64,000 bases of DNA. Origin: Onthophagus taurus (lineage: Eukaryota; Arthropoda; Insecta; Coleoptera; Scarabaeidae). The position numbers and the translations under genes were made by a program. Location: the NCBI RefSeq assembly GCF_036711975.1, contig NC_091976.1, forward strand, positions 19,902,001 to 19,966,000, read 5' to 3'. The notes under the pieces are model-generated. The model searched no databases, had not been told where the DNA came from, and worked only from the letters and a program-made list of their open reading frames with translations. Shown here piece by piece: positions 1 through 64,000 of this stretch. Every line of letters begins with the position of its first letter. Within the stretch, counting starts at the first letter, position 1.

Positions 1-235
1 GCAGGATGGACTGAAGTTGTTTGACGATGGTATTTGTTCTGATATTCGATGTCAATTTTACAGCCTCGATAGCTTATTGGATGATCTTGACCACAATTGG
101 CACACTTTGGTGGATTAGCTTGAAGTTTTTTGCAATTAGTGTGGTTGTGATTTTCACCGCATTTGACGCACCTAGGGCTCATTGAGCAGTAATTTTTCGT
201 ATGCCCATATCGTTGGCAGTTATGGCATTGGGGAA
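1..235 (-). mobile_element. non-LTR retrotransposon ORF1 (gag-like) zinc-knuckle fragment
   Basis: Read on the minus strand this stretch encodes a run of cysteine-histidine knuckles: a CHNCQRYGHTKNYC motif, then CVKCGENHNHTNC, then CANCGQDHPISYRGC. This spacing (CX2CX4HX4C type) is typical of the nucleic-acid-binding gag-like ORF1 protein of Jockey-type non-LTR retrotransposons. The frame is open to the left edge, so the element is cut by the window. No reverse transcriptase follows inside the window. It lies downstream of the last visible TTC17-like exon, probably inside that gene's intron. Confidence 0.8.
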
Positions 236-394
236 TCTTTTGGGAATTCCTCCTGGCTTCGACTGTGATGATTGCGAGAATAACGAAGCCATTAAGGGGC
301 TTAAAAATGTTTATAACTGCAATAAGTTTGCACTTGTTTATCGAAAACCACTTGTTGAAAAATTCCAATGGGACTATAAAAACCGGTGCACAAA

Positions 395-1140
395 CACGTC
401 GCGCTAAACCTGTTCGGAAACGCGTCCGACCGTGATAAATGCCCGATCGAGACTCAAGAATGTCTAGAAAGACGTCTAAAGTGAAGTATAGAATGGATAC
501 ATATTCAGCCATTGCAAGACGCCCAAATCAATTTTGAGCGACTTGACAGAATCATAAACAAAGATGCCACCTCTACGCTATTTCTCGATTCTACTACCTG
601 TCCAATCTGCCTTTTAGATTTCCTATATGCGACTTATATATGATTAAGTTGAATTGGCCATGTGGCCAGAATGAAGATAAAAAGTACCATAAGAATCAGC
701 AAGGTGAACGAGAATAAAGCGAAGTACATGATTAAAAAAGCAGAAGCGCAGCAACACGACATACTTATCATCAACTTGGGACACTATTCACCGATAGAGG
801 CCAAATGGCAGAAGAAGTAGCGGTCTCCTATGCTTAAAAATTCTCAACAGAATCTCCATTCAGCGGTAGACACTCCATAAGATTTTCGGCCCAACCTAAG
901 AGGAAGACGGTAGCTCAGGAAGAATCACAAACTAGCTAGCATGATGGGGGCGAGAATTTAAAGCATCTAAACAGGATCCAGAATGGTAGACTCACCAGAA
1001 TGTTGATTGAATGGAAACCGTCAGAGAAAAGAAGGCGAGAGAGACCACGGAGGACATGAAAGATGACAGCAGAAGAGAATTTACGGACTATGCGTGTTGA
1101 ACGATGGAGAGAGGTTTTCAAAGACAAAGGAAGAAGAAAA
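395..1140 (+). mobile_element. decayed non-LTR retrotransposon 3' end (reverse transcriptase tail)
   Basis: Around 645-690 the plus strand recalls the common 'LxWxGHVARMED' block found after the reverse transcriptase of insect non-LTR elements, but it needs one frameshift (HVARMK in the shifted frame). Around 990-1140 there is an Arg/Pro-rich tail with 'RRRERPRRT' then 'WREVFKD', again typical of the element's end. Frames are broken by stops and shifts, so it is a fossil. Exact borders are uncertain. Confidence 0.5.
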
Positions 1141-1254
1141 AAGATATGTGACGTATATATATATGGTTGTGATGCGTTGTAGCTAGAATAGACATAAAAA
1201 GTACTACCAGAATTATCTATAATCGCCGCTACCTGTGGGTAGAAGATAGGTTGG

Positions 1255-1420
1255 GAGTTAAAAAAGTGATCCATTTTGTGGACGATGTGGAAAAGAACCT
1301 AAGAAAGCTAAAGGTCAGAGGTTGGGGACGACAGGGACGTGTTCATGAGACAAGTTTGGAAGGAATTATTAAGACAGGCCAAGATTCACAACACGCTGTA
1401 GACCCAGGCTTGATGATGAT
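1255..1420 (+). mobile_element. second retrotransposon tail fragment
   Basis: The plus strand reads 'VEKNLRKLKVRGWGRQ', which resembles the DVExDLRxLxVRNWR motif near the carboxy end of insect endonuclease/reverse-transcriptase polyproteins. The frame shifts soon after. It is a different fragment from the neighbouring one at 395-1140. The interval from about 1440 to 2110 is AT-rich and I see no gene in it. Confidence 0.4.
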
Positions 1421-2115
1421 ATATGTCGCAAACATTTAATAGACAACCTTGTACCACTGAATTGATCGTCCAAATCCTTGGCTCATTTCTCCTTATCTAT
1501 AAATCTTTTCCCTTTACAAATCCAGTTTAAAATCACTAAGAACTTTTTTCTAAGCATCTCCGTAACCCCACCCGCTTTTCCGCTCCTCAATGAAATTAAC
1601 ATTCGATTAAATGTTAATTACAATATTTCATGTAAGTTATCTCCCCTGGTTCTTCCTCGATTTGTTAATTTATTTCTAGCTTTTCCCTGTATCAGGTCTC
1701 TGCCGCCATATTATTTCACAACCACTTTACCCGCCTTCTATGTCTAATGTAAGACGCGAACATATTAAATGGACAATAATATATCCAGATTTAACACCTA
1801 TTTAGATTATTTTCTTTGGAACTATTTACAATCCAAAATTTGTTTTGATATGCAAAAAACCTAATAGACGAAATCATTTTAATTATTACGTTGAAACTAT
1901 TAAGAATGATGACTACCAGTGACAACTTGTTAACAATTTAATTTTGTAATTATCTCGTTTGTTTATAGTAGGATAAGCCTGAAAGTGGCAAAAATAAATT
2001 GATACAATGTTTTTGACAAAAGACAACAATTATAATACAATCTGATACAATGTATTGAGTTGGTTAAAATGGTTACAAAAGCTCAGATAAATAAGGTTTA
2101 ATTTTTTGTACTTAC

Positions 2116-5100
2116 CATAAAAGTCACCTAAAGTATTAACACTCGCAGCTTCATCACCCAAGGTAATTCTCATATGAAAAGCTTGTTGGGGTTGACTCAT
2201 AATATTCTCTAAATGAGTCATTTCCGGTTCATCCGGTCGTAAACTAGCGCCCGAACCTTCACTAGCTAACAAAGAAATTAATGATTGCCCAACGGGAACT
2301 TTGTGTTTTGTACAATGAGCCTCAACATCATTCAAACTCGACGTTCTAACGCATTGAATCGACGCTGTTTTACATTGATCCCCATTTGGACTACAAATAA
2401 CTCCTTCGCCGCTTATTGTATCAGCTTTCTTACACATTTCCTCTTGCGGTTTTTCAACTGGGTGTTTCAAATCTTCATAAGCACCTAACTTCACTCTACA
2501 CGCCCAAGTTTTCAGTAAAACTTCGGCTTTTCCTTCGTAATAGTTAGGATCGACTCTCAATACATTTTTCATGTAATACATTGCAAGAATTGGGTTATTA
2601 TTTGTGTAGTGTAATAAGGCCAACAAAAAATTTGTGCTTGGTTCGACGTAATTCACTTTAAAGGCTAAACTGGCAAATTTTATTGCGTCTTCAATTAAAC
2701 CAAGTTGATGGAATATCGAACCCATTGAGACTAAAATGACGTCCGTGTGTTCTTTGGGGACTGTATCAAACGGTAGATCTAAACAACTTAATGCATTCTT
2801 TGTATTTGAACGTATTCGCCAGTATAAACTTGCTAAAGTTGCTAATACCCATGGTGGACCAGATTTCTATTTACAAAAAGAATGAATTATAGTAAAATCT
2901 CGAAAAGTATGTTATATGAAAAATTACTAATTTGTACCTTAAATTTAAGTTTAATGATTTATGCTAGTGATGGAACGGATAGTGATTTTGCGAAAAGCCG
3001 GATACCGGATATTCGGCCGGATATCCGGTTAACCGGCGATTATGGTTATAATTTCTGGTACAAAATGAATTTTTTTGATGCTAATTTAACTAACGAAGCA
3101 ACTCTGAAAAGAGGATACTTTAATTAATTGGTGATATTTCCACAAGGATCCTTCAAGAAATTAATTTTATAGCGAATTTTGAAACTTATCGATGAAAATT
3201 GCAACATCGAAAATTTTATCAAAACTTCAAACATTGTTTTCTCAAAAACTAAAAATTGTTTTTCAAAACGTGTTGGTTTATTGGAAAGAGGACACTCTTG
3301 TTAACACTTTGGGAAATTTTCATACTCATCTTCCAAGAACTGGATTTTATACGAATATTTACAACTTAATTGGCGAAAATTGCAAAATTCAAAAAAATGG
3401 TCGATCATTTCAAAAATTTATTTCTCAAGAACTGAAAGTGATTTTTCAAAACGGCTTGTTGCATTAAAAAGAGGATACTGTAATTAATAATGGATGATAT
3501 TTTCACAAGGATCCTTCAAGAAATTAATTTTATAGCGAGTTTTGTAAGTTATCGATGAAAACTGCAACATCGAAAATTTTATCAAAACTTCAAATATTGT
3601 TTTCTCAAAAACTAAAAACTATTTTTCAAAACGGGTTGGTTCATTGGAAAGAGGACACTTTTATTAACACTTTGGGAAATTTTCATACTCATATTCCAAG
3701 AAATAGATTTCATACAAATTTTTAAAACTTAATCGGCGAAAATAGCATAATTTGAAAAAATTGTCGATCATTTCAAAAATTTATTTCTCAAGAACTGAAA
3801 GTGATTTTTCAAAACGGCTTGTTGCATTAAAAAGAGGATACTTTAATTAATAATTGGTGATATTTCCACAAGGATCCTTCAAGAAATGAATTTTATAGCG
3901 AATTTTGCAAATTATTGATGAAAATTGCAACATCAACAATTTTTTTATCAAAACTTCAAATATTGTTTTCTCAAAAACTAAAAGTTATTTTTCAAAACGG
4001 GTTAATTCATTGGAAAGAAGACACTTTTATTAACACTTTGGGAAATTTTTCGTACTCATATTCCAAGAACTGGATTTTATACGAATTTTTAAAACTTAAT
4101 CAGCAAAAATTATAAATTCGAAAAAATTGTTGATCATTTCAAAAATTTATTTCTCAAAAACTAAAAGCGATTTTTCAAAACGGCATGTTGCATTAAAAAG
4201 AGGATACTTTAATTAATAATCGAAAGTGATAACAGCGACAGTTCTGAAAACTAGACGAAACTGCAACAAGAAATTTTATATATGGTATTGGGATTGTTAC
4301 AATGAGGTTGCTAATGACAAACATGATATAAATAAAGTTGTATTGAATGAAAAATGTCCTATAGGGGTTGAACTTGATTATTATCTGCCTGATTATAATA
4401 CTTCCGCATTTTAAAAATAAGCTGGATTGGCCGAATATCCGTTCCACCACTAATTTATACATAGTATAGACAACTTGGGGAATACCCCGAGTTTATCTAT
4501 GAACATGGAATAGAACATTAAATTAAATGGGGTCGTTATTGTGAGGTTATACTGTACATATTATAAAACTGATTAGTATATAGAGTAATATAGATTTACT
4601 TTATTCATAGCAGAAACAATTCTTTGCCCAATTTCAGCTTCTTCACCATTTCCTTGGTTAATATAACCTAAAAGTTGTTGTTGAAGAATTGGATGGGATT
4701 TTAAAGGTTTATCAATAACTCTTCTTATTGAAGAAGGTAAATAAGACTCGTCTTCCTCCATATCTGGGTGTTTACAAATTGGTGGATACCATGGTAGATC
4801 ATGGTCCTTTTCTTCTGGAATGTCTATGTATTCTGATAAAATTTTATTAACCCTAAAATCATCATTAACCCAACAAAAAAAACTTCATTTCTAGGTTTAT
4901 TTTCTTACTGATATCCTTTATTTTCTGGCGGTAAAAATACTGGGAGGTTTAAATTATCTTCTTGATCAATATCCAAGTCCCAATTAAGACACTCATCTTT
5001 TCCAGGCCATCCGGTAACATCAAAGTATAAATTATTTAAAGTAGATGTTGAAGTTGGAAAAACAGGATTTCCTAAAGGGGGCATTGAAGATCGTTTTTCT

Positions 5101-6702
5101 TTCTTACTTTTTACTTTACCCAAATGTTTCACTGCTTCCTTTTTACTTTGTATCTTATCTTTTTCTTTTCTCGACGCCCCGCGCGGGTAATTGGCTTTGT
5201 TCTTTGCCATTTGATCATTAATTTTTTTCGCTTCATTCTCTACGTTTCTTAGAAGTCTTCTAAAATTCATGATATCAAATTGCATACTTGTAGCAACATG
5301 GTTGTCCATAAAATCACAACTTATTGTGGATTTTTGATCTTCCGACGTGCGATAAATACATCTTTGACCTTTCTTTATAAACATATCATGAATTTTATCC
5401 ATACTATAACCAACTAATTGCATTTCAATGGGGGCTTGTTCCCAAATTAAACGTTCTTGTAACCTTAACCATTGTTGTTGTTGACTGTGATAATCGTGGA
5501 GTTCCATTAAAATATCTTGTAATGATCTACAAAAAAAAGAAGTTTTTTTTGTTTATTTGATTTAAAGCGAAAATATCTTACTCATGTAAGCTCATTAAGC
5601 CATTTTCTAATTTTTGTCGACATAAAGTAGCATGTCTTACTGTTATAACATCCTGATAATCTGGTTTTAATTTTAAAACGTTATCATAACACAAAACTGA
5701 TCTGTTATAATCAGCTAACATTGTATAAACATGACCCAAAGCTAAATAATTCATTGGTTCATAAGGAGCGTGATCAATTGCAGCATGTAATATTAAAGCT
5801 GCTTCTTTGGAATGTTTTGTAATATGGAAAATTCCAGCTAATGTTAATAATGGTATATCTCTATATTGACTAAAAATTATTAATTTAAATCATTGCTTTG
5901 TAACACAACCAATAACTTACTAAGGAACATAAAATAAAGCTCTTCGAATACATTCAATAGCTTGAAAAGCTTCCCCTTCCATTCTCCAATACATAGCAGC
6001 TAAATTATAATGAATCCAAGATGTTGAGTTTTTTCTTAAAGCTAAAGCAATTTGTTCTGCGAATTGTACAGAAACTTCAGCATCAGCTTCAGCAACAGGT
6101 ATAGCAGGAATACTCAAATTTTTTCTATCAATCATAGGTTGTAAATGCTCATATGTAAACATGCTATATCCAACATCACTGTATTTCATACATTCAGGAA
6201 CAGCATCAATAATTTCATCTTCTGAATCATTATCAAGTTCAATGCTAAATCCCCTATGACTCCCATTGGTGAAAATGGTTGTGTATAAATTAATTTCACT
6301 TAATAAAGTTCCCGCTTTTAAACAATCAGGATCTTGTGTGTAAACTCTTGTTTCAACATCTGAGGCTCCTTCTAATCCAGTCCATTTCATGTCGATTACT
6401 GTTTTTCGATTAACTAAATCTTTGTATAAGACGTTTATATCATTTTTTCGGGTTTCTTGGTCTATTAGAGCGAATAAATCGTAAGGTCTTCTTAGATAAA
6501 ACGGGGATTCAACCTGGTTTTTTGAAAAGAATAAGGGTACATAACCTATAAGTTCATTCCAATTTTTTTTGGAGGTATTAATGGAACTTACCTTGGCTTG
6601 AATTCGACCATTTTCGGTGACGATCCAATGGCTAAACGAACGACAACTATGAAAGAATTGGAAAGCGAATAAGATAAATTTCCACAGTTTAATTTTCACC
6701 AT
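2116..6702 (-). CDS. TTC17: TTC17-like tetratricopeptide repeat protein (3' part off window)
   Basis: Five coding exons keep frame with GT-AG borders: 6702-5921, 5869-5582, 5526-4909, 4852-4600 and 2866-2116, giving about 897 codons; the last donor at 2115 splices to exons left of the window, so the C terminus is missing (the human family member is about 1,140 aa). An in-frame stop lies two codons before the ATG. The first 22 or so residues look like a signal peptide, followed by a family-typical 'HWIVTENGRIQ' start. Exons 2 and 5 carry helix pairs of TPR type (for example 'MNYLALGHVYTML' and 'LLALLHYTNN'). Exon 3 has a Lys-rich linker and a WPxxxEC-like block ('GWPGKDECLNWDLD'). In vertebrates TTC17 works with CATIP in actin polymerisation and ciliogenesis; the same role here is inferred from homology. 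Intron 4 contains a hAT element. Confidence 0.88.
2965..4452 (+). mobile_element. non-autonomous hAT element, copy 1, with 8-bp target duplication
   Basis: The element begins TAGTGATGGAACGGATA and ends TATCCGTTCCACCACTA, near-perfect inverted repeats. It is flanked by ATTTATGC (2957-2964) and ATTTATAC (4453-4460), an 8-bp target duplication with one mismatch, the hallmark of hAT transposons. It sits in an intron of the TTC17-like gene. Inside are three tandem 361-365 bp units and, near the right end, a degraded coding stretch with '[10 protein letters not shown]' that matches a better-preserved hAT carboxy-terminal dimerisation remnant in copy 3 (14707-16166). No complete transposase is present. 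Confidence 0.88.
3104..4191. repeat. three tandem ~363-bp units inside hAT element
   Basis: Units start at about 3104, 3466 and 3827, each with the marker AAAAGAGGATACT followed by TTAATTAAT and an AT-rich body containing CCACAAGGATCCTTCAAG or a close variant. They are diverged by a few per cent from one another. The inverted copy of the element at 14707-16166 carries about two such units and the copy at 10307 has lost them, so unit number varies between copies. Confidence 0.85.
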
Positions 6703-7239
6703 ATTTCATGTTTTAGTCTCACGCATGTCAACAGAAAGTCTCTCACTAAACTCTCGCATGTGACAGAAGCGTTTCTCCTTCCTACTCTTAACCGATAGGG
6801 GATGTTAAAGAGATAAAAATCTACAGGTTGTTGAGACTTTTAATATTCTATGACACGATTTATACAACGCCAACAGGAAATTCATATCTGTTTCTTTTAT
6901 TGTGGTTATCGTTTTTGGTTGCTTATGTGTCAAAACTTTATCATTTTGCTGAGTATACAACATTTTATCTTTTTAAACATAAATTAATCCAAAATAAATG
7001 TGTGTTTAAAGAAATTTATCAGGATTATCCAGGAATCAGTAATGGTTATGATAATTTCAATCAAATTGTAAAAAAAAAGGATTTTTTTAATTATATTTAA
7101 TGTATTTGTATAGGCAACCAATTATACGTGTCGTTTCTTTCAAACCTCAGAATTCAGGATAACAACCTTAAGATAACAGGGCTGTTTTACAAATTCAAGC
7201 TACAACCCAAATACGTTTAAGATATGGGTCTTCAAATTT
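6703..7239. other. 5' flank of TTC17-like gene; no gene seen
   Basis: This is the upstream side of the TTC17-like start codon. It has a mixed-composition stretch with repeated CTCTCAC/CTCGCATG words at about 6725-6780, plausibly 5' UTR and promoter. A 90-codon plus-strand open frame at 6828-7100 is AT-driven and matches nothing I know. I see no TATA box that I would defend. Confidence 0.4.
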
Positions 7240-8570
7240 TCCAATAAGTTTAGGTTCCAAAAATTTAGGACAAATCCTTAATGGGCCTTAGTATTGCTCC
7301 AAGGTTTTCTTCCTTTATGTCAGTAAGTGTCAGGTGAACCTTTCAAAAAATTAGAAATTAGAATTTAAAAGTCTCTGACTCGTCGAAGTTTGATCCTCAG
7401 CTTGTCCAATGTTGAAGAGGTATGTTGATTTTATGGCCGGTTAGGAAACCTAACAGTGACCTTAGGTCCCCTTTGCTGACTTGGTTTTCTTTTGCGACAG
7501 AATTTTTATACTTTTCGCCTGTCTGTGTCCTAGAAGTTCTTTCCAACGCAAGTACGCTGTTTTAAGTGGCTTTTTTGTAGTCCATATCCAAGTTAGGGGT
7601 CCAATAAAGGGCGTCCTTGCTGCCTCCTTGGCCAGCTTGTTCGCCTTTTATTGACCTCAATTGTAAGGAGCGGCTATTAATTCGACGTGTGGGTGTCCAA
7701 TGCGTATGCGACAAATTGGAATTTGTCATGCAAATATGGATTTTGACCAAAATAACTAAAAGTAAAAGAAATTTTAATTATTAATCTTTACTTTAATTAT
7801 CAATACTGTCAAAACAAATTGCAAAATAAAACAATAAAATAAAACATACCAAACAAAATAGAACAGAATCTATTAGTAATTGCACCCAGTGTAATTGGTC
7901 ACATAAAATTACTAAAAAAGGGTTATAAATCTCATCGTTGCAAACTTCTTTCGATCAACGAATCTTCTGAAGTCCACCCTTGGAACTCCAAATCATGAAC
8001 GGCTCACTCTACTTCTGGATCTTGGAGTTCCTCCCATCACTGGAACTCTTCAAATAACTGTTATTGCGCCAGCTCAGAACTGACTAGCCTTTGAACTCTA
8101 TCTCAAACTGGACTGACTCAAAAAAAAATCGTTTCCATTGGCCAAACAACGCGGACTCCCGAAAACTTTCCGCACTAAACTAAAGTAGGGGAGAAATCAT
8201 ACAGGAAACCTTTTCCAACATAATAGAACAAAAAATTGAAAAACAAAGATAAAAATCAATCAATAAATTTTAACCGAACCCATGGTTCACTACACAATGC
8301 CTTTGTGACCTGGAATCCATCATAGAGTAACTTCATTGCTCCTGGCGAGTTTCTTCAGATTGTATGCTGACGAGGTTCTTTGCCTGAATTACCTTTAGAG
8401 CGGCCCGATTGTTCATAAAAATGTTTATCCCTTTTCTAGGTTCAAAACGGAACAAATTTATAGCAAGAATTTCAGCTTGAAAAATGTTTGTATCCAGGCT
8501 TAGGAACAACTTAATGCTATTTGTTCCCCTAATGCCGTTCAATCATCTTTTCTTCTACACATGACCTTAA
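7240..8570 (-). mobile_element. non-LTR retrotransposon RNase H-domain remnant, copy A, split by a solo LTR
   Basis: On the minus strand 8542-8333 reads 'GTNSIKLFLSLDTNIFQAE', matching the RNase H region (xGPNSRISxxLxxxATIFQAE) of Jockey/I-type elements. The 3' part (7240-7660) matches the same 3' region in the copy at 20095-20880, for example TTAGTATTGCTCCAAGG and TCCTTTATGTCAGTA. Stops and shifts show it is dead. A solo LTR (7662-8294) interrupts it exactly within the shared sequence. Confidence 0.72.
7662..8294 (+). mobile_element. solo LTR of a Gypsy-like retrotransposon
   Basis: The 633-bp insert starts TGTAAGG and ends CTACA (TG...CA) and is flanked on both sides by CAAT (7658-7661 and 8295-8298), a 4-bp target duplication as in Gypsy-type elements. 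Removing it plus one CAAT rejoins the interrupted non-LTR fragment, as shown by comparison with the uninterrupted copy near 20520-20560. It contains AATAAA-type words but no coding capacity. Strand is arbitrary. The superfamily assignment rests only on the duplication length and the ends. Confidence 0.72.
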
Positions 8571-9179
8571 ATTGAAAAATATTACTCGAGTAAGTACCAA
8601 GGACCACAACCGATTTTATTTTTCTGCCATTATCTATAATTTGGGTCATAGTTTGGAGACGGTCGAATCAATTCAAAACTAACTGCGATCCATTGATAGC
8701 CATCGAGCTATCAGCTACCTTATGGTCACCGACGGTATGCTTTACTGAAAACAACAATGCTTATGATTAAGATTGTGAGCTGGTGCGACTGGTTCAAGTG
8801 TTAATAGCATCTTGTCATTAGGTGGAAAGGTTTATACAATGGCTTGAAGTAGTGGGACGGATATCACTGGAGCTAGGACCTACATACCTCAGAGTCAATT
8901 CACAATTAACATATTTCGGATATCCCATCCATATTGAATAATGGTAAGATAACTTTTGGAAGGCTTTTTGATCGATCTAAAAATAATAGCCTAGAAGAGC
9001 AATAACCGATCATAAGTGGAATCAATGATATACATCGTAGTTTTTCGGAAAGCTATGAATTTGTTAACGTTTGTTTATCTATAAATTAATTAGTTTATAT
9101 ATGGGCTAAATTTATAATACTAAATATAACCTGTATTCTTTCCATTGTTTTTAAGTAATCCTTAAATATATCGTTCGTT
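8571..9179. other. no gene recognised
   Basis: Mixed AT-rich sequence between two retroelement remnants. Short coding-like stretches may belong to the same decayed elements, but I cannot assign them. No tandem or inverted repeat was noticed. Confidence 0.4.
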
Positions 9180-10295
9180 TGTTGATGAGGTAAGAGTTGC
9201 AACAAAATAATGGGCTCAGCATTAATCCGAACAAAGTAGAAATAGTCCCTTTCACGCGGAGAAGGAAGGTACAACTGAAAGCACCTTCCATTGAAGGCAA
9301 AGTTATTAATCTCCAAACAGAGGTTCAGTAAATTAAACTGGAATTCCCACATCGCCAAGGTGAGTATATCTGCAGGCTTGAACCGGGCATATGTGGCACT
9401 AATTAGACCTCAAGACAGAGCAGCAACAGTTGACACAAATCCTACGGCTAGTATGTCTTAATATAACGGGTGCAATGCGTTCTTGTCCGACGGTTGCTCT
9501 TGAAGCCCTTCATCAACACCACTTCATCTGTACATACAAAAGGAGGCAGCTTTATCACTGAAGACATGCTCTCGAAAACCTCAGGGACACATGACTAAAA
9601 CACTTGATTGAAATTAAAACGGATCATACATTGACAGAATATAATTTCGACCAGCCATATAAGGTCATGTTTAAAAGGAGGGATAATTGAACGAAGGGTG
9701 AGCCTCAACTGAAACGAGTAGCCTTTGCCTGGTACATCGATGCTTCAAAGATAGTTGGATCCGGATTAGGTATGGACAATAGTGGACCAAATAGCCGCAT
9801 TAAGTTACCTCTAAGCTCGTATACAACCATTTTTCAAGCTATAGTTCTTGCCATAAACTTCTGCACTATTTGGAACATTGAAAAAGGAGAAAAAAAGGCA
9901 TTGATAAACATTTTTACCAAAAACAATCTCACCAGGGACAATGAAGTTATTCTGTGGTGAGTTCCAGGTCACAAATATGCCACTTAAAAGAGGTAATTAA
10001 TAGATGCTGGAAAGAACTTCTAGGATACAGACAGCAAAGAGGACCTAAGGTCACTCTCAGGCTTCCAGACCGGCCATACGCCCGTAAAATACTATCTCTT
10101 CAACCTGGGACAAGCTGAGGATCAAACTTGTCGACTTTGCAACGAGTCAGAAATCGCTGAACATATTCTATGTGAATACGTCGCGAGAACTAAATTTTCG
10201 GAAAGATTCGCCTGACACCTACTGACATAAAGGAAGAAGACCTTGAAGCAATACTAAGGTTCATCAAAGACCTAGATTTACCCTAAACGTTTGGA
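9180..10295 (+). mobile_element. non-LTR retrotransposon RT/RNase H remnant, copy B
   Basis: Plus-strand pieces in shifting frames read 'GLSINPNKVEIVPFTRRRK' (the segment after the RT catalytic region), then 'SGPNSRIKLPL' and 'TIFQAIVLAIN' (RNase H), then a Cys-His tail ('CRLCNESEIAEHILCEY' around 10130-10180). The same family appears in reverse orientation at 7240-8570 and 20095-20880. Many stops and shifts. Its 3' end is abutted by the hAT derivative at 10307. Confidence 0.75.
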
Positions 10296-10306
10296 AGGCT
10301 TAAGTT

Positions 10307-10885
10307 TAGTGATGGACCGGATAGTGATTTTGCGAAAAGTCGGACACTGGATATTCGGCATCCCCTTCGGCCGGATATCCATTTCTGAAGTGATACCCTA
10401 CATTGTCACATTATTGCAATATTTGAATAAAAATGAAATTAATAAGAAAGCTGATAAGATATATCAACTTATTTGGATCCAAGATACAAAATGAACTTTT
10501 TTGATGCTGATTTAACTAACGAAGCAACTCTAAAAAGAGGATACTTTAATTAATAATCGAAAGTGATAACACCGACAGTTCTGAATAATAATGAATGTGA
10601 TGATGAGTTACAACCGAAGAGAAGAAAACTAGACGCAACTGCAACAAGAGATTTTATATATCGTATTGGAATTGTTACAATGAGGTTGCTAATGCCAAAC
10701 CTGATATAAATACAGTTGTATTCAATGAAAAAAGTCCTATTGGGGTTGAACTTGATTATTGTCTGCAGTGATCAACTCCTAAAAGAGATACTAATTCCTG
10801 TGAACGGTGGAGTACTAAGTAATAGATTTTTAATATCCGGTCAAAGCCGAATGGGCCGGATACCGGACAATAGACCTCATAAGTC
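10307..10885 (+). mobile_element. non-autonomous hAT element, copy 2, internally deleted
   Basis: It starts TAGTGATGGACCGGATAGTG, the same end as copy 1, and keeps the GAGGATACTTTAATTAATAA junction and the remnant with '[10 protein letters not shown]'. The repeated ~363-bp units are missing. The right end is degraded: GGGCCGGATACCGG is visible but the terminal TTCCACCACTA is not, so I cannot define its target duplication. Confidence 0.65.
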
Positions 10886-12002
10886 GCGGTGATGAGAGGT
10901 TCCACTCTCCTCAGTTCAGCAGCAATAATAATAATAAGGGTTGCAACAATAAAAGTTCCTTCTCCCTTATTGTTGTTAATCTTTGTTTATTGTCGTTATT
11001 ATGTTCACAATCTTAATTATCGTCTATAACGCATCGAGTTGATTTATTTAGTGTAATTCTAAAGTTTTCCATTTTATATTTAATTTGCTTGCTGTTGTTA
11101 TATGCTGTTTGTTATGATATTTAGTGTTTCTCACGTGTTTTTTGTATCATTTAATTTTTTTATTTTCGTTTGGCTCGCATCATTGAAACGTACTCTTTTG
11201 ACGTTTTTGATAATAGTTTCGCTGTATATCCAACTCCATTGAATTCTGTTGCAATATTTTGAATAACATTCAAGATTATATATTTATAATTTCTCCAAAT
11301 ACATGATGTTGTAGAAATATTTTCGCCATATTCTTGTTATATTAAAGAAAAATCTGAATTATACATCAGAATATCCGTACGCAACGATTATATTGTATTA
11401 TTCATTTGTTAAGTATGCAAATGAAACACCTTTCATTCCGGGTTTAACAAACATTTCTCTATGATTTTTAAGTAGCACGCATTTATTGTTACAGCTTCTT
11501 GTCAATTGAGTTACGTAAAAATGGTTAACCTCTACAACTGTAATCTTAACGGTATTTACACTAGTTCAACTTCCTTGTGAAATTTTATTTACTGATAACA
11601 CCAGCAGTTAATTATTAGAATTATAATAGAAAAAAATTGTGATATCGATAATTTATTTTATATTGCGTAAATCAAATTCGATTTTAATAAATTATTAATC
11701 TTATGACGAATAAGAGTAATTCGACATAAAGAAACTGGTATAATCACTTTTTTCTAATCTCGGCAATTTAATATCGGAATAATTATTTTCTAGCTTCAAA
11801 AGAGAGTCTGACAAAAACAAGCTATTACATGTTTTTGTGTACCTGTAATTATTAAACAAAGATAAATAGTTTTTTAAGAGTATTTGAACTTTGTCGATGA
11901 CAGTTAAAATAATTCCGAGCAACGTTTCAAGTGGTTTTCTGACCGCGTAGAAAAGACCACCAGAAGCCTCAACGGAGCGCAGTCTTTCATCAGATTCGCA
12001 CT
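10886..12002. other. upstream flank of ABCG gene; no gene seen
   Basis: Very AT-rich intergenic DNA. The final 70 bases (about 11930-12002) rise in GC and probably hold the 5' UTR and start site of the ABCG gene; a CATCAGATTCG word just before the ATG loosely resembles an insect initiator. No TATA box that I would defend. Confidence 0.35.
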
Positions 12003-15000
12003 ATGACGATCGTACAGATAGAAAACACGCCGGTCGATATTCATTTCGAAGATTTAAGTTATTTAGTTAGCAATGGAAAATCAGGTAAGTTGCTTTTCCG
12101 TTTTAATTTTATTAAATTTTGGCCTATTTGAATTCAAAACGCGCAGGTCGACCCCTATTAAAAAGTCAAATTTGTTTTGAAACCGAATCCCAAAGCAATT
12201 GGGTAATTGAAAAAGGTAAAAAGTGTAATGACCAAGTTTCTAAATAAAAAATTATTCAATAATGACGTTTAAATTGTTTTTTCAAGAATAATTTGCGTTT
12301 AATTGATTAATTTGTATTTATTGTTTTCCCATTCAATTATTCGTTTAACGAAGTAAATTAGAAATAACAATAAAATAAATGATGTTAATTAAACCTTGAT
12401 TTACATAGGATGATTAAGATAAAATTATTTTGCATACTTCTCACACTAACAATAAGTTATGTATTAATTAATTTTATAGGAACGAAAAAGATTATAAAAT
12501 CACACAATGGGACGTTTTATTCTGGAAATTTAACAGGGATTTTAGGAAGTAGCGGGGCTGGAAAAACAACTCTTTTAAACATTTTAGCAGGATATGTGTA
12601 AATAAAATTAAAAAATCTAAAACCAAAAAGGAATGATTCATTCCGATTCTTTTTTTAGAAACCAAGGGGTTTTAGGAAAAATTTACATAAATAATCAATC
12701 CAGAGAATTAAAAACATTCAAAAAAATCTCAACTTTTATAATGCAAGAAGATCTCCTTCAACCTTTTTTAACAGTGAAAGAATACATGATGTGTGCCATT
12801 AATTTAAAAATGAGCCCCAATTTAAGTGAATCTTGTAAAGAGTCCATTGTGAGTTGATTTCTAGAAATCAAATTCTAATAAGAAAATTCTAATGGATTTA
12901 TAGGTCATTAGTGTGGCGGAAACTCTTGGACTTTCTCGTTGCTTGAATACTAGGTCGGAACACCTATCCGGGGGTCAGAGGAAGAGGTTGTCTATTGCGG
13001 TTGAGCTTGTTAATGATCCACCGATTATCTTTCTCGACGAACCAACCACGTGAGTTTAATTTAACATTTAATGTTTATTTCATTTTGTAAGACGTCCTAG
13101 ATCTTATCAGAGCTTGAACAATTTCAAACCGGTTCTAAAAAAATAACAACAAGAATGATGTTTATTTATAATTCTTCGCTATAATTATAAAAGAAGATTA
13201 ACAAAAACATCTTACTGAAAGACGCGAAATTGCGAAAGCTAAAATGTAAAGAATTTCGATTTCATTTTATAGTTTGTTTTGGTTGCGCAAATTATAATCT
13301 GTTTGTTACGTTCTTAAATCTTTTAAATTGTATATTACAAAAGAATTAAATTTATAGTAGATATTTTTTTAATAATCTCAATGCAATTTATTCACCTTGA
13401 AAACCTTGTTTGTTTTTAAACATCATTATCTTTTTTTTTTCTTTATAATTGTTCCGCCTGGATCCTTAAATTGATTTACATATCTTAAAACTGAAACCTT
13501 GAAATTCAAGAGGTGACTTTTATTAAACCACTTCTTATGCATCTGTTTGAATAAATTTAGAGGTCTGGACGATGTAACCGCAAAACAATGTATGCAGCTT
13601 TTAAAATCGTTAGCACAAAAAGGAAAAACCGTGATTTGCACGATTCATCAACCTTCGGATTCCTTATTTAAACTCTTCGATCAGGTATGAATCAAAAATT
13701 ATAATATTAAATTGATGTTTCATATACAGGATGTTCATCAAATTTACAATTTCAATTATTTTAAAAGAATTTTTTCTTCATTCTTGAGTTAATTGTCATG
13801 AAAATTTAAAATTCGTCAAAATTCACACATTTTTTATTTAATTTACAATTAAAATGAATAAATCTTTTATATGAGACAACAATTTTATTAAATTATAGTA
13901 AAACCTTGATATAACGGACTTCGTTAGATGAATATTAGCTAGTTTAATACATCATTATCAGAGTCAGAAACAGCGCTCCTTCAACTATCTTAATCCGGAT
14001 TTTTGTCGGTCAATATCTATCAGTATCATGCTTAAATCACCATTAACATACATGCCAAAAACTACTAAATTCACACGTCTCAGCCAGTTTTAAACCTTGT
14101 TCCGGACCATTGTTTAAAAACCCAACATGGTCAAATCGTTTATCTTTAGCCAGAGTCTTGTTAAATTGGCTCGATTCCAATAAACTATTACTCATCTTTG
14201 GAAAAACTAATTTCATCACTTTCTCCATACATGCTGATTCTCAACCTACAGTCTCTGACCTTTTGATACACAACGACTTCTTTCAACAAACTGATTGTGA
14301 TTGTTCTAAGATTACTAGAGTTATTTCGGGTGAGATGTGCATATTGGGAATATGTGCAAAAAACTAAGATCAATAATGTTCTTGATCAAAAAGCTATCAC
14401 CTCATGTGCCGAGCGCTTTCATGAAATATTACTTTGCAATGATTGAAGCAAATTTGAGAAACGGCATTATTGCTTGGGGAGCAACTTGGGTTGATTTTAA
14501 AAACTTTACTTAATGTGGGTATAACATTCCAGACTTATCAATTATTTATAAAATATGAGGTATTATCAGTCCCTCTAATCTATGTTAAAATTGTAAAATA
14601 AAAAAATATGCGTTACAACACCCGAAAATCCAGCGAGTTGTAGACCATGGTCAAGATACTCGCTCTAGAATTCGTATGGACGTGCTACTAACAAGAGCAT
14701 ATAAAGTAGTGGTGGAACGGATATCCGGCAACTATCCGGTATTCGGCCATTTTTTAAAATCCGGCCGGATACCAGATAGTTACCAAAACTATTTAGTTAA
14801 AAACCTATTACTTAGTAAAGGAAAATGTTTAATTTAATTTAATAAAAAACTTCTTACTTGCTTGTGAATTATTTATTATTAATGGTACCGGTTTCGACTA
14901 CATCTAGTCATCATCAGCCAAATCGTCAGAAAAAGAGTTGTTAAAATTTAGAAAATGTAGATGTAACACATGTGTTTAAACATATTAAAATATTATTAAA

Positions 15001-18000
15001 ATGTTAAAAATTACAAATTTAAAGTGTCACGATATAAAATGAAAACAGAAAGAATTATAACATAAGAAGTGCTCGTCCGGACGTTTTGTTCTTGTTTCTG
15101 TTTTCATTTTATTTCGTGACAGTTTAAATTTTTATTTTTTAACATTTTAATAATACTTTAATATGTTTAAACACATGTGTTACATCTACATTTTCTAAAT
15201 TTTAACAACTCTTTTTCTGACGATTTGGCTGATGATGACTAGATGTAGTCGAAACCGGTACCATTAATAATAAATAATTCACAAGCAAGTAAGAAGTTTT
15301 TCATTAAATTAAATTAAACATTTTCCTTTACATATATATAAACTTGCAACATGGATTCCTACAACAATTATTACTTAGTACTCCACCATTCACAGGAATT
15401 AGTATCTCTTTTAGGTGTTGGACACTGCAGATAATAATCAAGTTCAACCCCAATAGGACTTTTTTCATTCAATACAACTGTATTTATATCAGCTTTTTCT
15501 TTAGCAACCTCATTGTAACAATCCCAATACGATATATAAAATCTCTTGTTGCAGTTTCGTCTAGTTCCCTTCTCTTCGCTTGTAATTCATCATCACATTC
15601 ATTACTAACAGAACTGCCGCTGTTATCACTTTCGATTATTAATTAAAGTATCCTCTTTTTAATGCAACAAGCCGTTTTGAAAAATCGCTTTTAGTTTTTG
15701 AGAAATAAATTTTTGAAATGTTCGACAATTTTTTCGAATTTTGCAATTTTTGCCGATTAAGTTTTAAAAATTCGTATAAAATCCACTTCTTGGAATATGA
15801 GTACGAAAATTTTCCAAAGTGTTAATAAAAGTGTCTTCTTTCCAATGAACCAACACGTTTTGAAAAATAATTTTTAGTTTTTGAGAAAACAATATTTGAA
15901 GTTTTGATAAAATTTTCGATGTTGCAATTTTCATCGATAAGTTTCAAAATTCGCTATAAAATTCATTTCTGGAAGGATCCTTGTGGAAATATCACCAATT
16001 ATTGATTATAGTATCCTCTTTTTAATGCAAAAAGCCGTTTTGAAAAATCACTTTCAGTTCATGAGAAAAAAATTTTTGAAATGATCGACAATTTTTGCGA
16101 ATATTGCCATTAAATTTTAATATAAAAGCCCGGCTTTTCGCAAAATCACTATCAGTTCCATCACTAATATAAAGCTATAGGTCAAAGGTGTTTTACAACA
16201 AGTTTAGAAAATATATTACTGAACATCACATTTCTGTGAACTCGAGGAACGCTGCTTTCACTGAGGGAAATTATTCTTGACTTTCAAGAAAAATTTATTC
16301 TTGAATGTATTTCTTAGAAACAAGTATAAGATACTCTTAAAACAAAAATATTTGTTTGTTTTAAGAATAGAAATATTATCGAATGAAGTATCTCATATTC
16401 TTAGCATCGAAGAATATTAATTCTTTGTATCAAAAAATTCATTCCTGCCTCAATAATTTATAATACTCAAATGAAGAATTATACAAGATTATTGTTACAT
16501 GAATAAGTAATGTTACATAAGAAATTTATTCTCGATACGAAAATGGGATTGTTGACGAAACAGTAAGATACTCTTTTTCAAGATGATTGATTTACTTTCA
16601 CTAAAAATTCGTTTTCTTGAGAATCAAGAATATTTGTATACTTGCTTTGAGAATATGTGGTTTTTCTTCACTTAACAAAATGATCTTCTTGCGGATATAC
16701 AAGAATATGATAAGCTTGTGCCAAGAGTAATAATCTTCATTCAAGAATATATTTTCCTCAGTGTAAAAATACTAGATAGTAATGGAAATTTGTGCAAAAT
16801 CCTAAATAAAGCATTTGCTAATTCATTTGTAAAATAGTGGTTGCTTACCTATACGTGACGTCACGAACGGTCCTTCGAGCTATGCAATTGTTCTCAGCAT
16901 TAAAATTATCCATCTCAAATAGTTTTAGTCCGTTATATCGAGGATTTACTATATTTTTAAAGTACTTAGTATACCAAAAAAATTTTTAGGTTTATTTTAT
17001 GGACAGTGGTTATTGTATTTACAACAACAACGTTCAAAGTTTAGTTCCATTTTTATCATCGTCAGGATTTGATTGCCCAAAAACTTACAATCCGGCCGAT
17101 TATAGTAAGTTATTAAACAATTTCAATATTTTCTATGTAATAATTTATTGTTTTAGTTATCGAATTAACTCAATCAGACCCCAATAATGTTCTATTATTA
17201 TCTAAACAAGCCAAATCATTTCAATATCACCAGAAAAGAAAGATTCAAGAATTACCAAATGGACCCCAAACCGGAAATAATAGAACCTTTCGAAATGATC
17301 GCGTAAATTTTTGTAGGCAAGTTTTAATATTATTACAACGAAGTTATTTACAAATATTCAGAAATAAATCGAGTTTATCCTTGATGTTATTTCACCACGT
17401 TTTAAGCGGTGTATTAATTGGTTCGATATTCTTTGGCATTGGTAAAAATGCATCGATGGTTTATGAGAATTTTAAATTCGGAATGACTGTTATTATTTAT
17501 GTCGTTTATTCAAATGCTATAGTCCCAACCTTGACTTGTAAGTTTCCGATCACAACCCATCCTCGTATAGATAATCATAAACAATTAACTTTTAATTATT
17601 TTTATTACAACCGTTTTTGTAGATCCATTGGAAGTTAAACTAATTAAAAGAGAGTATTTTAATGGATGGTATAGCTTAAAAGCATATTTTTTAGCTCTGG
17701 TTTTAGCACCACTTGTATTTATGGTATAAAAAACAATAATTTGTTGTGCATGTATTAAATATAATTTTTTTTTTTAGTTTATAGCCGTAAATATTTTCAT
17801 ATTAATATGTTATTCGATGACGGATCAACCGATGGAATTAAACAGATACATTCTGTTTACAATCCCTGTTATTTTACTTGGAATGAATTCAAATACTTTT
17901 GGAGTTGCAATTGGAGCTATGTTTAATCCAAAAGTAAGTTTGATTTAATTAATCTCTATAATCCAATTTGAGCACGAATGGCAAACATCATTTGCAATTC

Positions 18001-21000
18001 AAAATACATCAACACTACCTACAGTTTTTATTTAACCCGTCACATAACAAGATTCATTCACCAATTATAAAATAATAATGCACGGATTAACGTCATGTTT
18101 ACTCTTACCCAATTGCTAACCAAGCTGCTTTATCGGATCATAAAGCAAATACGCTCACTTAACGGTTTGTTAAATGTTGATTAATTTAATTGTTAATGTG
18201 GAGATAGAATTTTATTTATGTTGTATCAATTGGGTTCAAGATCGTCAAGTAGAGATCTTAGAATTTCTCCACTTTTAGCATCAAACATCAACAAAAAATA
18301 CTAAAACAAGACCATCGTTCGGACCATAATTTCCTATTAACAACATTAGCTTAAAAGCTTAAGATGCAGGGTCTAAACAAAAGAATGAATGCCCCAGCTA
18401 CAGTGCTGCTTCAAAATCAGCTAGAAACAATATCAAAACCAGATTACTCTGACGACTTTAATACATTATGGAACACTACCAAAGCTAGTAGATAGAAAGA
18501 GCAGTAGATAACTGTACTTCCCAGTAGACATCTGACGACACATTCGACATAATAAAACAAACCACCTAAATAAATGAACAAACAAGAATAATTACATAAA
18601 GAAAATTTGCGAAAAAATACAACACTACAAATCACACAACCTGTACAGAAAAGTTAAATGGTTTACAAAAAAGTTTATCCCCCGTACCCAAATTATAAAG
18701 AAAATGCCAAAATCTATACACAACGAATATCCATAGAAACGAATATGTGGGAATCGATCAAACATTAGAATAGCCAGAAATGTTAAGATCTGAAATAGAA
18801 AGAGATCTTCAAAGCCATGGGAGAGCAAGAAGTGGCTCAAAAATATAGAGCACAAGCCAATGACCAGACAGAATGGTGCGAATTACTGGTAACACAGATC
18901 ATCTAGTCATATCCCTAGAAATCTATCTATAGCCAGAGCGGCCACAGTAAAACTAACCAAAATTTGGATAGACGGATCTAATACTAGAAATACCAAGATG
19001 CTCAAGATTAATTAAACGTCACGAACGCATCCAAAACGTGGACATTGAACAAGGACGGAAAGAAGATCGCAGCTTTTGAGGTTTGGATCTACAGGCGATT
19101 AAAGACAGATTAAGTTGATTAATAGATCATACCTTAGCCACTTTGGACATCTACCGAATAGATGGAACACCTTGTTGTAGAGGGAAAATGAGATGAGCTG
19201 ATAGGCTGAGGGACACTCGATGCACCAGGCCATACAGATGGCACATCATCAAAACCCGTTCAGGGGTAAAATAACTAACAAGAAGGATCTTACAAGTAAC
19301 ACTAGGGAAGTGCCATACGGCGATTTTCTTGAAATTTGGCACACAAGTAGTGTATGGAAAAATATTCGACACGTATATTGTCATTTCTGCCCGATCGCCG
19401 TTTTAAAGGTATGCCAAATTTCAAGAAAATCGCCGTATAGCACTGCCCTAGTGTTACTTGTTAGATGTTTTAATTAGCAGATATTATATCAAACTTAAAA
19501 CAGAACAATGCGCTTACCTGATTGTATTAGCACGTTCTAATCAAGTTACTCAAACCGATGACATTGCTGAAGTTGGGTGGGGTTGAATTCTTGAACGAAG
19601 TGGATTCCTAAGAAAAAAATTTGGAATTTAAAATTATATTTTTAAGAAAAGTCAAGTTCAAAAACTCATATTTGTGCTTGTAATCTTACAAAACAGCTTT
19701 GAATTGTTGAGCAAACCCAAGTTTGTTGAACTACTCAAGCCTATGAGCAGTTCATATTGAATGATTTCAAATCTCGGTTCTTGAATTTGTTCAAATCTAT
19801 GTTCTTGAATCAGCAATGAGTCTTTTTTTCAGCTAGGTCAAGTTTGTACTAGCAAATTTCACACAAACTGACGTTGTTGAAAATTCAAGTTCATTTTAAA
19901 ACTCAAGTTTATAATGAAATAGCCATAAGAGAAATGAATAATATGGGAAAGACCAATCATCATATAAGAAAGCTAATTCAAAAGCCAAATTGAGTTCTTG
20001 AACATAACCATAGGTACCATCAAAATCAGATATGATTCTCTGGTCAGTGTTAGCCGCGTTAGTAGTGTTAGTATTGTAACTTACCCCATCCAAAGGTTGA
20101 GGGGCGATTTAGGTCCTTGATGAACCTTAGTATTGCTCCAAGGTCTTGTTCCTTTATGTCAGTAGATCACAGGCAAACCTTTTGTGTCTTAGGCGACCTC
20201 TCACTCAGCATTCACACAGAATATGTTCAGCGGTCTCTGACTTGTCGTTGCAAAGTCGAAAAGTTTGATCCTCAACTTGTCCAATGTTGAATTGATGAGA
20301 GCGACCTTAACTTTCCGTTGTAAAGGCATAAAATCTCTTTGGTTTTCTTTTGCGACGGAGTTATCATACTCTTCGCTTGTCTGTGTCTTGGAAGTTTTTC
20401 TCAGTGCAAGGCTACCTTCCAGTCCTCCAATGTGCTAACTGTTTTATGTTTTTATAGTCCACTGCCGGGTTGGGATCTAATAAGGGATATCCACGCTGCC
20501 TCTTTGGCCTACTTGTCCACCTTTTCATTGCCCTCAATATCTTTGTGACCTGGAACCCATCATAGAGTAATTTCATTGACCCTGGCGAACATACGATTCA
20601 TACGTGTAGACCTGAATTGTCTTTACGACGGCCCAACTGTCCGTATCAAGATTCAAAACGGTGCAGAAGTTTAAAGCAAGAACTTCAGCTTGAAAAATGG
20701 TTGCATCCGAGCTTAAGAGCAACATAATACGGCTATTTGGTCCGCTGATGTGCCATTCAAGGGCTCCTCTTTTGAGTTGAGGGTGGGCCTTCGTCCATTC
20801 TTCCCTGGTTCTAAACATGACCTTATATCGTTGGTCGAAATTATATTCTGTCGGTATATGATCCATTTTAATTTAAATCAAGTGGTTCAATTCAGTGATA
20901 AGGCACTGACACATTTAGTTAGAAACCTGTACTGTACTTTGCAGTTAAATGCGTAACAATTATATTAATGAATAATAAAAGGTGCGATCAGATAAAACGC

Positions 21001-21475
21001 TATAAATATATGATCGATATTTAAAACAAAAAACATTTACAAACAAATTTTATCCTATATAATAAACAAAAACTTATTTTTTTTTCAGAATGGTGCAGCA
21101 ATAACCCCATCAACATTAGCTCCATTAGTAATTTTAGGCGTTTATGGTATGGGATTTGGCCGTTTCGTTCACCCTTTTATGAAAGCCGTCATTCACGTGA
21201 GCTTCTTCCGTTATGGAATCGTAGCCTTCTGCAGCACCATTTTTGAAAACAGACACGACCTCGTCTGCCCCGAGATTTATTGCCATTACAAAGACACGGA
21301 ATTGTTCTTGAAAGATATGGGAATGCAGGGGACGTCGTACTCTTTACAAATAATTGCTCTGCTCGCGTTTTTGACCTTGCACGTTTGTTTTGGTTATTTC
21401 TTTTTAAAATTAAAATTTTCTTCCGATTTTATGGAACATGTTAAAAGAATACGATTGAAAATTTTTAGTGTGTAA
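12003..21475 (+). CDS. ABCG-family half-transporter (ABCG1/4-like), complete
   Basis: Ten exons keep frame: 12003-12084, 12480-12597, 12659-12848, 12904-13049, 13561-13684, 16990-17104, 17157-17537, 17623-17723, 17778-17933 and 21089-21475, totalling 1,800 nt (599 aa), the usual half-transporter size. The order is nucleotide-binding domain then membrane domain, as in ABCG. Visible motifs: Walker [10 protein letters not shown] (about 50-58), Q-loop Q96, signature LSGGQRKR (151-158), Walker B IIFLDEP (171-177), D-loop TGLDD and H-loop H208. The C-terminal half has about six hydrophobic segments and the family's conserved extracellular [10 protein letters not shown] block before the last one. 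ABCG proteins dimerise and export lipids or other hydrophobic compounds; the substrate here is unknown. Introns 5 and 9 (3.3 and 3.2 kb) are swollen by transposons. AATAAA follows at 21481. Confidence 0.93.
14095..14704 (+). mobile_element. non-LTR reverse transcriptase C-terminal fragment
   Basis: Plus-strand reading gives '[19 protein letters not shown]' (the W..aNkL.lN..KT.fi block after the RT palm), then '[13 protein letters not shown]', then '[16 protein letters not shown]', matching the 'YYALIESNLRYGIIAWGG' region of Jockey/CR1-like elements. Frame breaks show it is inactive. It is nested in the pogo-like element and in an ABCG intron. Confidence 0.7.
14707..16166 (-). mobile_element. 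non-autonomous hAT element, copy 3, with perfect 8-bp target duplication
   Basis: It begins TAGTGGTGGAACGGATATCC and ends CAGTTCCATCACTA, flanked by ATATAAAG on both sides (14699-14706 and 16167-16174), a perfect 8-bp duplication. Relative to copy 1 it is inverted. On the minus strand near 15400-15650 it keeps a hAT carboxy-terminal piece ending 'CEWWSTK' after '[18 protein letters not shown]', the dimerisation-region pattern with the WW pair. It carries about two of the ~363-bp units and a nested 517-bp palindrome. Confidence 0.9.
14815..15331. repeat. 517-bp near-perfect palindrome (snap-back element) nested in hAT element
   Basis: Arms 14815-15048 and 15098-15331 (about 234 bp each) are reverse complements with few mismatches, around a loop of about 49 bp (15049-15097) that contains GCTCGTCCGGACG. 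The arms include ACCGGTTTCGACTACATC and TAGTCATCATCAGCC. Such 'fold-back' repeats recur in insect genomes; I do not assign a family. It carries no coding sequence. Confidence 0.9.
16259..16763. mobile_element. 505-bp MITE with CACTGAGG ends, rich in TTCTTGAA words
   Basis: The left end CACTGAGGGAAATTATTCTTGA and right end TCAAGAATATATTTTCCTCAGTG are inverted repeats. The interior is unusually full of AAGAAT/ATTCTT and TTCTTGAA or TTCAAGAA words on both strands. No target duplication longer than two bases is clear. No coding capacity. Nested inside the pogo-like element. Confidence 0.7.
18880..19210 (+). mobile_element. reverse-transcriptase polyprotein tail fragment
   Basis: In plus-strand pieces the sequence reads '[16 protein letters not shown]' followed by 'VWIYRRLK', the LYGSExWTLxxxxxxRIxAFExxxxRRIL block that follows the reverse transcriptase in many insect non-LTR elements. 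It lies in intron 9 of the ABCG gene and is broken by stops. The adjacent 18300-18880 may be more of it but is too decayed to say. Confidence 0.6.
19292..19461. repeat. inverted repeat with ~53-bp arms
   Basis: The left arm (19292-19345) and right arm (19409-19461) are reverse complements sharing ACAAGTAACACTAGGG and CGGCGATTTTCTTGAAATTT. The loop is about 63 bp. It looks like a small MITE or hairpin repeat in the ABCG intron. No coding capacity. Confidence 0.8.
20095..20880 (-). mobile_element. non-LTR retrotransposon RNase H-domain remnant, copy C
   Basis: Minus-strand reading gives '[16 protein letters not shown]' then '[19 protein letters not shown]', the RNase H region of a Jockey/I-like element, followed toward lower coordinates by its 3' end. 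It is the least interrupted of three related copies in the window (others at 7240-8570 and 9180-10295). In-frame lesions remain. It lies in intron 9 of the ABCG gene. Confidence 0.75.
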
Positions 21476-21480
21476 TGTTC

Positions 21481-21486
21481 AATAAA
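21481..21486 (+). terminator. poly(A) signal of ABCG gene
   Basis: AATAAA begins six bases after the stop codon of the ABCG gene. It is the first canonical signal downstream and would leave a very short 3' UTR. Convergent KRR1 coding sequence ends at 21746, so both 3' ends share about 270 bp. Confidence 0.6.
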
Positions 21487-21745
21487 TTATTTGTTTTATT
21501 AAACTGTTTTTTTTTATTTATTATTTAAGTTTAAAAACGTTAAATAATCAATTTGATTCAGCTATAAAATTTTTTTGAATGGATAAGTGGATTAGGATAT
21601 TACTTGTTGAAAGGTTGTTGCTCTTCATGGTCAATCAACTCGCATTAATCTTGAACCAATTTAATGTAATTCAACTTAAATAAAACATTTTTTTTTAATT
21701 ATTAACTTAAATCTAACAAAATTAGATATACCTAACAAAATTATA

Positions 21746-22813
<1,068 letters not shown>

Positions 22814-22953
22814 TTAAAGTGATAAATTATTTTTTTAATAACACGTGTTAATGTTGAAACCAAAACAGTAATTTGACGCAGGTTAAATGACATGCGATGC
22901 TGCCAACCCATTAAAAATAATTAAACTAGATAGCGGGAGATTTAAATTTGTTT

Positions 22954-22959
22954 TTTATT
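22954..22959 (-). terminator. poly(A) signal of tetraspanin gene
   Basis: AATAAA on the minus strand about 42 bases beyond the tetraspanin stop codon. It leaves only about 170 bp between this signal and the KRR1 start codon, which must hold the KRR1 promoter. Confidence 0.6.
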
Positions 22960-23000
22960 GACTAGGAAATTGTACACCAAATTAAAAGGTAAACATAAAA

Positions 23001-26000
23001 TTAAATGCGTTCTCCGTAGTCGTCTTTTATGTGACAAAATAGGCAACAACCGAAAATTATTCCGAATATTTGTAAAATGCTGATACCTAGTCCAACAGCG
23101 CTCATATTTGAGAGATGTAATATAATTAGCTCTTCCATTTTAAAAAAGCATGGCTAAAAAAGAATTTATAAGTTAATTTAAATAAATGATTATTTTATTT
23201 ACATCATAATAAATGTTTGATGGGTGATCCCTTATTCCACAATGTTCTGTCAAAGTTTTGCAACATGAATCAGGAACTTTGTTGATTACTGATGAATTTT
23301 CTGTTTTCCATTTGCTTCGTTGCCAGTCTTCAAAATCCATAGCTCCACAACATTTAAACTAATTTTTTTAAACATAAACATGAATTAAAAATAATGAAAA
23401 TATACTGTTTTCCCACCTCTTTTTGTATAAAATCAATCGATTGAGTTTTGGCTTCATCATACTGATAAGTGGTTAAAAATGTTTCATTTAAATTCTTATC
23501 CAACTCTGATTTAACAGAATCCAAATAAATAAAACCTAATATACCAACCATAGCTTCAATCAAAAAAATTAAAGCAAGTAAAAAAATGTACTAAAAATAA
23601 TCCACAATTAGATTTTTTATCAAAATAGATAATAGATTTGTTTTTACGGTTAATAACATTGGTTTGTTACTTTTATTTATAGCCAGACATCCTAGAAAAC
23701 TCGCGAATATTACAAGACATCCCGCTAGAAGTAACGTGTAGGTAATTAATTGATAATTTATTGTACTTAAAACTGTTACAAAATTAAATTTATCAATTAG
23801 GGTCCATACAGAAATTGCTATTATTCCAATCCCAGTTATCTAAAAACAAAATAAAAATTTATTATCAATGTTAGCAGAAAAAGTAAGTACATAATCATAT
23901 GCTACGTAAAGAAATCGAAAGTTATAATAGTTCTGAACCTTTCTGCGCATACTTATTGCATATTATACGTATTGAACGCCTTGAACCAAAACAGGTCTAA
24001 TGACATGGTTTGCCATTCAGGTCCTGGTCCTACACGCTGTTATTTGTAGATATAATTTCGTTAGGTAACGAACAAAAACTTCTTTTCGCAACAAAGAGGA
24101 TCTCCTCCCATCACACCGAATAAAAGCTGTTCTTGATACCATTAGAGGTGAAAGAGAAAATTCCTCTGTCGGTTCTGACTAAGTTCGGATAATTCGGGAA
24201 TCCCATAGACGTGAATTAAGGTGTTTAGGCTTGTGTAAAAACAAAGTTGTTACAAAACCGAAAAGTAATATGTGGAACTATTTTAATATGAAGATAATTA
24301 ATGGAAAAACAATGTACATTTGTAAGTTTTGGCCTGCTGAATATATAAAAAATGCCACAAGAATGACGAAACATGTATTAAGATGTTTAAAATGCGGAGT
24401 AGGCGTAATTGCTGAAAAAATCGATGAAATTTTGCGAGATGTTGGTCCTGAAAAATTCTTTGCTATAGTAACCAACAATGCCAGTGCAATGGTTAAAGCA
24501 AGAAATATACTTCATGAAAGGTACAAACATATTTCTGTTAATGGATGCAATGCTCATACGCTAAATTTGTTAATTGGAGACATTTCAAAAATGGAAACCA
24601 TGTCTACTATTATGGAACATTATTCAAAAAAATGCTAACTGAAGGAAACGACATCAAAGCAGCCATTTCCTTAAAATTACCTGTGAAAACACGATTGATG
24701 AACAATTATTCATAGTTTAAAAAGTCTTCTTGTTACAAAATATGGATAAAAACGTTAGTAGTTTGAGAAACTGTTGAAGATATACCCAGTAAACGAGTTG
24801 CAAAGTTAATATTGGATGAGGATATCTTTTTGGTAAAAGTTTCCAAATTTTATCAACTAATAAACCCTATTGTTAAATACATAACCCAAATGGAAGAAAA
24901 TAAACCAAGGTTAAGCCAAATAGCTGAATGCTTTTATCAGTTGGAAAGTCATTTTGAAACAGCCCTTTGCTTAACCAAATGGAAAGGGAAGTAAAAAACT
25001 TTTTAGTTAAGAGAAAGCAAATAAATCCAATCCATCTTGCTGTAAATATTCTAGATACAAAATTTTAATGGAATTCATCTTAATAGAGAAAAACAAATAC
25101 AAGGAATCGAGTTTATAAACAATATAGCTACTGTAACAAGCTCAGATTAGTGTGCAAAGGTAATGGCAGAATTGGTCCTTTATCGATCTAAAAAAAGGTT
25201 ATTTGGAAAACCATATGTTTTAAAACTACATCCTGTTGTATAGTGAAAGGGGGCTTGTTTTGGATCGACATTAAAAAAAGTAGCGGTCAAGATACTAAGT
25301 ATACCTGAGAGCAGAAAGAAGCTTCAGCACCTACAGCTTTATTCATCGAGCTAGTAAAATAACTTTCATTGCTGATCCACAAGTTCTGCCACCAATGTGG
25401 AGGTTAATGAAAGCAATGAAGACCTCTCTGATATTGAAGTGATTGAATGCAGTGATTTGGAAACTTTGCCAGAGCTGTCTGAAAATTCATTAGATACGAA
25501 CCAATAATTGTTTAATTTTTCTTACAATAAAACTTGTTTTTTATTGTTGTTTCAAAGAACAAATTATTTTTTTACGCTAAATATATTTTAAACATCATAA
25601 ATAAATCCTCCATAGTAATAAATCCCATAAATATGAACCTTCCCACGTTACATTCGTCAGACTGAATTTACCAAGCAGTATTTGTATTTAAAAGCTTGTT
25701 CTCAGCAAATTCTCAAAATAGAGAATATTCTATTTTTTTTCTCGAAAATTTTCCATCTCTAGATACCAAACGTTAGCAGGAGAATTGTAGGCATAGAACG
25801 CAAGTTTTCAAGTTGTGCCTCTTGGAATCGATTCAGAATTTGCCGACACACTCCAGGATGCACAACGTAACATCAGTAAATACATTGTTGTGCATAGAGT
25901 ATTGACAATAATGGACTGCGAAAAGCTAATTATTCTGGTGGCAGAAGGAAAATCAATGTGAGCCGAAAAAGGTAAACAATTTCATAAAATCTGTCTGAAA

Positions 26001-28114
26001 ATTATATATTAATTAAAACTCAAAACAGTTCATCAACCAATAAATGAGGAAGCAATAAATTAGTCAATAGAAGTAATTCTCAAAATAGCGAGAAAATAAA
26101 ATACACAGTGCAAGTTAAATATTACTACGCAAGATTACTATTTTGCTCTAATTGTAAGCTTCAGAGATACAAGGAGAAGTTTAGAACGTGGGATTCGTCA
26201 TACAGTGTTAACAAGAAAAAACATTACAATGAATATGACATAGATACAAATTTGGGAATCATTTTGGTGTGTCTGAACCAAACAAAGAGTGTACCACGTG
26301 GATACAAAATTAGAAATTTTTTTGATAAAGTTTAGAACGTGGTATTCGTGATACTGTATGAACAAGCCGAGACCAAGATATTACAATAAATACCACATTG
26401 ATACAATGTTGGGAATCATTTTGGTGTGCCTGAAGCAAACTCCTCCACTTGCGACGGAGACGTTACAATTCATACCACGGTATTACAACATTGGAAATCA
26501 TCCTGTTTAGATTCGGTCAAACTTAGGATGGGAGATTTATGACAGCAATTCATTAAGAGTAGTTCGCTTGCGGTCTCTTCACCAATAGAAAACCTAAACC
26601 AACTGTATTTGCAATCACCTATGGATAGTGAGATGTCATCAGATACTACAACAATCAATATAACCCATTCTATCCGTATGAATTTTTATCCAATGCTTAG
26701 GCAGCGATTGCCTAAGTTAGTATGTTAAAGAGATCGCCGCATTTCTTTTTGTTGAGAAACAATAATTGGTATTGTTTGCCTTTGCCTGAAGAGCTATCAA
26801 TGTCGACTTGCTAACTATTATTAACATCGTTTAAAGTAAAAGAATCTTTTCAGGAACAGATGTCAAGTCTGGTTAATCTTTCATACTTTACAAGGCCCCC
26901 TTTCATTCTTTTCCTGTAACTGAGCCTATAGTTTTGTTACTATCTACAATTCTTTTTAGTATATGGAGTTAGATAATCGCGGCTATGTGTGAATGTTCTT
27001 CGGATGATGCGTTCAAAGTCTGCTTATCCATTGCATTCGTAGGCCCAGTTAGTTTTAGAGCGTGAATGGAAATATCTCAATCTCATAAATCCCCTTCCGC
27101 CAGTCTCATCCCTGGAAGTCAATAAATCTAGTAATGAGATAGTTTTTTCCTCTAACAGATTCGGTAACATCCTAGTAGCTGTTTTCGTATTACCAATACT
27201 CTCCTATAAGAAGATTAATATGAATGCTGCTCTCTGCACCTAGCTCAAGAAATTCGACCATCTCTATGGGTTCCATTAATACGATAACTATCATGTTCTT
27301 CTTCCCATACAAAAATTTAAAATCAATTCTGATAAGCCACACTTGCCCAACATCTTATTTGACATAATACACGCGATGCGACCAAAAAGATATTGTGAAT
27401 TCCTACATATCAAATGTCAAGTGGTTTTTTTTGCTGATCTGCGACCAAACAATATCTTACCGGTGTTGGAGAAGATTATGTGTGAGCAATTAAGAGAATT
27501 TGTTTATAGAAGAGATTGTTACCTGTGGTGCAATCTGGCTTCAGGTCGAGTGTTAGATGAATTGTTGAAAATAGTGGATATTTTGGGGGCATGTGAGAAC
27601 GGAAAGGTAACTGGTACTTGTTAGACTGTTCTAAAGCCTTCGATAAAATGAGTCACAAAATGTTGTATTCAATATTAAATCATATAGGGTTGAGTAAACA
27701 AGCAATAAGTCTCCTGTTCTTATATTGGTAAGAGTCGGATGCCTGCAAATCTACACAAGTCATTTTAAAAATATAATGAGGTACTGCATAGCCCATTTGT
27801 ATGCAGATTTATTATGCTATCTCAGAGTCTGAGGTGGACACTTCATGTGCCAGAATTAACAATGATTTAAAACGGCTGGTGCAGCTTTAGAATGGACATG
27901 GCTTATGCAGCAACACCATAATTCAGTTTATATGTATAAATTTACTAGATATTTAGCAATTTACATATAAACTATAACATTATATCTACAATATGTATGT
28001 GGAATAATAATATAAATTATTATTAATACTCACCAAAAATATAAAATTAAATACTCTCAGGAGTGATTTTAAAAACGGATAAGTACAACATCCTTCTTTG
28101 TTTTCTGTTGCCAT
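23001..28114 (-). CDS. tetraspanin, complete, 251 aa
   Basis: Five exons keep phase 0 at every junction: 28114-28034, 23839-23648, 23590-23417, 23358-23203 and 23153-23001 (756 nt). The protein starts MATENKEGCCTYPFLKSLLR and has four hydrophobic segments, a small loop between the first two, and a large extracellular loop with the CCG signature (C152-C153-G154), a PDSCC pair (C181, C182), C189 and C203: six cysteines for disulphides. Cysteines next to the membrane (GCC near the N terminus, GCC in the last segment) suit palmitoylation. Tetraspanins organise plasma-membrane or endosomal microdomains. I cannot say which insect subfamily. The first intron is 4.2 kb and full of transposon debris, while the others are 57 to 65 bp (23591-23647, 23359-23416, 23154-23202 are all short). 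Confidence 0.93.
24231..25506 (+). mobile_element. decayed hAT transposase (BED finger plus DUF659-like part)
   Basis: The plus strand reads 'SNMWNYFN' and 'KNATRMTKHVLRC', a BED-type finger where a key cysteine has become Trp ('CKFW'), then jumps to 'FFAIVTNNASAMVKARNIL' and 'CNAHTLNLLIGDI', the DUF659 region of hAT transposases. The part between is deleted. Later pieces in other frames continue to about 25506 and end in an acidic tail. It lies in the first intron of the tetraspanin. Whether it is the source family of the short hAT copies elsewhere in the window is not shown. Confidence 0.75.
25507..27342. other. tetraspanin intron sequence; local duplication, no gene
   Basis: Mostly unassigned. 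A local duplication is visible: GTTTAGAACGTGG followed by ATTCGT at 26180-26290 recurs at 26334-26450 with GGGAATCATTTTGGTGTG shared by both, a period of about 150 bp and roughly 75-80% identity by eye. Short open stretches occur in the first copy but I recognise no protein. Confidence 0.5.
27343..27780 (+). mobile_element. non-LTR reverse transcriptase fragment
   Basis: Plus-strand frame reads 'DLRPNNILPVLEKIMCEQL', then 'LDELLKIVDILGACENGKV' and, after a shift, 'AFDK' and 'LNHIGLSKQAISLL'. This is the early palm region of a Jockey/CR1-like reverse transcriptase (RPIsiLPvlSKilE...QL, then the vDDI.a.D.g block). The catalytic YADD region is not seen. Fragment, inactive, in the tetraspanin intron. 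Confidence 0.65.
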
Positions 28115-28498
28115 ATTTTTAATATTTTACCTACAAAAGTAAAATAGTTGTATTAAAACATACACAAATTAGTAATAACAAATAGGGTTAAACACAAAAA
28201 AAATCAAAAAGTTTTCCATAAATACTGTATTTTGTAAAAATATACATATAAATATACACAATTCTAATTATTTTTTCCTAATTTAGTGCATCTAGACATA
28301 TAGACACTCAATTAATATAATAATAAACCATAATAATAACAATTTGTATAAAGAAAAAAAAATAGTAATAAAGATAACAAAAATAAGACAATTTCGCGTA
28401 AAATTACTGGCAAATTAATTTATACAAAATGCAACATTTATACCTTAATTCCACTTAATCTCATTTTTTTTTTGGCTTGTTATATATCATTAGATTAA
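28115..28498. other. short intergenic gap between tetraspanin and sorting nexin
   Basis: AT-rich DNA between the tetraspanin start codon and the sorting-nexin stop codon, both genes on the minus strand. It must hold the 3' UTR of the nexin and the promoter of the tetraspanin. No clear core-promoter element seen. Confidence 0.4.
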
Positions 28499-31400
28499 TT
28501 AATTTTCTTGTAATTTTCTCAAAGAAGTTTCCAATCGATTAACGATTTTTTTATAAAATTCAATTTGTTCCTTTAAAAACCCTTCCATCGCTTCTTGAAA
28601 ATCTCGATCTTTTTGTTGTTTAAAGTGATTCAATTCGGCAAAAATTGAATACGTTAAAATATCGCTTCTTCGACGTATATCAATCAATTCGGAAGCTACC
28701 ATATTTTTTTCACAATCTTTCTTTTTTTGTTGAGCCCCTTTATGTAAAGCCATTATTTCAGGAAAAGCGCTAGTTATCCCTTTATATAAATACAATTTAT
28801 TATATAATGGTTCCCAATCTAATTTTGCTTGTTCATCGTAATAATTTGCTATATCATTGTAAGCATCACCAATATTTAAAATCGTAATAGAAAGATGTGA
28901 AGTGGTCGTTTTATCCTCAGAGCTAAGTGTAAACCCTAATTTTTTAAAACTTTCACCAATGCGCACAAACTCTTTTTTATATAAACTTTGATTCTTTTTT
29001 GCTTGATCCGAAGTGGTACCCATCAACGTTTTAATAGCAACATCTAAATTTTGTATAAACGTTAGTGATGCGTCCATTTTCGGCTCGACAATCGATGGCA
29101 TTAACTCTTTATCCGGTGCGTTAATCATTAAACAAAAATTTGCACCAAGTAAATTATCCCTTTCAGCTTGTCTTTTACCTTGTTTCCAATGCTTTTCGTC
29201 GGTTGTAGTTAAAAAATGTTGCCAAACATCGCTACTCGATAAAATAGGATGTTTACACACGTAATTAATAAATTCTTGAAGTTGTAATCTTCGATGTTCA
29301 ATAAACTGTCCTTCATAAAGACCTGAAATTTGTTTTAATGGCAAAGGTGGCACTGCTATTATACTATATTTTTCAGCCAATCTTCCATGTAACCAATCAA
29401 AATGTTTATAACGTCTTGATACTTTTATATTATTAAAAGACGGTGTTAATTGATAAGCTGTGTATGATTTTAAACCTTTTAATTTCGTTTCTTTTTTAGG
29501 AGATGCAATATTTACGTAGTAAGGATGCTTTAATGGGGGCCAATCGTATGTAGTCTCATCAACACGGGTTATTTGAATTTTTTGAGGAGTTGGTATTGTA
29601 GTTTTTATTTCTCCTTAAATAATAGAAAAAATATTAATAGAAACGTTTAATTTAATAATGAATAAAATAAAGGAAAAAATCAAGAATCATCATGTGGCTT
29701 AAAAATCGACGATTTTTAATTTAAACAATGTGAAATGATCCACAAAAACACGTTAAAAATAAAAAGAAAATGCGGAAAAGTGTAGAATATACCGAAATAT
29801 CACATTAAAGTTTCGATGTAACGTCAACATTTAAAACTAGAACTAGAAACATTCGGGTTTAGCCGGTTTTAGTTTTGCACTAGAATTAACACTAGACCTA
29901 GAACTAGAGACATTCAGGTTTAGCCGCACGTCTCTCAAGACGGCTAAACCCGAATGATTCTAGTTCTAGGTCTTGTGTGAATTCTAGTGCAAAACTAAAA
30001 CTAACATTGGAGCGAAAATTAAAAACATTCGGATTTAGCCCCACATCTCTCAAGAAGGTTAAACCCGAATGATTCTAGTTCTAGGTCTGGTGTTAGTTCT
30101 AGTTTTACACTAGCACTATCACTAGAACTAACACTAGACCTAGAACTAGAAACATTCGGGTTTAGCCGCAAGTCTCTCAAGACGGCTAAACCCGAATGAT
30201 TCTAGTTCTAGGTCTTTTGTTAGTTCTGGTGATAGTGCTAGTGTAAAACTAGAACTAATACTAGACCTAGAACTAGAAAGTATCTGTCTGAAGACACACG
30301 GCTGAACCCGAATATTTTTCAAGTTCTAGGTCTAGTGTTAGTTCTAGTTTTAGTGCGATAAAAATATGCAACGTAGTGATATCTTATGCTAACTAACGTT
30401 GCCTACCACTGTCACTAATTGGTTTAGCCGTCTTAAGAGACGCGCGGCTAAACCCGAATGTTTCTGGTTCTAGGTCTAGTGTTAGATCTACTTTTCTTTC
30501 AATAAAAATAAACCACAATCTAACGTTAAACAACATTTAAAACTAGAACTAACACTAGACCTAGAACTAGAAACATTCGGGTTTAGCCGCACGTCTCTCA
30601 AGACGGCTAAACCCGAATGATTCTAGTTCTAGGTCTAGTGTTAGTTCTAGTACAAAACTAGAACTAGAAATAAAAATTTACCACAATCTAACGCTAAACA
30701 ACATTTAAAACTAGAACTAGACCACACTAGACAATAAGTAAGTTTCAACCAAATGTTAGGTTATATTTTTATTTAATTTTAAGTTGGTAGTTCTGAATTA
30801 AAAATTAAATTACAAGCTGTCGATGTTAAATAATTTTTTTAAATGATTTTGCCTATGTATAATTAATATGTTTGATTTTGGTGTCGATTTCACGTAAGAT
30901 TTGCAAATATTAATCATTCAACCGTTTGAATAATAATTAAAAAGTATTTAGGATAAAATAAATTTTGAGGTTAGGTCAGATTTCTAATAAATTGACAGAT
31001 TAAGTTTAGATTGAAGGTTAACCAACTTTATAACAAAATATTTTTAATTAATTTGAGAGAATTTTTAATTGATTTAAATGTTTAATGTTAGATTTTGGTG
31101 TTAATTTCAGGTAAGATTTGTAAATATTAATCATTCAACTGTTTGAATAATAATTAAAAAGCATTTAGGATGAAATAAATTTTGAGGTTAGGTTCGATTT
31201 CTAATAAATTGACAGATTAAGTTTAGATTGAGGGATAACCAACTTTATAACAAAATATTTTTAATTAATTTCAGAGAATTTTTAATTGATTTAAATGTTT
31301 AACGTTAAATTTTGGTGTTAATTTTAGGTAAGATTTGTAAATATTAATCATTCAACAGTTTGAATAATAAATATAAAGTATTTAGGATAAAATAAATTTT

Positions 31401-32006
31401 GAGGTTAGGTCAGATTTCTAATAAATTGACAGATTGAGTTTAGATTGAAGGATAACCAACTTTAAAAAAAAATAATTTTAGTTAATTTGAGAGAATTAAC
31501 CTAACTCTTTGGAGATTTTTGCAATTTAACTTACCTAAAATGTACGATTCCCCCCCATTTTTAACAAACGATGAAAACCGATTCAAACTTTTCTTCGTAA
31601 CAGTTCCTTTAGAATCAAAATTGGCTTCTGAAATATTATCATCGTTATGTTGTCTTCTATCTTCGATGTTTGAATAAATGTTTTCATTCCCGTGTTGTGA
31701 TGGTGTATCGTTATCCCAATCGGAATCTGAATCCACAGTGCTATAACGTTGATTTTGGTTAGGTTCGAATTCTGTTTCTACAGGTGGTGGTGGTAAAGCA
31801 CAAGCTGGGGGAGGCGGAATATTATCGATCTTTTCAACGTAGCTTTCAGGAAATAACCCCGATTTTCCAATATTGTTTAAACCTTCCCACCATCCTTCTC
31901 CAACATCTAATCTTGTGACTGTAAGTATTTCACCAGCGATTATGGATAATTCGGAAGTATTGGGTTCTCCGGAAAAATCGTATAGTACTCTAACTTGGAA
32001 AGACAT
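28499..32006 (-). CDS. SH3PX1: sorting nexin SNX9/18/33 family (SH3PX1-like)
   Basis: Two coding exons, 32006-31535 and 29613-28499, join in frame (1,587 nt, 528 aa). Residues 1-60 form an SH3 domain ('[16 protein letters not shown]', then EGWWEG and FPESYVEKI). A linker with PPPPA and acidic/Ser-rich stretches follows. A conserved GGESYILG at the exon junction precedes the PX domain ('[15 protein letters not shown]' and '[11 protein letters not shown]'), then a helical BAR domain to the C terminus. SNX9-family proteins bind phosphoinositides, curve membranes and couple endocytosis to dynamin and WASP-Arp2/3 actin assembly; fly SH3PX1 is the single orthologue. A 5' UTR intron (about 32045-32105, GTAAGT donor) lies just upstream. 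The coding intron holds hairpin and tandem repeats. Confidence 0.94.
29825..30730. repeat. array of palindromic TCTAGTTCTAGGTCTAGTG / TTTAGCCG hairpins
   Basis: At least five modules in either orientation. Each has an arm made of CTAGAACTAG, CACTAGACCTAGAACTAG and CATTCGGGTTTAGCCG, a short centre ACGTCTCTCAAGA, and the reverse-complementary arm (CGGCTAAACCCGAATG, TTCTAGTTCTAGGTCTAGTG). Clear centres lie near 29935, 30045, 30175 and 30595, with weaker ones near 30290 and 30435. RNA or single-stranded DNA would fold into long stems. The arms themselves are internally repetitive on a CTAG theme. No coding capacity. All inside the nexin intron. Confidence 0.88.
30868..31500. repeat. three tandem ~217-bp repeats reaching the 5' splice site of the SH3PX1 intron
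   Basis: The marker GTAAGATTTG[C/T]AAATATTAATC occurs at about 30894, 31112 and 31328, and TTTGAGGTTAGGT[C/T] and AATAAATTGACAGATT recur once per unit. Units are about 90-95% alike by eye. The last unit ends in GAGAGAATTAACC about 35 bp from the donor of the SH3PX1 first coding exon. Confidence 0.88.
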
Positions 32007-32989
32007 CTTATCGTTTTTTTCGCATTTAATTACGTGGGTGTATTCTAAAAAACCATAAACGTCAAGATATCATAACCTCAAAGATATCCTATAAAGAGAA
32101 CTTACTGTGTTATCGGTATGGTTTTCTTGTACAATTACACTTTAATTTAACACTTAACTCTTATATTATGGTAAAATTGGAAACTTTTTAGCGCTTTAAG
32201 GATTATTTTAATTAATAATTAGTTAAAATGTTGAAAACAAATAAAAACGATTCGTTCTTTATAGTTGATGATTCATCGGTTGGTGGCGCCGTTATCGGTA
32301 TATGTCACTTCACTGTCATTTTTTCATTTGATTTGAAGTTTAAAAATACTAAATTTATAACAGGAAGGTTGTTTATTAATGTTTATAAACTTATGTTGGT
32401 CGTTGTTTAATCGATTTAATCGTTTAAATCGATAAGGTTCTAAGAAAAATCAAAATTTAGAAATCGAAAAAAATGTTTGTAATCATGACGTAATTCGCTC
32501 CACATCTGTGTGGGCGAATATATTTTTTTAATTTAAACGCCAAGGATTTATACTTAGAAATATCTATGACAAATATAGTATTTAGATAATCTCTTTTATT
32601 TAATATTTAAACATTCTAATCGCCTGATGTTTTCCTCAAGGCGAAAAGTAAATAGTCTATGGCCTTGAAATTAGATTAAAACGTTTCATATTTTTTGGCA
32701 ATCGTCTTAAAAAGCAAGCAATTTCATTTCAAACGTTTTTACACGAACGGTACTATAATAACATGATAAGATTATTTCGTTATCGTTGATAAAAAACAAA
32801 ATCGGCGCGTTTTTTGTTTTTACTCGTCATTTGTTTAGTTTTTGGCCGTCATTTGTTTTTGTTTTTTATTTCGAAACGGTGGCAGTGTTTAAAATTAAAA
32901 TTACTCCTAATTTTAAATAAAAACTCACCTACGTATAAACTCGATGTTAGCCTTGGGTTTATTTCATCGTTAGTCGCTTAGTACTCGGT

Positions 32990-33095
32990 TATAAAAGGGA
33001 AAATGTCACAGAAATCGATCACTAAAAGACCGAGAACGGTTTGTTCCCCGGCAAGTTCTAAAGTTGAAGTAGGCGTTTGCGGACAACGTCTATAA
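32990..33095 (+). promoter_or_regulatory. TATA-like box followed by a 30-codon basic open frame
   Basis: TATAAAAG (32990-32997) is a good TATA match in the 1.4-kb gap between the nexin and troponin I. Only five bases later an ATG opens a 30-codon frame (33003-33095) beginning MSQKSITKRPRTVCSP. A TATA box would normally place the start site beyond that ATG, so the peptide may not be made. The local GC content is higher than around it. It may be a fossil promoter or gene piece; I do not recognise it. Confidence 0.25.
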
Positions 33096-33399
33096 GATTG
33101 AAAATGGCGCTTTTCAGGATCAAGTTCCGCGTCTGTGCGAAGAGTTTTATTTGATATTTAACGCGTCCACATGCCAACTATATTTAGATTACGTAATTGT
33201 GTACGTTCGCTTGCAAAAAAATAAGCCTACCGCATCAGTTTATTTAGTCAAATAGAAACAATAATAAGAAAAAACTTACAAAATATTATTTTTTATTTAA
33301 ATAACATTCAATAAATTTAATATACAATAGAATATAATTATTAAATAATAATAACTCGTTGTCATTTTCGTTTTTCGATCTTTTTATTATAGTCTTTCA

Positions 33400-36300
33400 T
33401 CACGCTGCAGCTGAAAAATATTCTTTTTGTTATTAAAAATAACTCATTTCAAAGTCTTTTTGTTTTTACCTTCCACTGGTGGAGCTTCTGTAGGTGCACT
33501 TTCTGCTGGGGGCGCTTCTACCGGCGCTTCTGCTGGTGCTTCTGCGGGAGCTGCTTCAGCAGGAGCAGCTTCAGCGGCCGGGGCTTCTTCAGCAGGTGGT
33601 GCTGCTTCTGCAGGTGCTGCTGCTTCTGCAGGTGGTGCTTCTGTCGCTCCTTCAGCGGGAGCTATTTTTAATATTAATAATTCTTAGAATTTTTTTTTTC
33701 AATTTTGAGTTACATACCTCCTTCTGCAGGTGCAGCAGGGGCAGCTTCACCTTCAGCTGGTGCAGGAGCACCTAAAACAAGATTATTGTTAACGAATTAA
33801 GTTAATCTCCACCCTGGATAGCCTTATGAAACGCCTAAAACTAGCTGGTTTTAAAACCGTTGGCTATGCAGATGACCTGGCAATCCTCATTCGATGGAAG
33901 TACGTCAATGTACTCCTTGAGAGGATGCAGAAAGCACTCAATGTAAGTGAGAACTGGTGTAATCCCTCTCCGTCAATCCGAAGAAGACAACCCCAAATTG
34001 CCAATGCTCGCTAACACTCCACTTAAACTATCTACAGAGGTTAAATACTTGGGCTTAATTTTAGACAGCAAGTTAACGTGGAAATCCCACCTAGATAATA
34101 GAGTAAAAAAAAATGTGTCTCTTACGGCCGGTGCCGCAGGGCTGTCGAGAGGACGTGGGGCTGTCCCCCAAGGTAGTCCTATGGATTTACATGGCTGTAA
34201 TCCGACCAATGCTAACTTACTGCGCGGTGGTATGGTGGAACAGAACTTCTAAGTCCACCGCCATCGCCGCACTAAATAGGATACTACTCCCACCGCGGTC
34301 ATGGAAGTCATGCTTAACCTGCCACCACTACATATTCAGGAGGCGGCGCTGGTAACCATGAAAAGACTACAATCGGTAGGAATCATGAAGGATGGGGGCG
34401 TTGGCGGCAGTTCGACACTCTGGAAGGGGGCTGTGCTGGACTCACCCCTACTCGAGTGTAAGGCGGACTGCTTGCCAGTAAAATACGTTTTCTCAAGAAA
34501 TTACGGGGGTCTTTTTCCATCATCCTCGAATACGCCTCTCGGAACCTCTAGGTAAAGGTACCTCCAATATAAGCCTCCATACAAGCGGAACGGATGGCTA
34601 TCAAACTTGCTGCTGACTATATTGTTGACTCCAACGAATGCGGTAAGGCAATGTGTTTTAGCATTAAGCAGCGTTAAGATAACGTCTGCACTAATAATGG
34701 ACTGCCATCTAGTACTGAAAGAAGCCACGAAATACAATCGTGTCACTATCCAATGAATCAAGGGGCACTCCGGCTCTACGGATAACAAACATGCGGATAG
34801 ACTGGCAGAGCGTGCTGCCAGCAGAGTTCCCTGTGCACCCGAGCCGGTAATTACCCCTTCTTTAACTACTCATATCAACATGATCAAGCACATTACCCGC
34901 AAAAAATTCCTAAACGCGTGGGACAAAATCCACCTTGCTAAGGATTTGTTAAAATCTCTTCGAAAATTACCGCTCAGTTTTTCGTAGGGCTTGGAAAAAA
35001 CGCCCTCCGGTTAGCCACAGGTCTCCTCACGGGACACTATAAGGTAAACAAGCACCTTCACAATTTGAAGCTTGCAAACTCTCCTCTCTGTCGAGCCTGT
35101 GAACAGGACGACGAGACCGCTAGACACATCTTGTGTCATTGTCCCCTCTCTAGCAGACCTTAGAAAGAGGACCCTCGGGGAGGCATGGCCGACCACAGAT
35201 GATATCAGGAACTTACCTCTGAGTGATATTCTGGCCTTCGGTAAATCCCGAAGATTGTACCAGATATTGTACAAAAAAAAGTTAGATAACACTTTAACGG
35301 AGAAAGTATGAGGCATGGAAGGATTTTTGTGAAGATCTTCTCTAATGTGATTTGTCGCTATAAGAAGGTTCTAGCTTCCGGACTAACGTGACTATATTCA
35401 GTCTAAACCAAATCACAGAGAAGACAGTAGCTACAGGGAGAGCAATATATCTCCTATTTGTGGATCTTACCAAGGCATATAACACAATTTCTCAAAAAAA
35501 TTGGCGGCAAGCGCTATCGGAGACGTCAATAAATGTCACGGTAATCAAGGCGGTACAAGAATTATACAAAGGGGTAGCAGCAGCAGTACAGATAAACAAA
35601 CAAATATCAGAAAGCTTCGCTTCAACACTATCTTCATCCCCGTGGTGCTGTACGGATGCGAAATCTGGCAATTAAATAAACAAATAGGGAATCGGCTGCT
35701 GGCAGTTGAACTGGATTTCTAGAGAAGAGCAGGTTTCAAGACTAAACTAGATTGAGTGCAAAATGTCAACACACGAAAGATGATGGGGCGCAAATAACGA
35801 TAGTCGACGAAGCCCAAAGAAGACATCTCCATGTTCAAAGAATAGGTCCAGGAAGAATCCCGAAGAAACCGATGCAATGGAGTCGAACAGAAAGAAGTAG
35901 TAGGGGACGCCCAAAAACGACATGGGCATCGGGGATAAAGAAAGCGATGTCCGAAAGAAACCTGGTACCAGGGGACTGAGAGGACCGCAAAGGTTGGAGG
36001 TTTTGCAATCGGAAGGCGAAAACGCTATAAACCGAAATTATATATATATGTACACACTTGCTACGCACTTCACGCATATGACTGTGCGCTAGCCAAACAT
36101 ATTTGCATGGAAGTAAAAATCCGGTTAATCAATTAATACATTACACCATTTAAATCCTTATTAGCCTGCTTTAGACAAGGTGTTGGTGAGAAATCACAAT
36201 GAACATCATTTCCAAATCTGCTAAGAAAATGTTTCGATCAATTAAACTCTCCGTGCTTCTACTACAAACAGCCATATATCTATTGACTCTATAACTATCT

Positions 36301-39300
36301 TCGTTATTAATGTTGTGGCTGTATAAAGAAGTATTCTTAAGCAAAGAATCGTTAAGTTAAAACCAAGGGCGAAAAAGATAGTGTCGGTATGACCAATTTC
36401 AAATTCTTGGCAATTGTAGACGATTTGGAAATCTAGACAAATAATCTAGCATACTTTTCGACAGCGTTAGGTTGCACTTGATATAGGTGGTAAGAAAGAG
36501 AGCTTTTTTGTCAGTCTCCCAAATACTGCATTTGTGTACCTAAACTTCCTAATACTCCATTCAATTTATTTAGTATCTTCATGTCTCTTTAGGCAGCACG
36601 TTAAAGTGGAACTCACACGTTGAAAATTGAATCGATAAAACTTGTGTTGTTCAACACAAGTTTCTCAGAGTTTAACCATGTCATTTCAAAGAAACTGAAG
36701 AGCTAAGTCTCTCTCTCTGGATACTCCTTATACTATCAGAACACGTATTTATTAATTCTCTACAGCACATACGTTTCAACATAACTCCTTATACTACTTA
36801 AAGTGGACGACAAAGCATTACTCGATAGTTTGTATGTTACACGTGTGGTTTAAACAACCTCCCATCACTCTATCTACATATACGGCGGAGATAGACTACG
36901 TTTGGTGAGATTTATCAACAAGGAAGTCAATAAGACTTACTTAGCCCTCTGTCTTGTATTTGTATATTAACTTCTTTGAAGCACCTGTTAGGTATTACAG
37001 CCTTCAAAAAGCATTAGTGGAGCGGTATCAGAATCAGAAACGCACCTCTGAACTGCATCTTGACTTAGGCGATCTTTGGATCTTTGGATTTGTTCCATTA
37101 AATATACCGCGGGCTAATATAATGAAAGTATGCAGAAAATTATGAATTGGTATGAATAACGAGTTAGTTGTCTAAAGAACTTTTAAGAAAGTCCTGGGTT
37201 GAAGCAGTGCGGAGGAGGTCTTACCAAATGTGCTTTAAGATTAATCATAAAAATCCTACCTGGACACTGTGAGATGAAACAATAAAATAAATCTTATGCC
37301 ACTGGCAAACGTGAAGGGAATATCTCTAGGTTGGTTGATGTAGTGTAATGTGAGGATGTACTTTCACTTATAGTATACCTATACCAAGCAGAATGTAGAT
37401 ACAATAGCAAATATCATAAAATTATGATTGGGGTACCTAACACTGGAAAGGTGGACAACGATAAATGGCGATTAAAGCGATTAAAGATGATAGATATACA
37501 AAGTATGTAGATATGAGCGGGATTTGATGACACATTATTATTAACTCTATTTAATATACTTACAACTAACATATATACTGCGGTGAGAAGGACAGGGGAA
37601 GGTATATGACTTTAATTGAATTAAAAAATTATATTTGTAATATATAAACATTAAGTTATAATGCTCAATTTCTAAGAAATGTTACCTTATTTAAACAGTC
37701 TATCTATTTATCTATATGGACAATGTCATCTGTGTATTTACTGTTGCATTTAGTTTACTTTTACTGTTTAATAAGGAAATATTTATGTTTATTTTTATGG
37801 TTATTTATCAAGGATTTAAGTTACTTTGCGATATAGACTTTTCACTAATATGAACAATGAAGGAGGAAAGTTTTTAATCTCAATTTTGTGTGAGGTTTAA
37901 TCCTTTAATGAAAATGAATGAAACAAATCCACAAATACTTTTTATTTATTTATTTTTTAAATGACCCATAAGTTCTTTTGTGGGTATTTACACCATAGAC
38001 GTAAAAAAAAACAATTGTACAAACATTTATTAGATGATAACCACATATAAATTACGATTATGATTCTTCGACGATCAAGTAATCATACATACCTTCGGCA
38101 GCTGGAGCACCTTCTGCTGGTGCAGCACCTTTAATTTTATTATAAATTTGTAAATTTTAATCTAATTGTAAGCTCATTTGATTGTATTATTACCTTCAGC
38201 TGGTGGGGCTCCTTCAGTTGGTGGTGCACCCTCAGCTGGGGGAGCACCCTCAGCGGGAGCGGCTCCTTCTGCTGGAGCTCCTTCAGCTGGTGGTGCTCCT
38301 TCTGCGGGTGCCTCTCCTTCAGCTGGAGGTGCGCCTTCGGCTGGAGCTGCACCTTCAGCTGGAGGAGCTCCTTCTGCGGGTGCTTCTCCTTCAGCTGGAG
38401 GTGCGCCTTCTGCAGGAGGTGCCCCTTCAGCTGGGGGAGCTGCTTCGCCTTCTGGTTTTGGTTCGCCTTCGGCTGGTGGAGGTGCTTCGCCTTCTGCGGG
38501 TGCTGGTGCTGCTTCGCTTTCAGCTGGAGCAGCTGCTGCTTCAGCTGGAGCTATTTTTTTTTATATTATAATTTGCTATTGAACATATTTTCAAATTTTT
38601 TTACCTTCTGCTGCGGGTTCTGGTTCATCCTCCTAAAGGAAGTTTAAGATTTCCAAATTTGATTAATTTGATTCATTTTAAGGTAACAAATAAGGATGGT
38701 GACGAGAAGACAAGGTAACAAAAGACAAAAACGCACAAGAATAATTATTTATAACGTACTTAATTTATAAATAAGGTTCCAGACACAAGAAGGGGACGTA
38801 AATACATAAGGAGTTCGTGCAAAACTACTTCTTTAACATTCTGTTTTTTTTTTAACAATACAATTGTATTACAAAATATACGTCAAATCTTCAACATAAA
38901 TTTACAGATATTAATAAGTAAGGAGATGGGTGCTTCATGCCTCTGCTTCTTGTACCTTCTTTTCGTCCTTCTTGGTCCAATCTGGTTTTTTCTGTAAATA
39001 TTTCGAAAAAAATAATTAGCAACTAACAACTAATTTTTAACGCAATCTAATTATTATTAATTGCGTTAAATTGTTGGTTCAAAAACGTTAAATGTGCCCT
39101 TAAAAAAGAAAATTCAAAATCTGTGCAGATTGTGTAACAAATCATGTAAAAATGGATTATTTATTATTAGGTGTACACCTCGTGCCTACTAAGTAATACT
39201 GGAATGAAATTTGGTGCATTTTAAAAAGTATATAAAGAAAAAGTCTTTATAATATGTACAAATTGCGTGTAGTACCGATTTCAGCGCGGCGCCAGCTTCA

Positions 39301-42300
39301 GCCTTCTGAAAAAAACAATTAAAACAGAAGCGATTTTAGCTTGGTAGACATAAACAGAACAAAATTAGATATAGAGGCGAGATTTTTATATGCTGAAATC
39401 ATGCGAATGCAAAGCTTTGTAGCTCACCTTTAACGTTATAATAGAAAAAAAGAAGAGAGCAAAAAATAGACGAAGAAATTGTATTAGACAAAAAATTAGA
39501 CGACAAAAAATAGTCATAAAGTAAAGAAAAAATTACTCGAAGAGCAACAAAAAAAATTTAGCAAGAATTGATTTAATAATCATGTTTTTTTCTTTTTAGA
39601 GTTTATTTACACCTTATAACATATATTAAAATAGCGGTTTTTTTTTTAATTTTCTGCTGAGTTTCAGAGTAAAATAAAAAGTATCTTTGCTTGAATCATC
39701 CTCATTTCTTCTGCCAATCAGCTTTCTCGGCTTTCTTTGTCTGTAGAAAAACATTACAAATTGGACAAGGGGAACTAAACTATTAAAAACACTACGTTTC
39801 TAAACTTAAATAACACCGGGTTAACTGAAGGTAACCAAATTTAGAAACTTGTTTTTCTTTGCTCGATTAAGTCAGATGATTACGTCCACAAAAATCTTGC
39901 CAAGAGATCTTGGCAAAATAACTTACAACAAAGTAACCAATTCTAAATTTGGAATGATTTAAAGTTTAAAAACGTAAATCAACTAATTTACATGAACTAA
40001 ATCATATTTACATAAGGGAAACACCAAAAATGTCATAAAAAAAATCTCTGTATAAATACCTCTTTATCCTCTTCTTCAAGGGTGAACTCCTTCTTCTTGA
40101 CGACCTTGAGTTGATTACGGAAGTTGAATTCAGCGGCTTTCTTTTGAAGTTTAGCAAATTTGTTTTCGTATTTCGAAACCTTTTTCAATGTTGGTTTAAC
40201 GCTGTATTGACAAAAAAATTGATGATTATTTTAGATTATTTTTTTGTTAAATGACTTACAATTTGCCTCTTAGGTCGTTTACTTGGCTGTTCAAGTCGGA
40301 AATCTAAAAAATTTGTTGATTTATTATTATTTGTTTTATTTAAATTGAAAAAAAAGTTTTAATGAAGAATATAATGGTTTTTATAAGACTTTGTTTTATA
40401 AAATTTTGCTTAATTAATGTTTTAAGAATATTTTGGCAAACAAAATTTTGAAGAATCGGTAGATTAGGTAAATTTTTCAGGAATGATGAGTGGAATTGCA
40501 ACACTGTATGTTGTAAAAATCTGATTTGGCCACATTTAGCTGATTACATCATGCCTAAATAGAAGTGTTGAAACAAATGTCATCAATGTAGCAAGATTTT
40601 TTCGTTTATGTCGAGAAACTTGTGTTGGACATAAATTGCATGCAATAACTCGGCAATATAACTTGTTTTGACAGAATGTATCTCCTCTTTTAACATAGTC
40701 TCAAACACTAAATCAGATTTTTTTGTTTTGGTTAAGATATCTTAAAAATCCGACATAATGGATCGATTCTTAGTTCTGATTTAAATCTAGCTTGTCAAAA
40801 ATCTTCAGAAACTTTAAACTATGTCTTGTTCCATCTCATAGTGCAGTTAAATCACCGCAGCCAGTCTCTTATTTGAGATAGGACCAATCTCAGGCAGAAC
40901 CTGATAGGACGTGATCATTACCCACTTGTCACGGTGATTTATAACTATACTTTTAGTTTAGTCTTATAAAAATCATTGAATAAAAAATAAAAATTTTTAA
41001 TAGAAGTGTTAAAAGTTATGAAGATATAAAGTTTACAAAGTTAACACTTCTATTTAAAAAATAAGACAATAACAATCATGCAAAAAGTGGTTGGTGATGT
41101 GTAACTACGACAAAAACAAAGTAGAAAAAAACAACACTGGATAAAAAACAACACGCAGCCAATTTAAGAAGAGAAAACAAAAACAATGACATTAAAATGT
41201 GGTTAATAGCTACTAGAAAATTAGTTAACACATAAGGTTTCTGTTAAATAAGAAAATTGAAACTAGAAATATATATGGTTATGCGCGATGCTTAAACATA
41301 ATAAAGAATAGGTCTATAACAGTATGTAGATATGGAAAGGTGAGGCTCTACTCTCTAATTTTTAAATCGAAGTGGAAAATCTAAACAAAATGCTACATTA
41401 ATTAAAAAAAACAATGTCAAAAACAAAAGTATGTACAGTATACAGCCCTGGAGAAATATCAAAAATTATAATTATTTCTCGGTGTAAAAAAGACGGATAG
41501 AAAAACGACGCTTTTTTTTTAAATGCCGCTGGTCTAAACACAGCTTTATTGTCCCTTATCGACAGAGCATTATACAAAAAAGGCGTAGAAATACAAAAGA
41601 AACGGGAACAGAATCTGCCATTAGATACAAAATCGTACGACGAAAACTGATAAAAACAAATAGAGAAAAAAATTAAATGAACATATAACTACTTCTACAA
41701 ACTCTCTCGCTTTCTACACAAAAAAGTTATCCACAAAAAAATCTGATTAACAAAACAAAAAATATGTTTGGGGGATGATCGTCTCAAGCATGGCGCTTCG
41801 AACTTAAACTTATTTTTTTTTTTAATTGTTGCAGGTTCCGAGTCCAGAAGTCGCTTCTTTACGTTTGAGTAGCGATTTGGAACGTCTCTCACTCTCGCTA
41901 TTTTAATCCACAGTTTAATTATTTTAAATGTACATCCAATTCAGTTTCCGCTCGTAAGCATGAAGGGCCATGCCGTAGAGGTGAGAGGGGAACAAGCAAA
42001 AAATCCATATTTTGTTAATCAGAAATCAAAAAAATTTTTTTTATCTAAAATTCTAAAGCTGCAGGATTGGAAAATGGGGTTTGGTTTTGTTTGTCTTGTA
42101 CATTTTTTCTAGGTATAGGAAAAAACTACTGCGTCATCATCAGTTAAATGTGTGTCTACAAGCTCTCAACGTGATGAAACTATGTACAAATGGGGAGCTG
42201 GTTTTTTTACCATGGTTGTGCTGGTTAGTCGTTATTAAAAATCTGTGGAGTTTCTTAATGTGGAGGGATACGGCGTAACACTTCATGTGTTTATATGAAT

Positions 42301-45300
42301 TAACGTAAAAAAAAAACACCTCAAAAACAATTTTTAGGAGGTTACGAGTGAAATCCGGGAATTAAACGTATATAAGAAACTATCTATTAATTTTTTTTAA
42401 AAAATTTTGATTAAGATTGTTTCTTATAAATGTTAAAATGGATTTTTTGATGAGAAGCTGTTAAACTGTCACTCGAACACGGAAGAATTGAGTGTGTCTT
42501 TTGGGATATTTTTTTTTAATTTTCGTTCGATCGTAGGACTCTTTTTGTAATTAATACCTCCCAGTCGCGCTTTCGGACTTCGCGTTCCAAATCCCACTTC
42601 TGCTCTTCGCAAATGTACATGCGTTTGTAATAATCCTCCAGGATCTTCTTGAGCGTTCCTACAAACAACGGGAATCGGAACCAAATATCAGCACTTTGAT
42701 TAACTTTAAGCAAAACACTCTGTTCCCTTTTTTTGATAACGATAAAATTTTTGAATAGGTACAATTTTTTTATTCATATACAAAAATTTCCTGTAAAGTG
42801 ATCTTAAATTACAAGTACAAACATTACTAACTAATTATATTGGATGATTTGTTTTTGAAAGAAAATTTCATAGTAATATGTTTCTTATAAATTAATTAAA
42901 TTATTATTTAGAATGTCATTTGTAAATAATTTAATAACATTTAGAAGATAAAATGAAGTTGAAATCATCTTGTTTACTTATTTGCTTATTCAACATATCT
43001 TTGTGATAGAGAATGCTGCGGCTCACTCGAATTCTGCTCATATTAACATATCTTCTACAATTTATTCACAAATTTTTCCACAAAACTTTTGCAAAATACT
43101 TGGGGCAGCGAAAATGGCCAAAATGTGTTAGTGCATCAAAGGTTACATTACATCCCAACAGACTTATAAGGTGCAAACTTATAAGTTGATTTTGATACAC
43201 TGCAAACTACATATCACTGCATTGGTTTATGGCTATTACTAACTATATCTTTTTCTGACAAACATTTTATTTTCTGGCGAAACTCTTATAGGTTGAGTTG
43301 AATTTTTAAAAAATTTTAATTGGGCTGTAGAGTACAAACATCTATTCTTCCTTAGATCTATATCTAATCAGATAAGGTAGAGACACCATTCTTTCATAGT
43401 TTGAAAACATCATTATCTTGCCACGTCACTGCCAAGGTTGAGTGTAGGAAACCAAACCAATAATCAAATATACCACATTCTTTTTTGGAGGTCTTTATAA
43501 TCTTAAATTACATATGCTGTCATATCTCTCGAGATGTCATAGTTGATCTTATGCCCATCTGTTTTAGTTAAAAAGGAGTCGAAATAAAATTTGGAAAGCT
43601 AAAGGCAAAGTATAGAATTGCGATCTACGTCTATCCGGATTATATTTACCAACGCCAAACTAGTGGGTCAACATATAAAAGAAAATTAAGGTCATTTATA
43701 TGCACAATGTCATCTTGTATTAATATAGATAGAGCTACATTGAGATACTAAAGAGTCAAACAGATGTGGAGTACAGATTCAGTTAATTATCGGTCAGGAT
43801 TTATCTGCTTAATCATTCTTGATGCTGATTTGGCCATCATGAGTAATATCAAGCAGAGATGACAAAATCAATCACCGTCACCTGAGCTGATAACCATGGT
43901 TAAAAAAATAACTGCCGAAAACATATTGTGCAAGTTAATTCCTTGTCATGGTGGCAACTGCGAAGCAGGTCAAAGATGGCACTCGATAGAATAATGTCTT
44001 TTGCCAGCATGAACACCGGTAGCTTCCTGAATAATACTTGGGGGACCTAGAAGCCAGACTGGTGTGCTTTCGCAGAACTAACTGTAAAATTATATACATA
44101 TAAAACATAGATTTAATTGAGGGAGTCATAAAGATGAAGGGTTTGAATAAGATAAACTATAAACGAGAGAGTCTGATTCTAGATCAGATGTTATTAATCT
44201 TTCCTTTCAAGTGATTCTGTATTCTATAAAAGAATTAGGTTGAATGATTTAGTCATCAATCCAGTAAAGTAATTACTTGGAGGTGATAATCGCCTTGATC
44301 ATAATCCCCATATTGAAAGTATCAATCCCAAGACAAAATGAACGCTATGGCCAATAGTCTTCTTGGACTTTATGCCATACTTTGAAAAAATGTGACTTCT
44401 CTTTTTTCCTGCCTATAACTTGTCTAATAAGGAATGTGGATGAGATTACGGCACTAACTACAACAAAACGCTACATGAGCCACACCTTACATACAATCCC
44501 AAAGTTATCAAATGCTTAGCTGGTTTCGTATAAAGCCTCTTTTCATATTATTAATGTTATAGCTGAGGTTTACTCAACATTGTTTTAGCAATCAATATTG
44601 ACTTAGCAAATTAACAAAATTTTTAGGAAACACATTTACATAACTTTTTCATTCAATATCATCCAAAATAATTTCTTAAATAGTAAGGTTTGTATGTAAA
44701 ATTTAAGAACTACACTAATATTTGCATATCATTTTTCTAAAGCTTTCTATCTATTGAAAATAAATTAATAACCTTATTAATAACATAATATTTCATATTT
44801 AATCCTAATTATTTTTTTTGTATCGATAGATATGTATCCATGGCTGAATTTGTATAAATATATTGATAAAAAGGAAAAAAAAATAGGTTTTAATTTCACC
44901 ACAGTCTTTGGTGGAGAATAATGTATCTTTTTTTTTCTAAAAAGAGAGTTTTCTTTACCTAAGCAGTTTATGTTTCGCGTAGAAACAACGTAGCTGGCCA
45001 CATATTTACAATGAGGCCTCCTTAAATAGGCGATCTATTTCGGGATTTTTAAAAATACTAACATAGAGAACTGGGAATTCGGTTTTTTGGGCGCGACCCA
45101 GAAATAGATCGCGTATTTATGGCCTGCCCGTAGTTAGATACTAAAGAAAAAATCTCTACTCTGTAAAATTCAATTAATAAAATTAAATATAAACTTCATT
45201 CGGATGCAATTTGTATAAGGTGTGAACTAATTCTTTGGTAATGAATTGAAAAAATTAAAATTAAATAAAAATGTTGACTATTTTCTTGTACCTCATACGA

Positions 45301-48300
45301 TTTACATTTCTCTATCCATTCTAGGTCAAATTTATCTCCTTCTAGGTCTTTAATTTTGTTCCAATAAGTTTGACAAATAGTTTGTAGTTCAGCTAGAATA
45401 AATATATAATGAATAATCTTTGTTTTTGATTTGAATAAGGATTTTTGGTGGTTTTTCATTTTTTGTTGGTTTCTTTGGTGAAGTGGATTTGGATATTTAG
45501 GATGTTTTTTTTAAGCTAAGCATTAAGCCTAAATGTATTTCTAAGAAAACAATCGAGTGAATCTCCCATTTGGACCGTTAAGAAAAAAAATTGTGTATGT
45601 ACACCATTGATATTAAACATATATCAAAAAAAAATTAAAAAAAGGACAAATACAGCGCCTATTGAAAAAAAATAACAAAAATAAAACGAACACGTTGTGC
45701 GAAAAAGCTTTTACGCCCTGTGCTTAATCTCTGTTTGAGGCTTATGCAAAACTCTTTAATTTATCATTTAATCGTGTTTCCTTCTACCTGGAAATCTCTG
45801 AACTCGACTTCCTTTTCCAAGTCGTATTTCTCATTTTCCAATACCCCGATTCGTTTGTAGTACTGTTCGCAGTACCCTTTAATACTCGCTAGAAAAAGTT
45901 TTATAGAAAAAAAGAAAACGGTTAATGATGATTTTTCATATTATTTATAGAGAGTAAACGTGGTTGGGGTTTTGGGGCTTTTCCTCGATTTTCCTATCAC
46001 CTTTTTTCGAAGTTGAAATAAAATAAAACTAAAAATTAAAATTAATTTACGAAGAAGAAATAATGAAAAATGGGGAATTTATGCAAACGTCCTGATTTTG
46101 ATGAGAAATCTTTTTTTTTATTTATTCAGGATGATTAAACGTGAGAGAGAGAGCTCAGAGGTATCTTGTTACCTCATGAACTAAAAATACGATTTGGCAT
46201 GGTAAACAAGAAGCGTTGCAAGCATGCCATTCAAAAAAAAGAAAAGCCCGCGATAACCGTTTTTTTTAAATTTTATATCTTCTTATTGTTGCTTTATTTT
46301 TCATAAAGAAATCTAAAAATTCATGCCGCAATGTTTTAAAACAGGGTGGTAGCGATCCATCAAAACGTCAATTATTAAAATGATTAACAAAAAAAGTAAA
46401 AAAAATTAAAGAAAAAAGAAAGAAAAACTCGAATATAGGCCGTGCACTGATTTGACAAATTGTTACGTAAACGTAGCGGGGCTAACCTCTCCATCTTTAA
46501 GGCGAACCAAGTACTCCAAATCGTACTTTAAATTCTCCAAATTGCAGATTTTGTCATTGTAATTCCTGCAGATAGATTTTAGGCTTTCTACGGGGAGAGA
46601 AACACCAGAAAAGGTTGCCGTTTAACAATAGTGTACTTTATCAGGACAGAGAGAAAGAAAAGAAAAAAAAAGATGGATCGAGATATATTGTTGTAGTTAT
46701 TGTTTGTCTGTGATGGAAAAGTTTTTTTTGTTGAGTATTTTTTTATTGAACTGTTTGTGTGTGTATGTGTATTAGAAATTTAAAAAAATCTTATTTATTT
46801 CAAAATAACAAAACAATTTTAAGTTGATTTTGAAATAAATTAGATTTAATTTTTAAATTTTTTTGATTTTTAGAAATGAAGAGAGAAATGAAGATACGTC
46901 TTTTGAAAGAAAAATGAAGCTGGTTCAATCCTACCTTCATTGGCGTCGTCGATGAGTTTTGGTTTTCCGCAACGTTCCTCAATGATGCGTCTACGTTCAG
47001 CAGCTTTACGTTCTTGTTCTTTCTTCAATTCCTCAGCGGCTTTCTTTCTCAACAATAACTATATTCGAGAAACAATACGTTGATTAATGATACTCTTTTT
47101 TGATATAACATATTGATTTTTACCCTAAGCTTCTTCTTCCTTTCAGGTGTCATGAAACCCTTCTTGGCCTTTTTAGCTTTGGAGGCCTCTTCCATACGGG
47201 CTCTCACCTCGGCCCTTTTGCGGTCGATTTCCGCCTGCTTCTTCTTCTTTTCCTGTTAAAAACATAATTATTTAAATATTGAATTTTGAATCAAAATGAA
47301 TTTGTGGTAGAAAAAAGGTGATAAAACCTGCGTAAGGATTGTACCTCATCGATCTTTTTTTTCTGAAAGAAAAAAAGAAAAATTAAATTAGTTTTTTTAT
47401 TTTATTATAGATCAACTTTTGAATACGAGAAGACAAAAGTGTTTGTTTTTGCGTAGTTTTGTGATAGATGCAAATATTAAAGTTGCCGTGAGATGGTAGA
47501 AGGCACCATGCAGAATACATGTCATATCTAGAAAAAGAATGTTTTGCCACAAAGGTAGCAAAGTGTGGCTGCTCGATTTACAACTTAGGGGATCATTAAT
47601 TGATCTTGGATTTTGCTAATATTACAAAATTGGCAACAAATTCGTTCGACATTTTGCTGTGTGGGAAAAAATTACAAGATGTTGAAAGTAAAGCTGATGT
47701 GACTGGACTTAAGAAGAACGTTTACTATTCAGAAGTATTCCAGAAGTCAGCCTGTGAGTCCTCGAAATGGTCATGTTTCCTTTGATTGTCAGAAGCTTGA
47801 CAAACCTAACTAAAGGAATTTAATTAGAATGCTAATGTAAAATTTTTCATGACTAGGTCAGGTATGTAGAAAACAGAGGACACAACACATATCAAAACTT
47901 GATACAATGCATAAATTTGGAAATGATAAAACGTGTATTGGGAATGCTTGTGAAAGACTTTGCCAGAGGAAATATTAGACAACTTGGACAACCAAGTCAA
48001 CAACAAAATTTCTTTTTATAGATACACCAGAGGTCTAGTTCTCAATAAAAACGGGATCCATACACTAACCTCTTTCATGCTAACTTAATATATAGATCTA
48101 CAAACACAAAGAACTTATAATCCAATATAACAAAATCCCTATCACAGAAGATCCAATATGCAACGTAAAAGGTCTTATAATACCAATATAGTACAAATAA
48201 AAAATATGTTGTAATCTCATTATCATAGAAATTGCCATCTCTAAGAATATCAACCCAACCCAAACACTCATCAGACCACCACTCAACTATTTAGCCAACT

Positions 48301-50154
48301 AGTCATTTATTGAATGCTAATCGATAAACTTGTCCAAATCCAAACCCTTGGAGTAGAACGTAAAATACTCCCTCACAGCAGCTATAAAATCCGTAATACG
48401 CTAAAATAACCATTCAACAACTCATCCCTCCCATATAACAACAATGAGACAAAATTGTATTCATTACAAATACGCAGTGAGACCGAGAACACCATCGGAA
48501 GAGACACTGACGCAGATTGCAGCCAGCTGAAGGAAGACTATGAAGCAGCTTAACGATCTTGCTGAGGAGAGGGGAAACTTTGAAAAGATGGATCCGAAGC
48601 CATCTCTCAATGCCAGGTTGGGTACTCTGGGGAAGAGAAAGAAGAAGAAGCAATTGTAGATAACTTGGAAAAGAGAAATAGTCATATGAATATGTTTTTA
48701 CCTTAACAAAAGGCATAACAAAAGTATTGGTTATCCCACTAATCGTTGGCGGGATCCAACAATATATATTATATAGAGTGCATAGAAGTTTCTTATTGGT
48801 GCAATATGAACTTTGAAATATGTGGATTATTGGGTTCGGTGTAATATTTACATAAATATGTATATAAAAGATTTAATTGCATAAGGATGAGAAGAACGTT
48901 GTGGAATTGAACGAAATTGACCAATATCTAGAATCGAACTATGTGAGTTTATATTCCGTCGTTGTGCTTCCTATACATAATGTCATGAAACATTATGTAT
49001 AGAATTTGATGATGGCAATTGAAGAAATAAAAGGAGACGAAATATTTATCATGATTATAAATGATCATAAACAGTTAGAATGAAAGAAATTGGATTTGCT
49101 TGGAATTTTCATAATTCCACAGACACAGTATACTCATTTTAGTGTATATTTAGTTTAAGTGTATATGAGAAAGGTTTGATGTGTTCTGCCATTTCCGGTT
49201 GACCGATTTAGCCCAAAATTAGATGCAGATCTACGATTTTCGTGTAATAGTCATACATCAAACGTCGTCACCACGGATAATTGCGGTTTTGAGTTATCGT
49301 GTTTGTTTTTACTCTTTGATGCAGTACTAAAAATAGTCTAAATGAATTCAGAAGCCATCAAATGGAATATATGATGGATTCGAGAACTTATGTAGACGAT
49401 AGATTGGGTATAAATAGCGATACAAATTTAGAGAGTTAGTAATGGACATTTTTATGTTACTGAGACAGAAAATTAAATTTGTTATAGGGATGTAGAAATG
49501 TAGGAGGTAGTTCAACACAATCAGAATGCGCCATGGTATTTAGCTAGCTTAAATTTTAGTAAAATCTATGTTTGTTATGTAACTTTTTATGTTTCACGTG
49601 CTAATTTCGTTAAATTTTACTTAAATTTGTTTTTGGACATTCTAATATAAAGAACTCCATTTAAAAACACTTCTTATCTCCTCATATCCAATACCGTTTG
49701 AACTTGTTAAGTTAATTTGTGGTTTAGTTATGTAAACTACTAACTACTTTTAAAATATGTCTATTTAAGCTTTTTTTTAGTAATCGTTAAAAATCGAATA
49801 TATTCTAAAATAATATTAGTACATCGATCATCTAAGTAACTTACAAAGTACTCCAAATAAGTCAATAAATATGCCAAATATTTCTACAGAAGCTATAATA
49901 AAGGAACCAAAATTCTACTATAAAGGGAAATAAGAAAAAGTAATCCTTGAAATCCGTTTTACTTGGACCCAGGATCAATTACATTGATACTTTGGAGCAC
50001 ACTCTGTATAATTACCTTTTTTTTACTTTTTAGTTGTTCATCTCTGGATATCGTAGATTATACTAGAATAAATAGAGAAAACAATAATTAACACTAAAGA
50101 TAATTTAAAAAAAATGTTATGTTTAAATCCTTACCTAACCTCATCATCCGCCAT
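33400..50154 (-). CDS. wupA: troponin I (wupA orthologue), many alternative exons
   Basis: Core exons in order: 50154-50140 (MADDE), 47362-47345 (KKKIDE), 47252-47124, 47058-46935, one of four alternative exons (46587-46487, 45888-45788, 45392-45292, 42658-42558), 40303-40260 and 40201-40060; 573 nt or 191 codons before the C-terminal choice. Landmarks: '[20 protein letters not shown]', '[12 protein letters not shown]', '[20 protein letters not shown]', then '[14 protein letters not shown]' and '[20 protein letters not shown]'. These match insect troponin I closely. Terminal options give about 203 aa (exon 39740-39702), 209 aa (38991-38935) or about 428 aa (Pro-Ala-rich exons to 33400). Troponin I holds tropomyosin-actin in the off state and, with troponins C and T, makes muscle contraction calcium-dependent. 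The MADDE exon uses a weak GTTAGG donor; a GTAAGG five bases on would break frame. A 5' UTR exon ends at 50472. Confidence 0.95.
33820..35385 (+). mobile_element. non-LTR retrotransposon (RT, RNase H, Cys-His tail), decayed
   Basis: The plus strand carries '[14 protein letters not shown]' (RT catalytic YADD), 'SWCNPSPS'-like text after a shift, '[16 protein letters not shown]', a second-domain region, then '[20 protein letters not shown]' and a CXXC...HX4C-like tail ('[19 protein letters not shown]'). Gene order matches R1/Jockey-like elements with RNase H. Several shifts and stops make it inactive. It lies antisense in the intron between two Pro-Ala-rich exons of troponin I and abuts a second element at about 35388. 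Confidence 0.82.
35388..36030 (+). mobile_element. second non-LTR reverse transcriptase fragment (RTE-like)
   Basis: It reads '[19 protein letters not shown]' then 'LTKAYNTI' and '[16 protein letters not shown]', the central RT, skips the catalytic region, and resumes with '[14 protein letters not shown]' and, at about 35850-35990, 'RIPKKPMQW' and '[20 protein letters not shown]', the family's tail. Two frames are needed. It differs in sequence type from the element directly upstream, so two insertions met here. Confidence 0.78.
36031..38092. other. troponin I 3' intron; no further feature seen
   Basis: AT-rich sequence between the retroelement fragments and the 36-nt Pro-Ala exon. Several short plus-strand open frames occur but match nothing. 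A TATATATATG run is at about 36041. No tandem or long inverted repeat noticed. Confidence 0.4.
38935..39740 (-). other. alternative carboxy-terminal exons of troponin I
   Basis: Three acceptor-led segments follow the common exon ending EEEDKE. Exon 39740-39702 encodes [12 protein letters not shown] and stop. Segment 39305-39276 would encode [10 protein letters not shown] with a GTACTA donor (30 nt, in frame; least certain). Exon 38991-38935 encodes [18 protein letters not shown] and stop, or ends early at a GTACAA donor (38956) to continue into the Pro-Ala-rich exons. 'KKPDW' is the typical insect troponin I end. AATAAA on the minus strand at 39607-39602 would serve the first form. Confidence 0.75.
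42660..45290. other. 2.6-kb intron between alternative exons; no gene
   Basis: AT-rich intronic DNA separating the most 3' alternative exon from the other three. Apart from the hairpin at 45015-45124 I see no repeat or coding element. Its length, compared with 395 and 600 bp between the other alternatives, sets the last exon apart. Confidence 0.45.
45015..45124. repeat. imperfect hairpin in troponin I intron
   Basis: Arms GGCCTCCTTAAATAGGCGAT continuing to CTATTTCGGG (45015-45044) and CCAGAAATAGATCGCGTATT continuing to TATGGCC (45097-45124) are imperfect reverse complements around a loop of about 50 bp. It lies about 170 bp from the alternative exon at 45392-45292, on its downstream side in the transcript. 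It may be a MITE relic. Confidence 0.55.
47600..47790 (+). repeat. dispersed repeat with '[12 protein letters not shown]' coding text, copy 1
   Basis: Plus-strand frame includes '[20 protein letters not shown]' and 'TGLKKNVY'. A closely related copy lies inverted at 54140-54310. Both are short and truncated, so the parent is probably a transposable element, but I do not recognise the protein. This copy lies in the first large intron of troponin I. Confidence 0.6.
48720..50130. other. troponin I 5' intron; no gene seen
   Basis: Intronic AT-rich DNA. Muscle genes of this type often keep enhancers in the first introns, but I see no motif cluster here that I would defend. A CATTATGTATAG word occurs twice near 48980-49005 as part of a short inverted repeat. 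Confidence 0.35.
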
Positions 50155-50525
50155 GGTGACTTTTTTAGTTTAAACGATCTGGAAAATGAAAAATTTAAGT
50201 TAATATCCGATCGAAGACAACTTTGGAAAGAACTAGGTACTCAAAGTACTATATTTAGGTAGTTGGCATATAGCCAAGATCGCATGCGCGATTCGCTGGA
50301 CTATCCTAATTTGGTCGCATGAAACCCTATCCTCAAACTTAAAGAAAAAATTCGATTTAAATAAAAAGAATTTTTATCTTCACTTATTTATCTTATTCAC
50401 TTCACTAGATTCATTTACTTTAATTCACTTTAACACTTAAACTTTGACGATTTAAAATTGAACAAACATACCTGGACTTTTGGGATGAAGTTGTGACTAG
50501 CCAACACGGGCTCCTTCGGCTGACT
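50140..50525 (-). promoter_or_regulatory. troponin I 5' UTR exons and candidate start region
   Basis: A 5' UTR exon ends at 50472 with the donor CAG/GTATGT and splices to an acceptor at 50179 (TTTCCAG), 24 bases before the ATG. Upstream of the donor the minus strand is GC-richer and has CTTCACAGTCAGCC near 50515, a loose initiator match, and CCTATATGG further up near 50615. The precise start site is not determined. No in-frame ATG precedes MADDE in the second exon. Confidence 0.55.
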
Positions 50526-50924
50526 GTGAAGATTTCGAGGTTCCCAGATTAAAACCACCTCTATTCTTTAGTTTCCTTATCCCTTCCAACTTCGAATAGG
50601 GAGAGAGCACCATATAGGCATAGTAGCTCCAGAAATAGATCCACAGGAGACTTGACACCGTCTGCAAAGTTTCCTCCTCCTCCACAGCCTGTTAGAAAAC
50701 GTAAAAATAACACCTCCACATTTCCACCGAAATAGATTTTATTTGGTTTCAACAACTATTCGAATTGAAATTAGAGATGTTATGGGATTATTGAAAATAT
50801 TTTCGGGATTTTCAAAATTTATTTTTATTTCTAAATTTTTTTATTTAACTTTAACTTGTTTCTAAAGAAGGTTGCAACATGGCATATGAAACATTAAAAA
50901 TTTATTCAAAAAACGCACGTCTTA

Positions 50925-50990
50925 ACCCGAAAGTTTCTAGTTAGTTCTAGTGATAGTGCTAGTGTTAGATCTAGTTGTAGTTCTAAAAAA
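50925..50990. repeat. isolated half-module of the CTAG/TTTAGCCG repeat
   Basis: Contains AACCCGAAAGTTTCTAGTTAG and TAGTGCTAGTGTTAGATCTAG, the same vocabulary as the hairpin array at 29825-30730, but with one arm only. It lies about 400 bp upstream of the troponin I first exon. Confidence 0.6.
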
Positions 50991-51236
50991 ATTAGTTTAT
51001 CAAGTTTAATTATTAAAAATTGATTATTAATAAGATGTAAAAAATGTGAATGAATGACAATGGGAGATTTTCTTAAATTATTATAAAAAAGTAGAATTCT
51101 TTTGAAGGAAAACTAGATGAAGTGAGAAAATCTTCAATAGATGTCGCCTCAATGATTTTCCGTGTAACCCTTCGCTCCACCCCCTTTGTTTAGATTTCGA
51201 GGTCGATGCCACCGGAAAGTTCATAGCCTCCCCATT

Positions 51237-51246
51237 CTATAAATAG
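51237..51246. promoter_or_regulatory. MEF2 consensus site upstream of troponin I
   Basis: CTATAAATAG fits the MEF2 consensus YTA(A/T)4TAR exactly and is near-palindromic. It is about 770 bp upstream of the troponin I 5' UTR donor and 20 bp from a TGACGTCA site. MEF2 sites drive fly troponin I muscle enhancers, so the context fits. It could also act as a TATA box. Confidence 0.5.
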
Positions 51247-51265
51247 AATTGCATTGGGTCCTTGC

Positions 51266-51273
51266 TGACGTCA
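51266..51273. promoter_or_regulatory. TGACGTCA (CRE/ATF) site 1
   Basis: Perfect palindromic CRE in the sequence TTGCTGACGTCACAAC, next to the MEF2 site at 51237. Confidence 0.5.
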
Positions 51274-51616
51274 CAACTATTTTCGCTGTCCTAATTTCAA
51301 TTAATTAAAATTTTTCGTTACTTAATCAAATTTAAAAGTTGCACCAAAACTTTTTCCCAAAATAATCAACGTCTCAAACAAAATTTTTTGAAAACAAAAG
51401 ACGTTTAGTTAAAACAACCTTTTTGTTTAATTTTTGTTTTTCTTAATACATTGTTTTTAGTTATTTAATGAGGTTCATCTCATATGCGCAGTAATTTTTC
51501 AATAATTTAATTTATTTGTTCACCTATTCCAAATTTAGATTTCATTCAAGAGTTTGTTCATCCCGGTCCTGCAGCGGTCCGCTGACCTACATATCCAGAA
51601 GGCCGTGACTGGCGAA

Positions 51617-51624
51617 TGACGTCA
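51617..51624. promoter_or_regulatory. TGACGTCA (CRE/ATF) site 2
   Basis: Perfect CRE inside a GC-richer block (about 51560-51750). The context ACATATCCAGAA upstream and GAATGACGTCAT is shared with site 6 at 59096. Confidence 0.5.
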
Positions 51625-51825
51625 TCGTTGCGTCCATGGAAACCGAGCCAGCTAGGATATTTGAATTGACACCTTTTAAAGCGTTTACAGTTTGCAAAAA
51701 CAAAGTTGCCTTGTTCTGATACATTTTCTTCGTTGTACTGCATCAAATTGTATTTATATTTTATGATATAAAAATAACATATCCTTGTAAATTCGATAGG
51801 ATTAGGTATCTCTTTGTTTAGATGT

Positions 51826-52050
51826 CATAAAGCTCATCATAGAGTCATCTATGACTATGATGAGTCTATGTAAATCTATATGATAAGTCTATGTGAGTCT
51901 ATATAGAGTCTATATGATGACTATGAGTCATCGATGACTCATCAGAAAGTCTATCTAGCTGAGTCTATATAGAGTCTATATGATGACTATGACACTGTAT
52001 CATAGAGTCATCGATGACTCATTATAAAGTCTATCTAGCTGAGTCTATGT
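51826..52050. repeat. tandem GAGTCTAT/GATGACTATGA satellite-like block
   Basis: A block built from GAGTCTATATAGAGTCTAT, ATGATGACTATGA, GAGTCATCGATGACTCAT and AAGTCTATCTAGCTGAG. The longest unit, about 95-100 bp, occurs about twice, with shorter repeats before it. GAGTCATCGATGACTC is itself a perfect palindrome. Confidence 0.8.
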
Positions 52051-52289
52051 GATTTTTTTTTAAATTTTACTGTTATATCATTTTTGTTGTAATATTTAAG
52101 GTATTTTAATTTATTAAAGTGATGCATAAATAAACACCCGGCGCATCCACCATTACGTTACTCCAATTTCATTCTCCATAAAAGCACAAATATAAAACAT
52201 TTTATAATTATTCTAATTTAATAAGTCTACGACTATTAACCTTTATCCTTTATATGTACTTTCTCTATTTCTGCAGCTTGTTTTGTTAT

Positions 52290-52640
52290 CGCAGTGGTCT
52301 AAATATAGTTTTGTGAGGGTCCTTGCTTTACCAAGTATTGGGGCCTCGGTGCATGCGTCACGCGGTTGACGAAGAATGGAGGCGCCCGGTAGAGCTCCGT
52401 CGGTCCCGATATCCCGGTGACGGTCCCGGGAACCTATGCCGGGGGCGCGCACAGGAGTTTAGAATGAAATTCGTCCTCGGACGGGGCGGCTAACCGGGCC
52501 AACGCACCCTGTTTAACCTATTTTCGCCCCACCAGCCGACCTAGTGGCGTGCGTGACGTCGCCTTGACGTCATTTGCGGAATCTGGGACAATTTCATTCT
52601 AAAATATCGGGTCCACGGACCAACGAATTGAGCCTACCCT
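52290..52640. promoter_or_regulatory. GC-rich, CpG-rich block with a TGACGTCA site (site 3)
   Basis: About 350 bp of clearly higher GC than the surroundings, with many CpG and CCCGG words (for example CGGTCCCGGGAACC). It contains TGACGTCG at 52554 and a perfect TGACGTCA at 52565-52572. No open frame stands out on either strand. It could be a promoter, an enhancer or a non-coding exon; nothing decides between them. Confidence 0.45.
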
Positions 52641-53640
52641 TCGAATGCGGCAGAACATCTTTTACAATATAAGAATCACTTTTTTTATTTCTTCAATAAA
52701 AAAGAACTAAGAATGTGGAATATCTTAGTAAAGTTTATATATACCCATCTCATAAGGGTTGGGTAAACATTTCTAGTTGATGTTGTACAACATTGTCCAA
52801 TAAACATACTCAAAGAGAACCGCAGGTACGGTATTGCACCGAGAGGAATGTAAGGAATTTTTATAAATATGTCCACCAGCTTGTAATTTTGCTCTATCTC
52901 TTTGTTGCGGTGTATCCAAATTGCGAATTGCTTTTGCCATCATTTTTTATTGACATTTTAAAACAATTTTAGCTCTAATTGAGTATTTTGAAAAGATTTT
53001 ATTGAACCGGCATGGAATTTCCTTTAGATTACGAAGTTACTGGTTAGCAATCGTATTTCAGAACATTTTGCATAAGTATTTATGAAAAATAAATTTGAAA
53101 CTAGAATGTCCCAGGTTGTACTTCCCGGAAGTTTCTAATTTTAGATTTATTTCTGATAACAGCGGACATGAAAGCGCTCGAACTTATTTAAAGTCTTTAT
53201 GTTTTTATTTTTCTGTCTGTATTTACTTGTACATAGAATACAAATGATGGAAACTTCATTAACCATTTCATACTCTCCGAATGATATTTGTTTGAAGCAA
53301 TTTTAGAGCATTTTCATGTTAAAGTTTGATTGGAAGCGTACCAGCATAAAAAAAATGGAAATAAAGGTACATTTATCTTTTTATCCATCAAAAGTGCCGC
53401 GTTATATAAGTTATGCCTGTATAGCAAATGAGATTTTGGCGGTTCTTCTAAGCACAGTTCTCAAGCTTTCCACAGTTCTGTTGCCGTATCAATTGCTTAA
53501 TACGTTTGACATAAATATAAAGATTTGAAACTCTCATTTGCTGTTATATCTTCTACTTGCAAAAAAAAGTAGGGATAATGGAAGATTTCATAATAAAAAC
53601 AGTTCATAATAGAAATGTAAATCTTATCTTTATTGTATGG
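52641..53640. other. no gene recognised
   Basis: AT-rich sequence with short open frames on both strands that match nothing. It separates the GC-rich block from the minisatellite region. Confidence 0.4.
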
Positions 53641-53647
53641 ACGGTGT

Positions 53648-53885
53648 TTGCAAAAGACTAGATACAATTGCTGGAGGAATAGATACTGCCAGAAAACGAC
53701 TAAATATAGGTAAAATACTAGATACTGCTTATAGAAGGTTAAGTACTGCTAGTAAAAGACTAACACTGCTACAGGAGGACTAAATATTGCTAGCAGAAGG
53801 TTAGATCTACTTGCAAAAGACTACATAGTGTTGGAAAAATACTAGATACTGTTGGTAAAAGACTAGATCTTCTTGTAAAATGGCA
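53648..53885 (+). repeat. degenerate ~24-bp minisatellite, block 1
   Basis: Imperfect units around AAAAGACTAGATACTGCTAG. Read on the plus strand, the units spell KRLDTA-like octapeptides over about 45 codons ('KRLDTIAGGIDTARKRLNIG') before a stop. Unit length varies by indels, so coding selection is doubtful. Confidence 0.7.
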
Positions 53886-54139
53886 ATTACAGCCTTCATG
53901 TTCATCACGGTGAATGTTAATTAAATGAAAATGTCTGAGCGTCTTCAGGTACGACGTCAAAAACTAAGAAATGATGCGTGAAAAACAGTTATGTGGAAAA
54001 TTCCTCACGAAGTTGCTTTAACTTATTGAATCATTTAATCACAAGCATGTATGTTTAAACGAACTGTTCAAATGTTGCAAGGACAACTTTGATTAACTCT
54101 AATAGTACTCAAATATCTCTGATCCTAGTATTAATTGTC

Positions 54140-54310
54140 TCCGTTTGATGCCATGTTTCAAAACGGCCGCAATATGACTGCTATTCTCTCATAAACGTTC
54201 TTCTTAAGTCCAATCACATCAGTTTTACTTTCAACATCTTGTAATTTTTTTCCACACAGCAAAATCTCGAACAAATTTGTTACCTGCCTTCACCGGAGAT
54301 GCGTAAATTA
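54140..54310 (-). repeat. dispersed repeat with '[12 protein letters not shown]' coding text, copy 2
   Basis: The minus strand reads '[19 protein letters not shown]' and 'IGLKKNVYERIAVILRPF', closely matching the inverted copy at 47600-47790. It lies between the two minisatellite blocks, so all three parts may belong to one decayed element. Confidence 0.6.
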
Positions 54311-54479
54311 ACTAACGATAAATATTTTTTAAGGTTAAAACACCAACGTTGATTGTGTTGAAGGCAGGCGTAAAAGAACTGTTAAGGCTGAAGGCGTGAT
54401 AATACAAAGAAGTTTTGAGCGTTATAAGTCGAAAATTGTGAACCGTGTGCACATGGCGACAGTTTACATTGGATTTCTG

Positions 54480-54815
54480 TAAAAGACTGGAACCTGCTGC
54501 TGGGGGAATAGATTCCGCTAGTAAAAGACTATATGTATTTACTGCAAGAGACTTGATACCAACACCAAAAGATTAGGTGCAAGGTAAAAAACTAAATACT
54601 GATGGCAGAATATCAGATACCAGTGGCGAAATATAAATACGGAAGGCTAAACACTGTTAGCAGGAGATTGGATACAAAGAAAAAACTAGATACTGATGGC
54701 ATATAATAGGGAAAGACTAGTTACTGCTACTGAAGTACAAGATACTGCTAGCAGTAGGATAGATCGAAACAGAAGACTAGATACTGTTAGTAGAAGACTT
54801 ATTACTTGAAAACGA
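54480..54815 (+). repeat. degenerate ~24-bp minisatellite, block 2
   Basis: Same unit vocabulary as the block at 53648-53885 (AAAAGACTAGATACTG, GCTAGCAG, GGAATAGATTCC). The two blocks flank a 600-bp interval. Again the units partly spell RLDTxxx peptides with many breaks. Confidence 0.7.
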
Positions 54816-55549
54816 TATATACCATTATTTTGCAGCTCTCAAGATGTCATAAGAGAGAACTGTCTAAGACGGTGGTAATGCCACCGTGGTAATAGACAAA
54901 AGAATAGGAAGACAAAATACCACATTTCAGGACCCAGACACCGAAAGAAGAATTAACAAGGTCTCCACGGATAGAATAGTTAATAGATAAAATTGTTAAT
55001 TAAGACGACGGATATTTCACGAATATCTATCAACGATCCATCTTATGTGCCGAAGACTTCACACATATTATAGAATTTATTGGCAATATTTCACTAGTTT
55101 TACTAGTCAGTATTAACATGGAATCACTTTTTAATCTTGTCTCTTGTCAACCTTGAATTATTATTATATGTCAAACATTATACATCAAGCGCTACCAACA
55201 AACCAACAATGTTCCCTGAACCATTATTTACCTTGATGAAGAATGATGCGATTTTATCCAATATTTTCCAAGCAAACCAATGTCGTATTCTATATCTCAA
55301 CATATATATTGTAGAAACTAATCAGAAAAATACTACAGGTCGGTAACATTCTAAACTAGGAGAGCTCATCATATACTGAAAGGAATGAAAAAGAAAATTA
55401 AAATTACTAGCAAATAAGTTACTTGCCGAAAATGGACTATTAATAAGAATGTTAAAGAAAAGCTTCAGCGAGACAAAATAATCATGGAAGTGACTGATTA
55501 TGTAAATGGATCAAGATATGCTTATAATAGATTTTTTCGTCGTCCGACA

Positions 55550-56090
55550 CCAATTAGGCAAACACTACGGCGTTTAGCCACTCGCCTTGAAGAGTATGGG
55601 ACAACATGAGATGCTGCTAGGTCTGTCCTGACGGCTGTGACCAAACGGTCTTTGTGGACGATGAGCGCTACAGAGCCATGCTCTTTCTCCTTCCTCAATT
55701 GGATGGATTGAGACTAGATAACATGTGGTTCCAACAGGATGGAGTAAAGGCGCATACCTTACGACCCACAACTGAAAGAGTGAAGGCTGCATTTCCGGGT
55801 CGCCTTATCTCTGGTTTTGGAGATTTTCACTGATCGGTAAGATCGTCCGATTTAACCGTTCCAGATTTCTTTTTGTTGGATTTTTTGAAGTCAAGAGTCC
55901 AGGTTAACAAACCTCAGACTCTTGAAAACCCCTCAAAGAGAATATCCGCCAAGAATGCGAGAACTTACCGCGGGAAGTCCTGTCAAGAGTAATGGAAAAT
56001 GCCATAAATCGGGCCCATAATATAATCCAAAAGCAGAGCTACAATTTTTCAATCATAAAACAAATTTCAGCAAAAGTACATACATAGGGT
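55550..56090 (+). mobile_element. decayed IS630-Tc1-mariner type DDE transposase
   Basis: Plus-strand text in one main frame: 'DERYRAMLFLLPQLDGLRLD' (with small gaps), then 'NMWFQQDGVKAHTL' (the second catalytic Asp region), 'FPGRLISGFGDFH' and, after a shift, the 'RSSDLTVPDFFLLDF' block and 'LKENIRQECENLPREVLSRV'. The order is that of the DDE_3 catalytic domain. The N-terminal part is decayed ('TLRRLATRLEEYGTT'). No intact ends were found. Confidence 0.75.
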
Positions 56091-57250
56091 ATGACAACTT
56101 TTGTGCTAACTTCTTGTTTCAGGGATTACAGAAACCCGTTTCCATATTCGTGGATTTATCTATTAGACACAATTGTTAACGGAATGTGAGTACGGCTATG
56201 TGAGTTTAGCAGTTTTTAAAAAGGATATAAATTCACAGTTTTCAGAGTATTTCATAAAAGTTAGACTGTCGAAAAAGTGCGCGAATAATGAAACAATCAA
56301 GTCTACATGCAGAAAATAACCTTAGAAACAGCCAAGAAAGACATCATTACTATGTTAAAAACATTATTGACACATCTATTGACCGTGAAAGTATCGGAAA
56401 AACGTTCAGCATAATCGTTTCCAGCACAAACATAAGTTTCTGGTAAGGTGCCAAATTATTGCTGTTTACAAAAATCATCATAGAAGTCAATCTGGACATG
56501 AATTTTATCACTTAGACATATTTTTCGAACATGTGTTTTGCAATTACGTATCCAAAAATGTCGGACGTTGCTCCTTCTCGGCCATTTATCAAGTAGTGCC
56601 AAAAAATTACCACCATAATAAAGCATCCGACGGACAAGCATACAAATATATGTTTAGGTGTATTTATTTCGACTATTAATGATACTCTATGGATGGCTAC
56701 CAGGTCTTTTACTACCAAGGGCACCGCAAGAAGGTTGTGTTGTGAGTAAAATTGAAATCTCGAAAATACTACTAATATGTTACTCTTATAGATAGCGAAG
56801 AAATCTGATTACTTAAAAGTTTATAGAAATTAGTAACCCTCCAAGCATTTCATTTAGAATAATTACGAAATGGTTTTGCCCGAATCTGATCAACTCTGAA
56901 AGTGGATAGAACTCAGCCTTAAGCCTAATATCAACACTTAACTGTTAAAACACCAAATATAATCTTGCCTTAAAAATAATTTTGAATTCCTTACAAATTA
57001 GGTAGCAAATATTTCAAACATAGATGATTGATAAATCCAGCAATTAGCTAATGAATGCTTTTCCATTATTAGCTTAATCAGAAAATATAGAAATTAATCG
57101 GATCTAAGTCTCTTAAGTTCTTAGATTGTTTGATACAAAGTTTTAAGACTTGTCAAAATCTCATAAGTAAGACCATGTGGCTAACTAAAACGCAAAACAT
57201 TTAGCTTCTACAATTCGGATTATTAATTAATTCCAAACATAGTTATTTTC
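56091..57250. other. no gene recognised
   Basis: AT-rich DNA after the transposase relic. Two overlapping minus-strand open frames at 56456-56724 do not match anything I know. No repeat structure noticed. Confidence 0.4.
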
Positions 57251-57355
57251 AATTAAAATTTTTTTGATGTATTTGAAGTGGTGAAAAAATAAGCAATTAT
57301 AATTTGAACTAAGAGTTTGGGGATGAAAGAGGGGGGTTGCTGCAGGTGTGTAAGC

Positions 57356-57565
57356 CTATATATAGAGGCTGGGCATAGGGAATGACGCACTAGTACATTG
57401 ATAAAACCAGAGGTATATTGAACCGCGGAGGTCATAGACCTTCCAGTGCTGCTCCGGTCCTCTGTGACCCAATTTGCCCCAAACGCTGACACACTTTGCA
57501 ACAAGTATCGACGCGCCCCCACTTCCCTACCAACACTATGACGTCATACCGCTCTGTAACCAGGG
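57356..57565 (+). promoter_or_regulatory. TATA/MEF2-type site and candidate non-coding first exon with CRE site 4
   Basis: CTATATATAG (57356-57365) fits both a TATA box and the MEF2 consensus. About 30 bases on, plus-strand sequence becomes GC-richer and runs to a possible donor CCAGG/GTAAAT at about 57565, with a perfect TGACGTCA at 57539-57546. This looks like a first exon without an open frame. Because the TATA-like site is a palindrome, transcription to the left is also possible. Confidence 0.4.
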
Positions 57566-57871
57566 TAAATGCATCTTAACCAACTAAACAACGCGAATTA
57601 GAACTCTTTTAATAATACTTTTATCAACAACATGAAATAACTAACCAAAAATTTTCAAAGGCATCATTTTTTTGTAAAAAATAATTTATTTTTGTAAAAC
57701 TTTTTTGATTGATTTACGTGTTGGAAATGATTATTTTTTTTTATTTTGAATGTTTAATAACTATACCTGCAAAATAAAGCGGTTTGTTGGTGAACCCTAT
57801 GGGGAGGAGGGCGGAGCAGAATCGTTTCCTGCGGGATTTTCGAACACGTGATAGTTTGACAATCAATGTGA

Positions 57872-57879
57872 TGACGTCA
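57872..57879. promoter_or_regulatory. TGACGTCA (CRE/ATF) site 5 with nearby E-box
   Basis: Perfect CRE, 22 bases after a CACGTG E-box (57845-57850) and about 90 bases before an initiator-like TCAGTG. The spacing suits a proximal promoter of the exon at 57967-58069. Confidence 0.5.
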
Positions 57880-57966
57880 GAGTGTAGGACCAATCGACGT
57901 CGACCTCCATTCAACTCGGGCTGATACCGCGTTTCGGCGGCACAGCAGATTCATCTCGATCTAGAT

Positions 57967-58069
57967 TCAGTGTTGTGCCCATCGTTGGAATGAACAGACC
58001 ATCACGCTCTAAATGGAACAACTCAAAAAATAACTCCCCAAACAATTTTTCCCATCGATACAATCCAAG
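57967..58069 (+). other. candidate first coding exon of a rightward gene
   Basis: An insect initiator match TCAGTG at 57967 is followed by an ATG at 57990 opening 26 codons (start MNRPSRSKWNNSKN) and ending at a good donor, CCAAG/GTAGGG (58070). The region is GC-richer than its surroundings. The peptide is Asn/Ser/Arg-rich and unfamiliar. No second exon is identified within the window, so the rest of the gene would be far downstream. Promoter-like context with a CRE and an E-box just upstream supports it. Confidence 0.4.
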
Positions 58070-58543
58070 GTAGGGATATTTTATAATTACTTTTATTCAG
58101 TAAATTTGTTTTTGAAAGTTTTTGGTCGGTGTTAAGTTTTGGTGGAGGAGGCGGGATTGTTTATTTTTAACTTTTTTAAATGGTTGTGTGTATTATAAAG
58201 TAATAACAAAGATAAAGTGAGGGTTGGAATGTTATAATAAAGGTTAGGAGAAATTGGTAGTTTTATGTACAAAAGTTTTAAACGCGCGCTGTATATCTCT
58301 TTGCTCGTTATAAATCATACGATCAGTTTTGTACATTGCGCATAAGTTTTTAATGTTTCTTTCTTAATAAATTTAAATTTTTTGAATGTTTTAGTTTTTA
58401 AATTATTAATTATGAATATTGTAAATGTAAAAATTAATTTAATTTGTTATTTTTTTATAAATTTTATTAAAAAATAATGTTATATGATATATCGATAAAT
58501 TGACCTTGCTTCTATAAATAAAAAATCCAAGAAAAATATAAAA

Positions 58544-58888
58544 TTGGTGGAGGCGCTAGAAAACGATAACAACTTGTTTACGGATTTCGTTGCATCCCGA
58601 GTTATTTCTTTTCGCGACTACGTATTGAAGTGGGTGGCAAATTCACAGTATTATTATTATATTCGATATAATTCTGGGAATTTTTATTTTGAAGTTGAAT
58701 TCCTCGGTGTGTTCGAACACGTGTTGTTAAAGAACGTAGGGGTATTTTACAAAACCGTCACAACATCAAAGACACCTACACGGATTTTATGGAAGGTCAG
58801 TTCGCAAATAAACTGCGCCCCCACGCGAATATTGCGGGGGTTGAAAGTCTTTTCTGGAATTTTATTTTCCAACAATACATGTTTATAA
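58544..58888 (+). other. unassigned 114-codon open frame
   Basis: The longest unexplained open frame in the 51-61 kb region. It starts MVEALENDNNLFTDFVASRV. Composition is more balanced than the surrounding AT-rich DNA, and GC-rich words cluster near its end (GCGCCCCCACGCG). I recognise no domain; no signal peptide or membrane segment. It may be chance within a conserved non-coding block. Confidence 0.2.
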
Positions 58889-59040
58889 TCCGATTTAAAT
58901 TGCTTAAATCTTTATGCTCTTTTGTGAGGGAATTATCATTTAATTGATTTCAATTGTGTTTGAAAAATGTATACCATAAAAATAGTTTTGATGAGGTTAA
59001 GAAAAATTAATTTGAATTAGTTGTGGGGTAAATGTTTCTT

Positions 59041-59960
59041 TTTTGCTGTGCTACATTGAATGTAGAACGGTTCGTGAATACATCCATATCCAGAATGACG
59101 TCATACAGGAAAGCGTTTGGGGAAGGCGCAAGCGTGAAACAGAAGTTAACCTATATACGGTGCGCTAAAATTAACTTGGAGGGCTAAGAATAGTGTCCTC
59201 GGCGAGACGACGACGTTGGATTCCGGTAGAGAAAGGCGCATTGGTCGTTACCCTTTAGGGTTCGGTCCGAAGCGGTGGCTATCTTCAATATTCTATCAAT
59301 TAGGCATCGTTTTTTTTTCTTCTTGAAAATGAAAAAAGTTGAAGCGACTCGTGGGGCCCTGAAACCACGGTCGATATATGCAAGGATTGCCGCAATCCAA
59401 TTAGAAGCTCAAAAGAGGCCTTGAAAAGTGACGATCGGCTAGGTTGGTACTAAGAATTCAGTTCGATAATTTTTAATACATATCTAGCCGATCTTTACTT
59501 TTTAAACAACGTTTCAATGATTTTGAAGAAAATCATCATTAATTTTTTGGGAGGTTTTGGAGACTAGCCAAGCCATGGGCGGAAGTTGTGTGTTATTGAA
59601 CTAATTTCTGCCTGTGACGGGTTCACGTCTACTAAATCATCAACAACAAATAATAATAAATATAATTAATAAATATTAATAATAAGAAATAAATTTATAC
59701 ATTAAATTTTTTTAATTTTACTGTAATTTATTATTCACCCTGTAAATACCTTCCGGTCCCTAAACGTTCGTATAAATTAAGTTTCGAATAACGGCACGCC
59801 ACCGTCATCGCCCTATACGGCTTCCACGGTAATCCTATAACATAGTAAAACAAGACGGGGAATTTTTGTAGCTTCTTCGTCAACGGTGTCACGTCTCTAT
59901 CTTTCGTTATAACACAGAGTTTCCGTTTCTATTATGTCTTCTTCCGGAATTATCATCTGT
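59041..59960. promoter_or_regulatory. GC-richer blocks with TGACGTCA site 6
   Basis: Three blocks (about 59070-59290, 59340-59450 and 59740-59960) stand out from AT-rich surroundings. The first holds a perfect TGACGTCA at 59096-59103 in the context CATATCCAGAATGACGTCAT, similar to site 2. No coding frame is convincing. They look like conserved regulatory DNA or non-coding exons. Confidence 0.4.
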
Positions 59961-60264
59961 GTCATAATTATGATTTATTTTAATAAATTTTTACTCTAAT
60001 TAATTAAAAGTCTTTGCTTATTATTTGATTTGAAGCGCTTTAAATGCGACACTTTTTAATTGATCCGAATAGTTAGGATATATTGCGAAATGAATATTTT
60101 TGTAGAAATTATTGCATTTAATCAGATTTTAATAAATTGTTAAATAAGGATGAAAAGAATTTTTTTACTTGCATAACAAGTAAAGCCCCTGAATGCGGAA
60201 TTTTTATACAATTATCGTTGACTATGAGGGGTTGTAACATGGTGGGGGTAATCACATCCCCCTT

Positions 60265-60375
60265 TATAAGCAGATGAAACCTATAAACATCGAGTAGTGT
60301 ATCGATATCGATGGGTGAGACAGTGTCCTAGGAACACTAGGGAACAATGGTCGGTAGTTGATAAGGTGCACAATG
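60265..60375 (+). promoter_or_regulatory. TATA box and short first exon ending in ATG
   Basis: TATAAG (60265-60270) precedes, by about 30 bases, a stretch that ends GTGCACAATG with a strong donor GTAAGT directly after the ATG. First exons that end exactly at the start codon are common in insect genes. The rest of the gene would lie to the right, beyond or across the ABCG paralogue on the other strand. It could share downstream exons with the candidate at 57967. Confidence 0.45.
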
Positions 60376-60379
60376 GTAA

Positions 60380-61088
60380 GTCAAAACATATCTTAAATTA
60401 TTAACAACAATCCTTTTTTCAACAAATATTCTTTCTTCTAAACTAAATCAAAACAATTCGTTTCACCATTTTTGTTCCCGATTTAATTATTGTTTCGAAT
60501 CGTCTTTTTAGTCAATGATTGATTTCTTAAGTTATTGCTTTAAAATATAATTTAAATAATTCAAAGACCAATGTGGGTCAACCACAATCGCACGTCTTGT
60601 AATTATAACTTTTGTGTGTGTGGGGAAGAACAGATGGTGCTCCATAATTCATAGGAACAGGTCTACCACTTCCCTTACTACGTAAACGTCACGCAACGTT
60701 AACTTATTCAAAATTTCTCTTATATTATACGGTATTAACTATCAATAACTGCTTCAATAAGAAAAAGTTAACTTCAAAAAAATCCGATGAAGAAATCCAC
60801 AAACAGGCGCTCACTGTAGCTGCTGGACGCAGCACAAGATTAGCTATATTATCTCTTGTGCGTGTGACAGTATGCTATTGTGGAACCTATACTCTTCAAA
60901 CAAATACACAAAAACGACAACGATGGAGAATCTTTTTAAATAAGTAAGTAAATTTAAAAATTTTTTTAGTTAAGTAATAATTTATAACAAAAAAACTAGG
61001 TACATAATGAGATTATTAATAATCGTTAAGTCATAAATTAAATAATTATTTAAACTATTCTAGTATCACACCTTAATATCGACTATTG
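60380..61088. other. 3' flank of second ABCG gene; no gene seen
   Basis: AT-rich sequence downstream of the ABCG paralogue stop codon (minus strand). It should hold that gene's 3' UTR; no canonical AATAAA lies within the first 60 bases. Nothing else recognised. Confidence 0.4.
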
Positions 61089-61893
61089 TTACGAAAGTTT
61101 CCTTTTGAGCGTTAAAAAGGCCATCACTCGAAAAACCACTACAAAAATGCAAAGACTAAGTACGTTCTCCCAAAAGGTAGGTTTGTCCATCCCCATTTCT
61201 TTTAATAATCTCTGCGGCACCCTATAGTGGCAATAAATTTCTTCGGAAGGACATGGTAAAGCGGGCCTATCAAATCCATAAATGATTTGCATGAAAGCTT
61301 CGGTTCCGTAAGATATATACGAGAAATAAGACATTATGTAGAATACTTTAGGCATATGCGGATAGAAACAAAGAAATCCACCAACAACGATCATCACAGC
61401 GCAACTTACGGCACCAATAAACGTCCCATTCTAAAAAAAACAAATTTATTACTATAAATAATTTCATTACTTATTATTGTTATTAATTGATAATTTCTTT
61501 AAAAATTTTATTACAGTCTTGACCCAAATGATAAAAAAACATTCAATGCCACTTCATTTTTTAGATAAACTCACCACGGGATTTACAACCGTTCCTAAAA
61601 CCGTTCCCATTCCTTCTGCTGATATCGATATTAAACAACAAATAAGGACAAACATAAAAAATCGATTAGCTTCAGCCGGTTGGGCGCTAAGAAAATATGC
61701 CACGCATGCGTAAGCAATGCAAAATATCACCTAAAAAATATAAAATTATAAAAATATAATTAATTATATATAAAAAAAAAGAAATTATTTACCTGAATTG
61801 GGATGTGACTCACTAAAAATGAAGCGTAATATGTTCTTAATTTATACCAATTATTGAATTGTTCTCGCTTTATTACAGGAAGTTCTAAAGGAA
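61089..61893 (-). CDS. second ABCG-family transporter, last three exons only
   Basis: Exons 61893-61793 (101 nt), 61730-61575 (156 nt) and 61430-61089 (ending in TAA) keep frame and encode about 199 aa of the membrane domain. Family marks: PLELPVIKREQFNNWYKLRT (the ABCG 'PlE..v..RE..N.WY' loop), 'GTVVNPVNGTFIG' and the extracellular 'CPSEEIYCHYR' block before the last helix, ending in KRKLS. The 101- and 156-nt exons have exactly the same lengths and phases as the matching exons of the ABCG gene at 12003-21475, so the two are paralogues with conserved structure. The N-terminal ATPase half must lie right of the window. Substrate unknown. Confidence 0.9.
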
Positions 61894-64000
61894 CTAAAAC
61901 ATAAATTAAAAAATATAATTAAAATATAATTCAATTAATTTTTTTTATTAATTAAAATTAATACTAAAAAGTTAAGTTTTAACAAATATTAACCCAAACG
62001 CTCAGTTCCGAGTGGCTCCCACATTTATTATCGATATTATCGATAATAATTAGCAGTCTCCCACCCGATATTTATATCATTAGGATGAAGAAAATGAACT
62101 CGAAGTACTCAGAGACGATTTTGTGAAACCTTCAACATCAACAATCTAATAAGATATGAAAAATTTTGGAAGCTTCGGAAAAGATGTTGCTGGTGTGTAT
62201 TCCAGACTGGACGTCGCGCCTTCATTTCTTTATGTAGGTAAAATAAAGCCGCGATAGAACCCTCTTCTCCCCGCATGGCTTATTTATGTTTCTTTTTAAT
62301 TTATACTTATTATTATTGAAGCATAACTTTGAAAAAGCGATAACGGAATCCGTTCAATTATTTCACTCAGCCGTTTTCGACATAACCGTTTCCTACTAAA
62401 CCTCGAATTTCTGTGAAACTATATGGAATATCGAAAAAATAAAATATGCCTCTTATTAAGGACACATCAGACTACCACTTGTTCAAAATTAATATTTTTG
62501 CATCAGATAGTTTTTGAGAAAAAAGTTGACAAAGTTGCCGACACCGTCAAAAAATCGTGTAGTTTCTTCATTTAACATGCAATAAAAAGAAAACCACAAA
62601 GACAAAAATTTTCAAATTCACATACATATGTTATGTAGAAATGTTCAGTAATTACAACAAACTTTACCACAATTTTTGTCATCGAGCGGTTGCGAAGATA
62701 CTGATCTCTAAAGTGAGTGCCTTTGACTTTTGGCAGGGATGGTAGAGTCATGTTAAATTTTCAACTTTGCAGAATAACACATAAACAACAGTAACGATGG
62801 ACAAAAATTAATTTGAGAAAAGCTGCTGGAGGTGTTGCATCTGGCTTTTCCGAATTTGAGTACACTTAGTGTAAGTAATAAAGATTCGATAAAACATCAA
62901 ATTAACCCAATCCATTGAAACTTAGAGAGGTGGTCATTGAAATCTTTCAAATTCTACCTAATTTAAACTATTTAAAAATTCCCTTCTTTATTTTTATATA
63001 AAAAATTGTACTGAAACCCAAACTTTTTACTTTACCTATATGAAAACTTTAATATAATTTCAGCTAGTAGTTTGGTATGCGGTGCTCTCTGTGAAGTTTC
63101 GGTCGAGTTCAGTTTTTGATGCATTGACTTAAAGAAATATTTAGGCGATAATTCAACACAATTAACATTATTAAAATTAATTTGTTTTGTTGCAACACCA
63201 CCTCAACCGTCTGAAACGAATACTATTTGCACGAAATACTCAATATGTTTTTTTAATTCAAGCGTATAGTTCTACAAGTGAGAGATGCAACAAATTGTCC
63301 CACATTTTTTGCTCCAGTTTAATGCACAAAATGACCTTTCAGTCAAAACCTTCCTCTATCGAACCGATTCACAATTCTGAAGCCCCTATCTTATAAGATT
63401 AGCAATGAAATAGTATTAATAATTATTTTATTTCGAAATTTCAATCCCCCCCCCCCCTCCCGCAACCAATAATTAATTCTTCGTATCAACATAGAAGAAA
63501 CAATCCACATCCTTGACCTAATCTGCATCAACATTCTAGGTGTTACCTCTCTATATAAAGAAGAAGAACCTCAGTTATATGGAAATAAATGCCTTCAAAG
63601 TTTGGTTGAGCTGGTTAGTTCCATCAAAATCAGGGGCATATTTATTGCGATTACAGAGGTTTAGAAGATGTATCTTATGACTCAAAGGAAGGTACTCTTT
63701 GCACTCTAACCTCGATAGATGGCCATGATCCACGCTGAGTTATTGAAAGATAAATTTCAAGCAACAACATTGTAAGAAGACTGAATTTAATATCCATTCC
63801 TGTGTCAGGAACATATTGAATTTCTGCTCCCTTATTATTGGAAGAAATTCATCATATATGTGTTCCAGACAAATATTTTCTACCATCTTATTTTATTGGA
63901 AGATAGTTCTACTAATTTATCAACAATCCTCATCTGTACTGAATTCGAACCTCCAAATGGCCCTTCCCAAAGATAACCTCTTGATGCCTAGCTTTTTAGA
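61894..64000. other. intron/flank of second ABCG gene; no exon identified
   Basis: More than 2 kb in which I cannot find the preceding ABCG exon (which should encode a hydrophobic segment ending in a phase-1 donor), so it is probably beyond the right edge. A run of 12 C is at 63446-63457. A plus-strand TCAGTT in GAGTTCAGTTTTTG near 63109 resembles an initiator but has no other support. Confidence 0.45.

Follow-up and report, generated by a model that had tools for sequence, protein, structure and literature searches.

In winged insects other than Diptera, passages of the published work place a Pro-Ala-rich tail on troponin I (PMC4657346, PMC5581462), and the tail is proposed to have moved to tropomyosin in the dipteran ancestor (a passage of PMC5581462). 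Lethocerus troponin H is described in like terms (in part of PMC6726838). With the antibody MAC143, the tail has been found on flight-muscle troponin I in cicadas and other winged insects, a beetle being added through Shimomura 2016 as cited in the passages used. The heavy forms are reported there at about 70–80 kDa, and a GESGAGKT-like motif is ascribed to the extension (passages of PMC5581462). Judged by title, none of the papers listed was devoted to mapping the exons of a beetle heavy troponin I, which is not proof of absence, as subscription journals were thinly covered and the listing held the best rows.

We analysed a window of 64 kb (the whole stretch of DNA presented here, bases 19902001–19966000 of contig C11 in an assembly of 291 Mb and 33 contigs). 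Positions 33000–55000 were read on the minus strand and a gene model was built by script. The window contains a complete troponin I gene, whose coding exons run from 50154 to 33400 on the minus strand with AG/GT edging the internal exons (Table 1). The spliced model matches the Pfam family Troponin (PF00992) over residues 50–179 with an E value of 3.6e-38 and a score of 131.3 bits (cut-off 26.2). Searched against solved structures, it matches cardiac and skeletal troponin I chains over residues 17–199 (best E 1.5e-16); 19 distinct sequences match at E ≤0.001, of which four are troponin T. The gene is an insect troponin I of the wupA type. Our main reading, to which we give a probability of roughly 0.92, is that it has an alternative 3' end encoding a heavy isoform of the troponin H type. 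A troponin I gene with a heavy-tail option is real but ordinary, a known kind of gene.

Table 1. Features of the troponin I locus in window coordinates.
Feature	Position	Strand	Remarks
First coding exon, MADDE	50140..50154	-	ATG; donor GAG/gttagg, phase 0; coding part only
Exon KKKIDE, 18 nt	47345..47362	-	AG/GT, phase 0-0; in frame, skippable
Exon ending KKLR	47124..47252	-	AG/GT; troponin core, PF00992
Exon ending DDANE	46935..47058	-	AG/GT; PF00992 match here in genome profile search
Alternative exon 6a, 101 nt	46487..46587	-	Same length and phase as 6b, 6c, 6d; frame stays open with this exon alone
Alternative exon 6b, 101 nt	45788..45888	-	Same length and phase as 6a, 6c, 6d; frame stays open with this exon alone
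Alternative exon 6c, 101 nt	45292..45392	-	Donor GAG/gtacaaga; same length and phase as 6a, 6b, 6d; frame stays open with this exon alone
Alternative exon 6d, 101 nt	42558..42658	-	Same length and phase as 6a, 6b, 6c; frame stays open with this exon alone
Core exon	40260..40303	-	Spliced model, AG/GT, PF00992 match
Core exon ending EEEDKE	40060..40201	-	Spliced model, AG/GT, PF00992 match
Short alternative terminal exon	39702..39740	-	AATAAA at 39607 after it
Cassette exon, 30 nt	39276..39305	-	Phase 0-0
Ordinary terminal exon	38935..38991	-	Internal donor AAG/GTACAA after 38956, leading to tail
Tail exon PA1, EDEPEPAAE	38605..38632	-	Phase 0 in, 1 out; in-frame stop directly upstream, without Met
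Tail exon PA2, 357 nt	38194..38550	-	Phase 1-1; repeats of APPAEG type with a six-residue period
Tail exon PA3, 36 nt	38093..38128	-	Phase 1-1
Interspersed repeat, transposon-like	34000..35253		Inside PA3-PA4 intron; minimum extent (query ended at 34000)
Tail exon PA4, 54 nt	33718..33771	-	Phase 1-1
Tail exon PA5, 192 nt	33470..33661	-	Phase 1-1; PAEA-type repeats
Last coding exon PA6, completing AAA-stop	33400..33410	-	Phase 1 in; TGA at 33402-33400

The Drosophila troponin I gene has four mutually exclusive central exons. Exons 6a–6d share one length and one phase, and each of them, used singly, keeps the frame open to the end of the model. They fit the insect troponin I set of mutually exclusive central exons, with use of one at a time predicted from these features. 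Upstream of the coding region, at about 51830–52070, short imperfect repeats around ATAGACTC and GATGACTC were seen by eye.

Downstream of the core exon ending EEEDKE, the gene offers in order a short terminal exon, a cassette and the ordinary last exon. Inside the latter, the donor AAG/GTACAA at 38956/38955 joins the core to the tail, and PA1 enters in the phase 0 that this donor gives, as originally predicted for a tail joining through an internal GTACAA donor. The same hexamer opens the donors of the KKKIDE exon and of exon 6c. AATAAA signals follow the last tail exon at 33388, 33297, 33244 and 33151, and nine further copies lie in the introns between the short terminal exon and the last tail exon. 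GCATG, TGCATG, TGTTTGT, TGTATGT, TGTTGTT and GTTTGT, which we counted over 33300–40400, are splicing-factor motifs. Compared with the expectation from base composition, GCATG occurs four times (4.6 expected), TGCATG is missing (1.4), TGTTTGT occurs four times (0.8) and GTTTGT four times (2.4), while TGTATGT and TGTTGTT are both absent (0.7 and 0.8 expected). All four TGTTTGT copies fall in the PA3–PA4 intron and none lies beside donor 38956. In Drosophila wupA, a fibre-type splice event that was tested is reported to depend on Bru1 (passages of PMC8742874).

Spliced at AG/GT, the six tail exons give 678 nt, equal to 225 residues plus TGA. The tail is made up of 90 Ala, 56 Pro, 48 Glu, 22 Gly, three Thr, two Ser, two Val, one Asp and one Lys. 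This agrees, almost to the base, with the original prediction of six in-frame minus-strand exons rich in Ala, Pro, Glu and Gly. Two junctions that it named, 38956 to 38632 and 38093 to 33771, are likewise in phase and flanked by AG/GT at the sequence level. All five joins within the tail are of phase 1. The repeat structure is periodic, with an identity of 0.52 at a period of six residues and 0.46 at 12, compared with 0.18–0.30 at the other periods between 3 and 15; PA1 is an adapter outside the repeat proper. In the heavy model (428 residues, calculated mass 44.8 kDa) a basic core with a pI of 9.8 is followed by an acidic tail with a pI of 4.05.

We infer that core and tail are joined in a transcript and expressed in flight muscle. 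If the donor at 38956/38955 is left unused, translation would continue for six more codons to a TGA and yield an ordinary troponin I (about 25 kDa). With the donor in use, the core would be spliced to the six tail exons to give the heavy troponin I, or troponin H. By analogy with published work, the core would bind troponin C, troponin T and actin, and the acidic, probably disordered tail would project from the thin filament in flight muscle. There it may help to order the filament lattice and may offer a binding site to other proteins, for example glutathione transferase. Because PA2–PA5 are all of phase 1-1, leaving out any subset of them would preserve the reading frame. That different muscles are served by tails of graded length, between 12 and 225 residues, seems to us an unlikely alternative to one heavy form.

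As in Lethocerus troponin H, known to us here by its published description, a C-terminal Pro-Ala-rich extension of 225 residues runs in frame with troponin I, through the donor at 38956. The arrangement published for Lethocerus, cicadas and other non-dipteran insects matches that of the present gene (passages of PMC4657346, PMC5581462 and PMC6726838). The tail on troponin I is also what the locus has in common with the MAC143-detected proteins of winged insects, cicadas and one beetle among them, although those are proteins and ours is gene anatomy. Two differences stand out from the passages available. The reported heavy forms of about 70–80 kDa exceed the mass calculated here, and the tail contains no copy of the GESGAGKT-like motif, unlike the extension described in part of PMC5581462. 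It is doubtful that this motif is a defining feature, since other passages define the extension merely as Pro-Ala-rich or Pro-Ala-Gly-Glu-rich.

The heavy tropomyosin of Diptera likewise bears a Pro-Ala-Gly-Glu-rich tail on a thin-filament protein, as far as the passages used describe it, but there the carrier is tropomyosin. In the present assembly, the tropomyosin family profile gave nine matches, six of them over the cut-off and all on contig C10 within 5908809–5926340; little weight can be put on the three weak matches by themselves, as the family also appears below the cut-off in five of 14 prokaryote control genomes. No stretch rich in Ala, Pro, Glu or Gly was found in the 40 kb around these genes (5896001–5936000) with windows of 25 or 15 residues; the 25-residue scan recovers PA2 and PA5 in our window, whereas exons as short as PA3 would escape it. 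The dipteran feature of Pro-Ala-rich exons 3' of tropomyosin was thus not seen in the 40 kb scanned. Moreover, when 116 tail residues were searched against the whole assembly at protein level (E ≤1), 14 matches were obtained: PA2 and PA5 themselves, plus 12 of lesser strength spread over C16, C2, C3, C7 and C5, with none on the contig carrying the tropomyosin genes. Three of the tropomyosin matches (profile positions 1–79, 38–83 and 83–217) lie within 0.9 kb at C10:5925444–5926340 on the plus strand, forming a compact gene; the tropomyosin gene next to it, on the other strand, is spread out.

The Troponin family matches the assembly four times, twice in the troponin I gene, and none of the 14 control genomes. 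Of the two remaining matches, that at 8.92 Mb on C10 is troponin T rather than troponin I: for its frame of 84 residues, the match to chains of troponin T reaches 1.9e-13, compared with 2.1e-6 for the best troponin I. The other, at C14:74328–74651 on the minus strand, exceeds the cut-off (6.4e-4), but its 339-residue frame reads by eye like a retrotransposon endonuclease; it is evidently a chance match arising from a coiled-coil-like stretch. A profile search in which each exon is scored separately revealed no further troponin I gene in the assembly, and such a gene is likely absent. As no tail-like stretch was seen in the 40 kb around the tropomyosin genes and the search gave a single troponin I locus, the gene anatomy supports a Lethocerus-type, troponin H arrangement rather than a dipteran one. 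In line with this, the prediction of a troponin-H-like isoform of troponin I was borne out by the gene structure, the tail-free tropomyosin neighbourhood and the single troponin I locus found.

Alternatively, the tail exons could be part of another gene, or of a transcript of their own, located 3' of troponin I on the same strand. We consider this very unlikely, even though 4.3 kb with a transposon-like repeat separate PA4–PA6 from the exons before them. A Met codon is missing from all six exons, in-frame stops stand 3–31 nt upstream of every one of them, and read-through beyond the ends of PA1–PA5 meets a stop after 6–33 nt. The open frame therefore closely matches the exon limits, and the exons show no translation start of their own, a start that the original prediction had named as evidence against itself. 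PA1, moreover, accepts phase 0, which is the phase given by the troponin I donor, and the published insect arrangement is identical (passages of PMC4657346 and PMC5581462). Equally improbable is that the exons are remnants whose frame is still open while the heavy isoform has been lost, for example in a flightless lineage. All splice sites and frames are intact over six exons and 678 nt. Between PA2 repeats 18 nt apart, the mismatch is 0.22 at the first codon position, 0.23 at the second and 0.53 at the third, as expected of maintained coding, with a contribution from codon composition. In PA5 the same comparison shows the bias weakly (0.39, 0.40 and 0.53). The bias is clear in PA2 at lags 18 and 36, and weaker there at lags 15 and 33. 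It fits a tail kept at the protein level, part of it being yielded by codon composition alone. This lag comparison of repeats took the place of the entropy of PAEGA units by codon position, which we set aside, since positions 1 and 2 are already fixed once units are picked by their amino-acid sequence.

The least credible explanation, with a probability we regard as negligible, is that the open frames next to troponin I arose by chance or from low complexity. The repeats are GC-rich, and the strand opposite PA2 is open as well (38193–38456, plus strand), where an 88-residue PSAGGA-type repeat is a by-product of the GC-rich repeat. However, a six-frame scan for 25-residue windows with at least 80% Ala, Pro, Glu or Gly and at least three Pro found 197 in the real 64-kb sequence, antisense frames at the tail locus included, and none in any of 20 second-order Markov shuffles. 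The signal is not chance, and the phases of six exons all match. We therefore retain the reading of a troponin I gene with a heavy, troponin-H-type 3' end.

Our analysis contributes an exon map with its switch donor, a set of symmetric, skippable tail exons and an intron bearing a transposon-like repeat, together with the options of the short terminal exon and the cassette. The result is a complete coding-exon map of a troponin-H-type gene in which one donor is the switch point between short and heavy forms, and such a map makes the tail's move to tropomyosin easy to score in other genomes. The original prediction had also held that the locus bears on when the extension moved between thin-filament genes. 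The tail exons do lie in the troponin I gene here, but nothing new follows on the timing; the question is unshifted, as troponin I was already reported to carry the tail in non-dipteran insects (passages of PMC4657346 and PMC5581462).

The intron between PA3 and PA4 measures 4.3 kb. When positions 34000–36050 were searched against the assembly, at least 75 matching pieces with 68–97% identity were obtained on many contigs, with 40 of the 500 candidates scored. Each of the 75 falls in query positions 798–2051, corresponding to window positions 35253–34000, which places a transposon-like repeat between two tail exons. Across this intron, only phase, composition and splice sites link PA4–PA6 to the gene. 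No Pfam family was found in another five open frames from the window, of which four lie in the same intron. In the assembly, telomere repeats were uninformative as to the order of the insect: (TCAGG)5 has no match, and (TTAGG)5 has three overlapping matches at one place inside C3, compared with 11 for the reversed pattern. On the 3' side of the troponin I gene, an open frame of 195 residues on the minus strand (31482–32069) contains an SH3 domain (Pfam SH3_9, E 1.9e-9) and is probably an exon of the next gene.
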